Assembly: GCA_022774865.1 (NCBI GenBank) | Contig: JALFLH010000035.1 | Span: forward strand, 1 to 64,000 | Direction: 5' to 3' | From: Clostridiales bacterium | GTDB lineage: Bacteria > Bacillota > Clostridia > Oscillospirales > Oscillospiraceae | DNA: 64,000 bases | Shown: positions 1-64,000 of the stretch, piece by piece | Layout: each line of letters starts with the position of its first letter | Position numbering within the stretch: the first letter of the stretch is position 1 | Notes under the pieces: generated by a model | Databases searched by the model: none | Seen by the model: the letters and a program-made list of their open reading frames with translations, nothing else | What the model was told of the DNA's origin: nothing | Program-made: the position numbers and the translations under genes

Positions 1-70
1 AAAAATGCAGTCGTAACAAGGTTTCAAGGGCGAAAAAGCCTTATTTTATGCGTGTTTTCGCTCAGACGAG

Positions 71-110
71 ACGACCTGAAACTGACACGAAACGACCGGA
101 AGTTGACACG
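71..110. repeat. Two near-identical 19-bp direct repeats, possible integrase arm sites
   Basis: Copies at 71-89 and 92-110 read ACGACCTGAAACTGACACG and ACGACCGGAAGTTGACACG, 16 of 19 identical with a 21-bp period. They lie just inside the tRNA-Ser fragment that follows. Short direct repeats beside a tRNA-borne core are what tyrosine integrases use as arm-binding sites. That role is inferred; the integrase itself would lie left of the window. Confidence 0.4.
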
Positions 111-118
111 CTGACTAA

Positions 119-178
119 AAGACTCGAAATCAGTTGATCCGCAAGGGTCCGTGGGTTCGAATCCCACCGTCTCCGCCA
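119..178 (+). other. 3' part of tRNA-Ser(CGA): attachment-site end of an integrated element
   Basis: The sequence carries the anticodon loop CTCGAAA (anticodon CGA), a serine-type variable arm (GATCC/GGGTC), a T-arm GTGGGTTCGAATCCCAC at about 151-167, the acceptor 3' strand ending CTCC, discriminator G and encoded CCA (176-178). Nothing upstream can pair as the acceptor 5' strand (GGAGACG is expected), and the 5' anticodon-stem strand does not match. It is therefore a truncated tRNA, not a full gene. A 3' tRNA fragment beside short direct repeats is the classic scar (attL or attR) of an element integrated in a tRNA gene, here extending to the left. Confidence 0.7.
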
Positions 179-184
179 ATTTGT

Positions 185-229
185 GTAGGAAGTGCCTAAA
201 TTGACAAGCGCGGTTTAGGCACTTCCTAC
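185..229 (+). terminator. Hairpin after the tRNA-Ser fragment
   Basis: A perfect 16-bp stem (185-200 with 214-229) around a 13-nt loop is followed by a T-rich tract (TATTCTTTTCTT). It probably terminates the tRNA-Ser transcript. From here to 505 I see no gene, only a small stem at 311-331. Confidence 0.6.
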
Positions 230-505
230 TATTCTTTTCTTCATTTGAACCCACAGATATGCGTTCAGCGGCCTTTTTTACAATCTCCCCTTTTTCCCGA
301 GGGGAGAACATTGGGGAGAACTGATCCCCAAGCCACTAAGAATTGCATCAGCGGAAGTAAGTTTTGAATTGATAATGCAACGTCGGGAATCACATTCCGC
401 GCCACGTTCCAGCGCATACCTGCCCGGTAGGATTTCAAGGCAAAAACAAATTGTCTATAATCTGATCGGACGGGGGTGCGCTTTGTATTCAGAATTAAAA
501 ACGAG

Positions 506-543
506 AGCGGCTGTTTTTGCACTTTCACGCAAGAACGGCCGCT
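506..543 (-). terminator. Terminator of the GNAT/DUF2156 pair
   Basis: AGCGGCTGTTTTTGC (506-520) pairs with GCAAGAACGGCCGCT (529-543). On the minus strand a CTCGTTTTT tract follows. It lies 40 bp past the stop of the minus-strand acetyltransferase gene. Confidence 0.6.
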
Positions 544-584
544 ATTTTACGCTTATAATCGAGATGGCACAATTATTTGCTGTA

Positions 585-1349
585 TTAGTATGAGTCCAGC
601 GCCAGACCAAAGTAGGCGGGACGGGGACAGGCTGAGCTTAACGGACAATAATAGGCGAAGGGATGGCCCGCACCGGGGGTGCGGAAGGAGCCGCTGCCGC
701 AGCCCAGAGCGCGCAGCAGGCCGGGCGCGGATGCTGCGCTGCCCAGCAGCTCCACACAGCGAAGTCCGCCCTCATCGATGGCGGCTGCCGCAAGAAAATC
801 GGACCCGGTATAGAAGTCCAGCTCGGACGCCAACAGTGCCAGCGTTTCTCCCTCCTGAAGTACCCCATTGGGGGGGAGGAATCTTCTGCGCAAAGCCTCG
901 TATTCCGGCAGACCGATTTTACGGACGGGCACCGGGACGGTTCCTGCGGTACAGGAAAACTCATGGATGGCAGTACAGCACGAAAACCCCATATTTTCAT
1001 ACATATGAGCAAGGGCCTGGTTTTCCGGAACCAGAAGCAGCCCCGCAATGCCGGCCTGCTGAAGGCGCTGCTTCGTTTCCGCCATCAGGCGGCGGCATAG
1101 CCCCTGCTTCCGGCGGGTGGGGTCGGTCGCAACGGCATAGAGATAGGCCAGCGGCTTTCCGCAACAGGAAGCGTCGAACCAATAGAGCGCGGCGAGGATC
1201 TGTTCCCCCTCCGAAACGCAGAGACAGCGGGAAGGGGAGTAGGCAATGGAAAAAAACCGATCCCAAAAAGGATCATCGTCGGGGAAGGACTGCTTCCACA
1301 GCCGGCGGAGTCCGGCGGTATCATTCCGACTGGGACAGTGTATTCTCAT
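585..1349 (-). CDS. GNAT family N-acetyltransferase
   Basis: The 254-residue product has the core of a GNAT acetyltransferase, transferring an acetyl group from acetyl-CoA to an unknown amine. A central segment of the form YLYAVATDPTRRKQGLCRRL fits strand 4 plus the acetyl-CoA pyrophosphate loop (consensus Q/RxxGxG/A, slightly degenerate here). It is followed by NQALAHMYENMGF, the usual C-terminal GNAT segment. The remaining ~100 residues are unassigned and may be a second, degenerate GNAT half. The start ATG at 1349 was chosen because it overlaps the end of the upstream DUF2156 gene by 29 bp, implying translational coupling; an in-frame upstream ORF extends further but would lie inside the neighbour. 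Substrate unknown. Confidence 0.75.
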   Translation of the reverse strand: MRIHCPSRNDTAGLRRLWKQSFPDDDPFWDRFFSIAYSPSRCLCVSEGEQILAALYWFDASCCGKPLAYLYAVATDPTRRKQGLCRRLMAETKQRLQQAGIAGLLLVPENQALAHMYENMGFSCCTAIHEFSCTAGTVPVPVRKIGLPEYEALRRRFLPPNGVLQEGETLALLASELDFYTGSDFLAAAAIDEGGLRCVELLGSAASAPGLLRALGCGSGSFRTPGAGHPFAYYCPLSSACPRPAYFGLALDSY

Positions 1350-2250
1350 CCTCGTCCTCCCAAAGACGTGCCCAGAATTTTTCCAGCAGGATGGCGGGAC
1401 AGTAGGACAGCTTGGCCTGCCGCAGGCCCTCCAGCCCCAGATCATCCTCCCGGTTCAGATACCGCACCTGCGGATACTTGTCCCGCAGATACCGGGCAAA
1501 CGCCTGATTGATGGCGGCATAAGCGCCGTCCACATCCTCCCGCGCCTTTTCGAAATGAACATCAAACAGATTGGTATCCAGACGGGAGCCCATGGTAAAG
1601 GCCAGAATCTGCCCTTCATCCATCAGCACCAGTCCCTCCAGACCGAGCTGCTCCTGAAAGGCAAAAGCACGGCGCAGCGCAAGCTCTTCCAGATGGAAAT
1701 CGCTGTGGGGATTCTCAATTTTCCGCGCGGTAAACCAGTTCTGCAGAAAATGCAGGGTCTCCGTCCGGTTTGAGGCGTCCAGAGGGAGCGCCTGACAATT
1801 GGGATGGGCTTCTTCAAAGCGGTGCAGATGATTACGCTTTTTCTGGAATTTCCGCCCTTTCAGATCGGCCAGGTCATTGATGTCGTAGATATAGTCGAAG
1901 CTGTCCCGGTCACTGTGAAACTGAAATGCGCCGGGGTAGAGCCGCTCGACCTCGTCGCAGTCCTCGCGGGTCATGGTGGTCAGGCAGCAGGGAATGCCGC
2001 GGGCTTTTGCATCTTGGATGATGGCGTCCAGCACGGGCTTCAGTTCCCCTGACCCGACCGGAAAGGGATAGACACTCCGCCGGTCAAACTGGGACAACAG
2101 AGCCAGTCTGCCACCCACAAACGCCGCTTTCTGGCGGCCCCAGAGAAACAGATTGACAAAGGAATACTCGCAGCCGCGCTTGCCGCAGCCGTCCAGATAA
2201 TGGGCGTACTGCGCCCTGTTGGACAGATCCAAACGCTGAAAATCGATCAT
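1321..2250 (-). CDS. DUF2156 (LPG synthase C-terminal-like) protein
   Basis: This 309-residue soluble protein matches the DUF2156 family, related to the catalytic C-terminal domain of MprF (phosphatidylglycerol lysyltransferase) and built of two GNAT-like folds. Recognisable segments are the N-terminal FVNLFLWG, the central YIYDINDLADLKGRKFQKKRNHL (family hallmark: a tyrosine followed by L-x-G-R-K-x-x-x-K-R-N), and a C-terminal INQAFARYL/VRYLNREDDLGLEGLRQAK segment. No membrane segments are present, so it is the stand-alone form, whose acceptor is unknown. The start has a purine-rich site (AAGGAGA) 8 bp upstream. It is co-transcribed with the downstream acetyltransferase. Confidence 0.85.
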   Translation of the reverse strand: MIDFQRLDLSNRAQYAHYLDGCGKRGCEYSFVNLFLWGRQKAAFVGGRLALLSQFDRRSVYPFPVGSGELKPVLDAIIQDAKARGIPCCLTTMTREDCDEVERLYPGAFQFHSDRDSFDYIYDINDLADLKGRKFQKKRNHLHRFEEAHPNCQALPLDASNRTETLHFLQNWFTARKIENPHSDFHLEELALRRAFAFQEQLGLEGLVLMDEGQILAFTMGSRLDTNLFDVHFEKAREDVDGAYAAINQAFARYLRDKYPQVRYLNREDDLGLEGLRQAKLSYCPAILLEKFWARLWEDEDENTLSQSE

Positions 2251-2322
2251 ACAGTTATCTCCTTCTTTCAGTCACACATCATACCACATTCCGCCGGATT
2301 TGACAACCGGATTTACCCGCCC

Positions 2323-2351
2323 TTGACATTTTCCCGGGCAGACCCTATAAT
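2323..2351 (+). promoter_or_regulatory. Consensus sigma-A promoter for the carboxypeptidase gene
   Basis: TTGACA (2323-2328) and TATAAT (2346-2351) are separated by exactly 17 bp. Both hexamers are perfect consensus. Confidence 0.85.
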
Positions 2352-2432
2352 AATGCCTGCTGAAGAAACCGCACGGCGGCTTTTCGTTTTTCAGCACGGA
2401 TTATCGTATTTCCCGGAAAAGGGGGGATCGCC

Positions 2433-3398
2433 ATCAAAAAGAAGATTCGCAGGGGGATCTGTGCTTTCCTGATTGCCGCGCTGCTGCTGCCGGTGTGCAT
2501 GACCGGGGCGGCGGCAGTTCAAATGCAAACGGAAAAGGCGGATTTTGGGACAGTGGATTCCTCGACCGGGATCTATTCCGCCTGCCGGGAAATTGCCGAT
2601 ACGCTGGACGCGTCCCAGATTCTTGTCTATGATGCGACGGCTGACCGGATTCTATTCACCAAAACCGTGGATGGCGGAAAGCTATACCCTGCCAGCATTA
2701 CCAAGCTGTTTACCGCCTGTATCGCAATGCAGTATTTGGATCCGGCAGAGGTTCTGACGGCGGGGGATGAACTGGCACTGGTTCAGGAAGGCTCGTCCAA
2801 AGCGTATATTTATCGGGGACAGCGTATTACAGCGGAGATGGCGGTGGAGGCCATGATGCTGCCAAGCGGCAATGACGCGGCATTGATTGCCGCGGCTGCC
2901 GCGGGTAGGCGGATCGCCGGAGATGATACCCTGACGGCGGAACGCGCCGTGGAGGCATTCGTGGCGGAGATGAACCGGCAGGCGCAGGAAATGGGCTTTG
3001 AGAAAACCCATTTCGCCAATCCGGACGGGTATCACGCGGGATGCCACTATACCTGTGTCAATGACATGGCCCGCATCGCGAAAGCCGCGCTGAACAACCC
3101 GACGGTATCCAAATACATACGGGTTGCCGCGGATGAGGTGACCTATGCCAGCGGACAGAATAATCATTGGGATAATACCAATCTGCTGCTCAGCCCTGAC
3201 AGCGGGTTCTACCGCGCCGATGCCATCGGTATGAAAACCGGCCGCACCAGTCAGGCGGGATTCTGCCTGATGTCTGCCTTCCGGGTGAAGGACAGCATTC
3301 TGGTGATTGGAATTTTCGGATGCAGGGAGGATCATGAGCGGTTTCGGGGCGCCATCGCGTTGGTGGAGGCTTGCAAAAAGCACTGGAATGAAAGATGA
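2433..3398 (+). CDS. D-alanyl-D-alanine carboxypeptidase (peptidase S11), apparent ATC start
   Basis: A secreted penicillin-binding protein that trims the terminal D-Ala of peptidoglycan stem peptides. The three S11 motifs are present: SITK (about residue 88), SGN (about 144) and KTG (about 268). The C-terminal membrane-anchor domain of DacA is absent, so the protein may be free or held by its signal. A clear signal peptide (KKKIRRG, then a hydrophobic AFLIAALLLPV stretch) is encoded from 2436. No ATG, GTG or TTG lies in frame between the stop at 2361 and GTG 2493, which would cut the signal in half. ATC at 2433 sits 6 bp after an AGGGGGG site and is the best start, making 321 residues. Confidence 0.85.
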   Translation: MKKKIRRGICAFLIAALLLPVCMTGAAAVQMQTEKADFGTVDSSTGIYSACREIADTLDASQILVYDATADRILFTKTVDGGKLYPASITKLFTACIAMQYLDPAEVLTAGDELALVQEGSSKAYIYRGQRITAEMAVEAMMLPSGNDAALIAAAAAGRRIAGDDTLTAERAVEAFVAEMNRQAQEMGFEKTHFANPDGYHAGCHYTCVNDMARIAKAALNNPTVSKYIRVAADEVTYASGQNNHWDNTNLLLSPDSGFYRADAIGMKTGRTSQAGFCLMSAFRVKDSILVIGIFGCREDHERFRGAIALVEACKKHWNER

Positions 3399-3432
3399 AA
3401 ACACGGCACGTATCTCGTGCCGTGTTTGCCGT

Positions 3433-3939
3433 TTATACAAAGAGCTTTGTATCCAGATGCCGCGCCCTGATGGCGTACAGGAGCAGCGTGCCCGGTACCA
3501 GCAGGACAATCAGTTCTCCCAGCGCCACATACGCGGCGTTCAGGAAGAAGCCGCCGCCGATGTACACGGTCAGCTCCCACCCCACCAGAATGGCGTTGGC
3601 CAGTGCGGGCATCAGCATACCCAGCCAGGGATAGCCCCGGAAGGTAATCCTCCGGGAGAACCACATGGCGGCCGTGGCGGCAAGCGTTGCCAGAGAGCCA
3701 ACTGCCCAGTCCAGCGGCAGCGCGGCGGCATAGGTCATGTTGAACACCAGACAGCCGATGGTCAGACCTGGAATGGCCGCCGGGGTGAAGAATGCCAGCA
3801 CGCAGAGAGCTTCGGAAAGGCGGCATTGGATGGCCCAGGTGGCGGAGCCGGGCAAAAGTAAATTCTGAAGGTGCGTCAGGACGGCGTACATTGCCGCGAT
3901 GATGGCAGCGTGGGTGAGATAACGAGCCTTGTTGTGCAT
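3433..3939 (-). CDS. queT: QueT family queuosine-precursor transporter (ECF S component)
   Basis: The 168-residue, very hydrophobic protein has about five or six membrane segments. It shows QueT family features: an N-terminal ARYLTHAAIIAAMYAVLT and a conserved QCRLSEALCVLAFFTPAAIPGLTIG region. QueT is the substrate-binding S component of an energy-coupling-factor importer for queuosine precursors such as preQ1, and needs ECF A/A'/T subunits encoded elsewhere. ATG 3939 follows AAAGGAG with 8-bp spacing; the upstream in-frame ATG would lie in the riboswitch expression platform. The preQ1-I riboswitch and terminator immediately upstream agree with the assignment. Confidence 0.9.
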   Translation of the reverse strand: MHNKARYLTHAAIIAAMYAVLTHLQNLLLPGSATWAIQCRLSEALCVLAFFTPAAIPGLTIGCLVFNMTYAAALPLDWAVGSLATLAATAAMWFSRRITFRGYPWLGMLMPALANAILVGWELTVYIGGGFFLNAAYVALGELIVLLVPGTLLLYAIRARHLDTKLFV

Positions 3940-3998
3940 GATGAGAACTCCTTTGAAATCAAAACTGCGGACAGATACACCGCCCGCAGCAAAACAAA

Positions 3999-4018
3999 AT
4001 GGGCGCAAACGCGCCCAT
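3999..4018 (-). terminator. Riboswitch-controlled terminator of queT
   Basis: ATGGGCGC/GCGCCCAT form an 8-bp stem with a 4-nt loop. On the minus strand TTTGTTTT follows. It lies between the preQ1 aptamer and queT, as expected of a transcription-attenuation platform. A second stem (CTGCGG/CCGCAG, 3964-3989) lies nearer the start codon. Confidence 0.8.
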
Positions 4019-4025
4019 CCAAATT

Positions 4026-4067
4026 CCCTAGTTTTGTTTACCGACAGGATGGTTACGAACTGTCCTA
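4026..4067 (-). promoter_or_regulatory. preQ1-I riboswitch aptamer
   Basis: Read on the minus strand, a P1 stem GACAG/CTGTC encloses TTCGTAACCAT. It is followed by an A-rich tail AAACAAAACTAGG whose GG can pair with the CC of the loop to close the H-type pseudoknot. This matches the small class I preQ1 aptamer (compare the T. tengcongensis type with GUAACC and AACAAAAC). Position directly before a terminator and queT supports feedback repression by preQ1. Confidence 0.85.
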
Positions 4068-4080
4068 TTGAATTACCCGT

Positions 4081-4109
4081 ATTATATCCGGGAACCGGGG
4101 TGTTGTCAA
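4081..4109 (-). promoter_or_regulatory. Sigma-A promoter for the queT transcript
   Basis: On the minus strand TTGACA (4109-4104) and TATAAT (4086-4081) have a 17-bp spacer. Transcription would begin just upstream of the riboswitch. The plus-strand stretch 4110-4394 contains no gene; I see only a small GCAACC/GGTTGC stem at about 4297-4311. Confidence 0.85.
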
Positions 4110-4394
4110 GGAAAAAGTAACATTGCTTCGATGGCAGCCTTCAGCGTGTCCACAATCCGTCCGGCGGCGGACAGGGTCAGCCCTGCGTCACTGTTTCCGC
4201 CGGGATCAACTGACTGACTTGCGGAATGCAATCCTGAAGTCAGCGCATAGAATGATATGTCGGAAAGCATGGGCGAAAGCCGCAATTTATGACAATGCAA
4301 CCTCTGGTTGCGAAAGTTCCATGCAAAACTGCTGGCTTTCTGCACCGTATTTTGATAGAATAATTCCATCCAAAAGACGAAAGGGGAAAAGACT

Positions 4395-5066
4395 ATGACC
4401 TTCGGAGAAAAATTACAGGCGCTTCGTCGCAGAACTGGGATGTCTCAGGATATGCTGGCAGAGAAATTGGAGGTGTCCCGTCAAGCAGTCAGCAAGTGGG
4501 AGCGGGATGAGGCAATGCCGGAAACCGACAAGCTGGTTCGGATTGCAAAACTCTTTGATATCAGTCTGGATGAACTTCTGATGGGTAAAAAGCCCCAGCC
4601 GGAGCAGACGCAGACGGCTCAGCCCGGCCAGGTTTACACAGATGTGAAGCGAACCGTCAAGCGTCACGGCTACAAACTGGGGTATGTATTTCTGACGCTG
4701 GGCGTGCTGACCTGCGTGTTAAGCCTGCTGCTGTATTTTCTTTGGCCGGGTCTGGCGGGAAGCTTTTTTGGGGGATTTGACAACGTTTTCTCTCCCGCAG
4801 GCCAGACGGAGATGATTTTTGACTTTGGCGATCTGCCTGACTCGGTGCGTGGGGAGATGGAGGCGGCCCTGCGGGAGGAACTGAACGGCATGAGCGGCTA
4901 CAGTATGATGGATCCCGCCATAAGCCAGATGAAGGGCATGAGAGACAGCGCGCTCAAGACTCAGGCGAGTCTCTTCCTGATTGGATTGGTGCCCGGCCTG
5001 CTGCTGACCGCAACGGGCGCTGTAATCCTCATCAAAGGCAAAAAGCTGGCGGAAGAAACGGCCTGA
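4395..5066 (+). CDS. XRE-family HTH regulator with two membrane segments
   Basis: The 223-residue protein begins with a canonical Cro/CI helix-turn-helix (residues 1-62; MSQDMLAEKLEVSRQAVSKWE). A short linker follows, then a transmembrane segment at about 96-120 (YVFLTLGVLTCVLSLLLYFLW), an external loop of about 75 residues, and a second membrane segment near the C-terminus (ASLFLIGLVPGLLLTATGAVIL). Membrane-anchored XRE proteins of this form are common in Clostridia and presumably sense envelope or extracellular state; the target is unknown. The start ATG follows AAAGGGGAAAAG. Confidence 0.85.
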   Translation: MTFGEKLQALRRRTGMSQDMLAEKLEVSRQAVSKWERDEAMPETDKLVRIAKLFDISLDELLMGKKPQPEQTQTAQPGQVYTDVKRTVKRHGYKLGYVFLTLGVLTCVLSLLLYFLWPGLAGSFFGGFDNVFSPAGQTEMIFDFGDLPDSVRGEMEAALREELNGMSGYSMMDPAISQMKGMRDSALKTQASLFLIGLVPGLLLTATGAVILIKGKKLAEETA

Positions 5067-5075
5067 CGCATGAAA

Positions 5076-5105
5076 AATCCGCTTCGGAGCTTTCCGAAGC
5101 GGATT
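5076..5105. terminator. Bidirectional terminator between the XRE gene and tsf
   Basis: A perfect 13-bp stem (5076-5088 with 5093-5105) has A's upstream and a mixed T-rich tract downstream. It sits between convergent genes and can serve both. Confidence 0.8.
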
Positions 5106-5123
5106 CAAACTTTATGGGGTCAA

Positions 5124-6053
5124 TTACTTGCCGGCACCGGCGATCTGGGCGGCGACTTCAGCGGCGAAATCGTCAACCTTCTTCTCAATGCCCTCGCCCT
5201 TGACGTAGTGAACGGCGTCCACAAAGGTGACCTTGCCGCCCAGCTTCTTGGCAGCGTCGGCAATGTAGCCGGCCACATCGCCCTTGAACAGGTCGGAGCG
5301 GACAAACTCCTGCTGCAGCAGGCAGCTTTCCTTGTAGAAGGCGGCAAGCTTGCCCTGCGCGATCTTCTCCTTGACCTGAGCGGGCTTGGAAGCCATCTTG
5401 GGATCGTTGTCCATCAGGGCAACCTGAACTGCCATTTCATGCTCCACATCGGCCTGCGGAACCTGCGCCTTGTCCCAGTACTTGGGGCTCATGGCCGCGA
5501 TCTGCATGGCCACGTTCTTGCCGATTTCGGTGGCATCGATGCCGCCCTCCACGGCCAGATTGACCAGAACGCCGTGGCTGCCGCCGGCATGAACGTAGGC
5601 GACGGAGGTGTTCTCGGGGAAGCGGGCAAAACGGCGAATCTGAATATTCTCACCGATGGACATGACCTTCTCCTGCATGATTTCGGTGACGGTCAGGTTG
5701 GAGCCGGGGTACTTGCAGGCCTTCAGCGCTGCCACATCTGCGGGGTTCTCAGTGGCAACAACAACGGCCAGATTCTTGACCAGATCCATAAAAGCATCGG
5801 TCTTGGCGGCAAAGTCAGTCTCGGAGTTGACCTCGATGATCACACCCACGCCGTTGACGACGGTGGCGTAGGCAACGCCTTCGGCGGCAACCCGGTCAGC
5901 CTTCTTGGCAGCCTTGGCCAGACCCTTCTCACGCAGCCAGTCAACAGCCTTGTCCATATCGCCGTCGGTGGCCTGCAGGGCTTTCTTGCAGTCCATCATG
6001 CCCACGTTGGTCATTTCACGGAGTTTCTTCACGTCCTGTGCGGTAAAAGCCAT
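5124..6053 (-). CDS. tsf: Translation elongation factor Ts
   Basis: The 309-residue product is the guanine-nucleotide exchange factor that regenerates EF-Tu-GTP. It has the N-terminal UBA-like module (about 1-50), the signature LREMTNVGMMDCKKAL at residues 10-25 including the conserved TGxGMMDCKKAL-type core, the NSETDFAAK motif (about 117-125), and the dimerisation/core domains with the VHYVKGEGIEKK C-terminal segment. It lies 29 bp downstream of rpsB, the universal bacterial order. The start ATG follows GAGGAGG. Confidence 0.97.
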   Translation of the reverse strand: MAFTAQDVKKLREMTNVGMMDCKKALQATDGDMDKAVDWLREKGLAKAAKKADRVAAEGVAYATVVNGVGVIIEVNSETDFAAKTDAFMDLVKNLAVVVATENPADVAALKACKYPGSNLTVTEIMQEKVMSIGENIQIRRFARFPENTSVAYVHAGGSHGVLVNLAVEGGIDATEIGKNVAMQIAAMSPKYWDKAQVPQADVEHEMAVQVALMDNDPKMASKPAQVKEKIAQGKLAAFYKESCLLQQEFVRSDLFKGDVAGYIADAAKKLGGKVTFVDAVHYVKGEGIEKKVDDFAAEVAAQIAGAGK

Positions 6054-6082
6054 TTTCGTATCCTCCTCAGTCTGTATCTGAA

Positions 6083-6823
6083 TTATTCGGCGGCGGGAGC
6101 CTCAACGGCGGCTTCAGCGGCTTCGGCGGGAGCGGCGTCCTCACCCTGACGGCCTTCGATGGCGGCGTTGGCCATGGTAGCGGCAATCAGGCGGATGGCG
6201 CGGATGGCGTCATCGTTGCCGGGGATCACGTAGTCGATCTCGTCGGGATCGCAGTTGGTGTCCACGATGGCCACGATGGGAATGTTCAGCTTCTTGGCCT
6301 CGGCGATGGCGTTGCGCTCCTTGCGGGGGTCAACGATGAACAGCGCGGCGGGCAGCTTCTTCATTTCCTTCACGCCGCCCAGGTACTTCTCCAGCTTCTC
6401 GATCTCGCCCTGGTGCTTGATGACTTCCTTCTTGGGCAGCATGGCAAAGGTGCCGTCCTCTTCCATCTTCTTGAGCTGGGTCAGACGGTCGATACGGGTG
6501 CGCATGGTGCGGAAGTTGGTCAGCATACCGCCCAGCCAGCGGGCGTTGACGTAGTAACCGCCGCAGCGGGCAGCCTCTTCCTTGATGGCGTCCTGCGCCT
6601 GCTTCTTGGTGCCGACGAACAGAATGTTGCCGCCGTTGGCAGCGGTGTCACGGACGAAGTTGTAGGCCTCCTCCAGCTTCTTCACGGTCTTCTGCAGGTC
6701 GATGATGTAGATACCGTTGCGCTCGGTGTAGATGTAGGGAGCCATTTTGGGGTTCCAGCGGCGGGTCTGGTGACCGAAATGCACGCCGGCCTCCAGCAGT
6801 TGCTTCATAGATACGACAGCCAT
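6083..6823 (-). CDS. rpsB: 30S ribosomal protein S2
   Basis: The 246-residue small-subunit protein starts [27 protein letters not shown], the S2 signature, and contains the PDALFIVDP-equivalent [16 protein letters not shown] and VDTNCDPD segments. The C-terminus carries a low-complexity Ala/Glu tail (about 20 residues), often seen in Clostridia. ATG follows AAAAGGAG. It is the first gene of the rpsB-tsf operon. Confidence 0.97.
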
Positions 6824-6956
6824 GTTTCAATTTCTCCTTTTGTTTTGTTTGTTCCTCCACCCCGATCATCCCGCCTGCCCGTCCCATATTGGGACACTGG
6901 AGCCTGCGATCCCCGGGTGTGTGGATTTGTCATGAGTCTTTTGCCCATGCCGATTC

Positions 6957-6985
6957 ATTATACGCTGCTTTTGCAGGTTTTGCAA
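6957..6985 (-). promoter_or_regulatory. rpsB-tsf promoter
   Basis: On the minus strand TTGCAA (6985-6980) and TATAAT (6962-6957) are 17 bp apart. The ~130-nt leader down to rpsB includes a small GTCCC/GGGAC stem (about 6884-6897), which could be part of an S2 autoregulatory leader; I cannot confirm that. Confidence 0.75.
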
Positions 6986-7036
6986 GTATTATTTCCAAAA
7001 TAATTCAAAAAAATTCTCCAATTCTGACCGCAATGC

Positions 7037-7067
7037 AGGAAGGCTCCCCGATTTGGGAAGCCTTCCT
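7037..7067 (-). terminator. Hairpin at the end of the YlmC/YmxH gene
   Basis: AGGAAGGCT (7037-7045) pairs with AGCCTTCCT (7059-7067) right at the stop codon. No strong T tract follows, so termination may be weak. Confidence 0.4.
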
Positions 7068-7347
7068 ACCATTTGAAGCCCTGCTTGGGCCGGGGCACCC
7101 GGCAGTCCTCCGGCTTCGCGTCCACAAGAACGATATCCGGGCCGATTTTTTTGATGCAGCCCCATGGAATGCAGAAATCCTGCCGTCCGCCGCCGAAGCC
7201 AAGCAGCTTCCCGGGGCAGGGGACGATGATGGCGGTGATTTTTCCCTCCGGCATCTCCACCTCCACATCCTCGATAAAGCCGAGCCGGCGTCCGTCGCTG
7301 ACGCAGATTACTTCCTTGCACTGCAACTGGGTCAATTTAGTAGCCAT
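7066..7347 (-). CDS. YlmC/YmxH family PRC-barrel protein
   Basis: The 93-residue protein is a stand-alone PRC-barrel (residues ~10-80) with the family pattern CKEVICVSDGRRLGFIEDVEVEMPEGKI and IPWGCIKKIGPDIVLVD. YlmC/YmxH proteins are a Firmicutes sporulation-associated family whose biochemical role is not established. It lies 70 bp downstream of the 3' half of sigG, the neighbourhood seen in many Clostridia, supporting the view that both belong to one sporulation unit. Confidence 0.85.
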   Translation of the reverse strand: MATKLTQLQCKEVICVSDGRRLGFIEDVEVEMPEGKITAIIVPCPGKLLGFGGGRQDFCIPWGCIKKIGPDIVLVDAKPEDCRVPRPKQGFKW

Positions 7348-7416
7348 AAGCCGCCCCTCCCGGTTTGTTTGCTTCAGCTTATGCCGGGGGAAGGACGAAT
7401 ATGACTGACGCGTTCG

Positions 7417-7914
7417 TCAGGAGACGCTGACGGATTTTCGCATGGCGCCGATGGCGCTTTTCTCCAGCCGGGACACCTGCGCCTGCGAGATGCCGAGAAA
7501 ACCCGCCACCTCCATCTGGGTTTTTCCGTCGTAGAAGCGCAGGGACAGAATCTGCTTTTCCCGGGGTCCCAGATTCTCAAAGGCGCTCTGAAGCGTGATG
7601 TGTTCCATCCAGCGCTCATCGGTATTTTTGGTATCGCGCACCTGATCCATGACCGTCAGCGGATCTCCTCCGTCGGAATAGACGGGATCGTACAGACTCA
7701 CCGGCGCGCAGACCGCGTCCAGTGCCTGACTGACATCCTCGATGGGCATGGCCAGCTCCTTTGAAATTTCTTCAATGGTCGGTTCCCGACCCAGACGGGC
7801 GGTCTGCGCCTCCTTGCACTGCAGAACCCGGTAAGCCACATCCCGGATGGAGCGGGAGACCCGGATGGCACTGTTGTCCCGCAGGTAGCGCCGCACTTCG
7901 CCGGCAATCATGGG
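7417..7914 (-). CDS. sigG: sigG, 3' half (RNA polymerase sporulation sigma-G, C-terminal part)
   Basis: From the Pro codon at 7914 this encodes the rest of region 2.4 onward: AGEVRRYLRDN, region 3 (SVSLYDPVYSDGGDP, typical of SigF/SigG), and the region 4 helix-turn-helix GKTQMEVAGFLGISQAQVSRLEK. It starts exactly where the 5' half at 12017-11733 stops. No SD site precedes its first ATG (7911), so it is unlikely to be translated alone. Joined to the 5' half it gives 259 residues, against about 260 for Bacillus SigG. Sigma-G drives late forespore transcription. The gene is split by the element at 7915-11735. Confidence 0.92.
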   Translation of the reverse strand, partial: PMIAGEVRRYLRDNSAIRVSRSIRDVAYRVLQCKEAQTARLGREPTIEEISKELAMPIEDVSQALDAVCAPVSLYDPVYSDGGDPLTVMDQVRDTKNTDERWMEHITLQSAFENLGPREKQILSLRFYDGKTQMEVAGFLGISQAQVSRLEKSAIGAMRKSVSVS

Positions 7915-7932
7915 AATGATTGTCGGATGTAG
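7913..7932. repeat. attR: element end inside sigG (recombination site)
   Basis: After the GG at 7913-7914 (CC on the coding strand) comes AATGATTGTCGGATGTAG (7915-7932). This matches in inverted orientation the other end, CTACATAAGACAATCATT (11716-11733), at 16 of 18 positions. In the excised circle the two arms face each other around CC as an 18+2+18 dyad, the usual form of attP for large serine recombinases. Confidence 0.85.
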
Positions 7933-7974
7933 AGGAATGGTTATTTTAATATCCGACCCAATTTTAATAATTGG

Positions 7975-9564
7975 TCAGATTGTTCCGACTTCTTCTTTTT
8001 TCATTAAGAAACTGTGCAATTTCAGCTTGATACTGATGCCTTTTTCCTTGTCAATAATGACCTTCTCAATCAGGTCACGGCAGGTGGATTGCCGCATTAA
8101 CGGGGTCATGGAGGGCCATGTTTCTTTCAGAGTGCGAAGTGTGTCTTTTACATGGTCAACCCGCTTCTGGAGCGACTGCCTTGTCTGTTCATCACTTAGC
8201 TGCCGCTCTAACTCCCTCTTTCGGCTGCTGAGGGTCTGAATCTTTTCCCTCAAAATATCATCGTCAAAATCATCTTCAAGGTCAAGCAGCTTGCTCAGCT
8301 TGGATTTAATACCCTTCAACTCTTTTTCGATGGCCTCAAAGGGGTCAATATAAACAGGGGCTTTGGTATCTTCTGTGTTGGCAAGATAGCTCATTTCAAA
8401 CAAAGCCTCTGCAACGGCATCCTCAACATCCGAGGCCCAAAACCGTTCCTGAGAACAGCTATCGCTTTTCACAAGATAGGGTTTGCTTTCTCTGGTTGAT
8501 TTCTGCGTGGAATAACAGACAATTTTGCAATCTCCGTATTTGTTCCACTTCTGGTATCTCATGCGGGAACCACATTCACCACAGTATAGCAGACCAGAAA
8601 GCAAATGCTCAGAATCGGCACGGTTGACACTTCTGTTTTCAAGTTCCCGTTGGGCTTCTTCCCAGCGTTCCAGAGGAATAATAGGCTCATGCAGACCCTT
8701 GTATTCCTTGCCTTTGTACTCAATGCAGCCTGTCAGAGATTTCCTTTTCAGAATGTTCAGGACAATCTTTTCACCCTTAAAGCCTAACCGAGTAGCAATT
8801 TTGGCGGGGGACATTTTTTCCTCAATATACAGTCTGAAAACCTCTCTGATTTTCTCAGCCTGCTCAGGAATGACTATCAGCGTGTCGGCCTTATCGTCAT
8901 AGTAATAGCCATAGGGGGTCATGCCGCCGCCTGGCCATTTACCTTCCTCAACACGGGCAATCATGCCATCCTTCAGCTTCCTAACAATCAGGTCACGGTC
9001 ATACTCAGCAAGGGAAGCAAACAGGGTCAACAGGAACTTTCCTTGTGCATTGTTGGGGCTAACGCTACAAGCTGGCTCTGCCACAGAAATAAAGTTAATA
9101 TCTTCTTTATTTCTGTTAATGGTGCTTTGCTTGGCATCCTTGGCACACACAATGTAGTCCTGAATGAACTGCAATGTTCCCAACAATGTACGGCCCAATC
9201 TGTCCATTCTGGGGACAATAAAGGTATCAATCCTGATATTTGATTCCCCATCATTAAACTTGTCAATGAAAGCCATCACAGCCGCCAGAGCGGGTCTATC
9301 GGTCATTTTTGTACCTGTATAGCCATCATCAATAAACAGGACAAGGTTTTTATAGCCCATGCTCTTGCAGTAGGTCACAACCTTATTTTCCTGAATGTCG
9401 AGGCCGTAACCTTCATCGGCCTGTTTATCAGTAGAAACACGCAGATAGCCGAAATTTACAAGATAATTCCCTTCGGCATCGGTGTCAACCTGTTCATCAA
9501 TGGCTATTTTCATGTATGGCATCACATCCAGAATGGAGCCTAATGTTAATTTCTTTCTTGCCAT
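7975..9564 (-). CDS. Large serine recombinase of the sigG element
   Basis: The 529-residue protein has an N-terminal resolvase/invertase catalytic domain with nucleophile Ser44 (YLRVSTDKQ) and the catalytic-arginine segment VPRMDRLGRT. A recombinase domain follows (about 215-310; GGGMTPYGYYYD, LNILKRKSLTG). Next come a zinc ribbon (CGECG near 333, further cysteines downstream) and a long coiled coil (about 405-490) of the kind that controls integration versus excision. This is the SpoIVCA/phiC31 class. Its stop lies 43 bp from the attR arm. The ~40-residue extension before the catalytic core is longer than usual. It is expected to recombine the attL/attR sites bounding the element. Confidence 0.95.
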   Translation of the reverse strand: MARKKLTLGSILDVMPYMKIAIDEQVDTDAEGNYLVNFGYLRVSTDKQADEGYGLDIQENKVVTYCKSMGYKNLVLFIDDGYTGTKMTDRPALAAVMAFIDKFNDGESNIRIDTFIVPRMDRLGRTLLGTLQFIQDYIVCAKDAKQSTINRNKEDINFISVAEPACSVSPNNAQGKFLLTLFASLAEYDRDLIVRKLKDGMIARVEEGKWPGGGMTPYGYYYDDKADTLIVIPEQAEKIREVFRLYIEEKMSPAKIATRLGFKGEKIVLNILKRKSLTGCIEYKGKEYKGLHEPIIPLERWEEAQRELENRSVNRADSEHLLSGLLYCGECGSRMRYQKWNKYGDCKIVCYSTQKSTRESKPYLVKSDSCSQERFWASDVEDAVAEALFEMSYLANTEDTKAPVYIDPFEAIEKELKGIKSKLSKLLDLEDDFDDDILREKIQTLSSRKRELERQLSDEQTRQSLQKRVDHVKDTLRTLKETWPSMTPLMRQSTCRDLIEKVIIDKEKGISIKLKLHSFLMKKEEVGTI

Positions 9565-9665
9565 TGCAGCACCTCCAATGTTTTTTCTCTATTCTAACAC
9601 ACTTCCTCAACTAAAGCAAGTGCTAAATCAATAATGATTATCTTATGTAGAGGAAAATTAAAGAA

Positions 9666-9688
9666 GGGGTGCCAAAATCTGGCACCCC
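9666..9688 (-). terminator. Terminator between the 48-aa ORF and the recombinase gene
   Basis: GGGGTGCCA/TGGCACCCC form a 9-bp stem, and on the minus strand TTCTTTAATT follows. It separates the small upstream gene from the recombinase, so the recombinase probably has its own promoter or depends on read-through. Confidence 0.75.
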
Positions 9689-9694
9689 AATATG

Positions 9695-9841
9695 TTAAGC
9701 GGCTGTATGTTCCTTTTCCATCTTGTCAGCCACGGCATTGACATTCCTGTTGACGTTCTTGTTATTGATTACAAGGTATTTCCAATCTTCACGGGGGATT
9801 TCCTGTTCACCCAAAAACACTCTAACCTTAAATTTCATCAT
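9695..9841 (-). CDS. 48-residue protein upstream of the recombinase (candidate directionality factor)
   Basis: A short ORF begins ATGATG at 9841, preceded by AGAAAGGAG with good spacing, and is closed by a strong terminator. The product is small and charged, starting MMKFKVRVFLGEQEIPRED and ending DKMEKEHTAA, with no Cys. I do not recognise a family. Position directly upstream of a large serine recombinase makes it a candidate recombination directionality factor; known examples (such as SprB of SPbeta) are similarly small and lack common motifs. That role is a guess from size and context. Confidence 0.6.
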   Translation of the reverse strand: MMKFKVRVFLGEQEIPREDWKYLVINNKNVNRNVNAVADKMEKEHTAA

Positions 9842-10047
9842 GCACTCCTTTCTCTGCGATTCTAGCCAAAATTATCTTTCTTTAATCCTTATAGTTAGAA
9901 TCGGCTCAAAAGGGAGGGCGAAACCAAATATTTTTAATTTAATCCAGAATTGTTGCTTCGGGTCTGGCCTTTTTGCTGTCCAGAGGGGAGGAAAATAAAT
10001 AAAGCAGCCCCAATACTTGATACATTGCTTTCCCCAAAAAACAGTAA

Positions 10048-10064
10048 CGTCATTTGAAATGACG
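10048..10064. repeat. 17-bp perfect palindrome inside the element
   Basis: CGTCATTT-G-AAATGACG is a perfect dyad between the prepilin gene's terminator (10087-10106) and the 48-aa ORF. It resembles a repressor operator more than a terminator because no T tract follows. The rest of 9842-10086 holds only an 8-bp inverted repeat (CGATTCTA/TAGAATCG, 9857-9903); I see no gene there. Confidence 0.5.
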
Positions 10065-10086
10065 GAACAGGGGACAACAAAGAAAA

Positions 10087-10106
10087 CCCCCGCCGATTGG
10101 CAGGGG
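10087..10106 (-). terminator. Terminator of the prepilin-like gene
   Basis: CCCC-C-GCC/GGC-A-GGGG stem with a GATT loop. On the minus strand TTTTCTTTG follows. It is 16 bp past the prepilin stop. Confidence 0.7.
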
Positions 10107-10121
10107 CCGAAAAGGATTCTA

Positions 10122-10763
10122 TTATCTTGCGTCTACGTTGGTTCCATCCCATTGACCAGTTACTTGGATAGCCTCTGATAAGTTACCCATCTTAATGAAT
10201 ACGGTGTAATCAGAGTTTCTGTAGGTCTTGGAAGTCAGTTTCACAGTGCTGCCGATAGTTGCTTTCAACTCACCTGCAAGAACACCTGTTTGTGCGCCTG
10301 TTCCAGCAGTCATAGCATTTAGAGTTGTCTTGTTGCCATTAGCACCGTTCTGTTTCCCGTCATATGTGGCATCGGGAATATCATTGACCTTTGCATCGTC
10401 CAAAGTGATAACATAATCAGTAGGACAGAAAGTAATGGTTAAACCACGCATTTCGCCTTCAGCGGTTCCACGAACTTCATCAGCAGCAGTGGAATAATTT
10501 GCATAGTTAGCCTTGTCTCCCGCTTTGTTGCCAAAGCTGTAAGCCAAACATTCATCGTACACATTCTGGTTAGCCAGAGCTAGCTTGACAGCGTGTGTAA
10601 CTTCACTCATAGCGGAATCGTCTTTTTGTGCTCTGGAATCTTCAACATATTTCAGGAGCGCAGGAGCCAGCACAGCGGTCAATACTGCCATAATCGCAAT
10701 GACCACGATTAACTCAACCAGAGAGAAACCTTTGTTTTCATTTTTCATAATTTCGTTTTTCAT
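10122..10763 (-). CDS. Type IV prepilin-like protein carried by the sigG element
   Basis: The 213-residue protein has a class III signal: a short basic leader ending in G, then mature FSLVELIVVIAIMAVLTAVLAP. Phe1 and Glu5 are the residues needed for prepilin peptidase cleavage, methylation and assembly. The hydrophobic helix continues into an amphipathic stretch with basic and Asp residues, followed by a variable Asn/Gly/Thr-rich head with single Cys residues near 76 and 118. No pilus assembly ATPase, prepilin peptidase or platform gene lies in the window, so machinery would have to come from elsewhere. The start ATG at 10763 follows GAGG at 10-bp spacing; the in-frame ATG five codons later is possible. 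An unusual cargo for such an element. Confidence 0.85.
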   Translation of the reverse strand: MKNEIMKNENKGFSLVELIVVIAIMAVLTAVLAPALLKYVEDSRAQKDDSAMSEVTHAVKLALANQNVYDECLAYSFGNKAGDKANYANYSTAADEVRGTAEGEMRGLTITFCPTDYVITLDDAKVNDIPDATYDGKQNGANGNKTTLNAMTAGTGAQTGVLAGELKATIGSTVKLTSKTYRNSDYTVFIKMGNLSEAIQVTGQWDGTNVDAR

Positions 10764-10854
10764 ACTTTATCAACCTCGTATTTTATAAGTTGTAAAACGG
10801 TTATCCGTTTCCGATAATAAGATAGAAGAAAAAAGAAAAAAAGTAGAAAAAAAT

Positions 10855-10880
10855 AAGCAGACCCGAAAATGGGCCTGCTT
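10855..10880 (-). terminator. Terminator of the 48-aa Cys-motif ORF
   Basis: AAGCAG-A-CCC pairs with GGG-C-CTGCTT. On the minus strand ATTTTTTTCTAC follows. It is a strong intrinsic terminator just past the stop at 10893. Confidence 0.8.
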
Positions 10881-10892
10881 AGTGTTATTTGG

Positions 10893-11039
10893 TTACGAAC
10901 CTGATGCAGGGAAGGTATCGACATATGAAGCAGAGCAACGTGTGCAAACGTATGTTACCAGTTCTTCACCGTTTGGGCCAGTAGAAATATTGCTAATTTT
11001 GTAGTTATGACCAAGTGGGGGAGTTATATTATGGGTCAC
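10893..11039 (-). CDS. 48-residue ORF with CxxC motif, probable remnant of a surface-repeat protein
   Basis: Reading from a GTG at 11039 directly after an in-frame stop, the peptide contains GHNYKISN and TYVCTRCSASYVD. This is the pattern of the GH-x-Y...YxCxxC modules found near the ends of large Clostridia surface proteins. No convincing SD site precedes the GTG, so it may be a decayed C-terminal fragment, yet it ends in a strong terminator. It lies between the DNA-binding-like gene and the prepilin gene, in the same orientation. Confidence 0.4.
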   Translation of the reverse strand: MTHNITPPLGHNYKISNISTGPNGEELVTYVCTRCSASYVDTFPASGS

Positions 11040-11078
11040 CTCTTATTATAGATATCATCTCAGCAGGAAACAACCGTT

Positions 11079-11106
11079 AAGGGTGCCGCCGATGTGCAGC
11101 ACCCTT
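11079..11106 (-). terminator. Hairpin after the DNA-binding-like gene of the element
   Basis: AAGGGTGC (11079-11086) pairs with GCACCCTT (11099-11106) just past the stop at 11112. The minus-strand tail is short (TTAACGG), so strength is uncertain. Confidence 0.5.
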
Positions 11107-11111
11107 TCTTG

Positions 11112-11690
11112 CTATACCCGTCTGCTGGACTGAGCAGCGGCCTGTAAAAATTCTTCATCCACTTGGACATTGACTTTGAACTTAACAGGAACATGGTCAC
11201 GCTTCATGTCAAAGTATTGGGGGAGGCCCAAATGCTTAACAAGATTCCTCCATGTGCCCAGATGGTAATATTTTGCAATAGACCGCCAGCCTCTTGACTT
11301 GTCTGCACGCTTGGCGTTGAACTCGTCACCGCTGCGGGGCTTGATTCTGTAATAGTCCTCAATGAACGCCTGTGTGTATCGCTCAATCAATTCCTCTCTG
11401 GAAGGGGCGTGCTGGGGATAGTTCGTCTCAAGCCACTTCTTGACGGGCATCCCATACTTGTTTGCAATCACGGGATGTGGGGGCATTCCAGCCCTCTTGA
11501 AGTCCGTTGCCTTGGGGAACCGCCCATAGTCAACCATGAACTGCTCCACACAATCACGGATGGAACTGTCCGACCAATGGATGATGGGTAACTCGCTGCT
11601 CAATTCTTCCAGAATCCGAATGGCTTCTTCATTGCCCTGTGTCTGGGCTAAGACCTCAACGGCCTTATGTAATGCTTGCTTTCTCGTCAT
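11112..11690 (-). CDS. Element protein with homing-endonuclease-associated-type repeats, probable DNA-binding
   Basis: Starting at ATG 11690 (after AATAGGAG), the gene encodes 192 residues. A segment SDSSIRDCVEQFMVDYGRFPKATDF followed by VIANKYGMPVKKWLE resembles the HNH-associated/homing-endonuclease-associated repeat: a small helical DNA-binding module with a GRxPxxxD core and a downstream helix ending in W. A second, looser copy (GWRSIAKYYHLGTWRNLVKHLGLP) follows. No nuclease motif is visible. The reading frame is also open upstream into the sigG 5' half. Could be an element regulator or a directionality factor; function is inferred from fold only. Confidence 0.65.
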   Translation of the reverse strand: MTRKQALHKAVEVLAQTQGNEEAIRILEELSSELPIIHWSDSSIRDCVEQFMVDYGRFPKATDFKRAGMPPHPVIANKYGMPVKKWLETNYPQHAPSREELIERYTQAFIEDYYRIKPRSGDEFNAKRADKSRGWRSIAKYYHLGTWRNLVKHLGLPQYFDMKRDHVPVKFKVNVQVDEEFLQAAAQSSRRV

Positions 11691-11715
11691 TGTAGAAACT
11701 CCTATTTTTGTATTT

Positions 11716-11735
11716 CTACATAAGACAATCATTGG
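11716..11735. repeat. attL: element end inside sigG (recombination site)
   Basis: CTACATAAGACAATCATT (11716-11733) is followed by GG at 11734-11735, which is CC of the Pro codon on the coding strand. It is the inverted partner of 7915-7932 (16 of 18 identical). The outer flank is sigG region 2.4 coding sequence. Confidence 0.85.
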
Positions 11736-12017
11736 AACGCCGTAGGTGGAAAAACGTACCTGCTTGTCCGGGTCAAAATTGGAGATGGCCTTGATCAAAC
11801 CGATGCAGCCTACCTGAAACAGGTCATCCGGGGATTCCCCCCGCTTATCAAAACGCTGGATGACGGACAGCACAAGACGGAGATTCCCTTCGATCAGCGT
11901 CTGACGCGCCTGTTCATCCCCGGCACGGGCCAGCCGCAGAAGCCGGTTCATCTCCGCCTGGGAAAGGGTTTTCAGCCTGGATGTGTTCACACCGCAGATC
12001 TCTACTTTACCCTGCAT
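11733..12017 (-). CDS. sigG: sigG, 5' half (RNA polymerase sporulation sigma-G, N-terminal part)
   Basis: Ninety-five codons from ATG 12017 encode the SigG-specific N-terminus (KVEICGVNTSRLKTLS) and regions 1.2 to 2.3 (NLRLVLSVIQRF, DDLFQVGCIGLIKAI, FDPDKQVRFSTYGVP). The protein leaves the SigG alignment right after V-P-M-I and continues into element sequence, giving a 301-codon chimeric ORF ending at 11112. Region 2.4 is cut, and regions 3 and 4 are 3.8 kb away at 7417-7914, so this half cannot function as a sigma factor. ATG follows AAGGAGG. No sigE or spoIIGA lies immediately upstream, which is unusual. Confidence 0.92.
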
Positions 12018-12268
12018 GGTGATCCTCCTTGCATTTTCCGGATAAAGACAGTATTTCCCGGAACGGGCAGAAGATACCGGAAATTATTTTGGCGGATTTT
12101 CACAAAGTTTTGTTCCCCTGACAGCGGACCCGACGTTTTTGTCAGGCAAATAGCGCCGCATTCTGAACATTTTTCAGTTTTTATGACTGGAAGAATCTTC
12201 CGAAATCCGGTGACGTAACACGCCGGCGGGCGGAAATCCGACAAAATGGCGCACGGCAATGCACAGGG

Positions 12269-12420
12269 TTTTCCACACAGCTCCACCGAATTCCAACAGG
12301 CCGGAATACCTGTTGAAAACGAATACTTTTCCACATTCTCCACAGATTTTTCCACAGGGGTTTTCCACAGCCGGGGGCGTTGTGGAGATTGGACAGCGGT
12401 TAACATAAGTTTTATCGACA
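12269..12420 (+). promoter_or_regulatory. Cluster of DnaA-box-like 9-mers between sigG and rpsT
   Basis: TTTTCCACA occurs at 12269, 12327, 12348 and 12361. TTCTCCACA is at 12336, and TTATCGACA (one mismatch from TTATCCACA) at 12412. A reverse TCTCCACA lies at 12381-12388. All but the last point the same way, and an AT-rich stretch follows at about 12421-12470. No dnaA, dnaN or rpmH is nearby, so this is not an ordinary oriC. It could be a DnaA-titrating or regulatory site. The rest of the 630-bp gap (12018-12648) has no gene. Confidence 0.55.
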
Positions 12421-12578
12421 GGATTTGACAGAATTCGAATTTTTTTGCCGGCCGTAAAAATTACCACACGGAACAGCTTTGTGCAAAAATTCGGACTTGA
12501 CACCCGTCCGGAGCGAAAAGACGGCAGGGAGCGGCCTGGGGCAGCGGAAAGAAGATTGCAGTTTTTTCAAAAAAATAC

Positions 12579-12607
12579 TTGATTTTATGGCGCACACTCG
12601 CTATAAT
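12579..12607 (+). promoter_or_regulatory. rpsT promoter
   Basis: TTGATT (12579-12584) and TATAAT (12602-12607) with a 17-bp spacer, 41 bp before the rpsT start. Confidence 0.8.
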
Positions 12608-12648
12608 TTAGAACTGTATGAAAATAACGAGAACAGGAGGTGCCACAA

Positions 12649-12912
12649 ATGCCCAACATTAAGTCCTCTAAGAAGGATGTCATTTCTTCCAAGATTGCTT
12701 ACGAGAAGAACAAGGCTGAAAAGTCCGCGCTGAAGACCGATCTGAAGAAGTTCGATGCCGCTCTGGTGTCCGGCGACAAGACTGCTGCCGAGGCTGCTTA
12801 CAAGACCGCCGTCAAGTCCGTTGATCAGGCTGTCGTCAAGGGTCTTCTGCACAAGAACAATGCTGCCCGCAAGAAGAGCAGCATGACCCTGAAGCTGAAT
12901 AAGCTTGCCTGA
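12649..12912 (+). CDS. rpsT: 30S ribosomal protein S20
   Basis: The 87-residue, Lys/Ala-rich helical protein starts MPNIKSSKKDV and ends with the S20 pattern KGLLHKNNAARKKSSMTLKLNKLA. It binds 16S rRNA early in 30S assembly. ATG 12649 follows ACAGGAGG; an in-frame GTG nine bases upstream lies inside that SD site and was rejected. It is monocistronic, with its own promoter and terminator. Confidence 0.96.
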   Translation: MPNIKSSKKDVISSKIAYEKNKAEKSALKTDLKKFDAALVSGDKTAAEAAYKTAVKSVDQAVVKGLLHKNNAARKKSSMTLKLNKLA

Positions 12913-12927
12913 TTTCTCTGAAAATAT

Positions 12928-12957
12928 CTCCCTCCTGTTTCTCGGAGGGAGTTTTTT
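12928..12957 (+). terminator. rpsT terminator
   Basis: CTCCCTCC/GGAGGGAG stem followed by six T's. Confidence 0.9.
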
Positions 12958-13075
12958 CATGCCCGCGGGGGAGGCTACTGTCCGCTGCGGGAATTCTGCG
13001 CCGAATCGGGCGGGGCCGGATTCCAGATCAGGTTCGTCATACATTGACTGTGGGGGGTATCCCCGCAACTACAAT

Positions 13076-13104
13076 TTGAAATATCCTTGCCGCTGTGCTA
13101 TAAT
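13076..13104 (+). promoter_or_regulatory. recG promoter
   Basis: TTGAAA (13076-13081) and TATAAT (13099-13104) with 17-bp spacing. Confidence 0.8.
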
Positions 13105-13125
13105 CCATAAAAAGGGGGGATGACC

Positions 13126-15174
13126 ATGGCGAAACTATCCGATCCGGTGACGATTTTGAAGGGCGTGGGGCCGACCAAGGCGAAGCAGTTTGCCAATCTG
13201 AATATCTACACCCTGGGCGATTTGATCTGCCATTTTCCCAGAGGCTATGAGGATCGCACCAAACTGGTGCCCATCGCCAAGCTGGAGCCGGACGTTCCGG
13301 CCTGCTTCAAAGCCTGCGTCATGACCACCCCCCGCACCTCTCATATCCGCAAGGGGCTGGACATTACCAAGGTGCAGGTGGCGGATACCACCGGACGGCT
13401 GAATCTGACCTTTTTTAATCAGAAATTCACCACCGGGCAGCTCCAGTATGGGAAGGAATACATCTTTTATGGAGCCGTGAGCGGGGATTTCATCGGCTAT
13501 CATATGACATCCCCGGTGTTCGAGCCGCTGGACGCGCCGGCAGTTACCACCCGGCGGGTGCTGCCGCTGTATCCGCTGACGGCGGGACTTTCCAACGCGG
13601 CCATGCTCAAGGCGGTGCATCAGGCGCTGGCGCTCTGCGATCCGCCGGCGGAGATTATCCCGAAAGCGGTGCGGGAACAGTATGGAATTCTGCCCGCTGA
13701 GCGGGCGTATTATGCCATTCACGAGCCATCCTCCATGGCTGAGGCGGAGTTGGCGAAAAAAAGGCTGGTTTTTGAAGAATTTTTTGTGTTCTCGGCGGGG
13801 CTTGCCCTGATGCGTGCCAGCCGGACAGAGAAAAAGACGGACCGGTATGAGAATCTCGACCTGAAGCCTTTCCTGAATGCGCTGCCGTTTACGCTGACCG
13901 GGGCGCAGCAGCGGGCGATTGCGGATATTCTGGGGGATTTTCAAAAAGGAACACCCATGAACCGGCTGGTGCAGGGCGATGTGGGAAGCGGAAAGACCAT
14001 GGTGGCCGCGGCGGCGGCCTATGCGGCCACGCAAAACGGCCGGCAGGCGGCGCTGATGGCTCCAACGGAAATTCTGGCGGAACAGCATTACCAATCGCTG
14101 AACCGCCTGCTGGCGCCGCTGGGAATCCAAACGACGCTGCTGACCGGCTCCATGAAGCCAAGAGAGAAAGCCGAAGTGCGGAAAGGACTCTCGGACGGAC
14201 AGATTCAGCTTGCGGTGGGAACCCATGCCCTGCTGTCGGATGCCACGGTGTTTCGCAATCTGGGGCTGGTCATTACCGACGAGCAGCACCGGTTTGGCGT
14301 GGGGCAGCGGGCACGGCTTTCCGCCAAGGGATCAAATCCCCATCTTCTGGTGATGTCCGCCACGCCCATCCCACGGACGCTGGCGCTGCTCATGTACGGA
14401 GATCTGGATGTGTCCATTCTGGACGAACTTCCCCCGGGACGGGAGCCGGTGGAGACATTTCTGGTGGGGGAATCCTACCGGGCGCGGATTCATGCGTTCA
14501 TCCGCAGGCAGGTGGCCGAAGGCCACCAGTGCTTTGTGGTGTGCCCTGCGGTGGAGGAGAATGAGGAACTGGGTGTCAAGGCGGCATCGGCCTGGGCGGA
14601 AACTCTGCGGCAGACGGTGTTTCCTGATCTGCGGATCGCCCTGCTCCATGGCAAGATGAAGGGCGCGGAGAAGGAGGCGGCCATGGCGTCCTTTGCCCGG
14701 GGCGAAGCGGACGTGATGGTGGCCACCACGGTGATCGAGGTGGGCGTGGACGTACCGAACGCCACACTGATGGTGATCGAGGACGCGGATCGGTTTGGCC
14801 TGTCCCAGTTGCACCAGCTTCGCGGCCGGGTGGGAAGGGGGAGCGCCAAAAGCTACTGCATTCTGACCACCCATAATCGCAATCCGGAGACACTCCAGCG
14901 GCTGAAAGCCCTGTGCAAAACCACGGACGGCTTCAAAATTGCGGAGGAGGATCTGAAGCTGCGCGGCCCCGGCGATTTCTTCGGCTCCCGGCAGTCGGGA
15001 CTGCCTGCGTTCCGGATGGCCAACCTGAGCTGCGACCTTCAGACGCTCCAGCAGGCGCAGACTGCATCGGCAGCGTGGATTGAGGAAAGCGGAACGGCGG
15101 ATACCCCCGAGGCAAACGCGCTGAGCGCGCGCATCGGAGAACTGTTCAGTCGGGCCGAGGGCACCATGAATTGA
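13126..15174 (+). CDS. recG: ATP-dependent DNA helicase RecG
   Basis: The 682-residue protein has the RecG order. The N-terminal wedge/OB domain (about 1-230) contains GVGPTKAKQF near the start and an OB fold around RLNLTFFNQKF. A DEAD-type helicase domain follows with Walker A QGDVGSGKTMVA, DEQHRFG as motif II and SATPIPRT as motif III. The second RecA domain has TTVIEVGVDVPNAT and the HQLRGRVGRG motif VI, and the C-terminal RecG motif includes GPGDFFGSRQSGLP. RecG remodels stalled forks and Holliday junctions. ATG 13126 was preferred over ATG 13120 because the latter abuts the GGGGGG site. Confidence 0.97.
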   Translation: MAKLSDPVTILKGVGPTKAKQFANLNIYTLGDLICHFPRGYEDRTKLVPIAKLEPDVPACFKACVMTTPRTSHIRKGLDITKVQVADTTGRLNLTFFNQKFTTGQLQYGKEYIFYGAVSGDFIGYHMTSPVFEPLDAPAVTTRRVLPLYPLTAGLSNAAMLKAVHQALALCDPPAEIIPKAVREQYGILPAERAYYAIHEPSSMAEAELAKKRLVFEEFFVFSAGLALMRASRTEKKTDRYENLDLKPFLNALPFTLTGAQQRAIADILGDFQKGTPMNRLVQGDVGSGKTMVAAAAAYAATQNGRQAALMAPTEILAEQHYQSLNRLLAPLGIQTTLLTGSMKPREKAEVRKGLSDGQIQLAVGTHALLSDATVFRNLGLVITDEQHRFGVGQRARLSAKGSNPHLLVMSATPIPRTLALLMYGDLDVSILDELPPGREPVETFLVGESYRARIHAFIRRQVAEGHQCFVVCPAVEENEELGVKAASAWAETLRQTVFPDLRIALLHGKMKGAEKEAAMASFARGEADVMVATTVIEVGVDVPNATLMVIEDADRFGLSQLHQLRGRVGRGSAKSYCILTTHNRNPETLQRLKALCKTTDGFKIAEEDLKLRGPGDFFGSRQSGLPAFRMANLSCDLQTLQQAQTASAAWIEESGTADTPEANALSARIGELFSRAEGTMN

Positions 15175-15254
15175 CGATCACACGGTGATATGATAAAAAT
15201 GAACGGGAATGAAACATTCAACAACCAATGAACCCCGCAAAGGAGAATCCGATA

Positions 15255-16184
15255 ATGAAGAAACGACTTCCTGTGTTTGTGCTTGCACTGTACCTGCTTG
15301 CGGCGCTGGCGATGCCTGCCGCCGCTGCGGAGGCAACTGAAACTGCCGCGCCGACCAACGTTCCGAGAGAACCGGGCTTTTGCGGCGAGAAAATCACATG
15401 GGACTATGCCGAGGGCACACTGACCATTTCCGGCACGGGTGAAATGGATGATTTCCCCGAGGGTACACCCTGGGAAGAATTCCGGATGGAGATCAAAAAA
15501 GTGGTCTTTACCGGCGGCGTCACTTACATCGGCGCCTGTTCCTTCAAAAACAACAGCGCGTTGGAAACGGTGGACTTTGGCGGCAGCCTCTATGAAATTG
15601 GCAGGGAAGCCTTCGCCTCCTGCGACGGCCTGACGGCAATCGAGCTGCCCGCATCCTTTAAGATCTTTGGGGAGGCCTGTTTCCAGAACTGCAGGAATCT
15701 GAAAGAAATCCACTGTCAGGGAAAATTTCCGTCCTTCCGCCAAAACTGCCTGTGGGGCACCTGCGCCACCATCTATTATCCGGCGGAGCGGCCATGGAGC
15801 GTTACGTATATTGAGCAGTTGGAAACGGCCTTCAACGGCCGGATAGAATTCCTGGCTTCCGATGGAACAGACCCCTACCACCCGGAAGAACCGGAGACCC
15901 AGCCGGAGGAAACAGTTCCCCCTGCATCCACGGCGGCGCCGGAAACCCAGCCGGATATCCCGGCAACGGCAGCTCCCACCAGCGCACCGGAGACGGCTGT
16001 GCCCACGCAGAAGCAGACCGAAGCGCCCACGCAGGTGCCGACCGCACCGGTGCAGCAGGAAGAGACGGACGGCGGCAGCGGAATGTGGATCGGAATTCTG
16101 ATTGTGGGAATTGTGCTGCTCGCACTGCTGCTGGGTGCGCTGGTTTTCAGAGGAACCCGTCCGAAAGGAAAATTCTCCGCCTGA
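15255..16184 (+). CDS. Surface protein with BspA-type leucine-rich repeats and a C-terminal membrane anchor
   Basis: The 309-residue protein has a signal peptide (KKRLPVFVLALYLLAALAMPAAAA). A short domain typical of LRR_5 proteins follows (CGEKITWDYAEGTLTISGTGEMDDF), then three or four BspA-like repeats (YIGACSFKNNSALETVDFGGSL, IGREAFASCDGLTAIELP, FGEACFQNCRNLKEI). After a Pro/Thr/Glu-rich spacer (about 210-275) comes a transmembrane helix (IGILIVGIVLLALLLGALVF) and a short basic tail. It would be displayed on the cell surface; ligand unknown. ATG 15255 follows AAAGGAGA. No LPxTG motif is seen. Confidence 0.85.
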   Translation: MKKRLPVFVLALYLLAALAMPAAAAEATETAAPTNVPREPGFCGEKITWDYAEGTLTISGTGEMDDFPEGTPWEEFRMEIKKVVFTGGVTYIGACSFKNNSALETVDFGGSLYEIGREAFASCDGLTAIELPASFKIFGEACFQNCRNLKEIHCQGKFPSFRQNCLWGTCATIYYPAERPWSVTYIEQLETAFNGRIEFLASDGTDPYHPEEPETQPEETVPPASTAAPETQPDIPATAAPTSAPETAVPTQKQTEAPTQVPTAPVQQEETDGGSGMWIGILIVGIVLLALLLGALVFRGTRPKGKFSA

Positions 16185-16222
16185 TTTCCGGGAAAAACTA
16201 CCGAATTTCATACATATTTAAC

Positions 16223-16270
16223 AACTACCGGGAAAATCACCGTTTTTTGCATTTTCCCGGTAGTTTTTTT
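16223..16270 (+). terminator. Terminator of the LRR surface protein gene
   Basis: A perfect 15-bp stem (16223-16237 with 16251-16265) runs into a T tract. Confidence 0.9.
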
Positions 16271-16298
16271 GTTGGGAACGGAAAAAATAAAAAACTGG

Positions 16299-16327
16299 TT
16301 GTAAGTTCCGAAAAAATGATGTAAAAT
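16299..16327 (+). promoter_or_regulatory. gpmI promoter
   Basis: TTGTAA (16299-16304) and TAAAAT (16322-16327), 17-bp spacer. Confidence 0.65.
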
Positions 16328-16394
16328 AATACAACCAATAAAATGCAGAAAAGCGGGCAGATAGACTGCGCCTGCTTTATGGAGGTATGATACC

Positions 16395-17957
16395 ATGGAA
16401 AAACCCATTGTTCTGGTCATCATGGACGGCGTCGGCAAGGGTGACGGCGGCAGCGGCGATGCGGTGGCCATTGCCAAAACGCCCACCCTGGATCATCTGC
16501 TGGCGACCTGCCCGCATACTTACCTGAAGGCTCACGGCACCGCCGTCGGCCTGCCCACGGACGAGGATATGGGCAACAGCGAGGTCGGTCACAACGCGCT
16601 GGGCTGCGGCCAGATTTATTCCCAGGGCGCCAAGCTGGTCGGAGAGTCCATTGAAAACGGAACACTGTACGCGTCCGAAACCTGGAAGGATCTGGTCGCC
16701 AATGCGAAAAACGGCAGAGCCATGCACTTCCTCGGCCTGCTGAGCGACGGCAACGTCCATTCCAACATCCATCATCTGATCGCGCTGCTGCGTCAGGCGC
16801 ACGCCGAGGGCGTGAAGAAGGCCTACTGCCACATTCTGCTGGACGGCCGTGACGTGCCCGCCACCTCCGCGCTGGAGTATGTGGCCATGCTGGAGGATGT
16901 GCTGAAGGAACTGAATACCGACGGCTGCGACTATGCCATCGCCTCCGGCGGCGGCCGGATGCAGATCACCATGGACCGCTATGAGGCAAACTGGGCAATG
17001 GTGGAAGCCGGCTGGCGCACCCATGTGCAGGGCATCGGCCGGCAGTTCTCCTCCGCCAAAGAGGCGATTGAGACTTACCGCGCGGAGACCGGCTGCATCG
17101 ACCAGGATCTGCCTGCCTTTGTGGTGGCCCGTGGCGGCGAGCCTGTGGCCAGAATCGCCAACGGCGACAGTGTGATTCTCTTCAACTTCCGGGGCGACCG
17201 GGCCCAGGAGATTTCTCTGGCCTTTGACCGGAAGGACTTCGACAAGTTTGACCGGGGCGATTACACCGGCGTCAAGTTTGCCGGTATGCTGCAGTACGAC
17301 GGAGACCTGAACATTCCGGAGCACTATCTGGTGCAGCCTCCCGTGATTAAGAATACACTGACTGAGGTGCTGTGCCAGGCCGGCGTTCACGAGTATGCCC
17401 TGTCCGAGACCCAGAAATACGGCCATGTGACCTACTTCTGGAACGGCAACCGTTCCGGCAAGGTGGACGAGAATCTGGAGGTTTACGAGGAAATTCCCTC
17501 CGATGTGATTCCCTTTGAGCAGGCACCCGCCATGAAGTCCAAAGAAATTACCGCGCACATGGTGGCTGCCATGGCTTCCGGAAAATTTCAGTTCCTGCGC
17601 TGCAACTTCCCCAACGGCGATATGGTGGGTCACACCGGTGTGATGGACGCGGTGGTTTACGCCATGGAGTGCGTGGATAAGGGTCTGGCCGCCATTCTGG
17701 AGGCAGCCGACCAATATGGCTACACCGTACTGATCACGGCCGACCATGGCAATGCCGACCAGATGACCGAGACCAAGAAGGGCAAGACCTCTGTCCGTAC
17801 CGCCCACTCCCTGAATCCTGTTCCCTTCATCATCTACGACAAGGATCACGACTGGGTCATCAAGGAAGGCCGTTATGGTCTGGCCAATGTGGCACCCACC
17901 ATTGTGAAAATGATGGGTCTGACCGCTCCGGCCTGCTGGGAAGAAAGCATGGTCTGA
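16395..17957 (+). CDS. gpmI: 2,3-bisphosphoglycerate-independent phosphoglycerate mutase
   Basis: The 520-residue cytoplasmic enzyme interconverts 3- and 2-phosphoglycerate in glycolysis. It shows the alkaline-phosphatase-superfamily metal and nucleophile sites: VIMDGVG at the N-terminus, the phosphoserine motif MGNSEVGHNALG (Ser62), LSDGNVHS, HILLDGRDVPATS, FNFRGDRAQ, GDMVGHTG and ITADHGNADQM. The length is typical of the Mn-dependent iPGM. ATG follows GGAGGT. It lies alone between a terminator and the Asp23 gene. Confidence 0.97.
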   Translation: MEKPIVLVIMDGVGKGDGGSGDAVAIAKTPTLDHLLATCPHTYLKAHGTAVGLPTDEDMGNSEVGHNALGCGQIYSQGAKLVGESIENGTLYASETWKDLVANAKNGRAMHFLGLLSDGNVHSNIHHLIALLRQAHAEGVKKAYCHILLDGRDVPATSALEYVAMLEDVLKELNTDGCDYAIASGGGRMQITMDRYEANWAMVEAGWRTHVQGIGRQFSSAKEAIETYRAETGCIDQDLPAFVVARGGEPVARIANGDSVILFNFRGDRAQEISLAFDRKDFDKFDRGDYTGVKFAGMLQYDGDLNIPEHYLVQPPVIKNTLTEVLCQAGVHEYALSETQKYGHVTYFWNGNRSGKVDENLEVYEEIPSDVIPFEQAPAMKSKEITAHMVAAMASGKFQFLRCNFPNGDMVGHTGVMDAVVYAMECVDKGLAAILEAADQYGYTVLITADHGNADQMTETKKGKTSVRTAHSLNPVPFIIYDKDHDWVIKEGRYGLANVAPTIVKMMGLTAPACWEESMV

Positions 17958-18022
17958 GCATCTCCATTCCCCGGAACCGGGCTGAACGTGTTGAATTGAA
18001 AGGGAAGGCGCGGCTTTCCACC

Positions 18023-18056
18023 AACTTTCAACTTTCAACTTTCAATTTTCAACTTC
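18023..18056 (+). repeat. Short tandem heptamer repeat
   Basis: About five tandem copies of AACTTTC (the fourth is AATTTTC, the last truncated) lie just upstream of the SD site of the Asp23 gene. The purpose is unknown; slippage here could alter the leader length. Confidence 0.8.
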
Positions 18057-18075
18057 TGAAATTGGAGGACTGAAT

Positions 18076-18429
18076 ATGATCCGTCAAAACAACGAAAACG
18101 GCAGCGTCAACATCAGCACCAGCGTCTATACGGAAATCGCCGGTACAGCCGCCACCAACTGCTTCGGCGTGAAGGGAATGGCTGCCCGCTCCGTCAAGGA
18201 CGGCGTGTATCATCTGCTGCGCAAGGAATCCGTCGGCAAGGGCGTCCATGTGAAATTCCATGAGGACGACACCATTTCCATCGATCTGCACATAATGGTT
18301 GACAACGGCGTGAATCTGAACGCCGTGGGCGCCTCGATTATCTCCGAGGTTCGTTATGTTGTTACCAAGTGCACCGGCACCGAAGTACGGGCCGTAAATG
18401 TTTATGTCGACTCCATGATGGTCGACTGA
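18076..18429 (+). CDS. Asp23/Gls24 family envelope-stress protein (YloU type)
   Basis: A 117-residue protein of the DUF322/Asp23 family, with NISTSVYTEIAGTAATNCFGVKGMAAR at residues 11-37, the central VHVKFHEDDTISIDLHIMVDNGVNL, and a VRAVNVYVDSM-like C-terminus. Family members form membrane-associated assemblies in Gram-positive bacteria. In Firmicutes this gene pairs with fakA/yloV, as here, only 20 bp apart. ATG follows TTGGAGG. Confidence 0.93.
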   Translation: MIRQNNENGSVNISTSVYTEIAGTAATNCFGVKGMAARSVKDGVYHLLRKESVGKGVHVKFHEDDTISIDLHIMVDNGVNLNAVGASIISEVRYVVTKCTGTEVRAVNVYVDSMMVD

Positions 18430-18449
18430 AGATTCGGAGGTATCACAAA

Positions 18450-20081
18450 TTGAGGCAAACGATTAATGGAGCCGACTTCCGCAGACTGCTGATCAGCGCA
18501 GCCGCCTCTATCGAAATTCACAAGCAGCAGCTCAATGAGCTGAACGTCTTTCCTGTTCCCGACGGTGACACCGGCACCAATATGTCCATGACCATCAACG
18601 CCGCTGCCGCTGATCTGCGTAAAATCGAGGACCCTTCTTTGGAGAAGGCATCCGCCGCCGCCGCTTCCGCCATGCTGCGGGGCGCCCGGGGAAATTCCGG
18701 CGTGATCCTGTCCCTGCTGATGCGGGGCATCTCCAGAAAACTCAAGGGCGCACAGGAATGCGACGGCGTGCTGTGGGCGGATGCCCTGCAGGAGGGCGTG
18801 GACGCCGCTTACAAGGCCGTCATGAAGCCCGCCGAGGGAACCATCCTGACCGTTGCCCGCCTGGCTGCCGCAAAGGCCCGGGAGGCTGCCCGGGAAAACA
18901 ACTACTTTGAGTTTGTCCACGAGGCGGCGCTGGAAGAGGCGAAAATTGCGCTGGCCGGCACCACCGACATGAACCCGGTGCTGAAAAAGGCCAACGTGGT
19001 GGATGCCGGCGGCAAGGGCTGGGTCTTTGCACTGGAGGCGATGCTGTCCGCCCTGCGGGGAGAGGATGTGGTAGTACCTGAGGGCACCGATGCCGGGGTT
19101 GTGAAGGAACAGGCAACCTTCTCCGATTTTGATGACGAGGATATCACCTTCACCTATTGCACCGAATTTATCATTTCCCGGGAGAATGACAAGGATCCGG
19201 AAGCGCTTCGCGCGTTCCTGTCCAGTCTGGGCGACAGCCTGGTTCTGGTGGACGACGATGAGATTATCAAGGTGCACGTCCACACCAACGATCCCGGTAA
19301 AGCACTTCACGAGGCCATTGAGTACGGCTCCTTTGTGACCGTCAAGATTGAGAATATGCGCCTGCAGCACACCGAAAAGGTCATGAGCGAGCAGGAGCTG
19401 GCGCCCAGAATTGCCGACCCGGAGAAGCCCTTCGGCGTCGTTTCCGTATGCGCGGGCGATGGCTTGAAGGATGTGTTCCAGAATCTGGGCGTGGACTGCA
19501 CCGTTTCCGGCGGCCAGACCATGAACCCCAGTACGCAGGACATTCTGGAGACGGTCAACAAAGTCCCCGCCGGGACGGTTTTTGTGCTGCCGAATAATAA
19601 AAACATCATTATGGCGGCCGAGCAGGTGGATGACCTGACCCCCAAGCACGTGGTGGTGATCCCCAGCAAGACCGTGCCCCAGGGTGTGACGGCCATGCTG
19701 AACTTCAACCCCGAAGGCACCGAGGAAGAAAATGTGCAGGCCATGACGGAGAGCCTGTCCACCGTGGATACGATGCAGATCACCTATGCCGCCCGGAATT
19801 CCGACTTTGACGGCTACGATATCCATGAGGGCGACTATCTGGCTCTGTACGGCAGCCAGTTGTTCGGCACCAGTCAGGATATCCGGGTGCTGCTCAAGAG
19901 TCTGGCGCAGAAGATTCATGACGACGGCAAGGAATACATCACGATCTATTACGGCGCGGATGTGAAGGAAAAGCACGCCCAGAAGACTGCCGACCTGTTC
20001 GCGGAAATCTGCCCCGAAGCGGATGTCAACCTGCTCAACGGCGGACAGCCCGTGTACTATTATCTGATTTCTGCCGAATAA
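18450..20081 (+). CDS. fakA: Fatty acid kinase catalytic subunit FakA (YloV, DhaL domain)
   Basis: The 543-residue protein starts with a DhaL kinase domain (about 1-195). It has the ATP/Mg signature NVFPVPDGDTGTNM, the glycine-rich RGARGNSGVILS and VVDAGGKGW. A middle domain and a C-terminal domain follow (FVLPNNKNIIMAAEQ), both typical of FakA. With FakB it phosphorylates exogenous or recycled fatty acids for phospholipid synthesis. TTG at 18450 is chosen because GGAGGT lies 8 bp upstream and the protein then begins exactly at the family N-terminus (INGADFRRLL). Co-transcribed with the Asp23 gene. Confidence 0.93.
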   Translation: MRQTINGADFRRLLISAAASIEIHKQQLNELNVFPVPDGDTGTNMSMTINAAAADLRKIEDPSLEKASAAAASAMLRGARGNSGVILSLLMRGISRKLKGAQECDGVLWADALQEGVDAAYKAVMKPAEGTILTVARLAAAKAREAARENNYFEFVHEAALEEAKIALAGTTDMNPVLKKANVVDAGGKGWVFALEAMLSALRGEDVVVPEGTDAGVVKEQATFSDFDDEDITFTYCTEFIISRENDKDPEALRAFLSSLGDSLVLVDDDEIIKVHVHTNDPGKALHEAIEYGSFVTVKIENMRLQHTEKVMSEQELAPRIADPEKPFGVVSVCAGDGLKDVFQNLGVDCTVSGGQTMNPSTQDILETVNKVPAGTVFVLPNNKNIIMAAEQVDDLTPKHVVVIPSKTVPQGVTAMLNFNPEGTEEENVQAMTESLSTVDTMQITYAARNSDFDGYDIHEGDYLALYGSQLFGTSQDIRVLLKSLAQKIHDDGKEYITIYYGADVKEKHAQKTADLFAEICPEADVNLLNGGQPVYYYLISAE

Positions 20082-20160
20082 AGTGATAATGGCGACGGCG
20101 CCCACTGCCTTTTACGGGCTGTGGGCGCTTAACGTAATCTCGAAAACAGGAGGAAACGCT

Positions 20161-20994
20161 ATGCAGGACAATGGGCAAAGCGGCGTGATTGGAAGAATCC
20201 GTAATTATTCCCGGATGCTGGGCAGGATGGAGATTCCCACCCATGCGAGCCACGCCTGCTACTTTATTGTCCTGGCGGTTTTTCCGGTGCTCACGCTGGT
20301 GCTTGGCCTGCTGCGCTATACGCCGCTGGAGGCGGCCGATCTGATGGAACTGGTGGCGGGCTTCCTGCCGGATGCCCTGGAGCCGTATATCTGGAAGCTG
20401 ATTTCCGGCACCTTCGACAACACCTCCAAGGCTGTGGTTTCCCTGTCCGCCGTGACGGCGCTGTGGTCTGCCAGCCGGGGCGTCTACGGTGTCCTGACGG
20501 GACTAAACAGCGTTTACGGCGTGGAGGAGGATCGAAGCTGGCTGCACACCCGGCTGATGAGCGTAGTATACACGTTTCTGTTTTTGCTGATGCTGCTGCT
20601 GACGCTGGTGCTGCACGTATTCGGCGACACCATTGTGCAGTGGATTCACAGCACGGGAAATCCCAGACTGTTCCTTTGGATGGATATCATTGATTTTGGC
20701 TTCTTTATTCTGGTGGCGGCGCAGACCCTTCTGTTCTGCGTGATGTTCATGTTCCTGCCCAATCAGCGCAACGGTTTTCTGGAGAGCTTGCCCGGGGCGT
20801 TGTTTGGCAGCCTGGGATGGATGACGTTCTCGTCCCTGTTTTCAATCTATGTGGAGCATTTTCCCAACTATATGAATATCTATGGCTCCGTCTACGCCGT
20901 GGCGCTGGCCATGCTGTGGCTGTATATGTGCGTATCCATCGTGTTTTACGGCGGAGCGCTGAACCGGTTCCTGCGGGATCTGCGAAAGGCCTGA
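20161..20994 (+). CDS. YihY/BrkB family membrane protein
   Basis: The 277-residue protein has about six membrane segments and the YihY pattern: ASHACYFIVLAVFPVLTLVLGLL early, TALWSASRGVYGVLTGLNSVYGVEEDRSW in the middle (family hallmark ALWSASRG...GLN), and YGSVYAVALAMLWLYMCVSIVFYGGALN near the end. Some relatives were once called RNase BN, which was wrong. The transport role is unproven. ATG 20161 follows ACAGGAGGAA. Confidence 0.92.
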   Translation: MQDNGQSGVIGRIRNYSRMLGRMEIPTHASHACYFIVLAVFPVLTLVLGLLRYTPLEAADLMELVAGFLPDALEPYIWKLISGTFDNTSKAVVSLSAVTALWSASRGVYGVLTGLNSVYGVEEDRSWLHTRLMSVVYTFLFLLMLLLTLVLHVFGDTIVQWIHSTGNPRLFLWMDIIDFGFFILVAAQTLLFCVMFMFLPNQRNGFLESLPGALFGSLGWMTFSSLFSIYVEHFPNYMNIYGSVYAVALAMLWLYMCVSIVFYGGALNRFLRDLRKA

Positions 20995-21079
20995 AAATGT
21001 GTCTGATTCGTTAATTCTTCTCCTGTTTACGCCGTGTTCACAGTTGGTCAATATGATGAAAGGAAAAGGGGGCGGGAAA

Positions 21080-21907
21080 ATGTTCGGTTTTATCTCCGCA
21101 AGCTGGAAGGAGCTGGACAAAGGACAGCAGGATCGTTACAGTGGTGTTTACTGCGGAATCTGCCGGGAAATCAAGACCCGCGCGTCGCATACTGCCAGAA
21201 TGGGACTGAGCTACGATATGGCTTTTCTGGCGCTGCTGCTGATGAGCCTGTACGAGCCGGAGGAAACCGCCGGCCCGCTGCGCTGCGCGACCCATCCGCT
21301 GCGGCGGCTGGACTGGGTGGACAATGAATGCGTCTGCTACGCCGCCGATATGAATGTGGCGCTTTCCTACTACAACCTGATGGACGACTGGCAGGACGAT
21401 GGAAAGAGAGCCGCCAAAATCATGGCGGACGCAATTGGAAAAAGCCTGCCGGACATCCGTGCACGGTACCCAAGGCAGTGTGGTGCCATTGAAAACTGCA
21501 TCGCGCAGTTGAGCGCCATGGAAAAGGAAAACTGTTCCAATCCCGATGAACCCGCCGCCTGCTTCGGACGGCTCATGGGAGAACTCCTGACATACCGGGA
21601 GGATATGTGGGCGCCCACGCTGCGCCTGATGGGCTTCCATCTGGGCCGATTCATTTATCTGGCTGACGCGGCGGTGGATTACCGCCGGGACAAGCGGAAG
21701 GGAAAGTACAATCCCTATCTTGCCATGGGATCGGAGGAAGACTGGCCCCGGTGGGAAGAATATCTGGTGCTGGATATGGGTCGGTGTACAGACGCATACG
21801 AAAAACTGCCCCTTGTTCAGGACAAGGCTCTGCTGGATAACATTCTGTATTCCGGTGTTTGGGTGAATTTCAGAGGGAAAGGCGCGAAGGCGAGGGAAGA
21901 GACATGA
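21080..21907 (+). CDS. DUF5685 family protein
   Basis: The 275-residue soluble protein fits the DUF5685 family. It has an N-terminal [12 protein letters not shown] motif (a CxxC pair close to the start), [13 protein letters not shown], a Cys-rich segment around [25 protein letters not shown], and [25 protein letters not shown]. The many Asp/Tyr residues in helices recall prenyl-transfer-like all-helical folds, but the function is unknown. Its stop overlaps the ATG of the DnaJ-domain gene (ATGA), so the pair is coupled. Confidence 0.85.
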
Positions 21908-22566
21908 TCGACGATCCTTATAAGGTGCTTGGCGTCAGCCCGGATGCCTCCGATGATGAGATCAAGCGGGCATACCGGCAGCTTGCGAAAAAATATCACC
22001 CGGATCTGAACCCGGGCGATCCGGTGGCTGCAAAGAAAATGCAGGAAATCAACGCCGCCTATGAGCAGATCAAAAATCCCGAAAAAGCACAGCCTGCGGG
22101 CGGCGGCTACGGCGGAAGCTATGGCGGCGGCTACGGCCAGTATGATCCCTTCGGCGGCTACGGCGGTTATCAGCAGCGGCGAACCTATACCGGCGCCGAT
22201 GCCTCGGATACCTATCAGCAGGCTGCCATGAATTACATCCGTTACGGCCGCTATCAGGAGGCGCTGAACGCGCTGAACAATGCGTCGGATCGAAACGCCC
22301 GGTGGTATTATCTCAGCGCGCTGGCAAACGATGGGCTGGGCAATCAGGTAACGGCGCTGGAGCATATCCGCAGGGCTGTTTCCATGGAGCCGGACAATCC
22401 GGAGTATCTGGATGCCCTGAACCAGATCGAGCATGGTGGGAATACCTATCGGGAACGGGCCGGCGGCTTCCGGGGCTTCCGGATGCGGGGCGATCCCTGC
22501 GCCAATCTGTGCCTTTGCTATCTGGCGCAGCTTTTCTGCTGCCGGGGCAGATTCCTCTGCTGCTGA
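21904..22566 (+). CDS. J-domain protein with TPR-like segment and Cys-rich tail
   Basis: The 220-residue protein opens with a complete J domain (1-63; [24 protein letters not shown] motif in [11 protein letters not shown]). A Gly/Tyr-rich linker follows (about 67-110), then a helical region resembling tetratricopeptide repeats ([42 protein letters not shown]), and finally a tail with five Cys ([13 protein letters not shown]...CC). It lacks the DnaJ zinc-finger repeat. It probably recruits DnaK to a specific client, perhaps the DUF5685 protein with which it overlaps; that pairing is inference. Confidence 0.85.
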
Positions 22567-22571
22567 GCGGC

Positions 22572-23546
22572 ATGGAACTGCGCAGAAGAGCGGCAGGGGA
22601 GGAACGGCTGTCCACGTTTCTCCGCCGGGAAATGAAAATGTCCTCCGGGCTGATGAACCGGCTGAAATGGCAGGGCAAAATCTTTGTAAACGGAGCGCCC
22701 CGGCACACGGATTATCTGGTGCAGCCGGGAGACGTTGTAACGGCGGTGCTGGACGAGGAAGCGCCTGCGTATCCGCCGGAGGACGGAAAACTGACTGTGC
22801 TGTATGAGGATGGGCACCTGCTGGCGGTGGACAAGCCTGCCGGAATGCTGATTCATCCATCCAGCGTGCGCAATACCGGAACACTGGCCAATCTGGTGGC
22901 GGGCTATTACCGCCGTACCGGGCAAAACAGCGCTTTTCATCCCGTCACCCGGCTGGACCGGGACACCTTTGGAATTGTGCTGCTGGCCAAGAACGCCTTT
23001 ATTCATGCAGCCATGCAGCGCGCTCCCCTGCAAAAGATCTACCATGCGCTGGTTTTTGGCGGGCCGGAGACGGACAGCGGCGTGATTGACGCGCCGATTG
23101 CGCGCAAGCCCCTTCCCAGTCTGCTGCGGGAGATTCGGGTTGACGGGAAACCATCCGTGACCGAATACCGGGTGCTGGAAAGAAATGGAAAGCTATGCAA
23201 ACTTGAACTGCGTCCGGTTACCGGGCGCACCCACCAGCTTCGGCTGCACTGCGCCCATATGGGCTATCCGATTTTGGGTGATCCGCAGTACGGAAGCCCG
23301 GAATCCCAAGCCTTTTCCCGGGAAATGGGACTGGAGAGCCAGATCCTCTGCGCCAAAAGGCTGACGCTTGTCCATCCGGTATCCGGGGAAACGTTGGTAT
23401 TGGAGTCCAATATGGAGGCGGCGCTTCCATCCGCTGCCCACACTTCGGAAAGGAAGATTGAACTTGATTGCGTTTTTGACCAGCAGTCCCTGCGTCTATC
23501 AGGCGCCCCGGGCAATTCTGAACCCGGACAACCGGTTTCTGGATAA
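22572..23546 (+). CDS. RluA family 23S rRNA pseudouridine synthase
   Basis: The 324-residue protein has an N-terminal S4 RNA-binding segment (about 10-75) and a catalytic PseudoU_synth_2 domain: LLAVDKPAGMLIHPS, the catalytic Asp in HPVTRLDRDTFGIVLLAKN, and VTGRTHQLRLHCAHMGYPILGDPQYG. It isomerises uridines in rRNA; the exact site cannot be told. It lies 5 bp after the J-domain gene. The last ~27 codons overlap the start of the peptidase E gene by 83 bp; they extend past the conserved domain and may be a read-through tail. Confidence 0.92.
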   Translation: MELRRRAAGEERLSTFLRREMKMSSGLMNRLKWQGKIFVNGAPRHTDYLVQPGDVVTAVLDEEAPAYPPEDGKLTVLYEDGHLLAVDKPAGMLIHPSSVRNTGTLANLVAGYYRRTGQNSAFHPVTRLDRDTFGIVLLAKNAFIHAAMQRAPLQKIYHALVFGGPETDSGVIDAPIARKPLPSLLREIRVDGKPSVTEYRVLERNGKLCKLELRPVTGRTHQLRLHCAHMGYPILGDPQYGSPESQAFSREMGLESQILCAKRLTLVHPVSGETLVLESNMEAALPSAAHTSERKIELDCVFDQQSLRLSGAPGNSEPGQPVSG

Positions 23547-24189
23547 TCTGTCCGAGGCGCTGCCGGAGCATCCCCGCTGCCTGTTTATTTGCTCAGATCC
23601 GGACAGTCCGGAGCTGACGGATCGGGTTGGGGAGGAAATGGCCGGGGCCTTTGCCGAGGCCGGAATCGAATTTTCCGATTTTCAGGTGCTGGACCGGCGA
23701 AATCAGGACAATGCCCAAATGCTGATCTGGGAGAGTGATTTCATCATTTTGTCGGGCGGACACGTACCCACGCAAAACGTGTTCTTTCAGGAACTCGGTC
23801 TGCGCGGGTTGCTGGAAAACTATCAGGGTGTGGTGATGGGCATCAGCGCGGGCACCATGAATTCCGCAGACCGGGTTTATGTTCAGCCGGAGGAGGAAGG
23901 GGAATCCGCCCCGGATTTTCCCCGTTTTTTGCCGGGTCTTGGAATCACCGATGTCAATGTACTGCCCCATTATCAGCAAGTGAAGGATAACCTGCTGGAT
24001 GGCCGGCGGCTGATTGAGGATATCACCTTTTCCGACAGCATGGGAGAATGCTTTTTTGCCTTTGTGGACGGGACGTACCTGCTGATCGCAGATGGGTATA
24101 CAACCCTGTTTGGGGAGGCCTACTGTATCCGGGATGGGGAGATTGAGCAGATTTCCGGGCTTGGAGATGTCATCGAGCTGGAAAACTGA
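23464..24189 (+). CDS. Peptidase E-like protein (peptidase S51)
   Basis: The 241-residue protein starts LIAFLTSSP and has the S51 features: a GGHVPTQN turn and the nucleophile motif GISAGTMNSA (Ser at about residue 128). Its remaining segments (LPGLGITDVNVLPHYQ, YLLIADGYTTLFG) fit the aspartyl dipeptidase/cyanophycinase-like fold of class I glutamine amidotransferase type. TTG at 23464 follows AAAGGAAG and puts the start at the family N-terminus, inside the upstream rluA-like gene (83-bp overlap). Confidence 0.85.
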   Translation: MIAFLTSSPCVYQAPRAILNPDNRFLDNLSEALPEHPRCLFICSDPDSPELTDRVGEEMAGAFAEAGIEFSDFQVLDRRNQDNAQMLIWESDFIILSGGHVPTQNVFFQELGLRGLLENYQGVVMGISAGTMNSADRVYVQPEEEGESAPDFPRFLPGLGITDVNVLPHYQQVKDNLLDGRRLIEDITFSDSMGECFFAFVDGTYLLIADGYTTLFGEAYCIRDGEIEQISGLGDVIELEN

Positions 24190-24214
24190 AAAATATGGCA
24201 AATAAACGGTTTGC

Positions 24215-24253
24215 ACTCCCATTTTTCTCTTGACAACGGGGGAAAATGGGAGT
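24215..24253. promoter_or_regulatory. Inverted repeat enclosing the -35 box of the metal ATPase promoter
   Basis: ACTCCCATTTT-T-C (24215-24227) mirrors G-AAAATGGGAGT (24242-24253). The TTGACA box lies in the loop and the right arm reaches the -10 box. It might be an operator, or a terminator for the peptidase gene, though no T tract follows. Confidence 0.55.
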
Positions 24254-24258
24254 ATACT
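24230..24258 (+). promoter_or_regulatory. Promoter of the metal P-type ATPase
   Basis: TTGACA (24230-24235) and TATACT (24253-24258) are 17 bp apart. Confidence 0.8.
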
Positions 24259-24270
24259 GGCTGTAAACAC

Positions 24271-24286
24271 ATGAATGGATGCTCAT
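24271..24286. promoter_or_regulatory. Candidate ArsR/SmtB operator before the metal ATPase
   Basis: ATGAA-N6-CTCAT differs by one base from the ATGAA-N6-TTCAT dyad bound by zinc-sensing SmtB/CzrA repressors. It lies just after the expected transcription start, where a repressor would block the promoter. Confidence 0.5.
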
Positions 24287-24314
24287 ATGATAAATCAAAA
24301 AAAGGAGATGCCCT

Positions 24315-26465
24315 ATGGAAAAAAAGGTTTATCTCATTCGAAATCTGGACTGCGCCAACTGCGCGGCGGAGATTGAGGCCAAATTCAACGCGCTGCCCGA
24401 GGTGGAGGAGGCGGTCATTACCTTTGCCACCGGACAGCTTCGTCTGACGGCGGAAAACCCTGACGGACTGCTGGAGCGGCTGACCCGAATCGCCCGGACG
24501 GTGGAGCCGGATGCGGAAATCTGTCAGCGGGGCGAAACGGGTCGGGAACAAACACATCGCCACGCACACCATCATGAGGGCTGCTGCGAAGAGCATGAGC
24601 ACTGCGGCTGTGGCCATCATGACGAACCGGCTGAGGAAGTCCACAGCGGAGAAGGGAAAACCATCCTGCTGGGGGCTGGGCTGTTCGCAGCCGGCCTGCT
24701 GCTGGACTGGTTCGGCCTGCATATTTGGGGCGGCATCGCCTTCGTGGCTGCTTACCTGGCGCTGGGCTGGGAGGTTCTGTGTGACGCGGCAAAAGGCCTG
24801 CTCAAGGGTCACGCGCTGGATGAGAATTTCCTGATGGGCGTCGCCACCATCGGCGCGTTCGCCATCGGTCAGTTTGACGAAGCGGTGGGCGTGATGCTCT
24901 TTTACCGCGTGGGGGAGTATTTCGAGGAAAAAGCCGTAGAGCGCAGCCGCAGCCAGATTATGGAGGCGGTGGATCTGCGCCCGGAGGTGGTCAACCGGCT
25001 GGAAAACGGTGCGGTTCATGAGATTCCGGCGGAGGAAGCCTGCGTGGGGGATCTTCTGCTGGTGCGGCCGGGCGACCGGATTCCCCTGGACGGCATGGTG
25101 ATCTCCGGCGAGAGCCGGATCGATACGGCGCCCATCACCGGCGAACCGGTGCCGGTACGCGTAGCTGAGGGGGACGGCGTGATTTCCGGCTGCATCAACA
25201 CCACGGGTCAGCTTACCATTCGGGTGGAAAAGGTTCTGGCGGAGTCCATGGTAACCCGCATTCTGGATTCCGTGGAAAACGCGGCGGCCAGCAAACCCAA
25301 AATCGACCGCTTCATCACCCGCTTCGCCCGGATCTACACACCGATTGTGGTAGGTCTGGCGGCTGTTGTCGCGGTTGTCCCTGCGTTGATCACCGGGCAA
25401 TGGCACTACTGGATTTACACGGCGCTGTCCTTCCTCGTAATGAGCTGCCCCTGCGCGCTGGTGCTCAGTGTACCGCTGGCATTCTTCTCCGGAATTGGCG
25501 CGGGCAGCCGCAAGGGAATTCTGTTTAAGGGCGGCCTTTCCATCGAGGCCATGGCCAGGGTGAAGGCCGTGGCGATGGACAAAACCGGAACCATCACCAA
25601 AGGCGATTTCCGGGTTCAGAGAATTGAGGGCGGCGAGCAGCTTCTGAATCTGGCCGCAAGCTGCGAACAGCACTCCACCCACCCCATTGCCCAGAGCATC
25701 GTGGAAGCGGCGCGGGAACGGGGACTGGCGCTGCGTGAGCCGGAATCGGTGGAGGAATTGGCTGGCAGGGGCATTAAGGCCGAGCTGGACGGCAGGACGG
25801 TTCTGTGCGGCAATGAAAAACTGATGGCGGAAAACGATGTGGCGCTGCCTGACGGGCTGGAACGAACCGGAACCCGGGTATTGGTCGCGGAGGACGGTAT
25901 GTATGCCGGATTCCTGCTGATCGCCGACACGCTGAAGCCGAAAGCGAAGGAAGCCGTTTCCCGTCTGCGCAGCAGGGGAATTGCCACCGCCATGCTCACC
26001 GGCGACAGCGATGAAACCGCCCGGGAAATCGGAAGCGCCGTGGGCGTGGACGAGGTGCACGCCAAACTGTTGCCCGGGGAAAAGCTGGAGCGGCTGCAGC
26101 AGCTTCGTGCAGCCAAAGGCGCGGTCATGTATGTGGGCGACGGCATCAACGACGCGCCGGTGCTGGCCGGCGCGGATGTGGGCGCGGCTATGGGCAGCGG
26201 CGCGGACGCGGCCATCGAAGCGGCGGACGTGGTGTTTATGACCTCGGATGTGAACGCAATCCCGGAATCTCTGGACATCGCCCGGCAGACCGGCCGCATT
26301 GCCTGGCAGAACGTGGTGTTCGCGCTGGCCGTGAAGCTGATCGTCATGGTTTTGGGGCTGACGGGGCATGCGTCCATGTGGATGGCGGTGTTTGCGGACA
26401 GCGGCGTTGCCATGCTCTGCGTGCTCAATTCCATCCGGCTTCTGTACCGGAAAGAGCAGAACTGA
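24315..26465 (+). CDS. Zn/Cd/Pb-type P1B-ATPase
   Basis: The 716-residue efflux pump has an N-terminal heavy-metal-associated domain with CANC (Cys13, Cys16). A His/Cys-rich linker of about 25 residues follows (around 78-102; HRHAHHHEGCCEEHEHC). Then come the P1B core with TGE motif (ITGEPVPV), the CPC metal site in transmembrane helix 6 (MSCPCALVLSV, about 376), phosphorylation motif DKTGTIT (about 421), the HP locus (STHPIAQ) and GDGINDAP (about 608). The C-terminal helices match ZntA/CadA. The His-rich linker favours zinc. ATG follows AAAGGAGA. Regulation by a zinc-type ArsR is suggested by the operator-like site upstream. Confidence 0.94.
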   Translation: MEKKVYLIRNLDCANCAAEIEAKFNALPEVEEAVITFATGQLRLTAENPDGLLERLTRIARTVEPDAEICQRGETGREQTHRHAHHHEGCCEEHEHCGCGHHDEPAEEVHSGEGKTILLGAGLFAAGLLLDWFGLHIWGGIAFVAAYLALGWEVLCDAAKGLLKGHALDENFLMGVATIGAFAIGQFDEAVGVMLFYRVGEYFEEKAVERSRSQIMEAVDLRPEVVNRLENGAVHEIPAEEACVGDLLLVRPGDRIPLDGMVISGESRIDTAPITGEPVPVRVAEGDGVISGCINTTGQLTIRVEKVLAESMVTRILDSVENAAASKPKIDRFITRFARIYTPIVVGLAAVVAVVPALITGQWHYWIYTALSFLVMSCPCALVLSVPLAFFSGIGAGSRKGILFKGGLSIEAMARVKAVAMDKTGTITKGDFRVQRIEGGEQLLNLAASCEQHSTHPIAQSIVEAARERGLALREPESVEELAGRGIKAELDGRTVLCGNEKLMAENDVALPDGLERTGTRVLVAEDGMYAGFLLIADTLKPKAKEAVSRLRSRGIATAMLTGDSDETAREIGSAVGVDEVHAKLLPGEKLERLQQLRAAKGAVMYVGDGINDAPVLAGADVGAAMGSGADAAIEAADVVFMTSDVNAIPESLDIARQTGRIAWQNVVFALAVKLIVMVLGLTGHASMWMAVFADSGVAMLCVLNSIRLLYRKEQN

Positions 26466-26476
26466 AAAAGAAAGAG

Positions 26477-26504
26477 CCCGGCAGCAGATGCAACTGCTGC
26501 CGGG
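26477..26504. terminator. Bidirectional terminator between the ATPase and the acyltransferase-like gene
   Basis: An 11-bp perfect stem CCCGGCAGCAG/CTGCTGCCGGG. On the minus strand CTCTTTCTTTTTC follows. Confidence 0.75.
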
Positions 26505-26508
26505 ACAT

Positions 26509-26988
26509 TTATACGGTTTCAGGGATGCACTGGGTTTTTCTCAGCCGGTTGCGGGTATGCACCAGCCGGGGGCGGTTATACCGCTGAATGAGAATGAAGG
26601 GCAGGTTGCCCGCAATCCAAAGCGCCGTGCAGATCCAGCCGCCGATTCCGGGCCAGATCAGCAGAAGGGGAGGCGACAGCAGAATCAGCGCCCAGTGCAC
26701 CGCCTCCGAAATGCAGGTTTCCCGTGCCAGCGTGTCCATGCTCTGGCAGGTGGGACGGGAGGCAACTTCCTTGCGCACCATGTTCTTCAGAATTTTGCTC
26801 ATATCCGGGACATGATCCTTCCACAGACGGATGCCCAGCCGGTTGTAAATTCTTCCGTCCTGCTCCCAGGAAAAGCTGGCATAGGGGGCTTTTTCCGGGT
26901 CGAACCATGACCGGGGAAGGAGCGCCGCGATGGGGTTTGACAAAATGCCGATGGCGGCGCAGTACAGCACGCAGAGAAACAGCTTCAT
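26509..26988 (-). CDS. CrtO-like (glycosyl-4,4'-diaponeurosporenoate acyltransferase family) membrane protein
   Basis: The 159-residue protein starts with a membrane helix and carries the family pattern LLPRSWFDPEKAPYASFSWEQDGRIYNRLGIRLWKD followed by a VPDMS turn. A C-terminal hydrophobic region ends in NLPFILIQRYNRPRL. In Staphylococcus the named member acylates a carotenoid, but no carotenoid genes are seen here. In Clostridia this family occurs widely as an orphan and the true substrate is unknown. ATG follows GGAGGTTACTGTCA. Confidence 0.8.
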   Translation of the reverse strand: MKLFLCVLYCAAIGILSNPIAALLPRSWFDPEKAPYASFSWEQDGRIYNRLGIRLWKDHVPDMSKILKNMVRKEVASRPTCQSMDTLARETCISEAVHWALILLSPPLLLIWPGIGGWICTALWIAGNLPFILIQRYNRPRLVHTRNRLRKTQCIPETV

Positions 26989-27086
26989 TGACAGTAACCT
27001 CCAAATTCAGACAAAACCAGTGTAAAATGGAAATATGAAATTCCTGTGAATTTTTGCGGATAATCTATATTTTTATATCTATTGCC

Positions 27087-27114
27087 TTGCCAATTCCACA
27101 TTGGATGGTATAAT
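27087..27114 (+). promoter_or_regulatory. Promoter of the lipid kinase-NUDIX pair
   Basis: TTGCCA (27087-27092) and TATAAT (27109-27114), 16-bp spacer. Confidence 0.65.
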
Positions 27115-27156
27115 AGCAATACTGCTTTGTAGATTATGATGACTGAGGGCATGGCT

Positions 27157-28056
27157 ATGAAAAAAATGCTGTTTGTAATGAATCCCTATTCGGGCATCCG
27201 GCGGGCGAACCGGTATCTGGCGGATATCATATCGATTTTCAACTGCGGGGGCTATGAGGTGACCGCCCATATGACCGCCGGACAGGGCGACGCGATCCGG
27301 GTGGTGCAGGAAAAGGCAAAGGATATGGATCTGGTGGCCTGCTGCGGCGGGGACGGAACCTTTAACGAAACCATATCCGGCATTCTGCGCAGCGGCGCGG
27401 ATGTGCCCGTGGGCTATATCCCAGCCGGTTCCACCAACGACTTTGCGGCCAGTCTCAAGCTACCTGCCAATATTTTGCAGGCGGCAAAGGACATTGTGGA
27501 GGGTGAACCGGTTGCCTATGATGTGGGGCGGTTTGGCCAGCGGTATTTTTCCTATGTGGCTTCTTTCGGCGCGTTTACAAGAGCCAGCTATGCCACCCCC
27601 CAGAATATCAAAAACGCGCTGGGGCATACGGCGTATGTGCTGGAGGGCATCAATGAGTTGTCCCAGATCCGAAAGACCCATGTACGGATGGAGCTTGACG
27701 GCCAGGTGGTTGAGGACGATTTCCTCTTTGGCGCCATCAGCAATTCCACGTCCGTGGGCGGCATTCTGACGCTGGACCCCAAACAGGTGGACATGGCGGA
27801 TGGAAAACTGGAGGTTCTGCTGGTGCGCGCTCCGGTGGATCTGCTGGAAATATCCGAATGCATCAAGGCGGTGCAGACGCAGAAATACAACTGCGACATG
27901 ATTACCTTCCGAAGCGCCGAAAAGATCAGGGTGTTTGCCGACCCGGATATGCCGTGGACACTGGACGGTGAGCGGGAGGACGGTCACGCCGAGGTGGATG
28001 TGGAAAACGTGCATCTGGCGATCCGGCTGATGCAGCGGGTGAAATCCAATGCATAA
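27157..28056 (+). CDS. YegS/DgkB-type diacylglycerol (lipid) kinase
   Basis: The 299-residue protein has the DAGK catalytic fold: an N-terminal NPYSG phosphate loop, CCGGDGTFNETISGI (nucleotide-binding GGDGTxNE), IPAGSTNDFA (GTxNDFA-type motif) and a C-terminal beta-sandwich (AISNSTSVGG, LDPKQVDMADGKLEVLLVR, WTLDGE). It phosphorylates diacylglycerol or a related lipid at the membrane. Several ATGs cluster at the start; 27157 has the best spacing from GAGGG. The stop overlaps the NUDIX start by 8 bp. Confidence 0.9.
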   Translation: MKKMLFVMNPYSGIRRANRYLADIISIFNCGGYEVTAHMTAGQGDAIRVVQEKAKDMDLVACCGGDGTFNETISGILRSGADVPVGYIPAGSTNDFAASLKLPANILQAAKDIVEGEPVAYDVGRFGQRYFSYVASFGAFTRASYATPQNIKNALGHTAYVLEGINELSQIRKTHVRMELDGQVVEDDFLFGAISNSTSVGGILTLDPKQVDMADGKLEVLLVRAPVDLLEISECIKAVQTQKYNCDMITFRSAEKIRVFADPDMPWTLDGEREDGHAEVDVENVHLAIRLMQRVKSNA

Positions 28057-28519
28057 TTCCACACTGTGCTATATCACCCGGGGAAATGACGTGCTGATGC
28101 TCCACCGGGTAAAAAAGAAAAACGATGTCAACAGGGACAAGTGGATTGGCATTGGCGGAAAATTCGAGGGGGACGAGACCCCGGACGAATGCCTGCTGCG
28201 GGAGGCAAAGGAGGAAACGGGACTGACGCTGACCGCCTGGCGCTGCCGGGGCGTGGTCACGTTTTTGACCAACGGCCCATGGGACGGGGAATATATGTAT
28301 CTGTTCACCGCCGACGGCTTCGAGGGAACGCTGAAAGAATGCGACGAAGGCGACCTGCAGTGGGTCAGCCGGGAATTCCTGAGCCGGCTTCCCCAGTGGG
28401 AGGGCGACCGGATTTTTCTGGAACTGCTGTGGCAGGACGCACCGTTTTTCCTGCTGAAGCTGCGCTATGAGGGGGAAAAACTGGCAGAGGCCGTACTCAA
28501 CGGCAAAAAAATCCGATAA
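28049..28519 (+). CDS. NUDIX hydrolase, MutT/8-oxo-dGTP type
   Basis: The 156-residue protein carries the NUDIX box GGKFEGDETPDECLLREAKEETGL (pattern G-x5-E-x7-REUxEExGU), residues about 37-60. The start TLCYITRGNDVLMLHRVKK is typical of the YtkD/8-oxo-dGTP group. It presumably cleans oxidised nucleotides. It is translationally coupled to the lipid kinase by an 8-bp overlap. Confidence 0.92.
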   Translation: MHNSTLCYITRGNDVLMLHRVKKKNDVNRDKWIGIGGKFEGDETPDECLLREAKEETGLTLTAWRCRGVVTFLTNGPWDGEYMYLFTADGFEGTLKECDEGDLQWVSREFLSRLPQWEGDRIFLELLWQDAPFFLLKLRYEGEKLAEAVLNGKKIR

Positions 28520-28523
28520 GTAC

Positions 28524-28553
28524 AACGGGGCGCACCATCTCGTGCGCTCCGTT
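28524..28553 (+). terminator. Terminator after the NUDIX gene
   Basis: A 12-bp stem with one G-T pair (AACGGGGCGCAC with GTGCGCTCCGTT), then TTTC. Confidence 0.6.
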
Positions 28554-28653
28554 TCATAAGCAAATCTTAAACTCATGGGGAAAAATCTTAATCGCATGGA
28601 AAAGATTTCCGAACGAACCTGTGGTATAATGGACGGAAAAGGAGGGGAAACCC

Positions 28654-29442
28654 ATGACAAAAACGAAAAGAACCTGGATCGTACTCCTGTTGATTGCCGT
28701 ATTGGTTACCGCGGGTATCCTGGGCTGGCCCAAGCTGGAACGGATTTACCGGGACATCAGCTTTTCGTGGCAGGAGCATACGGAAGCCGAACTGCGGATC
28801 AAGGCCTATGCCGACGAAAAAGGGGTGTCCTATGGCGAATGGCCCCGGAGCCTGATCGATCTGCTGGATCGAAACCCGGAGACCGAGGAATTCGTACTGA
28901 ACTATCCCTTCCGGGGCGAGCAGCAGGCGGTGGCACTGGACTGCGACCTGTCCCAGGGCGTGCCGCTTCTGATGCAGTGGGATACCCGGTGGGGCTATAT
29001 CCGGTATGGTTCCGATGTGGTGGGCATTACCGGCTGCGGTCCTCTGTGTCTGGCCATGGCGGGTTATTACGTCACCGGAGACGCGGATACCTTCGCGCCA
29101 GATAAGATCGTGGAATTCGCATCGACCAACGGCTATTATTCCGCCGGAAACGGCTCCTCCTGGACGCTTATCAGCGAGGGCGGGGTGAAGCTGGGACTGG
29201 ACGTGACGGAAATCCCGCTGGTGAAAAAGCGGATCATGGACAATCTGGAGGTTGGAAATCCCATCATCTGCGCCATGGGCAAGGGCGACTTCACTTCCTC
29301 CGGGCACTATATTGTACTGGTGGGCGCGGAGGACGGAAAAATCCGGGTCAACGATCCCAACAGCCATGCCAATTCCGAAAAGCTGTGGACATACGAGGAA
29401 ATGGAGAGCCAGTTCCGGAACCTGTGGGTCATCCGGAAGTGA
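28654..29442 (+). CDS. C39-like (papain-fold) exported peptidase
   Basis: The 262-residue protein has an N-terminal signal/anchor helix (WIVLLLIAVLVTAGILGW) and a Peptidase_C39_2 domain from about residue 100. The active-site Cys is in ITGCGPLCLAMAGYYV (about 128), and the His is in FTSSGHYIVLVGAEDG, with VNDPNS as the supporting Asp/Asn segment. Such proteins act outside the cell as cysteine peptidases or amidases; the substrate is unknown. ATG follows AAAGGAGGGG. Confidence 0.88.
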   Translation: MTKTKRTWIVLLLIAVLVTAGILGWPKLERIYRDISFSWQEHTEAELRIKAYADEKGVSYGEWPRSLIDLLDRNPETEEFVLNYPFRGEQQAVALDCDLSQGVPLLMQWDTRWGYIRYGSDVVGITGCGPLCLAMAGYYVTGDADTFAPDKIVEFASTNGYYSAGNGSSWTLISEGGVKLGLDVTEIPLVKKRIMDNLEVGNPIICAMGKGDFTSSGHYIVLVGAEDGKIRVNDPNSHANSEKLWTYEEMESQFRNLWVIRK

Positions 29443-29449
29443 AAACAGA

Positions 29450-29483
29450 AAAAACGCGGACATCGGCTGGTGTCCGCGTTTTT
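29450..29483. terminator. Bidirectional terminator between the C39-like gene and glcK
   Basis: AAAAACGCGGACA pairs with TGTCCGCGTTTTT. A-rich on one side and T-rich on the other, it serves both convergent genes. Confidence 0.9.
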
Positions 29484-29493
29484 GATTGGGTGC

Positions 29494-30441
29494 TCAGCCG
29501 CCGAAGGCGTCCAGCGCCAGCTTGAAAGCGCCGTAGGCGCCGGCGTCGTTGCCCAGAGAGGCCAGCGCGAACCGGGCATCCCGCGCGGCATGGAACACAT
29601 ACTGGTCAAAGTAGGGGCGGGTGCCGTCCAGCAGAACCTGACCGGCCTTACTGACGCCGCCGCCCAGAACAACCACATCGGGATCCACCACGTTGCATAC
29701 ATCGGCCAGAAATTCACCCAGATAGGCATAGAACTGCTCCAGAACCCGCAGCGCAAGAGGATCGCCGGCCTTGCCGCAGTCGAATACATCCTTGCAGGTC
29801 AGCGGATCGAAGCGGTGCAGCCGGGAAACCTCGTCCGTTCCGGCCATGGCACGCCTGGCAAGACGGACGATGCCGGTGGCGGAGCAATACTGTTCCACGC
29901 AGCCGCATTTGCCGCAGCCGCATTTTTCTGTCTCGTCCCGGTTCAGAACCATGTGGCCGATTTCCGCGCCGGAACCGTGGGCACCGTGAAGCAGCCTGCC
30001 TTCCACAACGATGCCGCCGCCGACGCCGGTGCCCAGTGTGACGAAAACCATGTTTTCGCAGCCCTTGCCGCCGCCCTTCCAGTACTCGCCCAGCGCGGCC
30101 ACGTTGGCATCGTTGCCCGCCTTGACGGGGAAACCGGCCAGCGCGGAAAGCTCGTCGGCAATGTTGAACACGCCCCAGCCCAGATTGACGCACTTATTAA
30201 CCACACCCCGGCCGTTGACGGGGCCGGGAACGCCGATGCCGATGCCGATGATGTCGGCCGGCTCCACGGTTTTCTGCGCGATGTACTGCCGGATGGAGGC
30301 CGCAATATCGGGAAGAATTCTCTTTCCACCATCGTCTGTGACGGTGGGAATCTCCCATTTGGAGAGCATCGTGCCGGTTTCATCAAAATATGCGATCTTG
30401 ACGGTGGTGCCGCCCAGATCAACGCCGAAGCCATATTTCAT
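29494..30441 (-). CDS. glcK: ROK family glucokinase
   Basis: The 315-residue protein has the ROK features: phosphate-1 loop FGVDLGGTTVKIAYFD, NDANVAALGEYWKG, the catalytic loop region (GTGVGGGIVVEG), EIGHMVL and the zinc site CGCGKCGCVEQYCSA. It phosphorylates glucose to glucose-6-phosphate, the substrate of Pgi encoded divergently 190 bp away. ATG 30441 follows AGGAGG; upstream in-frame ATGs have no SD site. Confidence 0.92.
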   Translation of the reverse strand: MKYGFGVDLGGTTVKIAYFDETGTMLSKWEIPTVTDDGGKRILPDIAASIRQYIAQKTVEPADIIGIGIGVPGPVNGRGVVNKCVNLGWGVFNIADELSALAGFPVKAGNDANVAALGEYWKGGGKGCENMVFVTLGTGVGGGIVVEGRLLHGAHGSGAEIGHMVLNRDETEKCGCGKCGCVEQYCSATGIVRLARRAMAGTDEVSRLHRFDPLTCKDVFDCGKAGDPLALRVLEQFYAYLGEFLADVCNVVDPDVVVLGGGVSKAGQVLLDGTRPYFDQYVFHAARDARFALASLGNDAGAYGAFKLALDAFGG

Positions 30442-30557
30442 GTTTTTTCCTCCTGCAGGTGGTGTTAATGATGCTTTCATTATACATGGGCGCATCCCAA
30501 ATTACCAGAGGGGAAAGGGATTTTTTTTAAATCTTTTGGAAAGTTTTTGACGAGGAC

Positions 30558-30586
30558 TTGCGTTTGCGATGAATTTACTGTAAAAT
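30558..30586 (+). promoter_or_regulatory. pgi promoter
   Basis: TTGCGT (30558-30563) and TAAAAT (30581-30586), 17-bp spacer. Confidence 0.55.
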
Positions 30587-30631
30587 TAACACAGTCAAAC
30601 CTATATCAATGAAAGGACGTGTGATCATCGA

Positions 30632-31939
30632 ATGATCAAAGTTGATATTTCCAATGTGTGGGGCGAGGTCTCCCTGCCGGATCTTCTGGCTATGGAAAAG
30701 GAGGTCTTTGAGGCGCACAAAACCCTGACGGAGGGCACCGGCGCCGGCAATGATTTTCTGGGCTGGCTGAACCTGCCTGTGACCGAGCCGACCGAGGAAA
30801 TCAAGCGCATTCAGCTTGCCGCTGAGAAAATCCGCAGCGACTCTGACGTGTTTGTGGTGATTGGCATCGGCGGCAGTTATCTCGGCCCCCGCGCCGCCAT
30901 CGAACTGCTTCAGGGTCCAAACCACAACATCGGCAAGGGCAAGGGCAATCCTCAGATTTACTTCGCGGGCAACGGCCTGTCCACCCGTCACTGGAATGAA
31001 CTGCAGCGGCTGCTGGAGGGCAAGGATTTCTCCATCGCCATCATCTCCAAGTCCGGCACCACCACCGAGCCGGCCATTGCGACCCGCGCTTTGCGCTGGA
31101 TGCTGGAGCGCAAATACGGCACGGACGGTGCCAAGAGCCGCATCTATGCCATTACCGACCCCTGCAAGGGCGCGCTGCGCCAGATGGCGACCGAAGAGGG
31201 CTGGGAGACCTTCGTGATTCCCCCCAATGTGGGCGGCCGTTTCTCCGTGCTGACGCCCGTGGGCCTGCTGCCTCTGGCTGTGGCAGGTGTGGATATCATG
31301 GAGGTGATGAAGGGCGCCAGCGAGGCAAAGACCGCCTATGATCTGCGCTCCTTCGAGAACCCTGTGTGGCAGTATGCGGCAGTCCGCAACCTGCTGTACC
31401 GCCATGGCAAGATGATGGAAATTTTCGAGTCCTTCGAGCCGGGCTTCAAGATGTTCGGCGGCTGGTGGCAGCAGTTGTTCGGAGAGTCCGAGGGCAAGGA
31501 CGGAAAGGGTATCTTCCCTGTGACCGCTGAGCTGACCGCAGACCTGCACTCTCTGGGTCAGATGATCCAGCAGGGTCAGCGCAACATCTTTGAAACCATG
31601 GTTCGCTTCAACGCCCCGGAGCAGAAGCTGGTGATCGGCTCCGACTACAAGAATCTGGACGGACTGAACTATCTGGCCGGAAAGACGCTGGATTTCGTGG
31701 ACGAGAAGGCGTATCTGGGTACGCTGGCCGCGCACGTGGACGGCGGTGTTCCCGTGATTACCATGGATGCCGGCGATCTGAACGACCGGAAGGTGGGCGA
31801 GCTGTTCTTCTTCCTGGAGCTGGCCTGCGGTATCTCCGCCTATATTCTGGGCGTTAACCCCTTCAATCAGCCCGGCGTGGAATTCTACAAGCGCAATATG
31901 TTCGAGCTGCTGGGCAAACCCGGCTACGAAAAGAAGTAA
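30632..31939 (+). CDS. pgi: Glucose-6-phosphate isomerase
   Basis: The 435-residue glycolytic enzyme interconverts glucose-6-P and fructose-6-P. It is of the shorter bacterial type, with VVIGIGGSYLGPRAAIE, the sugar-phosphate SIS motif IISKSGTTTEPA, VGGRFSVLTPVGLLPLAVAG (PGI signature), and the C-terminal Lys segment NPFNQPGVEFYKRN. ATG follows AAAGGACGTG with a loose site. It is next to the divergent glucokinase gene, so the first two steps of glycolysis are side by side. Confidence 0.96.
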   Translation: MIKVDISNVWGEVSLPDLLAMEKEVFEAHKTLTEGTGAGNDFLGWLNLPVTEPTEEIKRIQLAAEKIRSDSDVFVVIGIGGSYLGPRAAIELLQGPNHNIGKGKGNPQIYFAGNGLSTRHWNELQRLLEGKDFSIAIISKSGTTTEPAIATRALRWMLERKYGTDGAKSRIYAITDPCKGALRQMATEEGWETFVIPPNVGGRFSVLTPVGLLPLAVAGVDIMEVMKGASEAKTAYDLRSFENPVWQYAAVRNLLYRHGKMMEIFESFEPGFKMFGGWWQQLFGESEGKDGKGIFPVTAELTADLHSLGQMIQQGQRNIFETMVRFNAPEQKLVIGSDYKNLDGLNYLAGKTLDFVDEKAYLGTLAAHVDGGVPVITMDAGDLNDRKVGELFFFLELACGISAYILGVNPFNQPGVEFYKRNMFELLGKPGYEKK

Positions 31940-32012
31940 GGCCGTGCCGCCTTCTGTATGGTTCCGAACCGGGGATTTGCCACATTTCTTTGACAAATTC
32001 ACAAATTAGGTG

Positions 32013-32041
32013 TTGCAAAATCGACGCCAAGCTGGTAGAAT
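32013..32041 (+). promoter_or_regulatory. Promoter of the small P-loop protein gene
   Basis: TTGCAA (32013-32018) and TAGAAT (32036-32041), 17-bp spacer. Confidence 0.6.
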
Positions 32042-32084
32042 GTCCATACAGCCAATCTGTGGCACAGCAAAGGAGGAATATCCG

Positions 32085-32504
32085 ATGATTCACATTATTA
32101 TGGGCCTGAAGGGCTCCGGCAAGACCAAGAAGATGCTCGAAGAGCTGCAGCAGACCGTTGCCAGCGCCACCGGTGATGTGGTTTGCATTGAGCACGGCAA
32201 GAACCTGACTTATGATGTAAACTACCGCGTTCGCCTGGTGGACGCCAAGGAATACGGCATCAACAGCCCCGAGCTGCTTAAGGGCTTCCTGTGCGGCCTG
32301 CACGCCGGCAACTTCGATATTACCCATGTTTTTGTTGACAACCTGTATCGGGCCATCAATAAGCCCATGGACGCCGATTCCAGCGCCTGCGACGAGTTCC
32401 TGGCCTGGGCCGCGACCTTCGCGGAGATCAACAACATGAACCTGACCTTCACCATCTCCGAGGATCCGGCAAATGCTTCCGAGGAAATGAAGAAGTACCT
32501 GTAA
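32085..32504 (+). CDS. Conserved small P-loop protein
   Basis: The 139-residue protein opens MIHIIMGLKGSGKTKKML, a clear Walker A (GxxGSGKT), and continues with a compact alpha/beta region. ITHVFVDNLYRAI could be a Walker B-like strand (hhhhD), and the C-terminus resembles a helical end. There is no lid or second domain, so it is smaller than a nucleoside kinase. I do not know the function. ATG 32085 follows AGGAGG. It has its own promoter and terminator. Confidence 0.8.
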   Translation: MIHIIMGLKGSGKTKKMLEELQQTVASATGDVVCIEHGKNLTYDVNYRVRLVDAKEYGINSPELLKGFLCGLHAGNFDITHVFVDNLYRAINKPMDADSSACDEFLAWAATFAEINNMNLTFTISEDPANASEEMKKYL

Positions 32505-32524
32505 TGTTTGCCACATTTACATTT

Positions 32525-32551
32525 GCACCGCTGCCAAACCGGCAGCGGTGC
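32525..32551 (+). terminator. Terminator after the small P-loop protein gene
   Basis: GCACCGCTGCC/GGCAGCGGTGC stem followed by a T-rich tract. Confidence 0.85.
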
Positions 32552-32570
32552 TGTTCTTCTGCTTTTCCGG

Positions 32571-32599
32571 TTGCAATCCGGCAGGAATTCGGCTATCCT
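32571..32599 (+). promoter_or_regulatory. Promoter of the MATE gene at 32645
   Basis: TTGCAA (32571-32576) and TATCCT (32594-32599), 17-bp spacer. Confidence 0.55.
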
Positions 32600-32644
32600 A
32601 TCCATCGTACGAAATAGATTGTGTTGAAAACAAGGAGAGTAAAA

Positions 32645-34018
32645 ATGAATCAGACCCCAGTTTCGGAGAATAAGATGGGCGTAATGCCCGTGGGCAGGCT
32701 GCTGATGAACATGGCCACGCCCATGATCATTGCGATGATGGTTCAGGCGCTGTATAACGTGGTGGACAGCGTCTATGTTTCCAGAGTGTCCGAAAGCGCG
32801 GTGACGGCGCTTTCACTGGCGTTCCCGGTGCAGATGCTGCAGGTGGGCTTTTCCGTCGGAATCGGCGTGGGCGTCAATTCCCTGCTCAGCAAATCGTTGG
32901 GCGAAAAGAATCAGGAGATGGTCAACCGCGCGGCAGGAAACGGGATTTTGCTGGCATTGGGCGCGATTGTGCTGTTCATGCTGTTCGGCATTTTTGGTTC
33001 CCGCCCCTATTTTCAGATGCAGTCCAAGGTAGCCGAAACGGTGGAGGGCGGCACGGCGTATACCGCCATTTGCTGTACGTTTACATTCGGTATCTTCGTG
33101 GAGGTACTGGGTGAGCGGCTGCTTCAGTCCACCGGCCGTACCTTCCACACGCTGATTTCTCAGGGGACAGGCGCGCTGCTGAACATTCTGTTGGACCCGG
33201 TGTTTATCTTTGGCGTGGACTGGCTGGGAATCCCGGCCATGGGCATCGCCGGCGCGGCGGTGGCCACGGTGATTGGCCAGTGGGTCGGCGCGGTTCTGGT
33301 GATCATCTTCAATCTGAGGTGCAACCCGGAAATCCAGTTTGGTCTGCGCTACCTGAAACCGGAGGGAGCAGCCATCCGGCAGATTTTGGCCGTGGGAATT
33401 CCGACGACCATCATGAACAGTATCGGCTCCGTGATGAATTTTGGGATGAACCAGATTCTGCAGGGCTTCCACGAGACTGCAACCGGCGTATTTGGCATTT
33501 ACTACAAGCTGCAAAGCTTTTTCTTCATGCCCATCTTCGGCATCAACAATGCCACCATTTCCATGATTGCCTACAATTATGGTGCGCGCAAGCCCAAGCG
33601 GATCACCAAAACCCTGAAGCTCTCCGCAGCGATGGCCATGGCGATCATGATTCTGGGCGTGGCAGCTTTCCAGCTTGTGCCGGATCAACTGCTGGATCTG
33701 TTCCATCCCTCCGAGGATTTTCTGACCATCGGACGGAGCGCACTGCGGATCATCAGCATTCATTTCCCGCTGGCCGCGATCGGCATTTCCCTGAGCGCCT
33801 GCTTCCAGGCGCTGGGCAACGGCGTATACGCAACGGTGGTTTCCATCTGCCGGCAGCTTGTGGTACTGCTGCCTGCCGCGTATCTTTTGAGCCTGACGGG
33901 CAATGTGAATGCCGTGTGGTGGGCGTTCCCCATTGCGGAGTTGATCAGCGTTCTGGTGACCCTGTTCTTTTTTGCCCGGATTTACCGGAAGAAAATCCAT
34001 CCGCTGTTTCAGGCGTAA
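32645..34018 (+). CDS. MATE family efflux transporter
   Basis: The 457-residue protein has twelve predicted membrane helices in two similar bundles. It shows MATE signatures: MATPMIIAMMVQALYNVVDSVYVSR near the start, GVNSLLSKSLGEKN, LDPVFIFGVDWLGIPAMGIAGAAVATVIGQ, and the second-half INNATISMIAYNYGARKPKRITKTLK. It exports cationic or drug-like compounds in exchange for Na+ or H+; the substrate is unknown. ATG 32645 follows AAGGAGAG; the ORF opens eight codons earlier without an SD site. Confidence 0.93.
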   Translation: MNQTPVSENKMGVMPVGRLLMNMATPMIIAMMVQALYNVVDSVYVSRVSESAVTALSLAFPVQMLQVGFSVGIGVGVNSLLSKSLGEKNQEMVNRAAGNGILLALGAIVLFMLFGIFGSRPYFQMQSKVAETVEGGTAYTAICCTFTFGIFVEVLGERLLQSTGRTFHTLISQGTGALLNILLDPVFIFGVDWLGIPAMGIAGAAVATVIGQWVGAVLVIIFNLRCNPEIQFGLRYLKPEGAAIRQILAVGIPTTIMNSIGSVMNFGMNQILQGFHETATGVFGIYYKLQSFFFMPIFGINNATISMIAYNYGARKPKRITKTLKLSAAMAMAIMILGVAAFQLVPDQLLDLFHPSEDFLTIGRSALRIISIHFPLAAIGISLSACFQALGNGVYATVVSICRQLVVLLPAAYLLSLTGNVNAVWWAFPIAELISVLVTLFFFARIYRKKIHPLFQA

Positions 34019-34023
34019 GAAAT

Positions 34024-34070
34024 GGCCGCAGTCCTTCCTGCTTCTTCGGGGAAGGTCTGCGGCCTTTTTT
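34024..34070. terminator. Terminator between the MATE and MFS genes
   Basis: GGCCGCAG-T-CCTTCC pairs with GGAAGG-T-CTGCGGCC, and six to seven T's follow. It ends two convergent genes. Confidence 0.85.
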
Positions 34071-35229
34071 AGTGCTGTTTCATGCGGTTCAGACGCTCGC
34101 ACATGAGAATCATCACCGCCGTGGCTGCGGCAAGAAAGGCGGGGAAGAGGGCGATGGAAATGTGGTTCGCGATCAGGCCGAAAACCGGCGGCATCAGCAG
34201 CGAGCCGACATAGGCGCTGGCCATCTGTACGCCGATGATGGCCTGAGCGTTTTCGGCGCCGAAATGGGCTGGTGTGGAATGAATAATACAGGGATAAATC
34301 GGCGCACAGCCCAGCCCGACCAACAGCAGTCCCACCATGGCGCCGCTCCGCCCCAGCGGCAGCGCCAGAACTCCGATACCCAGGATTACAATGAATTGTC
34401 CGAGGCGGATCATGTCCCGGTCGCTCCATTTGCAGGTCAGAAATCCGCTGACCGCGCGTCCGGCCGTAATGCCGAGGAAGAAAAGACTGGCAAGGCTGGC
34501 TGCGTCCTCGGGGGAAAGATTCAGATGCCGCACCAGATAGGTGCTGGCCCACAGGATGGTGGTCTGTTCCATGGCGCAGTAGCAGAAAAACGCCAGCAGA
34601 ATCTCCCGCGCGCCTGCAATGGAACAGACCTGCTTCAGACTGAGAGGCTGTCCACCATCCTTCTTTCCGGCTTCGGTATCCGGCCGCCGCTGCCACAGGG
34701 GCAGGCTGAGAAACAGCACGGCGGACAGAAGTATCTGAATCAGCGCAATATACCGGTAGCCCATCTGCCAGCCCTGACCGCCGGTGAGCGCGCAGCCCAT
34801 GATATAGGGGCCGATGGAGGCGCCCACGCCCCACATACAGTGCAGCCAACTCATATGCCGGCTGGCAAAATGGAGCGCAACATAGTTATTCAGCGCGGCA
34901 TCCACGCCGCCCGCGCCCAGTCCGTAGGGAATTGCCCACAGCAGAAGCAGCCAGAACGATTTGGTAACCGAAAAGCCGAACAGGGCGGCAGCCGTCATGG
35001 CGACACTGACGGCGGTGACGGCACCGGCGCCAAGTTTTCGGGTAACCCGGTCGCTGAGCAGACTGGAGACAATGGTTCCAGCGGAAATAAGCAGGGAGAG
35101 GATACCGGCGTAGGAAACCGGAACGGACATCTGGGTGTACATGGACGGCCATGCCGCACCCAGCAGGGAGTCCGGCAGCCCCAGACTGATAAAAGAAAGA
35201 TAAATGATGGCAAGAAGCAGATGTACCAT
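34069..35229 (-). CDS. MFS transporter
   Basis: The 386-residue membrane protein has about twelve helices. The cytoplasmic loop 2-3 motif appears as SDRVTRKLGAG, and the N-terminus ISLGLPDSLLGAAWP is typical of the fucose-permease/YfkF-like sugar and drug branch. The second half starts after the hydrophilic loop at about 185-200 (RRPDTEAGKKDGG). Substrate unknown. ATG follows AGGAAATGCG. A possible minus-strand promoter has TATAAT at 35266-35261 with a weak -35. Confidence 0.88.
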   Translation of the reverse strand: MVHLLLAIIYLSFISLGLPDSLLGAAWPSMYTQMSVPVSYAGILSLLISAGTIVSSLLSDRVTRKLGAGAVTAVSVAMTAAALFGFSVTKSFWLLLLWAIPYGLGAGGVDAALNNYVALHFASRHMSWLHCMWGVGASIGPYIMGCALTGGQGWQMGYRYIALIQILLSAVLFLSLPLWQRRPDTEAGKKDGGQPLSLKQVCSIAGAREILLAFFCYCAMEQTTILWASTYLVRHLNLSPEDAASLASLFFLGITAGRAVSGFLTCKWSDRDMIRLGQFIVILGIGVLALPLGRSGAMVGLLLVGLGCAPIYPCIIHSTPAHFGAENAQAIIGVQMASAYVGSLLMPPVFGLIANHISIALFPAFLAAATAVMILMCERLNRMKQH

Positions 35230-35365
35230 ATCGCATTTCCTCCAGTATTTCTCGTCCGATTATAGCAGATCCGTTCAAAAAGTAAAGAGGAATTCCTTCG
35301 CTGGGATGCCTTTCCGGTTCCGCTCTTTACCGAAAACAGGATGGGCAAAACCTCCAAAATCATGG

Positions 35366-35394
35366 TTGACTTTCTAATTTGGCTATGATAAGAT
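35366..35394 (+). promoter_or_regulatory. Promoter of the RiPP-type cluster
   Basis: TTGACT (35366-35371) and TAAGAT (35389-35394), 17-bp spacer, 76 bp before the PqqD gene. Confidence 0.65.
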
Positions 35395-35469
35395 AATAGT
35401 AATGAAAATGTCATCTGACAGAATCTCGTCAGCAGTGTGAAGCATGATTGCAGGAAAGGCAGGCAGCTT

Positions 35470-35796
35470 ATGGAACAGAAATCAATGCCTGAATTTCGTG
35501 AATCATCGGTCACGCAGTCCCGCTATCAGATCAATCCGGGTTTCCTGCTCCGTCGGATCGCGGGAGAATATGCGATCGTACCGGTAGACGGGAATTCCGG
35601 CTTCGGGAATGTTATCATGACACCGAACCGGACGGCGGCGTTCCTCTGGAATGCGTTTTCCAAGCCATCCACGGAGGATGAGGTGGTTTCCGAAGCGCTG
35701 GCGCGGTTTGACGCCCCGGAAGATATCATTCGAAAGGATGTCAGAAAATTTGTGACTGAGTCACTGAGCAAGCAAGTTTTATGGGAGGTAAAGTAA
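35470..35796 (+). CDS. PqqD-family RiPP recognition protein
   Basis: The 108-residue protein has the PqqD winged-helix fold: YQINPGFLLRRIAGEYAIVPVDG (beta hairpin that opens PqqD), MTPNRTAAFLWNAFSKPSTEDEV and a helix ending ALARFD...VRKFVTESL. PqqD proteins bind the leader of a precursor peptide and present it to the modifying enzyme. It lies immediately before the precursor-like gene (1 bp) and upstream of the radical SAM gene, so it is most likely the recognition element of this cluster. The start has a weak SD site (AAAGGCAGG). Confidence 0.88.
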   Translation: MEQKSMPEFRESSVTQSRYQINPGFLLRRIAGEYAIVPVDGNSGFGNVIMTPNRTAAFLWNAFSKPSTEDEVVSEALARFDAPEDIIRKDVRKFVTESLSKQVLWEVK

Positions 35797-35797
35797 A

Positions 35798-36220
35798 ATG
35801 AAAGAGGCCTGGGAAACCCCGAGAATCGTGGTTCAGGATTTTGAAGCGAACGAATATATTGCGGCGTGCTGGAAGGTCGGCTGCCTGAATGATACCACGC
35901 AGCTTCTTGACATCAGCAATGCGCCCTACGGCTATCGCTGGGGTGTAGCGGAAGGCCCCAAGGACCCGCTCTTTAGCCATAACGGCCCCTGCCGTGTTCC
36001 CCGCAACAACTATTTCAAGGCCGACGGCTCCTCGATTACCTTTGAGTTTGAAAACGACGGCACTGTGGACGGCGGTTTCGATTTCTGGGGTGATGTCAAT
36101 CTGAACGGTGTGGTTGATGCCGGCGATGTGATTTACTGGCATACCTCCAATCAGGAAAGAACCTGGTGCCATTGGGGTGTTGCGCTTCCCACGGATAAGG
36201 CAAACGCCAACCGCTCCTGA
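35798..36220 (+). CDS. Precursor-like 140-residue protein with WxTPxI leader and dockerin-like loop
   Basis: The N-terminus MKEAWETPRIVVQDFEANEY resembles leaders of PqqD/RRE-dependent RiPPs, with W5-x-T-P8-x-I10 equivalent to the YxxPxL motif of lasso-peptide leaders. The rest has four Cys (24, 29, 65, 124), and several Trp/Tyr lie near the C-terminal part. A sequence at 99-110 (D-x-N-x-N-G-x-V-D-x-x-D) fits a dockerin-type calcium loop. It has no signal peptide. SD AGGAGG lies inside the upstream gene's stop region, so coupling is tight. A strong hairpin separates it from the enzymes, as is usual for RiPP precursors. I know no characterised family. Confidence 0.75.
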   Translation: MKEAWETPRIVVQDFEANEYIAACWKVGCLNDTTQLLDISNAPYGYRWGVAEGPKDPLFSHNGPCRVPRNNYFKADGSSITFEFENDGTVDGGFDFWGDVNLNGVVDAGDVIYWHTSNQERTWCHWGVALPTDKANANRS

Positions 36221-36235
36221 TCTCACAAGAATGTC

Positions 36236-36264
36236 ATGCGGCCGACAAGTTTTGTCGGCCGCAT
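36236..36264 (+). terminator. Attenuating hairpin between precursor and radical SAM gene
   Basis: A perfect 13-bp stem (36236-36248 with 36252-36264) has only a short T run before the next SD site. Partial read-through would make more precursor than enzyme. Confidence 0.75.
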
Positions 36265-36284
36265 TTGTATAAGGAACGATCCAT

Positions 36285-37388
36285 ATGGAAGACAGCTTTG
36301 AAAGATTTCTTGTCCGAAAAGCGGCAAAAGCCCAGACTCCGGTGAATGCTTCTCTGGAACTGACGCCTCTGTGCAATATGAATTGCCGGATGTGCTATGT
36401 CCGCCTGAGCCGGGCGGAGATGGCGTCAAAGGGATGCCAGCATCCCGGCGCACAATGGCTGGAGCTGGGAAAGCAGATGGCTGAGGCGGGAGTGCTGTTT
36501 GTTTTGCTCACCGGCGGAGAGCCGCTGCTTCACCCGCATTTTCGGGAGATCTATCTGGGACTGAAACAACTGGGTATGGTGCTGACCGTGAATACCAATG
36601 GTACGCTGATTGATGAGGACTGGGCGGACTTTTTTGGCGCCAACAAGCCCCGGCGTGTCAACATTACCCTTTACGGTTCCGGACGGGATACCTATGGGCG
36701 GCTTTGCGGTTTCCCGGAGGGCTATGACAGAACGGTTCGCGCCATTCGCCTGCTGCGCCAGCGGGGAGTGGCGGTAAAAATCAACGGCAGCGCCGTAAAA
36801 TCCAATGTAGCCGATATGGAAGCGATCTACCGGCTGGGACGGGAGCTGGGCTGCCCGGTTCACATTGATACGGATATGCTGCCGGGGCTGCACGAGCGGG
36901 AACTGCCCCTGGAAGCCCAGTCCAGGCTGTCGCCGGAGGCTGCGGCGCGGGCGGAGATGCAGACGCTTCGTCAGGAAATGACGCCGGAAGCATTCCGGGA
37001 GTATGTGTTTCAGACCGCAAATACACTTCGCGCTGGAACAGAACCGGCCGTTTATCCCGCGCAGATCAGTTGCTTGGCGGGGAACTGCTCTTTTGCGGTC
37101 AACTGGCAGGGACAGATGCGGCCATGCGTGTCACTGGAAGAACCGTCCGTTCCTGTGTTTGAAACGGGATTTGACAGAGCGTGGGAGGCGATCAGCAGGG
37201 AATCCAAAGCGCTGCGCTTAAACAGCCGCTGCACGGCGTGCCCGCTGCGGCCGGTGTGCAGAATCTGTACGGCCAGCGCCCGGCTGGAAACCGGACAGTA
37301 TGACGGGATTCCGGCCTATCACTGCCGGTACGCAGCTGCGTTCCGGGATTTACTGCTGCAGGAACAGGAGGCGCTGGAGCGGGCATGA
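36285..37388 (+). CDS. Radical SAM/SPASM peptide-modifying enzyme
   Basis: The 367-residue enzyme binds the [4Fe-4S]-SAM cluster through CNMNCRMC (CxxxCxxC, residues 30-37). The SAM-binding GGEP follows (LTGGEPLLHPHF). A C-terminal SPASM-type auxiliary-cluster region has many Cys: ISCLAGNCSFAVN, MRPCVS, and CTACPLRPVCRICTAS ending in YHC. Enzymes of this class make thioether, C-C or epimerised links in RiPP precursors; the specific reaction cannot be told. ATG follows AAGGA. The stop overlaps the start of the kinase gene (ATGA). Confidence 0.92.
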   Translation: MEDSFERFLVRKAAKAQTPVNASLELTPLCNMNCRMCYVRLSRAEMASKGCQHPGAQWLELGKQMAEAGVLFVLLTGGEPLLHPHFREIYLGLKQLGMVLTVNTNGTLIDEDWADFFGANKPRRVNITLYGSGRDTYGRLCGFPEGYDRTVRAIRLLRQRGVAVKINGSAVKSNVADMEAIYRLGRELGCPVHIDTDMLPGLHERELPLEAQSRLSPEAAARAEMQTLRQEMTPEAFREYVFQTANTLRAGTEPAVYPAQISCLAGNCSFAVNWQGQMRPCVSLEEPSVPVFETGFDRAWEAISRESKALRLNSRCTACPLRPVCRICTASARLETGQYDGIPAYHCRYAAAFRDLLLQEQEALERA

Positions 37389-38248
37389 AAAACGAGCGGT
37401 ACCGGATAGGAGAGTTCCTCTTTGAGATTTCCCACCCCAAGGAGGTTCACATCCCATCCAATTTCCAGCAGTTTCGGGTGATGGCAGGCTGTCCGGCGTA
37501 TTTCTACCGGATTTCCTGCGCGGATACGCTGCCGGCGTTCCAACAGGCGGCCATCGCCCGCCGGGATGATCTGTGCGTTCTTCCTTCGGAAACCGGCGGT
37601 GAGATTCGCCAGTTGGGCGTTCGGGGCACAGCGGGATTCTATGCCTGTTATATGGAGCGCGGATCTGACCGTGCGGACATTGTGCTGAAGAAATCCGAGC
37701 TGGATACGCTTTGCTTCGACACGGTGTTCGCCTCTCTGCTGGCATTGGAGAGGCGTATGCTGGAGCGGGACAGCCTGATCCTGCACTGTTCCTGTCTGCG
37801 TTACCGGGGGCAGGCCATCCTTTTTTCCGGCCCTTCCGGAATAGGAAAATCCACGCAGGCCAATTTGTGGCGGACTTACCGTGGGGCGGAAATTATGAAT
37901 GGAGATCGGGCGCTGCTGCGCCGGTCAGCAGGAAAGTGGATTGCCTGTGGCTGGCCGGTCTGTGGGTCGTCGGGAATCTGCCGCCTGGGGGACGCGCCAA
38001 TCCGGTCAATCGTCATGCTGGAGCAGGGTGCGCGCAATCATGCCGAACGGCTGCCGCCGGTTCGCGCCTTCTCTCTGCTATACGGGCAGACCACAATCAA
38101 CAGATGGAATCCCAATGCGGTTACGCACAGCATCGATCTGATTGAAAACCTGATTACCGAAGTGCCGGTTTATCAGTTGACCTGTACGCCCACAGAAGCG
38201 GCGGTGGACTGTCTGGAATCGGCGCTTGGCGAACTGGGGGAGCGGTGA
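37385..38248 (+). CDS. HPr-kinase-like RiPP-associated kinase
   Basis: The 287-residue protein has an N-terminal variable domain (about 1-125) and a C-terminal HprK-type kinase domain. Its first strand and Walker A read SLILHCSCLRYRGQAILFSGPSGIGKSTQ, followed by NGDRALLRR (catalytic-loop-like Asp) and a CGWPVCGSSGIC core. Relatives occur in lasso and other RiPP clusters, where the kinase of the paeninodin type phosphorylates the peptide. Here it overlaps the radical SAM gene by 4 bp, so it belongs to the cluster. Whether it phosphorylates the 140-aa protein is inference. Confidence 0.85.
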   Translation: MKNERYRIGEFLFEISHPKEVHIPSNFQQFRVMAGCPAYFYRISCADTLPAFQQAAIARRDDLCVLPSETGGEIRQLGVRGTAGFYACYMERGSDRADIVLKKSELDTLCFDTVFASLLALERRMLERDSLILHCSCLRYRGQAILFSGPSGIGKSTQANLWRTYRGAEIMNGDRALLRRSAGKWIACGWPVCGSSGICRLGDAPIRSIVMLEQGARNHAERLPPVRAFSLLYGQTTINRWNPNAVTHSIDLIENLITEVPVYQLTCTPTEAAVDCLESALGELGER

Positions 38249-38252
38249 AATC

Positions 38253-38717
38253 ATGAAGATAGTGGATACGAAAGAATATGTTCAGGTTCTGCGGGAACTG
38301 GTGGAGGAAGGCCGGGAGGTGAGCATGGTGATTTGCGGGAGCAGTATGTCTCCCTTCCTGATCCACCAGCGGGACAGTATCCGTTTCCGTAAGCCTGACC
38401 GTCCGCTGCGGCGGGGCGATATGGTGTTCTACCAGCGCGACAGCGGCCAGTATGTGATGCACAGAATCTGCCGGGTCCGGCCGGCGGGATATGATCTGAT
38501 TGGGGACGCGCAGACGGAAATAGAAGGCCCCATTCGCCGGGATCAGATTTTCGCGCTGGTCACGGCGGTAAGGCGGAAGGGAAGGTGGATTGGCCCCCGT
38601 CAGTTCTGGTGGGTATTTTTCGAAAAGGTCTGGCTCTGCCTGATTCCGCTGCGGCCGTTTCTGATGAAGCTGTGCGCGGCGCTGATTTCCCACCGGACGG
38701 AGCATAAGAAAATATAA
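38253..38717 (+). CDS. S26-type signal-peptidase-like protease (S24/S26 family)
   Basis: The 154-residue protein has the catalytic Ser motif CGSSMSPFL (Ser about 31), then DSIRFRK, LRRGDMVFYQ and YVMHRICRV. A His replaces the usual Lys base, as in SipW-like and eukaryotic-type signal peptidases. GDAQ follows. Unlike ordinary signal peptidase I there is no N-terminal anchor; a hydrophobic C-terminal helix (WWVFFEKVWLCLIPLRPFLMKLCAALI) may tether it. It ends the cluster and could cut the leader. ATG 38253 is 4 bp after the kinase stop region. Confidence 0.83.
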   Translation: MKIVDTKEYVQVLRELVEEGREVSMVICGSSMSPFLIHQRDSIRFRKPDRPLRRGDMVFYQRDSGQYVMHRICRVRPAGYDLIGDAQTEIEGPIRRDQIFALVTAVRRKGRWIGPRQFWWVFFEKVWLCLIPLRPFLMKLCAALISHRTEHKKI

Positions 38718-38757
38718 AATGGCCTGCTGCAAGGATGGTTTTGCAGCAGGCCATTTT
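38716..38757. terminator. Bidirectional terminator ending the RiPP cluster
   Basis: A 17-bp perfect stem (38716-38732 with 38741-38757) lies between convergent genes. Confidence 0.9.
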
Positions 38758-38764
38758 CGATGGA

Positions 38765-39358
38765 TCAGGTTTTTTTGCGGGCTTTTCGCGTATGATATAG
38801 ATCAAAACATTTGCCGACAAGCCAATTCCCGAGGAAGCCGAAAGCAATGCCCAGAACCACGGCGGCGAGCACGTCGGTTGGGTAGTGGACGTACAGGTAA
38901 AGCCGGGAGAAAGCAACCAGCACCGCGAGAATGGTGGCGGGAATGCCCAGCCGCTTGTCGTTCAGCATCAGCACCGTGCAGGCCTCAAAGCTGGCGATGG
39001 TGTGGCCGGAGGGGAAGGAAAAGTCGTGCAGGCCGTCAATCAGCAGATTGATGGTTACGCCGAAATTCTGAAGCTGGTAGTCATAGGGACGGATGCGCAT
39101 GATCAGCGGCTTGAGCGTCAGATTGCACACGATCAGGCCCATCAGCAGGGCAACGCCCATGGAGAGGCCGGCTTTGCGGTACTTTTTTGTCAGAATCAGA
39201 ATCACAGCGCAGATAATCCAGAAAAGACCGTGCTCGCCGAACAGGGTGATAACCGGCATGACGGCATCCAGAAACCCGCATTGCAGGTGAGCCTGAATCC
39301 AGTCGAGAATGGGCAGGTCGAAGCATTCGGCCAGCATATTGAAAAACTGAAGAATCAT
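38765..39358 (-). CDS. PAP2-family phosphatase
   Basis: The 197-residue membrane protein has five or six helices and the three PAP2 motifs: KPLIMRIRPYD (KxxxxxxRP), FPSGHT (PSGH) and SRLYLYVHYPTDVLAA (SRxxxxxHxxxD). It hydrolyses a membrane lipid phosphate such as undecaprenyl pyrophosphate or phosphatidic acid on the outer face. Its start overlaps the stop of the upstream glycosyltransferase gene by 4 bp (ATGA), so they form one operon. Confidence 0.92.
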   Translation of the reverse strand: MILQFFNMLAECFDLPILDWIQAHLQCGFLDAVMPVITLFGEHGLFWIICAVILILTKKYRKAGLSMGVALLMGLIVCNLTLKPLIMRIRPYDYQLQNFGVTINLLIDGLHDFSFPSGHTIASFEACTVLMLNDKRLGIPATILAVLVAFSRLYLYVHYPTDVLAAVVLGIAFGFLGNWLVGKCFDLYHTRKARKKT

Positions 39359-40479
39359 GATTTAACTCCTTGCGTCTGACTGCCCCGCTTCCGGGGCGCG
39401 AAAACCCAGCGCTGCTGAATCATATAGCTTACGACGTACAGAACGGCCATCACAACGGCATAGATGAGGGTGCGCAGCACATATTGGGAATCCGCAATGT
39501 GCAGCAGTGCGTACACGCCTTGGGTCAGCAGCACTTGGATGCACATCTGGGGAATGGCCAGACAGTAATAGCGAAGCATCGCCCGGCCGGTGGAGGCATG
39601 GCTCCTGAAGACCAGCTTTTTGTTCAGAAAGAAATTCAACTGGGAGGAGATGATTCGGGCACCGACACCGGCGGCAGCCGTCAGGGCGAAGCCTTCCATC
39701 CAATGCCGCAGCACCCAGCCAAGCAGAGAGAAGGCCGCAGTATCCACCAAGGCGCTGGTCAGGCTGCTGAGAGTATAGCGGAAGAAATGAGCCAGAATCA
39801 GCTTGTAAATCCGCCAGGAGTCCCGGATGGGGTGAAAATGGGAGCTGGCGTTTTCCTCTATGTAGACTGTGCGGATTTTAACTTCTTCAAAGGGCAGACC
39901 GTTGTCCTTCATAGCCAGCAGCATATTGGTCTCATATTCAAACCGGTCGCCTTTGACTGCGGTGAGAATTTCCAGCGCGTCCCGGGGAATGGCGCGCAGA
40001 CCCGTCTGGGTGTCGGAGACGGTCATGCCCACAAATATCCTGAACACGGCGGAGGTGACATGGTTTCCGAAGCGGCTGCGGGCGGGTACGTTGTCCAGGG
40101 TAAAATCCCGGCAGCCAAGCACAATGTGACCGGTTTCCAGCATCCGCTCGCAGCAGGCGCGGGTATCGGCAGGATGGTGCTGATTGTCTCCATCCACCGT
40201 GACCACGCCCAGCCCGTCGGGACGGTTGGCCAGAAACCAGGTGAACGCGGTTTTCAGAGCCGCGCCCTTTCCGCGGTTGACTTCGTGCTGCAGAAAATGG
40301 ATTTCGGGGTGCGCCGCGGCAGCGTCCGTGAAGTAGTGCAGGTTTTCTGCCCTGCTGCCGTCGTTGACCAGAATGATGTCCGTGAAGCCGTATTCCAGCA
40401 GACCGTCGATGACAGCGTTCAGCTTTTCATCCGGGTCCAGAGAGGGAAGAACCACGGAAATCCGGGAAAGGTCTTTCAT
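39355..40479 (-). CDS. Bifunctional glycosyltransferase family 2 / GtrA protein
   Basis: The 374-residue protein has an N-terminal GT2 domain (about 1-235; VVLPSLDPDEKLNAVI, IILVNDGS, HEVNRGKGAALKTAF, VVTVDGDNQHHP, and the QTGLRAIP acceptor-loop region). A GtrA membrane domain with four helices follows from about 240. The GT domain probably moves a sugar from a nucleotide donor to undecaprenyl phosphate, with the GtrA part flipping the lipid. The start is at 40479, after AGGCGAGGC. Together with PAP2 it suggests surface glycosylation. Confidence 0.9.
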   Translation of the reverse strand: MKDLSRISVVLPSLDPDEKLNAVIDGLLEYGFTDIILVNDGSRAENLHYFTDAAAAHPEIHFLQHEVNRGKGAALKTAFTWFLANRPDGLGVVTVDGDNQHHPADTRACCERMLETGHIVLGCRDFTLDNVPARSRFGNHVTSAVFRIFVGMTVSDTQTGLRAIPRDALEILTAVKGDRFEYETNMLLAMKDNGLPFEEVKIRTVYIEENASSHFHPIRDSWRIYKLILAHFFRYTLSSLTSALVDTAAFSLLGWVLRHWMEGFALTAAAGVGARIISSQLNFFLNKKLVFRSHASTGRAMLRYYCLAIPQMCIQVLLTQGVYALLHIADSQYVLRTLIYAVVMAVLYVVSYMIQQRWVFAPRKRGSQTQGVKS

Positions 40480-40513
40480 TTGATTGCCTCGCCTTCTTTC
40501 GTTGTATTGATAT

Positions 40514-40542
40514 ACTATAGCATAATCTCCCCTGTTTTGAAA
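40514..40542 (-). promoter_or_regulatory. Promoter of the GT2/GtrA-PAP2 operon
   Basis: On the minus strand TTTCAA (40542-40537) and TATAGT (40519-40514) are 17 bp apart. Confidence 0.55.
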
Positions 40543-40587
40543 GACAGTTTATCAATTCTTAAGAGATTTTGCGCCAAAAGAGCTTTC

Positions 40588-40616
40588 TTGACAGGCGTTT
40601 TACCCAATGGTAGAAT
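40588..40616 (+). promoter_or_regulatory. Promoter of the glycoside hydrolase gene
   Basis: TTGACA (40588-40593) and TAGAAT (40611-40616), 17-bp spacer. Confidence 0.75.
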
Positions 40617-40640
40617 GAAAATGACAGGAGGCGAAGCGCC

Positions 40641-42395
40641 ATGTTCGTTGATTTGATGACGGCGGAGGGGGAGCATCTGGCAGATTCTCCCGGAGAAACC
40701 CCATGGACCCGCTATCCCCGGCCCCAGATGCGGCGAAAGCAGTGGCTGAATCTCAATGGAATGTGGGAGTTTGCCGTGGGGGACGGGACATTTCCTGCGC
40801 TTTATGACAGGAAAATCCGGGTGCCCTTCTGCCCGGAGAGCCGCCTGTCCGGCATCGCCACGCATTTTCGCGAGGGAGCTGCGCTGTATTACCGCAGAAG
40901 GATCGCCGTTCCCGGCGATTTTGATGGGGGGCATGTGCTGCTGCATATCGGCGCGGCGGATCAGCATCTGGAATGCTTTGTGAACGGGCGGAAGGTGGGC
41001 AGCCATTCCGGCGGCTATGAGCAGATCACCTTTGACATCACGGATTACCTGACAGGAGGGGAAAACGAAATCTGCTTGCGCTGTGTGGACAATCTGACGG
41101 ATCAGCGCTGGCCCTATGGCAAGCAGACTTTGAAACGGGGCGGAATGTGGTATACCCCGGTTTCGGGCATCTGGCAGACGGTGTGGCTGGAACATGTGCC
41201 GGAGGCTTATATCCGGGAGCTGCATATCGAAAACCGGGGCGCCTCTGTGACGCTGCACGTGGAGCCGCGGCTTTCCGGTACCGTCACGGTGGCGGGGCTG
41301 GGCTGCTTTGCGCTGGAAAACGGACAGGTTACCATCACCCCGGAAAAACCCCGGTTCTGGAGCCCGGAAGATCCGTTCCTGTACGACTTTACGCTGGAAG
41401 CGGGGGCGGATCGGATTGAATCCTATTTTGCCATCCGTACGCTGGAAATCAAGAAGATTGGAGCGTATCAACGGCTGTGTCTGAATGGAAAGCCCTATTT
41501 CTTCCACGGCCTGCTGGATCAGGGCTACTGGCCCGACGGCCTGTTCACCCCCGCCGCGGCGGAATGCTATGAGTGGGATATTCAGGCTGTAAAGAAGCTG
41601 GGCTTCAATACCCTGCGCAAGCACATCAAGGTAGAGCCGGAGGAGTTCTATTACCAGTGCGACAGGCTGGGCATGATCGTTTTTCAGGACATGGTCAACA
41701 ACGGCCCATACCATTACATTCGGGACACGGCGCTGCCTACCCTTTCACTGACGTGGCAGAAAATTCTGCCCGATCGGTGGCTTCACCGGAACGGGGATCA
41801 CCGGGCGGCTTTCCTGGCAGGAATGGAAGCCACCGTCAATCAACTGAAAAACCATCCCAGTATTTGCTGTTGGACGATTTTCAACGAGGGCTGGGGTCAG
41901 TTTGACAGTGCCGCCGTCTACGAACGGCTGCGGGCACTGGATGATACCCGCTGGGTAGACGCCACCTCCGGCTGGTTCCGGCAGGAAAAGACCGACGTGG
42001 ACAGCCGCCATGTGTATTTCCGCACAGTGGCGCTGAAGGCGGCAGACAAGCCCCTGGTGCTGTCGGAATTCGGCGGCTATTCCTGCAAAATAGAAGGCCA
42101 CAGCTTCAACCCGGACGAAACCTATGGATACGGTAAATTCCGGCAGCGGGAGGAATTTGTGAAAGCGGTGCAGGCGCTTTACTGGCTTCAGGTGGTGCCC
42201 TGCGTGAAAAAGGGGCTTTGCGCCGCCATTTATACCCAGGTTTCCGATGTGGAGGACGAGACAAACGGCCTGCTGACCTACGACCGCAGGCTGGAGAAGC
42301 TGACGGCGGAGGAAATGCTGCCCATTGCCGCGGCACTGCGCGACGCGCTGAATGAAACCCAAAAAGAGGTTGCAACTTCCGGGGAAATGGGCTAA
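40641..42395 (+). CDS. Glycoside hydrolase family 2 enzyme
   Basis: The 584-residue protein has the GH2 layout: a jelly-roll sugar-binding domain (about 25-180; LNLNGMWEFAVGDG, VPFCPESRLSG, YYRRRI, LHIGAADQHLECFVNG), an immunoglobulin-like domain, and a TIM barrel (from about 280). The acid/base Glu is in IFNEGWGQF (about 416) and the nucleophile Glu in LVLSEFGGYSC (about 475). It lacks a signal peptide, so it is intracellular. Shorter than LacZ and closer to the beta-glucuronidase/unknown GH2 group; substrate not determinable. ATG follows ACAGGAGG. Confidence 0.9.
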   Translation: MFVDLMTAEGEHLADSPGETPWTRYPRPQMRRKQWLNLNGMWEFAVGDGTFPALYDRKIRVPFCPESRLSGIATHFREGAALYYRRRIAVPGDFDGGHVLLHIGAADQHLECFVNGRKVGSHSGGYEQITFDITDYLTGGENEICLRCVDNLTDQRWPYGKQTLKRGGMWYTPVSGIWQTVWLEHVPEAYIRELHIENRGASVTLHVEPRLSGTVTVAGLGCFALENGQVTITPEKPRFWSPEDPFLYDFTLEAGADRIESYFAIRTLEIKKIGAYQRLCLNGKPYFFHGLLDQGYWPDGLFTPAAAECYEWDIQAVKKLGFNTLRKHIKVEPEEFYYQCDRLGMIVFQDMVNNGPYHYIRDTALPTLSLTWQKILPDRWLHRNGDHRAAFLAGMEATVNQLKNHPSICCWTIFNEGWGQFDSAAVYERLRALDDTRWVDATSGWFRQEKTDVDSRHVYFRTVALKAADKPLVLSEFGGYSCKIEGHSFNPDETYGYGKFRQREEFVKAVQALYWLQVVPCVKKGLCAAIYTQVSDVEDETNGLLTYDRRLEKLTAEEMLPIAAALRDALNETQKEVATSGEMG

Positions 42396-42427
42396 AATAA
42401 AGGAAAACACGAAAAGGAGGGACGGCC

Positions 42428-42718
42428 GTGAATGTCCCTGAAAAAGAAACACTGGAGCAGATTGCGGAGCTGTTCAAGGGTTTTTGCGATCCCACCCGGG
42501 TACACATTCTGTCCCTGCTGGAGCGGCAGGAGCTGTGCGTGACGGATATTGCCGACGCGGTGGCGCTGAGCCAGAGCGCCATTTCCCACCAGCTTCGGAT
42601 TCTCAAGCAGATGCACCTGATTAAATACCGCCGGGAGGGGAAGAACCTCCTGTACTCTCTGGCTGACGACCATGTGAAAACCATTCTGCAGATGGGTTTG
42701 GAACACGTACTGGAATAA
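42428..42718 (+). CDS. ArsR/SmtB zinc-type transcriptional repressor
   Basis: The 96-residue winged-helix protein has ELCVTDIADAVALSQSAISHQLRILKQMHLI as the recognition helix region and KYRREGKNLLYSL as the wing. The C-terminal helix has D-D-H, then a second His 11 residues after the first and a Glu three after that. This spacing equals the alpha-5 zinc site of SmtB/CzrA. It should release DNA when zinc binds. No metal gene is adjacent, but the P1B ATPase at 24315 has an SmtB-type operator. The start is GTG at 42428 after AAGGAGG. It trails the GH2 gene by 32 bp. Confidence 0.88.
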   Translation: MNVPEKETLEQIAELFKGFCDPTRVHILSLLERQELCVTDIADAVALSQSAISHQLRILKQMHLIKYRREGKNLLYSLADDHVKTILQMGLEHVLE

Positions 42719-42720
42719 GA

Positions 42721-42752
42721 AAACTCCCAGCCTGTGCGGGCTGGGAGTTTTT
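42721..42752. terminator. Terminator between the ArsR gene and the amino acid ABC operon
   Basis: AAACTCCCAGCC pairs with GGCTGGGAGTTT, and T's follow. It lies between convergent genes. Confidence 0.9.
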
Positions 42753-42759
42753 GAACCGG

Positions 42760-43482
42760 TTACAGTACCTTGGACAGAAAATCCTGCAGCCGGGGATGCT
42801 GGGGATGGTCGAAAATCTGGCTGGGGGTGCCCTCTTCCAGAATCTTTCCGTCGGCCATAAACAGAATTCGGTTGCCCACTTCCCGGGCAAAGCCCATCTC
42901 ATGGGTGACTACCACCATAGTCATGCCCTCATCGGCCAGTTCCTTCATCACCTGCAGCACCTCGCCCACCATTTCGGGGTCCAGGGCGGAGGTCGGTTCG
43001 TCAAAGAGCATGACCTCGGGATTCATTGCCAGCGCCCGGACGATGGCGATCCGCTGCTTTTGGCCGCCGGAAAGCTGGTTGGGATAGGCATCGGCTTTTT
43101 CTTCCAGTCCCACCCGGCGCAGCAGCTGCATGGCCAGCTCATCGGCCTGCGCCTGCTTCATCAGTCCCGCGCGGACGGGCGCCAGTGTGATATTCCGCTT
43201 GATGGTCATATTGGGGAACAGGTTAAAGTGCTGGAACACCATACCCATCCGGCGGCGGATCTGGTCGATGTCGGTTTTCGGATTGGTGATCTCCAGCCCG
43301 TCAAAGGTGATGGAACCGGCGGAGGGTTCCTCCAGCAGGTTCAGGCTGCGCAGGAAGGTGGATTTGCCGGAACCGGAGGGACCGATGATGACCACCTTGT
43401 CGCCCGGATAGATGTGTTCGGAGATGTCGTCCAGCACCAGATGGTCGCCGAAAGATTTGCTCAGATGTTTAACGTCGATCAC
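42760..43482 (-). CDS. Polar amino acid ABC transporter ATPase (GlnQ type)
   Basis: The 240-residue ATPase has Walker [11 protein letters not shown]-loop [12 protein letters not shown], signature LSGGQKQR, Walker [15 protein letters not shown] and H-loop [10 protein letters not shown]. These are typical of the HisP/GlnQ subfamily. The start is GTG 43482, 8 bp after AAAGGAGG, overlapping the permease stop by 14 bp. It powers the permease encoded just upstream. Confidence 0.95.
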
Positions 43483-44308
43483 TTTGACGCAGCCTCCTTT
43501 CCAGAAGTCCCAGCAGCCAGGAAAAGATGATAACCAGAAGCAGATACATACAGGCAACGCCGATCAACGGGAACATCTGCTCATAGGTTCTGCCATAGAT
43601 AGCTTGGGCGGCATACACCAGCTCCTTGCCGCCGATGACGGTAATCAGAGAGGTGTCCTTCAGCAGGATGATGAATTCGTTGCCCAGCGCGGGGAGAATG
43701 GCTTTGAAGGCCTGGGGAATGACGATAAAGCGCATGGTATCAATATAGTTCAGCCCCAGACTGCGGCCTGCTTCCGCCTGACCGGGATCGAGGGACATGA
43801 GGCCGCCCCGGATGATTTCGGACACATAGGCGCCGGAGTTGATGCCAAGTGTCAGCGCGCCGATCATGTTGTACTTGCGGGAGAAGGAGAAGATGACAAA
43901 GCCCATAATCAGCAGCTGCACCATCATGGGTGTGCCGCGGATAACGGTGACATAGACTTTGCATACGCCGTTGAGCAGCCCGAGAATCGGGTTGCGGAAG
44001 CGAACCTTGTCCTGTGGCCTACCCTGCAGCTTCCGTACCCAGCAGCCGAAGCGCCTGGCGTTGCTGAGCAGGGTGGGGCGCTGCTGGTCGTGGGCGGTGC
44101 GGACGATTGCCACCAGCACACCCAGCGCGATACCCAGCGCCAGCGCCATGGCGGTTACCAGCAGGGTGGTGCCGACACCGTTCAGATACTGCTTCCAGCG
44201 GTCGCCCTCAATAAACGCCTGATAAAAGTAGACATAGAACTCCTGCCACCATGCGGTCAAATCCGGATCAGTGCGCATGAGATCTTTCCAGATCAGATAG
44301 TTTTCCAC
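43469..44308 (-). CDS. Polar amino acid ABC transporter permease (HisM/GlnP type)
   Basis: A permease with about five helices. It has the N-terminal HisM segment [24 protein letters not shown] and the EAA loop [25 protein letters not shown]. An insertion of about 40 hydrophilic residues lies between the first helices ([16 protein letters not shown]...KVRF). The start is uncertain: the ORF opens at 44410 inside the previous gene's terminator, so GTG 44308 (after GGAGTGA) or ATG 44278 (after GGAAAGA) is more likely. Confidence 0.88.
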
Positions 44309-44406
44309 AGTCTCACTCCAGTTCAATTTTGATACCCAATCGGTTTTCTCCGTAAAACCTTCTTCTGCGCGGAAGGTTTTACGCGGAAAGCCGAAAGAAA
44401 ACAGAA

Positions 44407-44433
44407 CCAAAGGGCGGCAGCGCCGCCCTTTGG
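44407..44433 (-). terminator. Partial terminator after the amino acid binding protein gene
   Basis: CCAAAGGGCGGC/GCCGCCCTTTGG stem, then TTCTGTTTTC on the minus strand. A second stem (GTAAAACCTTCC with GAAGGTTTTAC, about 44352-44383) follows. These probably let the binding protein be made in excess over the permease and ATPase. Confidence 0.75.
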
Positions 44434-44444
44434 CGATTTCAAAT

Positions 44445-45224
44445 TCAGTTCGCGGCGATGTACTTGTCGATGATTCGCTGAATGGTGCCGTCCTTGGTCA
44501 GTTCGTCCAGCGCCTGGTTCACGGCATCCAGCAGGGCGGCATTGTCCTTGTTCAGGCCGATGGCATAATCTTCTTCCACCCAGGTGCCCTCCAGAATGGT
44601 CAGGCCAGGATTGGCGGCGACGTACTCCTTGGCAGGGGCGCTGTCGATGATGACGCAGTCCACCTGGCCGTTCAGCAGAGCCTGCACGGCGCTGGCACCG
44701 TTGTCGTAGGCGGTGACGTGGTCTTCGCCGTAGCCGCCGTTTTCGGGTGTATCGGAGGCGTAGATGTAACCGGTGGTAGCGGCCTGGCAGCCGATCATCT
44801 TCTCGCCCAGGTTATCCATGGTCACATCGGAGCCTTCCTTAACGATGACGACCTGCACGCCGGTGGCATAGCTGTTGGAAAAGTTCATGACCAGCTTCCG
44901 ATCCTCGGTGACGGAGACACCGGCCATGACGATGTCACTCTTGCCGTTCTGCACGGCCAGCAGCGCACCATTGAAGTCCATGTCGTCAATGACCAGCTCC
45001 AGACCCAGCTTGTCGGCAATGGCACCGGCAATTTCCACATCGATGCCCTCGAAGGAGCCGTCATCGGCAACCATCTCATAGGGAGGGAAGGATGCATTGG
45101 TGGACATAATCAGCTTGCCCTTTTCAATGGTGTTCAAAGCGGACGAATCCTTGGAAGAGCCGCAGCCGGCGAACAGGCAGCCCAGCAGCGCCAGCGCCAG
45201 AACAAACGCAATAATCTTTTTCAT
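44445..45224 (-). CDS. Amino acid ABC transporter substrate-binding lipoprotein
   Basis: The 259-residue protein starts with a lipoprotein signal (KKIIAFVLALALLGCLFAGC, lipobox LFAGC). The bacterial extracellular solute-binding family 3 fold follows: GKLIMSTNASFPPYEMVADDGSFEGIDVEIAGAIAD, then DIVMAGVSVTEDRK and the YATGVQVVIVK region. It binds a polar amino acid outside the membrane and delivers it to the permease. ATG 45224 was preferred over TTG 45230 by SD spacing. Confidence 0.94.
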   Translation of the reverse strand: MKKIIAFVLALALLGCLFAGCGSSKDSSALNTIEKGKLIMSTNASFPPYEMVADDGSFEGIDVEIAGAIADKLGLELVIDDMDFNGALLAVQNGKSDIVMAGVSVTEDRKLVMNFSNSYATGVQVVIVKEGSDVTMDNLGEKMIGCQAATTGYIYASDTPENGGYGEDHVTAYDNGASAVQALLNGQVDCVIIDSAPAKEYVAANPGLTILEGTWVEEDYAIGLNKDNAALLDAVNQALDELTKDGTIQRIIDKYIAAN

Positions 45225-45277
45225 TTTCAAAATCTCCTTTTCAAATCTTCTTTTATCTGAGGTGATCTGACAGGGGA

Positions 45278-45306
45278 ATCATACCACGAATATTATTCAA
45301 CGTCAA
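45278..45306 (-). promoter_or_regulatory. Promoter of the amino acid ABC operon
   Basis: On the minus strand TTGACG (45306-45301) and TATGAT (45283-45278), 17-bp spacer. The stretch 45307-45605 contains no supported gene. Confidence 0.75.
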
Positions 45307-45605
45307 TTGGATAAGCATACAAGGAATTTCGGTTTCTTTTTGCCCCAAATCATCAATATGACATAATAGACAGGAAAAGACCGGGATATATTCCACTATG
45401 CAATTTGAATATACATTTCTTCTTCTGAGGTTCAGTTTTGGAAAGAGGGATAATGATGCGGAAAAAATGGAAATACATCGGGCAGACGGAAACTGGCAAA
45501 AGCTTGAAAAAACTTATCTTCATGGCACAATGCCTGTATTTATCACGAAAAAACGGCCGGAAAAGGTTCCTGAATCAGCATAATTAATAAAAAGATAAAA
45601 AACAT

Positions 45606-45634
45606 TTGACAACCACAGACGGACAGAGTACAAT
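45606..45634 (+). promoter_or_regulatory. opp operon promoter
   Basis: TTGACA (45606-45611) and TACAAT (45629-45634), 17-bp spacer. A leader of almost 200 nt follows, holding two stems (CGACCTTTTCCCAGTCGGAAAGG region at about 45669 and GCGGGACGTCCCGC at 45707-45720). Confidence 0.7.
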
Positions 45635-45832
45635 ACTGTATATGTTTATTCGGGAATCTATTTAATTTCCGACCTTTTCCCAGTCGGAAAGGGACAGGAA
45701 ATGCAAGCGGGACGTCCCGCTCATCTTGCCGCAAAAAACGGCAGGATGAGATCTGAAACCACGTACGGACCGTTTGGGGAACCACCACAGTAGAGACCAT
45801 GAGTAAATGAAATTTAAAAGGAGGAACAAGAA

Positions 45833-48292
45833 ATGAAGAAGCTGATCGCTTTGCTGTTGGCTCTGACCATGGTGTTCGCCCTGGCAGCCTGCAGCAAGAA
45901 GCCTGCTGAGGGAACGACTGCCGCCACCGATGGCGCGACGACTCCCGCTGCCGATGCAGAGGCAACCTACACCTACAACACCGCGCTGACTGTTTTCCCC
46001 ACCAACTGGAACCCCCACACCAACCAGACCGACACGGACTCCGAAATTCTGGACTACGTGACTGCCGGTCTGTACCGCTTCGATTACAATGAGACCGAAG
46101 ACGGCTACGCGCTGGTTCCCGGTATGGCTGTGGACTACCCCGAGGACGTGACTGCCGACTACATCGGTCAGTATGGCCTGGAAGAGGGCGCTGAGAACCA
46201 GGCATGGAAGGTCACCCTGCGGGACGACCTGAAGTGGGAGGACGGCACCCCCATCACTGCCCACGACTATGAAGAGTCCTACAAGCGCCTGCTGGCTCCC
46301 GAGGCTCAGAACTACCGCGCTGACGGCACCTACACCGGCAACATGGTCATCCACAATGCCGAGAACTACCTGAAGTCCAACCAGACCGTCAAGCAGGCCA
46401 ACTCCGCCGACGGCTCTACTGTGGCTTACAATTTCGCCGACCTGGTCAAGGGCGAGGACGGCACCTACGCCACCGCTGAGGGCTGCAAGGTTTACTTCGG
46501 CCTGAACGAGGGCTACGCCTGGATGCAGGGCAATTCCCTGGCCGACTACCAGGGCGCCGGCTACATTCCCGAGGAAGGCTGCTGGGATGTGCTGTCTGCC
46601 GCCGCTGATGAGGACGGCTTCGTTCCCGTCACCGATGAAACCATCGCCGCCCTGTACTCCTTCACCGGCTCCGATACCTGGGGCAACGAATCTCAGGACG
46701 ACCTGGCTTACTATGTCTCCTATGACTTCACCTATGGCGAGACTCCCTGGGAAGAAGTCGGCGTCTTCGCGCTGAGCGACAATGAGCTGGTCTACGTTAT
46801 CGACAAGCCCCTGTCCGGCTTTTATCTGTACTACGCCATGACCGACTCCTATCTGGTCAAGACCGACCTGTACGACTCTCTGGCTACCGTGACCGACGGC
46901 GTTTACACCAACACCTACGGCACCTCCGCCGAGACCACCGTATCCTTCGGCCCCTACAAGCTGACCTCTTTCCAGGCCGACAAGCAGTATGTCCTGGAGC
47001 GCAACGAGAACTACTACGGCCTGACCGACGGCAAGTACCAGACCACCACCTGGGTTGTTGACTTCGTTCCCGAAGCTGCCACCCGTCTGGAGCTGTTTCT
47101 GCAGGGCAAGCTGGACAGCTACGGCCTGAGCAAGGAGGATATGGAGACCTATTCCCTGTCCGACTACTGCTATTACGCCACCGGCGATTCCACCTTCGCC
47201 ATGGTCTTCAACCCCGATAAGGCCGCTCTGGAGCAGACGCAGGCTTCTGCCGGCACCGGCATCAACAAGACCATCATCACCATTCCTGAATTCCGGATGG
47301 CTATGAGCTTCGCGCTGGACCGCAGCGCGTTCTGCTTGGCCACCTCTCCCACGAACGGCCCCGCGTTCGGTCTGTACTCCAACCTGATCATCTCTGATCC
47401 CGACAACGGTACCGCTTACCGTACCACCGATGTGGCCAAGCAGGTTCTGGCTGACTTCTGGGGTGTGTCCGAGGACTACGGCGAGGGTAAGATGTATGCC
47501 GACATCGACGAGGCTGTCGATTCCATCACCGGCTACAACCTGACCAAGGCGCAGGAGCTGTTCAACACCGCTTACGACAAGGCCATTGAGCAGGGTCTGA
47601 TGACCGAGAACGATAAGGTTGAGATCAAGATTGGTACGCCCAACAACACCACCGCTTTCTACAACAACGGCTATGAGTTCCTGGTCAACAACTACACCGA
47701 GGCTGTCAAGGGTACCAAGCTGGAAGGCAAGCTGATCTTCTCCCGTGACGACACCCTGGGCAATGGCTTCGCTGACGCGCTGAAGAACAATCAGGTCGAT
47801 ATGCTGTTCGGCGTGGGCTGGACCGGTTCCGCACTGGATCCCTACAGCCTGATGGAGGCTTACATCTCCCCCAGCTATCAGTATGACGACAGCACCGACT
47901 TCACCGCGATTATGATGACGGTCGCCATCGACGGCGTGGAGTACACCGCTTCCGTTGCCGATTGGTACGATGTCATGATGGGCAATCCCACCACTATCAC
48001 CGCGGCTGACGGTTCCACGATGGAATACTCCTGCGGCTACACCGACGGTGATCCCGAAACCCGTCTGGAGATCCTTGGCGAGATGGAAGGCGTGGTTCTG
48101 ATGAACTACAACTTCATCCCCATCATGGATGCTTCCACCGCACAGCTGCGTGGTCAGCAGGTTGAGTTCCACACCGAGGAGTACATCTTCGGCATGGGCT
48201 TCGGCGGCGTTGAGTACCTCACCTACGACTACACCGATGCCGAGTGGGATGCTTACGTGGCTTCCAGCAACAACGAGCTGGATTACACCTGA
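45833..48292 (+). CDS. oppA: Oligopeptide ABC transporter substrate-binding lipoprotein
   Basis: The 819-residue protein has a lipoprotein signal (KKLIALLLALTMVFALAAC, Cys20) and a Thr/Ala-rich linker. It then shows the family 5 solute-binding fold: YNTALTVFPTNWNPHTN near the start, WKVTLRDDLKWEDGTPITAHDYEESYKRLL, TVSFGPYKLTSFQADKQYVLERNENYYG, and the C-terminal ligand-binding half. It is about 250 residues longer than E. coli OppA, with acidic, Tyr-rich insertions. It is the first gene of the opp operon and is GC-rich with highly optimised codons, suggesting strong expression. SD AAAGGAGG. Confidence 0.94.
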   Translation: MKKLIALLLALTMVFALAACSKKPAEGTTAATDGATTPAADAEATYTYNTALTVFPTNWNPHTNQTDTDSEILDYVTAGLYRFDYNETEDGYALVPGMAVDYPEDVTADYIGQYGLEEGAENQAWKVTLRDDLKWEDGTPITAHDYEESYKRLLAPEAQNYRADGTYTGNMVIHNAENYLKSNQTVKQANSADGSTVAYNFADLVKGEDGTYATAEGCKVYFGLNEGYAWMQGNSLADYQGAGYIPEEGCWDVLSAAADEDGFVPVTDETIAALYSFTGSDTWGNESQDDLAYYVSYDFTYGETPWEEVGVFALSDNELVYVIDKPLSGFYLYYAMTDSYLVKTDLYDSLATVTDGVYTNTYGTSAETTVSFGPYKLTSFQADKQYVLERNENYYGLTDGKYQTTTWVVDFVPEAATRLELFLQGKLDSYGLSKEDMETYSLSDYCYYATGDSTFAMVFNPDKAALEQTQASAGTGINKTIITIPEFRMAMSFALDRSAFCLATSPTNGPAFGLYSNLIISDPDNGTAYRTTDVAKQVLADFWGVSEDYGEGKMYADIDEAVDSITGYNLTKAQELFNTAYDKAIEQGLMTENDKVEIKIGTPNNTTAFYNNGYEFLVNNYTEAVKGTKLEGKLIFSRDDTLGNGFADALKNNQVDMLFGVGWTGSALDPYSLMEAYISPSYQYDDSTDFTAIMMTVAIDGVEYTASVADWYDVMMGNPTTITAADGSTMEYSCGYTDGDPETRLEILGEMEGVVLMNYNFIPIMDASTAQLRGQQVEFHTEEYIFGMGFGGVEYLTYDYTDAEWDAYVASSNNELDYT

Positions 48293-48325
48293 TCCCATTG
48301 ATTTAAGCAAATAACATTTATGCGT

Positions 48326-48354
48326 CTGGAATAGGGGCTTTGCCCCTATTCCAG
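48326..48354 (+). terminator. Attenuating hairpin between oppA and oppB
   Basis: A perfect 13-bp stem with a TTT loop (48326-48338 with 48342-48354) has no T tract. It may stabilise the oppA message or reduce read-through into oppB. The 265-bp gap to oppB contains no gene. Confidence 0.55.
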
Positions 48355-48557
48355 ACCGCTGTCATCGGAGATATTTTCTCAGAATCTGGATAATTTCTCA
48401 ATATTTGGCGTTACATCGGCCAAAATATGGTATGTTTTGTGAATATACGCAAAATATACCCATGCCGGTGCCCCATAGCGCCGGCGATCCTTAAGAGGAT
48501 GGCAAACCCTCTCACGGTATCCCTCCGTGAAAAATATGAATAGGGAGGATAACAACC

Positions 48558-49535
48558 ATGAATACGGCAAAATACGTCTTGAAGCGTGTGCTGTTCATGC
48601 TGCTGACGTTTTTTATAATCATCTCCATCTGCTTTATCCTGATCCGCCTGCTGCCCAATGAAACGGCAACCATGTTCGGAAAGGATATGCAGCTCGTTCT
48701 CCAGAGTCGTTACCGTCAGGGCCTGACGGATATCAACGGCAACCCCATCCCGCTGATGCAGCAGTATGTAAACTTCGTCAGGAATACGCTGATCGGCGGC
48801 AACTGGGGCACCAGTGAAAAACTCTACTTCGGTCAGGACTGTTTCCAGATTTTTCTGAGCAAACTGCCCGCCACCGTTCTGGTCAACCTGTATTCTTCAC
48901 TGATGGCGGTTCCCCTCGGGTTGATGCTGGGCATCTACGCCGCGTTGAAAAAGAACAAGTGGCAGGATCACCTGATCTCCACCGGCGTTATGGTCATGGT
49001 TTCCGTGCCCAGCTATGTTTACGCCTTTCTGGTGCAGTATCTGCTGTGCTTCAAGCTCAAGCTGTTTCCGGTGGTCATGGAAGCGGGCACCAACTATTTC
49101 TCCTGGGCGATGTTCAAGAGTATGCTGCCCGCGGTTCTTTCCCTGTCTTTTAGTTCCATTGCCGGTTATGCCCGCTACACCCGTGCGGAGCTGACGGAGG
49201 TTCTGACCAGTGAATATCTGCTCCTGGCCCGCACCAAGGGTCTGACCCGGGCGCAGACCACCGTTCGCCATGCCCTTCGTAATGCCATGGTGCCGATTTT
49301 CCCCTCCATCATTTCGGAGGTGATCTATGTCCTGTCCGGCTCCATTATTATTGAAAACATTTTTGTTGTGCCCGGTGTCGGAAGCCTGTATATCAATTCC
49401 ATTACCGCGCTGGACTACAACTTTTTCCTGCTGCTGTCCGCATTCTATACCCTGATCGGTCTGACTGCCGGTATCGTGGTGGACATCAGCTACGGTATCA
49501 TCGATCCGAGAATCAGAATGGGGAGTAAGAAATGA
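48558..49535 (+). CDS. oppB: Oligopeptide ABC transporter permease OppB
   Basis: The 325-residue protein has six membrane helices, an N-terminal YVLKRVLFMLLTFFIIISICFIL, and the permease EAA loop VLTSEYLLLARTKGLTRAQTTVRHALRNAMVPI. It is the typical length. It forms the translocation pore with OppC. ATG follows AGGGAGGATAAC. Its stop overlaps the oppC start by 4 bp. Confidence 0.95.
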   Translation: MNTAKYVLKRVLFMLLTFFIIISICFILIRLLPNETATMFGKDMQLVLQSRYRQGLTDINGNPIPLMQQYVNFVRNTLIGGNWGTSEKLYFGQDCFQIFLSKLPATVLVNLYSSLMAVPLGLMLGIYAALKKNKWQDHLISTGVMVMVSVPSYVYAFLVQYLLCFKLKLFPVVMEAGTNYFSWAMFKSMLPAVLSLSFSSIAGYARYTRAELTEVLTSEYLLLARTKGLTRAQTTVRHALRNAMVPIFPSIISEVIYVLSGSIIIENIFVVPGVGSLYINSITALDYNFFLLLSAFYTLIGLTAGIVVDISYGIIDPRIRMGSKK

Positions 49536-51076
49536 TGAATCAAAATAATATTCCTGAAATCCCCGCAGAAAAGTTCAAATTCGTCGGGGTTGATGCGAAA
49601 CTTCATGATCAGAAGTTTGATACCAAGCAGGTCAGCTATTTCCGGGACGCGTTCCGCCGCTTCTGCAAGAATAAAAGCTCCGTTGTGGCAGCGATTATCA
49701 TTATTGTATTGGTGCTCTATGCGATTTTTATTCCGGTGTTTTGTGAGACGACCTATTCCCGCGCGCTGACCGATACCACCTATCTGACCTATACCAAACT
49801 GCTGCCAAGAAACCCGATCTGCGTGAATCTGGGTCTGCATTTCTGGGACGGCGGCAGCAAGACTGTCCTTGGCGAAGCCAATTACGTCTATACCAAGGCC
49901 ATCGGCGTGGAGACCGGGCATGACATTATCACAAAGGAATATGGCACTACCACCGATGAAAACGGAAAGACCGCCTATGTTGCCCGCGTGGACAACTATA
50001 TCAGCAACGGCTTCACCTTCATGACCCTGACTGAAAAGCAGTATCAGGACATTCAGGCTTGGCAGAATGAGACAGGCGTTCAGGTTATTTATCCTGCCAC
50101 CAACGATAAAAAGACCTCGGATGCCAATATCTGGTATGAAGCGAACCAGAAGGGCGTTGCCAAGCTGGACAAGGACGGCAATTTTGTCCATAACTACAAG
50201 ACCAGCGGCAATGATGGCGACTACAATTCCCTGCGCGTGGCGGGAGACCCCGGCATCGAAAACCCCGATGCACAGGATCGTTACCGCTATGCCACTGTTA
50301 CGGGCGACTCCAGTTCCGTTTCCTATAAGTGCCGGGTGTTCAAGTACGCTTATTTCCAGTACCGTTACGGCTTTGAACCCTGCTTCCTGTTTGGCACCAA
50401 CGCCCTGGGACAGGACATTCTGACCCGTCTGGCTGCCGGCGCCCGGTTCTCTCTGGTGTTTGCTGTTTGCATTTCCGCCATCAACCTGTTCCTCGGCTGC
50501 GTCTACGGCGCCATCGAGGGCTACTACGGCGGCGCGGTGGATATGCTGATGGAGCGGTTCAGCGATATCCTCTCCCGCGTCCCATTTATGGTTGTCGCCA
50601 CACTGTTCCAGCTTCATCTGGCCAAGAAAGTGGGTGTTGTTCCTTCGCTGCTGTTCGCCTTTGTGCTGACGGGCTGGATCGGTACGGCTTCCACTGTGCG
50701 TATGCAGTTCTACCGCTTTAAAGGGCAGGAGTATATTCTGGCAGCCCGTACTCTGGGTGCCAGCGACGCACGGCTGATGTTCAAGCATATCTTCCCCAAC
50801 TCTCTGGGTACCATCATCACCAGTTCCGTGCTGGTCATTCCCGGGGTTCTGTTCTCCGAATCCACCCTGACCTATCTGGGCATCGTAAATCTGGACAGCT
50901 CCACCATGACATCCATCGGCACCATGCTGGCCAACGGACGCCAGTTCCTGTCCAGCTATCCCCACATTATTTTCTTCCCCGCGTTGTTTATTTCCCTTCT
51001 GGAAATTTCCTTTAACCTGTTCGGCAACGGCCTGCGTGACGCATTTAATCCTGCATTGAGGGGGTCCGATGAATGA
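49532..51076 (+). CDS. oppC: Oligopeptide ABC transporter permease OppC, enlarged
   Basis: The 514-residue protein is about 200 residues longer than usual OppC. The first helix (SSVVAAIIIIVLVLYAIFIPVF, about 50-72) is followed by a hydrophilic region of about 210 residues, which would lie outside the cell. The normal core then starts with FGTNALGQDILTRLAAGARFSLV (about 288) and includes the EAA loop EYILAARTLGASDARLMFKHIFPNS. The insert contains Tyr/Thr/Asp-rich segments with no recognised domain. It may contact the enlarged OppA. It is coupled to oppB and oppD by 4-bp overlaps. Confidence 0.92.
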   Translation: MMNQNNIPEIPAEKFKFVGVDAKLHDQKFDTKQVSYFRDAFRRFCKNKSSVVAAIIIIVLVLYAIFIPVFCETTYSRALTDTTYLTYTKLLPRNPICVNLGLHFWDGGSKTVLGEANYVYTKAIGVETGHDIITKEYGTTTDENGKTAYVARVDNYISNGFTFMTLTEKQYQDIQAWQNETGVQVIYPATNDKKTSDANIWYEANQKGVAKLDKDGNFVHNYKTSGNDGDYNSLRVAGDPGIENPDAQDRYRYATVTGDSSSVSYKCRVFKYAYFQYRYGFEPCFLFGTNALGQDILTRLAAGARFSLVFAVCISAINLFLGCVYGAIEGYYGGAVDMLMERFSDILSRVPFMVVATLFQLHLAKKVGVVPSLLFAFVLTGWIGTASTVRMQFYRFKGQEYILAARTLGASDARLMFKHIFPNSLGTIITSSVLVIPGVLFSESTLTYLGIVNLDSSTMTSIGTMLANGRQFLSSYPHIIFFPALFISLLEISFNLFGNGLRDAFNPALRGSDE

Positions 51077-53220
51077 GTACAGAAAAGAAACTTCAGGTCA
51101 AAAATCTGACGATCTCCTTCCGAACCGTCAACGGAAAGCTACAGGCGGTTCGTGATATCTCCTTCGACCTGTACAAGGGTGAGACACTGGCCATCGTGGG
51201 CGAGTCTGGCTCGGGCAAGTCCGCCACCAGCAAGACCATTCTTGGCATATCCGCTGCCAATACCATTGTGGAGGGCGGCGAGATCCTCTATGACGGAAAA
51301 GACCTGCTGAAGATCAGCGAAGAGGACTTCCACCATATCCGCGGCGACAAAATCGCCATGGTGTTTCAGGACCCCCTGTCCAGTCTGAATCCCATCATGC
51401 GTGTCGGCAAGCAGCTGACTGAGGCCATGCTGCTGAAGAATAAGGCCAACCGCCGGGAATGCAGAAAAAAACTGGCCGACAGTCTGAAAAGCCTGAATGA
51501 GGCAATGAACGGCGCCGGCTGTCAGGCGGATAAGGGTATGTTCGACACGTTCCGCAGCGTCATCAAAGCACAGGCCAAGTATGAACGTCCCTATGATACG
51601 GCTCATACCAATGCCACTGCCGCGCTCAAGGCAGCAGAGGATGTGCTCCTCGCCATCGACAAGGACGCATTGACGACCCCCCGCGAGGACTGCCGGGAGC
51701 TGAAGAATTACGCCGCCGGTTCCGTTGACCGTTTTGTGGTGCGTGACGGTGAGCGGATGAAGAACCTGCTGACTACTATGATGCGGCAGGCCGCTTCCGG
51801 CGAGCGCAGTAAGGACTTCTCCGCGCTGAAACAGACGGTGACTGAACTTCGCGCCATGCTTCAGGCCGCGCTGGCGGAAGAAAAGCCCGATTTCTTTGCC
51901 CTTGGCTGCTATCTGGTGCTGGATCAGAAGCAGATCGGCGATGAGAATGCCCAGACGCTGAACCGGCTCTGCGCGGCCTGCACCCACGGCTCTTTTATGA
52001 CCAGATTTATGGACTGCGCCTGTGCCGCACTGCGGTTTTCCGCGAACCGTTCCGCGCAGGCCATGACAGACGCGCTTCCCAGACTGGAAGCGGCCGAAAA
52101 GCAGTTCTCGGATCAGATGCCGGATGAGAGCGGGGCAAGAAAGCTGGCAAAGGAGCTTTCGGATCTGGTGGAAAAGGCCATTGATCCGTTGGAGACGGTC
52201 AAGGAGAGCGCTGCCTACACCTTCCGGGTGAGCCTGATCAGCGCGCTGGATACCTATTACAAAGGCGTGAGCGGCAACGCCGCGGAGCAGAAGCGCTTCG
52301 ACAGGCAGACCGCCAAATACGAAGCGGCAGTCGCCCGGGGCAAAACCCCCAACGGCAAGGTTGCGCCGCTGGCACTGGTGGATCTGGATATTGCCAAGCA
52401 GAGCATTGTCCACATTCTGAGCAATATGCGAGAGCAGTTCACCGCACGAATCGAGGCGGTTCGCGGTTTCGACTATGCAAAGCGTGGGGAGGCCTACCTG
52501 CTTTGGCTGCGGGAAACGGCCATGGGTGAAATTCACAAGGTAACCCGCTCCATGGCAAAGGACGCGGCGATCCGCACCATGGAACAGGTTGGCATTTCCG
52601 AAGCCAGAAAGCGTTACCGTCAGTACCCATTTGAGTTTTCCGGCGGTATGCGCCAGAGAATTGTGATTGCCATTTCCCTGATGGCCAATCCTGACATCCT
52701 GATCTGTGACGAACCGACCACCGCGTTGGACGTGACCATTCAGGCTCAGATTTTGGAGCTGATCAACAACCTGAAGCGCGAACGCGACCTGTCCGTTATC
52801 TTTATTACCCATGATTTGGGCGTGGTGGCCAATATGGCTGACCGGATTGCGGTTATGTATGCCGGCAAGATCGTGGAATACGGCACGGCGGAGGATGTGT
52901 TCTATCATCCGGCGCATCCCTATACCTGGGCGCTGTTGGCATCCATCCCCGATCTGAACAGCAAGGATAAGCTGGAAGCCATTCCCGGCACACCGCCGAA
53001 CATGATCTATCCGCCGGTGGGCGACGCATTCGCCGCCCGGAACAAGTATGCGCTGCAGATCGACTTCGAGGAGCAGCCGCCCATGTTCCAGATCAGCGAT
53101 ACCCACTATGCGGCAACCTGGCTTCTGCATCCCAATGCGCCCCATGTGGAGATGCCCGATATTGTGAAGGATCGCATTGCGCGCATGAGCAAACTGGGAG
53201 GTGCCGAAAATGGCCAATGA
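51073..53220 (+). CDS. oppD: Oligopeptide ABC transporter ATPase OppD with a ~360-residue helical insertion
   Basis: The 715-residue protein has the OppD ATPase split by a long insertion. Walker [13 protein letters not shown] (about 43-54) and Q-loop [11 protein letters not shown] come first. After [13 protein letters not shown] (about 128) about 360 mainly helical residues follow, rich in Ala, Lys, Glu. The normal order then resumes with [12 protein letters not shown] (about 515), Walker [14 protein letters not shown] and H-loop FITHDLG. The oligopeptide/dipeptide C-terminal motif region follows but without the usual Cys-rich cluster. Standard OppD is about 330-350 residues. The insert lies in the helical subdomain, between Q-loop and signature. 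Function of the insert unknown. Confidence 0.92.
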
Positions 53221-54283
53221 GAAAGAAGTCCTGCTGCGGGTGGAAAATCTGTGCCAGTATTTCAAGCTGGATGCCCACACGGTCAACAAGGCGGTTGACA
53301 ATGTGAGCTTCGATATTAAAAAGGGCGAGGTTTTCGGCCTGGTCGGCGAATCCGGCTGCGGCAAAACCACCACGGGGCGCAGCATTATCAAGCTGTATGA
53401 CATCACTTCCGGCAGCGTCTATTTCAAGGGACAGCGCATCTGCGCCGGTACCAAATCCTACAAAGACGCCATTGCTGCTGCCCGGCGGGAAAAACGCGGA
53501 TGCACCGATAAAACCCGTCTGGCGGAACTGGATCAGATCATTGCCGACAATCGGAAGGAGATCAAATCCGCCAAGGAAGACCACAAAAATGCTGACCGGA
53601 AGCTGGTCAATGAAATTCAGATGATTTTTCAGGATCCCATTGCCTCGCTGGACCCCCGCATGACCGTCCGGGACATTATTGCCGAGGGTCTGGTCATCAA
53701 GGGCGTCAAGGATAAGGAGTATATCGACAATAAGGTCTATGAAATGCTGGAAACCGTCGGTCTGGTGCGGGAGCACGCCTCCCGCTATCCCCATGAGTTT
53801 TCCGGCGGCCAGCGCCAGCGTATCGGCGTGGCACGGAGCCTGATTATGGAGCCGAGCCTGATTATTGCAGATGAACCGATTTCCGCGCTGGACGTGTCCA
53901 TCCGTGCCCAGATCATCAATCTTTTGAACGATTTGCGGAACAGACTGGGCATTACCATCCTGTTTATTGCCCATGATCTGTCTGTGGTTAAGTATTTCTC
54001 TGACCGTATTGGCGTGATGTATTACGGAAAAATGGTGGAGCTGGCCGATTCCGAGGAACTGTTCCGCCACCCGCTGCACCCCTATACCCGGTCCCTGCTG
54101 TCCGCCATTCCCCAGCCTGACCCCAATTATGAGAAAAACCGGAAGCGTATCGTCTACAATCCCATTGCGGATCATGACTACCGTAATTCCCAGCCTTCCT
54201 TCCGGGAGGTTTGCACCGGACACTTCGTCCTGTGCGATGACGCGGAATTTGAACGCTACCGGAAGATTGTTGAGGAAGGCTGA
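53210..54283 (+). CDS. oppF: Oligopeptide ABC transporter ATPase OppF with short insertion
   Basis: The 357-residue ATPase has Walker A GESGCGKTTTGR, Q-loop MIFQDPIASLDPRM, signature FSGGQRQR, Walker B LIIADEPISALDVS and H-loop FIAHDLSVVK. A charged insertion of about 45 residues (around 78-130) precedes the Q-loop. The C-terminal motif HPYTRSLLSAIP is typical of Opp/Dpp. ATG 53210 follows GGAGGT; the overlap with oppD is 11 bp. Confidence 0.94.
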   Translation: MANEKEVLLRVENLCQYFKLDAHTVNKAVDNVSFDIKKGEVFGLVGESGCGKTTTGRSIIKLYDITSGSVYFKGQRICAGTKSYKDAIAAARREKRGCTDKTRLAELDQIIADNRKEIKSAKEDHKNADRKLVNEIQMIFQDPIASLDPRMTVRDIIAEGLVIKGVKDKEYIDNKVYEMLETVGLVREHASRYPHEFSGGQRQRIGVARSLIMEPSLIIADEPISALDVSIRAQIINLLNDLRNRLGITILFIAHDLSVVKYFSDRIGVMYYGKMVELADSEELFRHPLHPYTRSLLSAIPQPDPNYEKNRKRIVYNPIADHDYRNSQPSFREVCTGHFVLCDDAEFERYRKIVEEG

Positions 54284-54678
54284 TGCGTGACGCGGTTCGG
54301 AAATACCTGATTGATACGGCGATTGGGGTGGCAATTGCCTTCATAGCCTGCGTCAGTCAGGGTATCTTCAAGACGGAAAGCACCGTAGATACCATCAGAA
54401 TCCTTTGTGACGGCTTCTTCGCCGCAGCCATGCTGCTTCTGGCGGCGGGCGGGCTGCAGTGGACGTACAATGGCGGCGTGATGGATGGGCTTGGTTTCAG
54501 CTTCAAAATGGCTTTCAGCCGGATTCGGGGTGACTTTGAATCGTCCCATATGACCTTCTCTGAGTACCGTGAGCGAAGAGAGAAAAAATCCAGCACCCCG
54601 GCGTATCTGCTGCTGGCAGGCGCCAGCCATCTGGTGATTGCGCTGATTTTCTTTGCGATCTATTACGGAATTCAATAA
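54283..54678 (+). CDS. DUF3899 family membrane protein
   Basis: The 131-residue protein has three predicted helices (IGVAIAFIACVSQGIF, DGFFAAAMLLLAAGGL, LVIALIFFAIYYGI) and a cytoplasmic FSEYRERREKK loop, the hallmark of DUF3899. It overlaps the oppF stop by 1 bp and ends the opp operon. DUF3899 often follows opp genes in Clostridia, suggesting an accessory role for the transporter; not proven. Confidence 0.85.
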   Translation: MRDAVRKYLIDTAIGVAIAFIACVSQGIFKTESTVDTIRILCDGFFAAAMLLLAAGGLQWTYNGGVMDGLGFSFKMAFSRIRGDFESSHMTFSEYRERREKKSSTPAYLLLAGASHLVIALIFFAIYYGIQ

Positions 54679-54679
54679 T

Positions 54680-54713
54680 GCAAAGCGCGCCGCCTGCGGG
54701 CGGCGCGCTTTGC
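54680..54713 (+). terminator. First of two opp operon end hairpins
   Basis: A perfect 15-bp GC-rich stem (54680-54694 with 54699-54713). No T tract. Confidence 0.6.
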
Positions 54714-54723
54714 AGACAGACTG

Positions 54724-54766
54724 AAAGAACCCCAATGCAGTTGACCAGACCGCATTGGGGTTCTTT
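54724..54766. terminator. Second opp operon terminator, bidirectional
   Basis: AAAGAACCCCAATGC pairs perfectly with GCATTGGGGTTCTTT. T-rich on one side, A-rich on the other. The AT-rich region 54770-54971 has no gene. Confidence 0.8.
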
Positions 54767-54971
54767 CATGAGAAAAGAGAGGTAAGAAAATGAAAAAGAA
54801 AGGAATGAACAAATGAAGATCAGAAGTTGTTTATCAACTTTCTAACTGCATTATATCCGATGAGTGTTAAATATATAAGTGGATAAATATTAAGCAATTA
54901 TGAAGTTGCATAATATCTACGAATTGACCACCGGAAAAATTGTGAAATTTTTATGACGATTGGATAGCCCC

Positions 54972-54999
54972 TTGACTTTTCGGAAAAATGGAGTATAGT
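54972..54999 (+). promoter_or_regulatory. clpB promoter
   Basis: TTGACT (54972-54977) and TATAGT (54994-54999), 16-bp spacer, immediately before the CIRCE element. Confidence 0.75.
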
Positions 55000-55012
55000 G
55001 TGGATAAATGAA

Positions 55013-55039
55013 TTAGCACTCGCATCAAACGAGTGCTAA
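55013..55039. promoter_or_regulatory. CIRCE operator (HrcA binding site)
   Basis: TTAGCACTC-N9-GAGTGCTAA is a perfect CIRCE inverted repeat, placed just after the promoter and before the SD site. HrcA bound here represses clpB until heat or unfolded protein releases it. Confidence 0.97.
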
Positions 55040-55059
55040 AACCGAAGGAGCGTGTTGAT

Positions 55060-57651
55060 ATGAACTTTAATAATTATACGCAGAAGTCACTGGAAGCGAT
55101 TCAATCCGCGCAGAATATTGCAAGATCCAATAATCATCAGCAGCTTGAGCAGATTCACCTGCTGCTTGCCCTTCTGCAGCAGGATGGGGGGCTGATTCCC
55201 CAACTGCTGCGCAAGATGGGGATTACCGTGGAGAGTCTGGAGGCCGCTGCAAAGCAGGAGCTGAACAAGATTCCCGGCGTGACTGGTTCCCGGGAGGCGG
55301 ACAAATTCTATATCACCGCCGATGTGGACGCAACCTTTACGGCTGCAGAGAATCAGGCAAAGGCCATGAAGGACGAGTTCGTCTCCGTGGAGCACCTGTT
55401 CCTCGGCCTGCTTGAGACGGCGCAGGACGCGGTTGCAAATCTGTTTCACACCTACAATATCCGCAGGGAGGACTGCCTGCAGGCGTTGCAGGCAGTGCGG
55501 GGCAACCAGCGTGTGACCTCCGATAATCCGGAGGGAACCTATGACGCACTTGAAAAATATGGCACAGATCTGGTTAAACGAGCCAGAGAACAGAAACAGG
55601 ACCCGGTCATCGGCCGGGATGAGGAAATTCGAAATGTCATTCGGATTTTGTCCCGCAAGACGAAGAATAACCCTGTGCTGATCGGCGAGCCGGGCGTTGG
55701 TAAAACTGCCATTGCCGAGGGACTGGCGCAGCGGATTGTGAAGAAGGATGTACCCAAGAGCTTGCAGGACAAGACGATCTTCTCTCTGGATATGGGCGCG
55801 CTGATTGCCGGCGCCAAATACCGGGGTGAATTTGAGGAGCGGCTGAAGGCCGTCCTGAATGAGGTCAAGCAGTCCGACGGCAGAATCATTCTCTTCATTG
55901 ATGAGCTGCATACCATTGTGGGTGCGGGCAAGACTGAGGGCAGCATGGATGCTGGCAACCTGCTGAAGCCCATGCTGGCACGGGGTGAGCTGCACTGCAT
56001 CGGTGCGACCACGCTGGACGAGTACCGGCAGTATATTGAGAAGGACGCGGCGCTGGAGCGCCGGTTCCAGCCGGTAACGGTTCAGGAGCCGACGGTGGAG
56101 GACACCATTGCCATTCTCCGTGGGCTGAAGGAACGTTATGAGGTTTTCCACGGCGTGAAAATCGCGGATTCTGCCATCATTGCTGCGGCAACCCTGTCGC
56201 ACCGGTATATTACCGACCGGTTCCTGCCCGACAAGGCAATTGACCTGATCGACGAAGCCTGCGCCCAGATCCGCACGGAGATGGACTCCATGCCGACCGA
56301 GCTGGACGCGGTATCCCGGAAGATTATCCAGATGGAGATCGAGGAGGCCGCGCTGAAGAAAGAGGAAGATGAGCTGTCCAAGGGCCGTCTGGCTGAACTG
56401 CAGAAGGAACTGGCGGAAGAACGGGACAAATTCAACGCCATGAAAGCCCAGTGGGAGAACGAGAAGAACGCCATTGGAAAGGTGCAGCAGCTTCGTGAGA
56501 AGATCGAGGATCTGAACCGCCAGATTGAAGCGGCGGAGCAGAATTATGATCTGGAAAAAGCCGCCGAACTGAAATATGGCCGTCTGCCGGAAGCTCAGCG
56601 CCAGCTCGCCGAGGAGGAGCAGAAGGCGCAGTCCGCCAAGGAGAGCAATATCCTGCGCGACCGGGTAACAGATGAGGAGATCGCAAAGATTGTGGAGCGC
56701 TGGACGGGTATTCCCGTGGCACGACTGGTTCAGGGCGAGCGGGAGAAGCTGCTCCATCTGGATGAGACACTGCACCAGCGGGTCGTTGGGCAGGATGAGG
56801 CCGTGCAGGCTGTGACGGAGGCAATCCAGCGCAGCCGTGCCGGCATTCAGGACCCCAACAGGCCCATCGGCTCCTTCCTCTTCCTTGGCCCCACGGGCGT
56901 GGGAAAGACCGAGCTTGCCAAAGCGCTGGCGCAGGCATTGTTTGACGACGAGAACAATCTGGTGCGGATTGATATGTCCGAGTATATGGAAAAATACTCG
57001 GTCTCCCGTCTGATCGGCGCGCCTCCGGGATATGTGGGCTATGAGGAGGGCGGCCAACTGACCGAGGCCGTGCGCCGCAAGCCCTATTCCGTTGTGCTGT
57101 TCGATGAGGTGGAAAAGGCCCATCCCGACGTTTTCAATGTGCTGCTGCAGGTGCTGGACGACGGCCGGATTACCGATTCTCAGGGACGCACGGTGGATTT
57201 CAAGAATACCATCATCATTCTGACCTCCAACCTTGGTTCCGAGTATCTGCTGGGCGGTATCAACGCCGACGGCACCATCCGTGAGGACGCCAGAGCACAG
57301 GTGGAGGCGCTGCTGCGGCGTTCCTTCCGGCCGGAATTCCTGAACCGTCTGGATGAGATCGTGTTCTACAAGCCTTTGACCAAGGAGAACGTGGCGAAGA
57401 TCATCGATCTGCAGATTGCCAAGCTGAACAACCGGCTTGCGGAGCAGCAGATCACCTGCGTGCTCACGGACGCGGCCAAGTCCGCCATTGTGGACGCGGC
57501 CTACGATCCCCAATATGGCGCCCGTCCGCTGCGCCGGTATGTACAGCACACCGTGGAGACCATGCTCAGCAAGCGCCTGCTGAAAGGCGACGTGGTTCCC
57601 GGCCAGACCGTTACCGTGGACGCGGTGAACGGCGAGCTTGTCATGAAATAA
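55060..57651 (+). CDS. clpB: ATP-dependent chaperone ClpB
   Basis: The 863-residue disaggregase has the Clp N-domain (about 1-140; [20 protein letters not shown]), AAA domain 1 with Walker [10 protein letters not shown] and Walker [16 protein letters not shown], the coiled-coil middle domain that distinguishes ClpB (about 400-530), AAA domain 2 with [15 protein letters not shown] and [14 protein letters not shown], and the C-terminal oligomerisation domain. With DnaK it recovers aggregated proteins. The full length fits ClpB rather than ClpC (which would have a shorter middle). ATG 55060 follows GAAGGAG. CIRCE control is typical of Clostridia. Confidence 0.97.
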
Positions 57652-57656
57652 TGCGC

Positions 57657-57685
57657 GAGGGCATCCGATGGATGCCCTCATTTTT
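57657..57685 (+). terminator. clpB terminator
   Basis: GAGGGCATCC/GGATGCCCTC stem followed by ATTTTT. Confidence 0.9.
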
Positions 57686-57761
57686 CATTCTGAATGGTGA
57701 GAAACTATAGAATATACACAAAAACAGATGAAAACCTGTATTATTTTGGAGAAGATGGGGA

Positions 57762-57790
57762 TTGAAACAAAAAACAGCCGGTGTTATACT
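57762..57790 (+). promoter_or_regulatory. Promoter of the MATE gene at 57821
   Basis: TTGAAA (57762-57767) and TATACT (57785-57790), 17-bp spacer. Confidence 0.7.
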
Positions 57791-57820
57791 GATATGGATT
57801 CGGAAGAGAGGTTTTTGAAG

Positions 57821-59167
57821 ATGCAACAACAGCGGCTGTTTTCAAATAAAACGCTGGTTCGCCTGATTATCCCTCTGGTCATTGAGCAGGGACTGGCGGT
57901 GCTGGTGGGAATGTGTGACGGGGTGATGGTTTCCTCCGTGGGCGAGGCGGCCATCTCCGGCGTCTCGCTGGTGGACATGATCAACAATGTGGTGCTGACG
58001 CTGTTTGCGGCTCTGGCCACCGGCGGCGCGGTGATCACCAGCCAGTACCTGGGCGCCCGGCAAATGGAAAACGCCCGACGTTCCATCGGCCAGCTCGTCC
58101 TGATGGCGGGCGCTTTCGGCTTCGGGGCAATGGGGCTGTGTCTGGCACTGGGACGGGGCATGATGCGGTTGTTTTTCGGCAGCATCGCGCCGGACGTGAT
58201 GGAGGCGGGGATGATCTACTTCCGGATCACGGCGATTTCTTTTCCGTTTATCGCGTTGTACAATGCAGGTGCGGCGATATACCGGAGCGTGGGCAACAGC
58301 AAGGTGTCCATGAAGGTCAGTATCGGTATGAATCTGATCAATGTGGGCGGAAATGCTCTGTGTATTTATGGCCTGAAAATGGGCGTGGCGGGTGTGGCGC
58401 TGCCTACGCTGGTTTCCCGGATGGTGGCGGCGGCGGTCATTCTGTTTCTGGCGGCGCGACCGGATCAGACCCTTTGCCTGCAGGGAAAAAACCTGGTACA
58501 TATTCAGACCGGGATGATGAAGCATATTTTGCACATCGGCGTGCCCTCCGCCTTTGAAAACAGCCTGTTCCAGCTTGGACGGGTGGTGGTGGTCAGCATG
58601 ATTTCCCTGTTCGGCACCTGCCAGACCTCGGCCAACGCGGTTGCCAACAACCTGGACTCTTTGGGCGTTCTCATCGGACAGGCCATGGGGCTGGCCATGG
58701 TCACGGTCGTGGGACAGTGCATCGGGGCGGGAGACACGGATCAGGCGGTGTATTATACCCGCAAGCTGATGGTCTGGGACTATCTGTTTCAGGGCCTGTC
58801 CAACCTGTTGATTCTCGGTTTTCTGCCCCAACTGGTTGGCCTTTACGGAACGCTTTCGCCGGAGACCAGGGAGCTTTCGCTGCTGCTGGTGCGGATTCAC
58901 GTGACCAGCGCTATTGTGCTGTGGCCGGCATCCTTCGTGCTGCCCAATGCGCTGCGCGCCTCCAACGACGTACGCTTTACCATGGTGGTCAGCGTCGCGT
59001 CCATGGTCATTTTCCGCATTGGATTTTCCTGGGTGCTGTGCGTGCAGCTTGGCTATGGTGCGGTGGGCGTATGGATTGCCATGGTGATCGACTGGATTTG
59101 CCGCACGGCTTTCTTTGTTGGGCGGATCATATCCGGTAAATGGAAAACCAAATACGTGGCCGGATAG
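57821..59167 (+). CDS. MATE family efflux transporter
   Basis: The 448-residue protein has twelve predicted helices. N-terminal NKTLVRLIIPLVIEQGLAVLVGMCDGVMVSSVGEAA, GGAVITSQYLGARQMENARRS, and the second-half QAMGLAMVTVVGQCIGAGDTDQAVYYTRKL fit MATE transporters. It differs clearly from the MATE protein at 32645. Substrate unknown. ATG 57821 follows GAGAGG at 9-bp spacing; upstream in-frame ATGs precede the promoter. Confidence 0.9.
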   Translation: MQQQRLFSNKTLVRLIIPLVIEQGLAVLVGMCDGVMVSSVGEAAISGVSLVDMINNVVLTLFAALATGGAVITSQYLGARQMENARRSIGQLVLMAGAFGFGAMGLCLALGRGMMRLFFGSIAPDVMEAGMIYFRITAISFPFIALYNAGAAIYRSVGNSKVSMKVSIGMNLINVGGNALCIYGLKMGVAGVALPTLVSRMVAAAVILFLAARPDQTLCLQGKNLVHIQTGMMKHILHIGVPSAFENSLFQLGRVVVVSMISLFGTCQTSANAVANNLDSLGVLIGQAMGLAMVTVVGQCIGAGDTDQAVYYTRKLMVWDYLFQGLSNLLILGFLPQLVGLYGTLSPETRELSLLLVRIHVTSAIVLWPASFVLPNALRASNDVRFTMVVSVASMVIFRIGFSWVLCVQLGYGAVGVWIAMVIDWICRTAFFVGRIISGKWKTKYVAG

Positions 59168-59169
59168 AA

Positions 59170-59754
59170 TCAAATCCAGTCCGGATTCGCCTCAAAGGAC
59201 AGGATTTTCCCCTGATGGGGAAAGGTGATCCTGCAGGAGAACAGCATGGGGGCGGGGGAGGAGTCCCTCGCCCCGTATTTATGATCGCCCACCAGAGGGA
59301 AGCCCCGGCTGGCGAATTGAACCCGAATCTGGTGGCTGCGGCCGGTGTGGAGCCGGACGCGGACAAGACTGGTTTCTCCCTGTGTCAGCCGCACAAATTC
59401 CAGCCGGGCCTGTTTTACGCCGCCGCGCTGGCGCTTTACCACAAAGACCTTGTTTTGCCTGCTGTCCTTCCAGAGCAGATCCGCCCAGTCACCCTGTGAC
59501 GGGGGCGTACCATGCACGAGAGCCAGATACTCCTTGATCATTGTACCCTCCTGAATGGCTTTGGAGAGGGCGGCGGCAGCCTGCCTGGTGCGGGCGTAGA
59601 CCATGACACCGCCCACATTTTTGTCCAGACGGTGGACGGGGAAGAATTCGCCGCCCAACTGCTGCTTCAGCGCGGCGGGGACTTCGGTCTCAGAGTCCAA
59701 TCCCACGGGCTTGACACAGACGGCCAGCTCCCGGTCATAATTGAGAATTTCCAT
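59170..59754 (-). CDS. RluA-type pseudouridine synthase without S4 domain
   Basis: The 194-residue protein starts directly at the catalytic domain (MEILNYDRELAVCVKPVGLDSE), with the catalytic Asp in FFPVHRLDKNVGGVMVYAR, and LHTGRSHQIRVQFASRGFPLVGDHKYGA as the later motif. It is shorter than most RluA proteins and has no S4 RNA-binding domain, as in the single-domain RluA/TruC-like group. It modifies an rRNA or tRNA uridine. It converges on the MATE gene with 2 bp between stops. The start follows AAAGGAG. Confidence 0.9.
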   Translation of the reverse strand: MEILNYDRELAVCVKPVGLDSETEVPAALKQQLGGEFFPVHRLDKNVGGVMVYARTRQAAAALSKAIQEGTMIKEYLALVHGTPPSQGDWADLLWKDSRQNKVFVVKRQRGGVKQARLEFVRLTQGETSLVRVRLHTGRSHQIRVQFASRGFPLVGDHKYGARDSSPAPMLFSCRITFPHQGKILSFEANPDWI

Positions 59755-59841
59755 TGCGGCTCCTTTCTGAATGTGAACGATTCTTTCATTTCCAGTATAT
59801 CATATCATCGCGGAAAGATCAAAAAAACATGAGCGGTTGTG

Positions 59842-59869
59842 GTTGCAACTTGAACCAGAAAGTGTATAA
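59842..59869 (+). promoter_or_regulatory. Promoter of the ABC exporter gene
   Basis: TTGCAA (59842-59847) and TATAAT (59864-59869), 16-bp spacer. Confidence 0.65.
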
Positions 59870-59894
59870 TAAGTGGGAAAAGACAGGAGGAGAA

Positions 59895-61661
59895 ATGATG
59901 ACAACCCAGGATTTTCAACGAAAAAAGCCGCTGATGATCTTTCTCAGCTATTTTAAAAACCATAAGAAGCTGTTCGCGATCGATATGTGCTGCGCGGTTT
60001 TGATCGCAGCCATCGATCTTCTGTTTCCGCTGGTGACCCGCAGCGCCCTGTATGAGATGCTGCCCGACCGGATGTACAGGACCTTCTTCATCGTCATGGC
60101 CGCGGTGGTTTTGTGCTATGTGCTGCGGACGTTTCTGAATTACATTGTCTGCTATTATGGCCACACCTTCGGCATCCGGGTGGAGGCGGATATCCGGGCG
60201 GATCTGTTCCGGCATATGCAGGAAATGAGCTTTGATTTCTATGACCAGAACCGCACCGGCCTGCTCATGGCCCGGCTGACTTCCGATCTGTTTGACCTGA
60301 CAGAGCTTGCCCACCACGGCCCGGAAGATCTGCTGACTTCCATTCTGACCATCATCGGCGCGCTGATTGTCATGGGTTCCATCCAGTGGCAGCTCGCGCT
60401 GGTTGTGGCGGTCATGATACCAATCTTCATTGTGGTCATCATGTCCATGCGCAGCAGTATGTCGCGGGCATCCGCGGCAGTGAAGCAGAAAACCGGCCAC
60501 ATCAACGCGGAGATTGAATCCAGCCTGTCCGGCATCCGCACCGCCAAGGCGTTTGCCAACGAACCGGTGGAAAGTGCCCGGTTTACCGCAGCAAATGAGG
60601 TTTACAAAACCTCCAAGCGGGAGTTCCACAAGGCTATGGGACGTTTCGGCAGCGCCATGGAGTTCTTCCTATGCAGTCTGAACGTGGTGGTCATCGGCGT
60701 GGGTGGCTTCTATATTATGAAGGGTAAGATGGATTACCCGGATCTTGTGACCTTTACCCTGTATATTGCCTCTTTTGTCAGTCCCATGCGCAAGCTGTCC
60801 AGCTTCTCAGAGCTGTTCGCCAACGGCTTCGCCGGCTTGAACCGCTTTGTGGAGATTATGCGTACCGCGCCGATGGTGAAAGACAAGCCGGACGCCAAGC
60901 CCCTTGCAAATGTGAAGGGCGAAATCCGGGTGGAAAACGTCAGCTTTGCCTATGACGGCGATCTGGCTGTGCTGCACAAAGTGAGCCTGGAAGTAAAGCC
61001 CGGCGAGACCATCGCCATCGTCGGACCCTCCGGCGGCGGCAAGAGCACCTTGTGCCAGTTGATTCCCCGGTTCTATGACGTGACCAGCGGCGCCATTGCC
61101 ATCGACGGGCAGGATATCCGGGACGTGACCCAGCAGTCCATCCATGAGAACATCGGCATCGTCCAGCAGGATGTGTTCCTGTTCGCGGACACCATCTTCG
61201 AGAACATCCGCTACGGCAAGCCAGACGCCACCCCGGAGGAGGTTACGGAAGCAGCTAAGCAGGCAGAGATCTATGATGACATCATGGCGATGCCCCATGG
61301 CTTCGATACCTATGTGGGCGAACGGGGCACACTGCTCTCCGGCGGACAGAAGCAGCGGGTTGCCATTGCCCGGATTTTTCTGAAAAATCCACCCATCCTG
61401 ATTCTGGACGAGGCGACTTCCGCGCTGGATTCCGTGACCGAGGCCAGAATTCAGCGGGCGTTTGACAATCTGGCCAAGGGCAGAACCACGCTGATTATCG
61501 CCCACAGGCTTTCCACCATCCGTTCGGCAGACCGTATTGTGTCCATTTCCGACGGCCGGATTACCGAATGCGGCTCCCACAAAGAGCTGCTCCAAAAGGG
61601 CGGCATCTACGCGGAGCTGTACAAGACCCAGAACGCCCTGGCGCTGGAAGCTATGAAATAA
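59895..61661 (+). CDS. ABC-type exporter (fused transmembrane and ATPase domains)
   Basis: The 588-residue half-transporter has an ABC_membrane domain with six helices (about 15-315; FDFYDQNRTGLLMARLTSDL and the coupling helix region ESSLSGIRTAKAFANE). The ATPase domain follows with Walker A VGPSGGGKST, Q-loop VQQDVFLFADTIFENI, signature LLSGGQKQR, Walker B ILILDEATSALDS and H-loop IAHRLSTIRS. It should form a homodimer because no partner is adjacent. Class: lipid/drug exporters of the MsbA/BmrA kind. ATG 59895 follows ACAGGAGGAG. Confidence 0.94.
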   Translation: MMTTQDFQRKKPLMIFLSYFKNHKKLFAIDMCCAVLIAAIDLLFPLVTRSALYEMLPDRMYRTFFIVMAAVVLCYVLRTFLNYIVCYYGHTFGIRVEADIRADLFRHMQEMSFDFYDQNRTGLLMARLTSDLFDLTELAHHGPEDLLTSILTIIGALIVMGSIQWQLALVVAVMIPIFIVVIMSMRSSMSRASAAVKQKTGHINAEIESSLSGIRTAKAFANEPVESARFTAANEVYKTSKREFHKAMGRFGSAMEFFLCSLNVVVIGVGGFYIMKGKMDYPDLVTFTLYIASFVSPMRKLSSFSELFANGFAGLNRFVEIMRTAPMVKDKPDAKPLANVKGEIRVENVSFAYDGDLAVLHKVSLEVKPGETIAIVGPSGGGKSTLCQLIPRFYDVTSGAIAIDGQDIRDVTQQSIHENIGIVQQDVFLFADTIFENIRYGKPDATPEEVTEAAKQAEIYDDIMAMPHGFDTYVGERGTLLSGGQKQRVAIARIFLKNPPILILDEATSALDSVTEARIQRAFDNLAKGRTTLIIAHRLSTIRSADRIVSISDGRITECGSHKELLQKGGIYAELYKTQNALALEAMK

Positions 61662-61672
61662 ATCCAAACGAC

Positions 61673-61701
61673 CCCGCCGCAGATGCAAAATCTGCGGCGG
61701 G
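61673..61701 (+). terminator. Terminator after the ABC exporter gene
   Basis: CCCGCCGCAGAT/ATCTGCGGCGGG stem. The T tract is weak, so some read-through to the small XRE-like ORF is possible. Confidence 0.7.
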
Positions 61702-61725
61702 ATTCATAAAAAAGCTGGTGCAAAG

Positions 61726-61887
61726 ATGCTTGATTATTCGCCTCTTTGGGAAACAATGGAGAAAAAGCAGGTCAGCCAATACCGACTGCTCAAATCTGGG
61801 ATTGATAATCAGACGCAGGATGCGCTGGAAAAGATTTGCATGATTCTGGACTGCACACCAAATGATGTGGTCAGGTTCCAAAAATAA
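61726..61887 (+). pseudogene. Small XRE-like regulator with internal deletion in the HTH
   Basis: The 53-residue ORF reads MLDYSPLWETMEKKQVSQYRLLKSGIDNQT and then goes straight to ALEKICMILDCTPNDVVRFQK. Compared with the usual ~65-residue Cro/CI-type proteins of this kind, about a dozen residues are missing (the recognition helix and following turn; normally GIDNxTLxxLKKNxNIT). The deletion keeps frame. DNA binding is therefore doubtful. There is only a poor SD site. I call it a broken gene, but a functional mini-protein cannot be excluded. Confidence 0.65.
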
Positions 61888-61924
61888 ATGCCGTCTCGTT
61901 GAGGCGGAGCTTCGTAAAACAGTT

Positions 61925-61958
61925 AAACCGACCTATGGTTACGATCATAGGTCGGTTT
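61925..61958 (+). terminator. Terminator after the small XRE-like ORF
   Basis: AAACCGACCTATG pairs with CATAGGTCGGTTT (61925-61937 with 61946-61958); TATATGTTG follows. Confidence 0.75.
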
Positions 61959-61988
61959 ATATGTTGTGTACTGGCGCGGCAGCGCCCA

Positions 61989-62440
61989 GGGCTCCCTTGT
62001 GTAAAGGGAGCTGTCAGCGAAGCTGACTGAGGGATTGCTTTACCGCAGCATCGATATACTCACAAACTCCACGGAAATTTCTGCCGACTTCGTTGTTAGG
62101 GATACGAATGACTCTCAGACCATACCCCTCCAGAAAAGCGGTGCGGTCTGCATCTTTTTTGACGTTTCTATCCTCATAGTGTTGAGAACCATCCAACTCA
62201 ATGACAAGCTTTGCTTCTGCGCTATAGAAATCAGCGATATATTTTCCCAGCACCTTTTGTCTGGAAAAACGGACAGGGTAGGAACGCAGAAAATCATACC
62301 ATAGGTGCCGTTCTTCCTTGGTCATTTCTTTTCGCAGCTGTTTTGCAAAAGGAACCAACTGCTTATTGTACTTTGGCTGCATGACAATCCCTCCGTCACG
62401 GCTTATGCCGTGCCACCTCCCTTTACACAAGGGAGGCTTT
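61989..62440 (-). mobile_element. DUF559 gene cassette flanked by terminal inverted repeats
   Basis: The left end contains CTCCCTTGTGTAAAGGGAG followed by a GTCAGC/GCTGAC stem and GAGGGATTG. The right end has the same order in reverse complement: CTCCCTTGTGTAAAGGGAG, a CACGGC/GCCGTG stem, then GGAGGGATTG. The ~48-bp ends enclose only the DUF559 gene. The right end supplies its SD site and the left end codes its last codons. Such repeats with DUF559 genes are frequent in gut Clostridia and look like a small mobile unit, although no transposase is present. Confidence 0.65.
62014..62382 (-). CDS. DUF559 (Vsr-like) endonuclease-domain protein
   Basis: The 122-residue protein has the DUF559 pattern: LRKEMTKEERHLWYDFLRSYPVRFSRQKVLGKYIADFYSAEAKLVIELDGSQHYE. 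It has a PD-(D/E)xK-like core with the Asp of IADFYS and the E-x-D/G-x-Q-H of VIELDGSQH, followed by FLEGYGLRVIRIPNNEV. This is the fold of very-short-patch repair endonucleases. The biological role is not known. ATG 62382 follows GGAGGG inside the right inverted repeat, and the final QSLSQLR lies in the left repeat. Confidence 0.88.
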   Translation of the reverse strand: MQPKYNKQLVPFAKQLRKEMTKEERHLWYDFLRSYPVRFSRQKVLGKYIADFYSAEAKLVIELDGSQHYEDRNVKKDADRTAFLEGYGLRVIRIPNNEVGRNFRGVCEYIDAAVKQSLSQLR

Positions 62441-62536
62441 GGCGCTGCGCAAAAATGCAGATCGCACAGTACACCGAAAGGTGTATAGAAGTGCGTCCTT
62501 TATCAGTTCGACAAATTGGAAGCTGACATTCTGTAA

Positions 62537-62767
62537 TCAGTTTTTTGTCGGTGCAATGACTACCTTACAATTTGAACAATAATGGGCTTCCGCTTTATAT
62601 CCATTCGCTTTTAACGGTTTGAACTGATTGATTAGGGGAACTCCCTGTTCTGCAATGGAAAAAGAGAGAAACGATACCCTTTCTCCGTTTGGAATCCATT
62701 GCACAGGCTGTTCCCCGTTAGGGATATATCCCAACTGCATTTCTTCTTGGCAATATGGACATTTCAT
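62537..62767 (-). CDS. Zinc-ribbon protein of the DUF6487 type
   Basis: The 76-residue protein begins MKCPYCQEEMQLGYIPNGEQPVQWIPNGE and ends HYCSNCKVVIAP, giving two CxxC knuckles that should bind one zinc. The pattern matches the DUF6487 family, whose function is unknown. The start follows AGGAGAA. It stands alone between the DUF559 cassette and argS and is not obviously related to either. Confidence 0.8.
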   Translation of the reverse strand: MKCPYCQEEMQLGYIPNGEQPVQWIPNGERVSFLSFSIAEQGVPLINQFKPLKANGYKAEAHYCSNCKVVIAPTKN

Positions 62768-62841
62768 AGTACATTCTCCTATGCAACTTCAAGTTTATCG
62801 GCTTGTTTAATCATATCAGACGGCTTCAATTTATGCAAGAA

Positions 62842-62871
62842 CAGTCCCGGCAGATATTACTGCCGGAACTG
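62842..62871 (-). terminator. Terminator of argS
   Basis: CAGT-C-CCGGCAG pairs with CTGCCGG-A-ACTG, 52 bp past the argS stop on the minus strand. Confidence 0.5.
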
Positions 62872-62922
62872 AAACTGCTTTACGAAAACCCGCCATTTTG
62901 AGATAGCTTTTTTCAATAAAAC

Positions 62923-64000
62923 TTACATTTTTTCCGGCGCTTCAAAGCCCAGAATGTGGATGCAGGTTTCCAGAATGTTCTTGGCCAGACCGATCAGGGC
63001 GATGTAGCCCGCTTTCAGTGTCTCATCTTCCTCGGTCAGAATCCGGGTCTCGTGATAGAATTTATTCACCGCGCCGGCCAGTTCGAAGATGTAGGCGCAA
63101 ATCAGATTGGGAGCGGAGGACTTCAACGCGTTTTCCAGCGTGGGAGCCAGCTTGGTGACAGAGAGCATTAAATCCTTGGCAAAGTCGTTGGCAGGCTCCT
63201 GAATGGGCAGGTGTTCCCAGGGGCCGTATTTTGCCAGAATGGACTTGATACGGACAATGGTATAGAGAATATAGGGGCCTGTGTTGCCCTCGAAGGCGGC
63301 GAACCGTTCCAGATCAAAATTGTAGTCTTTGGTGGGCTGGTTGCTCAGGTCGCCGTACTTCAGAGCGGCCAGGGCAATTTTGGCGGTGGTTTCCTCTACG
63401 GCCGATTCCTCCACAATCTGGTTCTCCACCACCTTGGCCCGGACGAAATCCGTCATGTCCTGAATCAGAGTCTCCAGCCGCAGAACGCCGCCGTCCCGGG
63501 TCTTGAAGGGTTTGCCGTCGGCGCCGTTCATGGTACCGTGACCCACGTGTTCCAACTCTGTTTCGGGACGGACGATGCCACTCTTCTTCGCGGCGCGGAA
63601 AATCTGTTCAAAGTGGAGGTTCTGGCGTTTGTCGGTGACGTAGAGCATCTTGTCCGGATTCCAGTCGCGCATCCGCTGCACCATGGTGGCAAGATCCGTG
63701 GTGGCGTAGATGGCCGCACCGTCGGACTTGACCAGAATACAGGGGGGGACTTCCTTTTTGTCGGTATCCTCGGCCACCGGAAATACCAGCGCGCCGTCGC
63801 TTTCCACGGCGTAGCCCTCATCTTTCAGACGCTGAATCATGGCGGGGATATAGGGCTCGGCATCGCTTTCGCCCAGCCACTTTTCAAAATGGACGTCCAG
63901 ACGGTCGTAAATCCGCCGCAGATCGGGGATGGAAATGTTCATGATGTGCTGCCAGATGGCCCGGTAGCCCCGGCGGCCCTGCTGCAGCTCGAAGGTGGCG
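62923..64000 (-). CDS. argS: Arginyl-tRNA synthetase (3' part; 5' end outside the window)
   Basis: The fragment encodes about 358 C-terminal residues; the frame is open to the window edge. It has the catalytic-core part typical of ArgS (KSDGAAIYATTDLATMVQRM, LYVTDKRQNLHFEQIF, VGHGTMNGADGKPFKTRDGGVLRL, the last in place of KMSKS) and the C-terminal anticodon-binding DALR domain (FEGNTGPYILYTIVRIKSIL, LAGAVNKFYHETRIL, AKNILETCIHILGFEAPEKM). It charges tRNA-Arg. Full-length ArgS is usually 550-590 residues, so about 210 codons lie beyond 64000. Confidence 0.95.
   Translation of the reverse strand, partial: ATFELQQGRRGYRAIWQHIMNISIPDLRRIYDRLDVHFEKWLGESDAEPYIPAMIQRLKDEGYAVESDGALVFPVAEDTDKKEVPPCILVKSDGAAIYATTDLATMVQRMRDWNPDKMLYVTDKRQNLHFEQIFRAAKKSGIVRPETELEHVGHGTMNGADGKPFKTRDGGVLRLETLIQDMTDFVRAKVVENQIVEESAVEETTAKIALAALKYGDLSNQPTKDYNFDLERFAAFEGNTGPYILYTIVRIKSILAKYGPWEHLPIQEPANDFAKDLMLSVTKLAPTLENALKSSAPNLICAYIFELAGAVNKFYHETRILTEEDETLKAGYIALIGLAKNILETCIHILGFEAPEKM

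What the first reader, a model, noticed from the sequence alone, without database searches (positions are those of the whole stretch)
7915..11735. sigG is split by a 3.8 kb serine-recombinase element: a candidate programmed 'skin-like' excision in the forespore sigma factor
Seen directly: the SigG N-half (95 codons, 12017-11733) and C-half (7914-7417) flank an element with a large serine recombinase, and every element gene reads in the sigG direction. Recombination at the shared CC dinucleotide restores V-P-M-I-A across the joint with only a silent Pro codon difference, giving 259 residues. Known: skin elements interrupt sigK, and other elements split spsM and similar genes, and are excised during sporulation by serine recombinases. 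I do not recall a described case in sigG, and its timing matters: SigG acts in the forespore, so excision there could be inherited by the spore. That would differ from mother-cell skin excision, which is lost with the mother cell.
Basis: partly seen in the sequence, partly recalled or inferred. Interest (0 to 1): 0.95.

Follow-up and report, generated by a model that had tools for sequence, protein, structure and literature searches.

The report
Split forespore sigma-factor gene, recombinase attached
The gene for sigma-G, the late master switch of the developing spore, is cut in two by a recombinase-carrying element here, it is cut at the same codon in at least eight related bacterial genera, and the recombinase is predicted to rejoin it inside the forespore.

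Summary
Observation confirmed. sigG is split after Pro95 by a 3,821-bp element with a large serine recombinase. Its ends form an inverted repeat around a CC crossover, and joining restores the frame. The element is low in GC (0.44 against 0.57), and the exact joined 259-aa protein occurs on 166 public contigs, so here it is probably a recent, polymorphic insertion.

The larger result is that the split is not unique. In 37 genomes of ten genera the sigG C-half starts at this codon; the N-half was also located in 30, of eight genera. In Flavonifractor (11 of 20 species) and genus g4 (10 of 11) the split is old: both halves are strongly constrained (dN/dS 0.02-0.05) and the recombinase follows the genus. 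Three Flavonifractor species have the halves inverted; in several g4 species they lie deep in separate large contigs. 37 of 38 C-halves lack a ribosome-site-like sequence. A small ORF before the recombinase, a candidate directionality factor, has a forespore-type -10 motif in 24 of 28 genomes and the mother-cell motif in none.

Best reading: programmed joining of sigG, predicted in the forespore. Recombination was not observed.

The parts
12049..12077 (-). Forespore-type promoter of sigG (GTATC, 14 nt, GGAAATACTG)
   Evidence: a forespore-type -10 lies upstream of 28 of 29 split N-halves (wider window than for the small ORFs, no control windows). Consensus recalled, not from a call.
11733..12017 (-). 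sigG N-half, 95 codons, regions 1.2 to 2
   Evidence: TIGR02850, PF04542
11716..11735 (-). N-side junction: CC crossover plus right inverted-repeat arm AATGATTGTCTTATGTAG
11112..11690 (-). ORF1, predicted all-helical, weak HNH_repeat match; first element gene after the sigG N-half, own ribosome site; in frame with SigG here
   Evidence: (PF18780, E 0.0045, below its cut-off)
10122..10763 (-). pilin-like cargo protein with prepilin N-methylation motif
9859..9867 (-). sigma-F-like -10 motif GGCTAGAAT upstream of the small ORF
9695..9841 (-). 48-aa small ORF upstream of the recombinase; candidate recombination directionality factor (inferred from position and promoter class)
7975..9564 (-). large serine recombinase, 529 aa, type A sigG-linked clade
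7913..7932 (-). C-side junction: left inverted-repeat arm CTACATCCGACAATCATT plus CC crossover
7417..7914 (-). sigG C-half, Pro95 codon to stop, regions 3 and 4; no ribosome-site-like sequence before its ATG
7066..7347 (-). ylmC/ymxH family sporulation gene downstream of sigG
   Evidence: TIGR02888, 74.6 bits, cut-off 44.2

Best explanation
sigG is split in two at one fixed codon by DNA that carries its own large serine recombinase, here and in at least seven further genera, and the recombinase is predicted to rejoin the halves in the forespore during sporulation so that sigma-G can be made. Shown: the split, the CC core, the inverted-repeat arms, the restorable frame, the recombinase beside the gene, selection on both halves. 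Inferred: sigma-F transcribes the sigG front half and, from a similar promoter, the small ORF beside the recombinase; the small protein acts as directionality factor and turns the recombinase towards attL x attR joining; joined sigG then amplifies itself. In this window the outcome would be excision of a 3.8-kb circle. In three Flavonifractor species the orientation calls for an inversion of about 3.7 kb instead. In genus g4 it would be an inversion or other rearrangement over a large distance. Re-integration after germination, when the directionality factor is absent, is also inferred.
For: Halves and domains. In 28 of 28 genomes with both 24-nt arms readable CC lies on both sides; arms match as inverted repeats 15.7 of 24 within a genome against 11.6 across genomes, 0 of 20,000 permutations as good. 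The joined frame is restored in 29 of 29. dN/dS medians: Flavonifractor N 0.035, C 0.047 (intact relatives 0.046, 0.119); g4 N 0.017, C 0.041, with dS near saturation and 9 of 15 and 15 of 28 pairs usable; recombinase 0.187 and 0.083. Recombinases are monophyletic by genus: Flavonifractor 11 rows 100/100, g4 7 rows 100/99. GC of type B recombinases follows the host, r = 0.934, n = 25. Forespore-type -10 motif before the small ORF in 24 of 28 against 42 of 504 control windows; sigma-E motif 0 of 28. SASP genes in 17 of 18 split genomes searched, including this one. A recombinase ends within 320 nt of the C-half in 26 of the 35 split genomes whose loci were fetched. An identical joined protein is on 166 public contigs.
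Against: No joined product was seen next to a split copy in one strain; all genomes are assemblies. For the window's own element, low GC and a well-represented empty allele also fit a recent, unprogrammed insertion. Arm matching is significant over all genomes but not within g4 alone (1,330 of 20,000 permutations as good) and is lower than across genomes within Flavonifractor (19,976 of 20,000), where all arms share one motif. The promoter consensus is recalled and the 28 sequences are related; by genus it is 8 of 9. The small ORFs are too diverged to prove homology between types. No N-half was found for G020, G181, G185, G430, G444, G462 and G527; in g51 (G185, G444) the system looks decayed. 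No recombinase was found in the stretches held for G020, G047, G175, G512, G515, L147 and L178 (three of these contigs end at or near the junction).
Confidence: 0.7

Rival explanations
1. The window's element is an ordinary integrative element that happens to use sigG as its attachment site; carriers simply cannot make sigma-G until chance loss of the element, and nothing is programmed.
For: Element GC 0.44 against 0.57 flanks; recombinase GC 0.448 against 0.585; joined and split forms both well represented in public data; several different elements use the site in genus g1, where dN/dS of the halves is higher (0.19, 0.16); type A recombinase in 3 of 136 genomes of the genus.
Against: In Flavonifractor and g4 the split sits in whole lineages with strongly constrained halves, and the split genomes searched there (G138, G306, G355, G394; G157, G252, G315, G364, G402) keep SASP genes, which chance loss does not explain; a forespore-type motif lies before the window's own small ORF.
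Confidence: 0.25
2. Joining is real but not forespore-specific: it happens before asymmetric division, in the mother cell, or at random in growing cells as phase variation that makes only some cells able to sporulate.
For: A sigma-A-like sequence precedes the window's recombinase (read by eye); in C. difficile the skin recombinase is made constitutively (PMC5025042, passages seen); joined alleles are well represented.
Against: Forespore-type motif before the small ORF in 24 of 28 and sigma-E motif in 0 of 28; a mother-cell joint could not supply sigma-G to the forespore chromosome.
Confidence: 0.2
3. The two halves are translated separately and work as a two-piece sigma factor.
For: In g4 the halves lie deep in different contigs; the C-half ATG follows the recombinase stop by 26-94 nt in most loci, so coupled re-initiation cannot be excluded; separate sigma subunits exist in B. 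subtilis SigO-RsoA (recalled).
Against: Only 1 of 38 C-halves has a Shine-Dalgarno-like sequence before the ATG, against 25 of 29 N-halves; CC cores and arms persist at both halves.
Confidence: 0.03
4. Assembly artefact or strain mixing in metagenome assemblies.
For: All genomes are assemblies; some contigs stop at or near the junction (G020, G047, G175).
Against: Same codon in 37 genomes, single contigs spanning both halves in the window genome and 14 others, species-specific arms.
Confidence: 0.02

Closest known systems
skin element of sigK (B. subtilis, C. difficile)
   Same: Sporulation sigma-factor gene interrupted by DNA with a serine recombinase; precise joining restores it; C. difficile uses a 72-aa directionality factor (PMC5025042, passages seen).
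   Different: Gene is the forespore sigG, not mother-cell sigK; predicted promoters are forespore type; inverted and far-apart arrangements occur.
gin element in gerE (B. cereus); SPbeta in spsM (B. subtilis)
   Same: Gene-intervening elements; gin is not a prophage and needs a serine recombinase plus a helper, GirX (PMC5595907, passages seen). SPbeta: abstract start only, in a listing (PMC4191935).
   Different: gin is 28.6 kb with three serine recombinases and acts on a mother-cell regulator; the window's element is 3.8 kb with one.
fdxN element / XisF of heterocyst cyanobacteria
   Same: Best NCBIfam match of the recombinase, 99.9 bits; developmental excision restores a gene (recalled).
   Different: Far below the family cut-off of 375 bits; other phylum and gene.
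Large serine integrases (TP901-1, TnpX)
   Same: Domain order and nearest solved sequences, 3bvp and 2mhc among four hits.
   Different: No phage structural or transfer genes recognised in the window's element; whole-element mobility not shown.
Invertible phase-variation switches
   Same: In G402, G532 and G539 inverted sites flank the sigG N-half and recombinase.
   Different: Would control a developmental sigma factor; the two orientations have not been seen within one species.

Membership tests
Sporulation gene-intervening (skin-like) element | Interrupts the coding sequence of a sporulation gene | tested here: met
Sporulation gene-intervening (skin-like) element | Carries a serine recombinase and att sites whose joining restores the frame | tested here: met
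   (29 of 29 in silico)
Sporulation gene-intervening (skin-like) element | Joined gene arises by excision | tested here: inconclusive
   identical joined protein on 166 contigs; excised or never interrupted cannot be told apart
Sporulation gene-intervening (skin-like) element | Excision timed to sporulation | not testable with these tools
   only promoter motifs
Sporulation gene-intervening (skin-like) element | Mother-cell-restricted action, as for sigK and gerE | tested here: inconclusive
   motif evidence only, and it points away: sigma-E -10 motif 0 of 28, forespore-type 24 of 28
Large serine recombinase | Resolvase, Recombinase and zinc-ribbon domains; att sites with a dinucleotide core | tested here: met
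   window; G306
Prophage | Phage structural or replication genes in the window's element | tested here: not met
   no viral contig with the exact 22-nt attP centre or a close recombinase relative; only distant relatives in 108 phage records
XisF (fdxN element) | Score above the NCBIfam cut-off | tested here: not met
   99.9 against 375 bits
Invertible DNA switch | Inverted recombination sites flanking a promoter and gene part | tested here: met
   three Flavonifractor species only; not the window
Invertible DNA switch | Both orientations within one strain | not tested
   no reads available

The most novel reading that the evidence does not exclude
In this family sigma-G is made only after the forespore rewires its own chromosome. 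Sigma-F switches on a recombinase helper that joins the two halves of sigG, and in some lineages the halves lie hundreds of kilobases apart or inverted, so each spore carries a genome physically rearranged from its mother's and reset after germination: a heritable, chromosome-scale developmental rearrangement that acts as a second lock on sigma-G.
Probability: 0.4. Interest if true: 0.95.

Novelty: new variant of a known kind. Interest (0 to 1): 0.88.

Why it matters
The known cases whose passages I saw (sigK, gerE) act in the mother cell, whose rearranged chromosome is thrown away. sigG acts in the forespore, so its joining would be inherited by the spore, and a way to keep or restore the split is needed. 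The inverted and far-apart arrangements are possible solutions. It also offers a reason for a split: sigma-G activates its own gene and leaks easily (in B. subtilis, relaxing sigG expression gave aberrant activity in up to 20% of vegetative cells; PMC5942855, passages seen), and a cut in the gene would be an absolute lock. It makes the question of how uncultured gut Clostridia prevent premature sigma-G directly testable.

Tried and rejected
Rejected: 'one element in one genome' (one search showed three further genomes of the genus split at the same codon). Rejected: that intact Flavonifractor species are the joined state of the same switch; none of nine has the recombinase in the 4.7-9.9 kb upstream and the shorter downstream stretches that were held. 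Rejected: intact sigG copies in G526 and G528 as joined forms; their sequences differ from the halves and the assemblies carry 4 and 8% contamination. Rejected: a conserved SigG-ORF1 translational fusion; 2 of 6 only, and the many fusions were selected by the query. Rejected as this split: G265, G269, G272, G399, G408 (matches run across the codon or stop at contig ends). G257 is probably split but was not fetched.

Led nowhere: attP and recombinase searches of viral contigs (nothing); plasmid and phage collections (distant recombinases only, apart from MT839977); the fold of the SigG-ORF1 frame (pTM 0.31, the matches shown are nearly all sigma factors). In one search the upstream windows of six intact controls were taken on the wrong strand and are not used. 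The relative orientation of the halves in g4 could not be decided. For one search I did not count the intact genomes; 366 of 400 had a match and 30 were taken further by score, so splits whose halves are missing from an assembly are missed. Of the 136 genomes of the window's genus, 101 were searched for sigG as a set.

Literature: searches that listed no paper recognisably on an interrupted sigG: (open PMC papers; listings seen, most papers not opened). Two genome surveys of sporulation genes that mention sigG were looked into by passages; neither holds the words interrupted or recombinase (PMC11536998; PMC12536801). PMC7438776 was seen in passages.
Full report
OBSERVATION. The window carries sigG in two pieces on the minus strand: N-half 12017-11733, C-half 7914-7417, with ylmC downstream (the next genes look like rpsB and tsf by eye). 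The pieces match complementary parts of the SigG models (TIGR02850 positions 2-146, which includes drift into the element, and 93-254). Between the CC at 11735-11734 and the CC at 7914-7913 lie 3,821 bp with a large serine recombinase, a 48-aa ORF before it, a pilin-like protein and ORF1. No other intact sigG was found in the 96%-complete genome.

SITES. Put end to end, the element ends read as an inverted repeat around CC (18 bp, two mismatches: CTACATCCGACAATCATT-CC-AATGATTGTCTTATGTAG), as expected of an attP whose crossover is CC. In 28 genomes with both arms readable, CC is on both sides in 28, and the arms pair within a genome better than across genomes (15.7 against 11.6 of 24; 0 of 20,000 permutations). 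The signal lies between genera: within g4 alone it is 1,330 of 20,000, and within Flavonifractor the within-genome match is lower than the cross match. Joining restores 253-258 residues in frame in 29 of 29.

HOW COMMON. In the window's genus, 101 of 136 held genomes were searched with the SigG model: 77 have full-length sigG, four are split (window, G019, G020, G047) and 20 show neither (the 24 without full-length sigG were re-searched with the N-half). A fifth, G129, came through the recombinase search of all 136, which found a type A recombinase in three. In the family, 400 genomes were searched. Thirty of them, with G129, were re-searched because their best match had about the score of a half gene. 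Of these thirty, 24 proved split at this codon in fetched sequence, one (G257) is likely and five are not this split. Closer searches gave 10 of 11 species of genus g4 and 11 of 20 of genus g23. g23 is called Flavonifractor here: G529 is identical over 6,500 bases to a record of Candidatus Flavonifractor intestinigallinarum, family Oscillospiraceae. In all, 37 genomes in ten genera have a C-half starting at this codon. The N-half was located too in 30, in eight genera (g1, g4, g5, g11, g23, g40, g41, g96); it is missing in the one g47 and both g51 genomes and in four others. G526 and G527 were placed by search only. Further split records: L139, L147, L178 and L213 (Candidatus Agathobaculum merdigallinarum), and GenBank MT839977.1, labelled 'Bacteriophage sp.' but holding a recombinase followed by a sigG C-half.

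RECOMBINASE. Related recombinases were found at 30 of the 35 split genomes whose loci were fetched, and in L139 and L213. In 26 of the 35, and in L139 and L213, the gene ends within 320 nt before the C-half; in G246 it is 3.1 kb away; in G322, G323 and G389 it lies on the N-half side. None was found in the stretches held for G020, G047, G175, G512 and G515.

TWO KINDS. The recombinases fall into two clades. Type A (window's genus, g5, one g41 species) has GC below the host's in all six, by 0.12 to 0.14 in the window's genus. Type B (g4, g11, Flavonifractor, g40, g47, g51, g96, L139, Agathobaculum) has GC from 0.31 to 0.69 that follows the host (r = 0.934, n = 25), is monophyletic within Flavonifractor and g4 (100/100 and 100/99), and is itself constrained (dN/dS 0.187 and 0.083). 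The SigG tree puts the split Flavonifractor species on one branch (94/99). Both halves are tightly constrained, as are those of intact relatives; in the window's genus less so (0.19, 0.16). SASP genes, a sigma-G output in known spore formers (recalled), are present in 17 of 18 split genomes searched. The exception, G185, belongs to g51, where no N-half was found and the other C-half has a very long branch: there the system seems decayed.

ARCHITECTURE. Window: 3.8 kb, same orientation. Flavonifractor: eight species in the same orientation, 3.1 or about 6.4 kb apart (in G252 an aldehyde oxidoreductase set lies between); three (G402, G532, G539) have N- and C-half in opposite orientation with the recombinase between, so an inversion would be needed to join them; these three form one clade in both trees. 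g11 (G246): 25 kb holding a CRISPR-Cas locus, type I-C by its Csd1 protein. g4: in G138, G306 and G355 the halves are internal to different large contigs; in G306 at least 302 kb would lie between them if in the same orientation (N-half at 144,110 of a 588,911-base contig, C-half at 158,746 of 202,978), with ordinary genes on the far side of each (threonine synthase, RNase HII; MATE, asparaginase, formate-THF ligase).

NOT TWO PROTEINS. A ribosome-site-like sequence precedes the C-half ATG in 1 of 38 and the N-half start in 25 of 29. The C-half is therefore unlikely to be translated alone, though re-initiation after the recombinase stop, 26-94 nt upstream in most loci, cannot be excluded.

TIMING. 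Upstream of the N-half a forespore-type -10 motif is kept in 28 of 29 (no control windows for this count). A small ORF with a ribosome-site-like sequence (loose filter) lies before the recombinase in 28 of 32 sigG-linked recombinases (none for G129, G323, L139, L213). Upstream of it GGNNANANT occurs in 20 of 28 and either forespore motif in 24 of 28, in 8 of 9 genera, against 28 and 42 of 504 control ORFs; the sigma-E motif occurs in none. The consensus sequences are recalled; sigG itself is transcribed by sigma-F and sigma-G in B. subtilis (PMC5942855, passages seen). By analogy with C. difficile, where a regulated 72-aa directionality factor restricts skin excision to one cell (PMC5025042, passages seen), the small ORF is the likely trigger. 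Its homology across types is not proven.

BOTH FORMS EXIST. The protein database holds a 259-aa SigG equal to both window halves (95/95 and 164/164) on 166 contigs (P0003) and the split N-half-ORF1 frame, whose 90%-identity cluster counts 103 member sequences (P0241). The counts are different measures, and the cluster may include other species. The joined form thus exists; whether by excision or because the element never entered those strains is open.

VERDICT. A widespread split-sigG system, not found in the literature searched here, of the skin kind in what it seems to do, differing in gene, predicted cell and architecture. The window's element is its mobile-looking end; the resident type B lineages make the strongest case for programmed joining.

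Noticed in passing
L083 (G246:C10:24000-43500), 5331-12500 and beyond: A CRISPR-Cas operon (Cas3, Csd1/Cas8c, Cas7, Cas1) with a long repeat array lies between the two sigG halves.
   Followed up: partly
L086 (G252:C12:255000-266000), 3947-8521: An iron alcohol dehydrogenase, an aldehyde ferredoxin oxidoreductase and a ThiF-type protein lie between the sigG halves of a Flavonifractor species.
   Followed up: partly
L253 (MT839977.1): A GenBank record labelled unverified bacteriophage holds a type B-like recombinase (45% identity) next to a sigG C-half.
   Followed up: yes
g4 loci L094-L097, L133: The DNA just beyond the N-half arm is largely different in each of five g4 species (only G355 and G528 share some genes), while the other side and the C-half locus are syntenic in most.
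   Followed up: partly
window 10122-10763; L113 and L073 of G129: A pilin-like protein travels in the sigG element; G129 has two related copies.
   Followed up: no
P0005: A 259-aa SigG with a C-half identical to the window's but only 80 of 95 N-half residues, on one 1.2-kb contig: assembly chimera or exchange at the site.
   Followed up: no
L106 and L093 (G323): The type A element appears to sit in the opposite orientation in sigG: recombinase near the N-half, ORF1 near the C-half (two contigs).
   Followed up: no
L110, L111 (g51): C-half and recombinase remain but no N-half was found and G185 has no SASP hit: possible loss of sporulation.
   Followed up: partly
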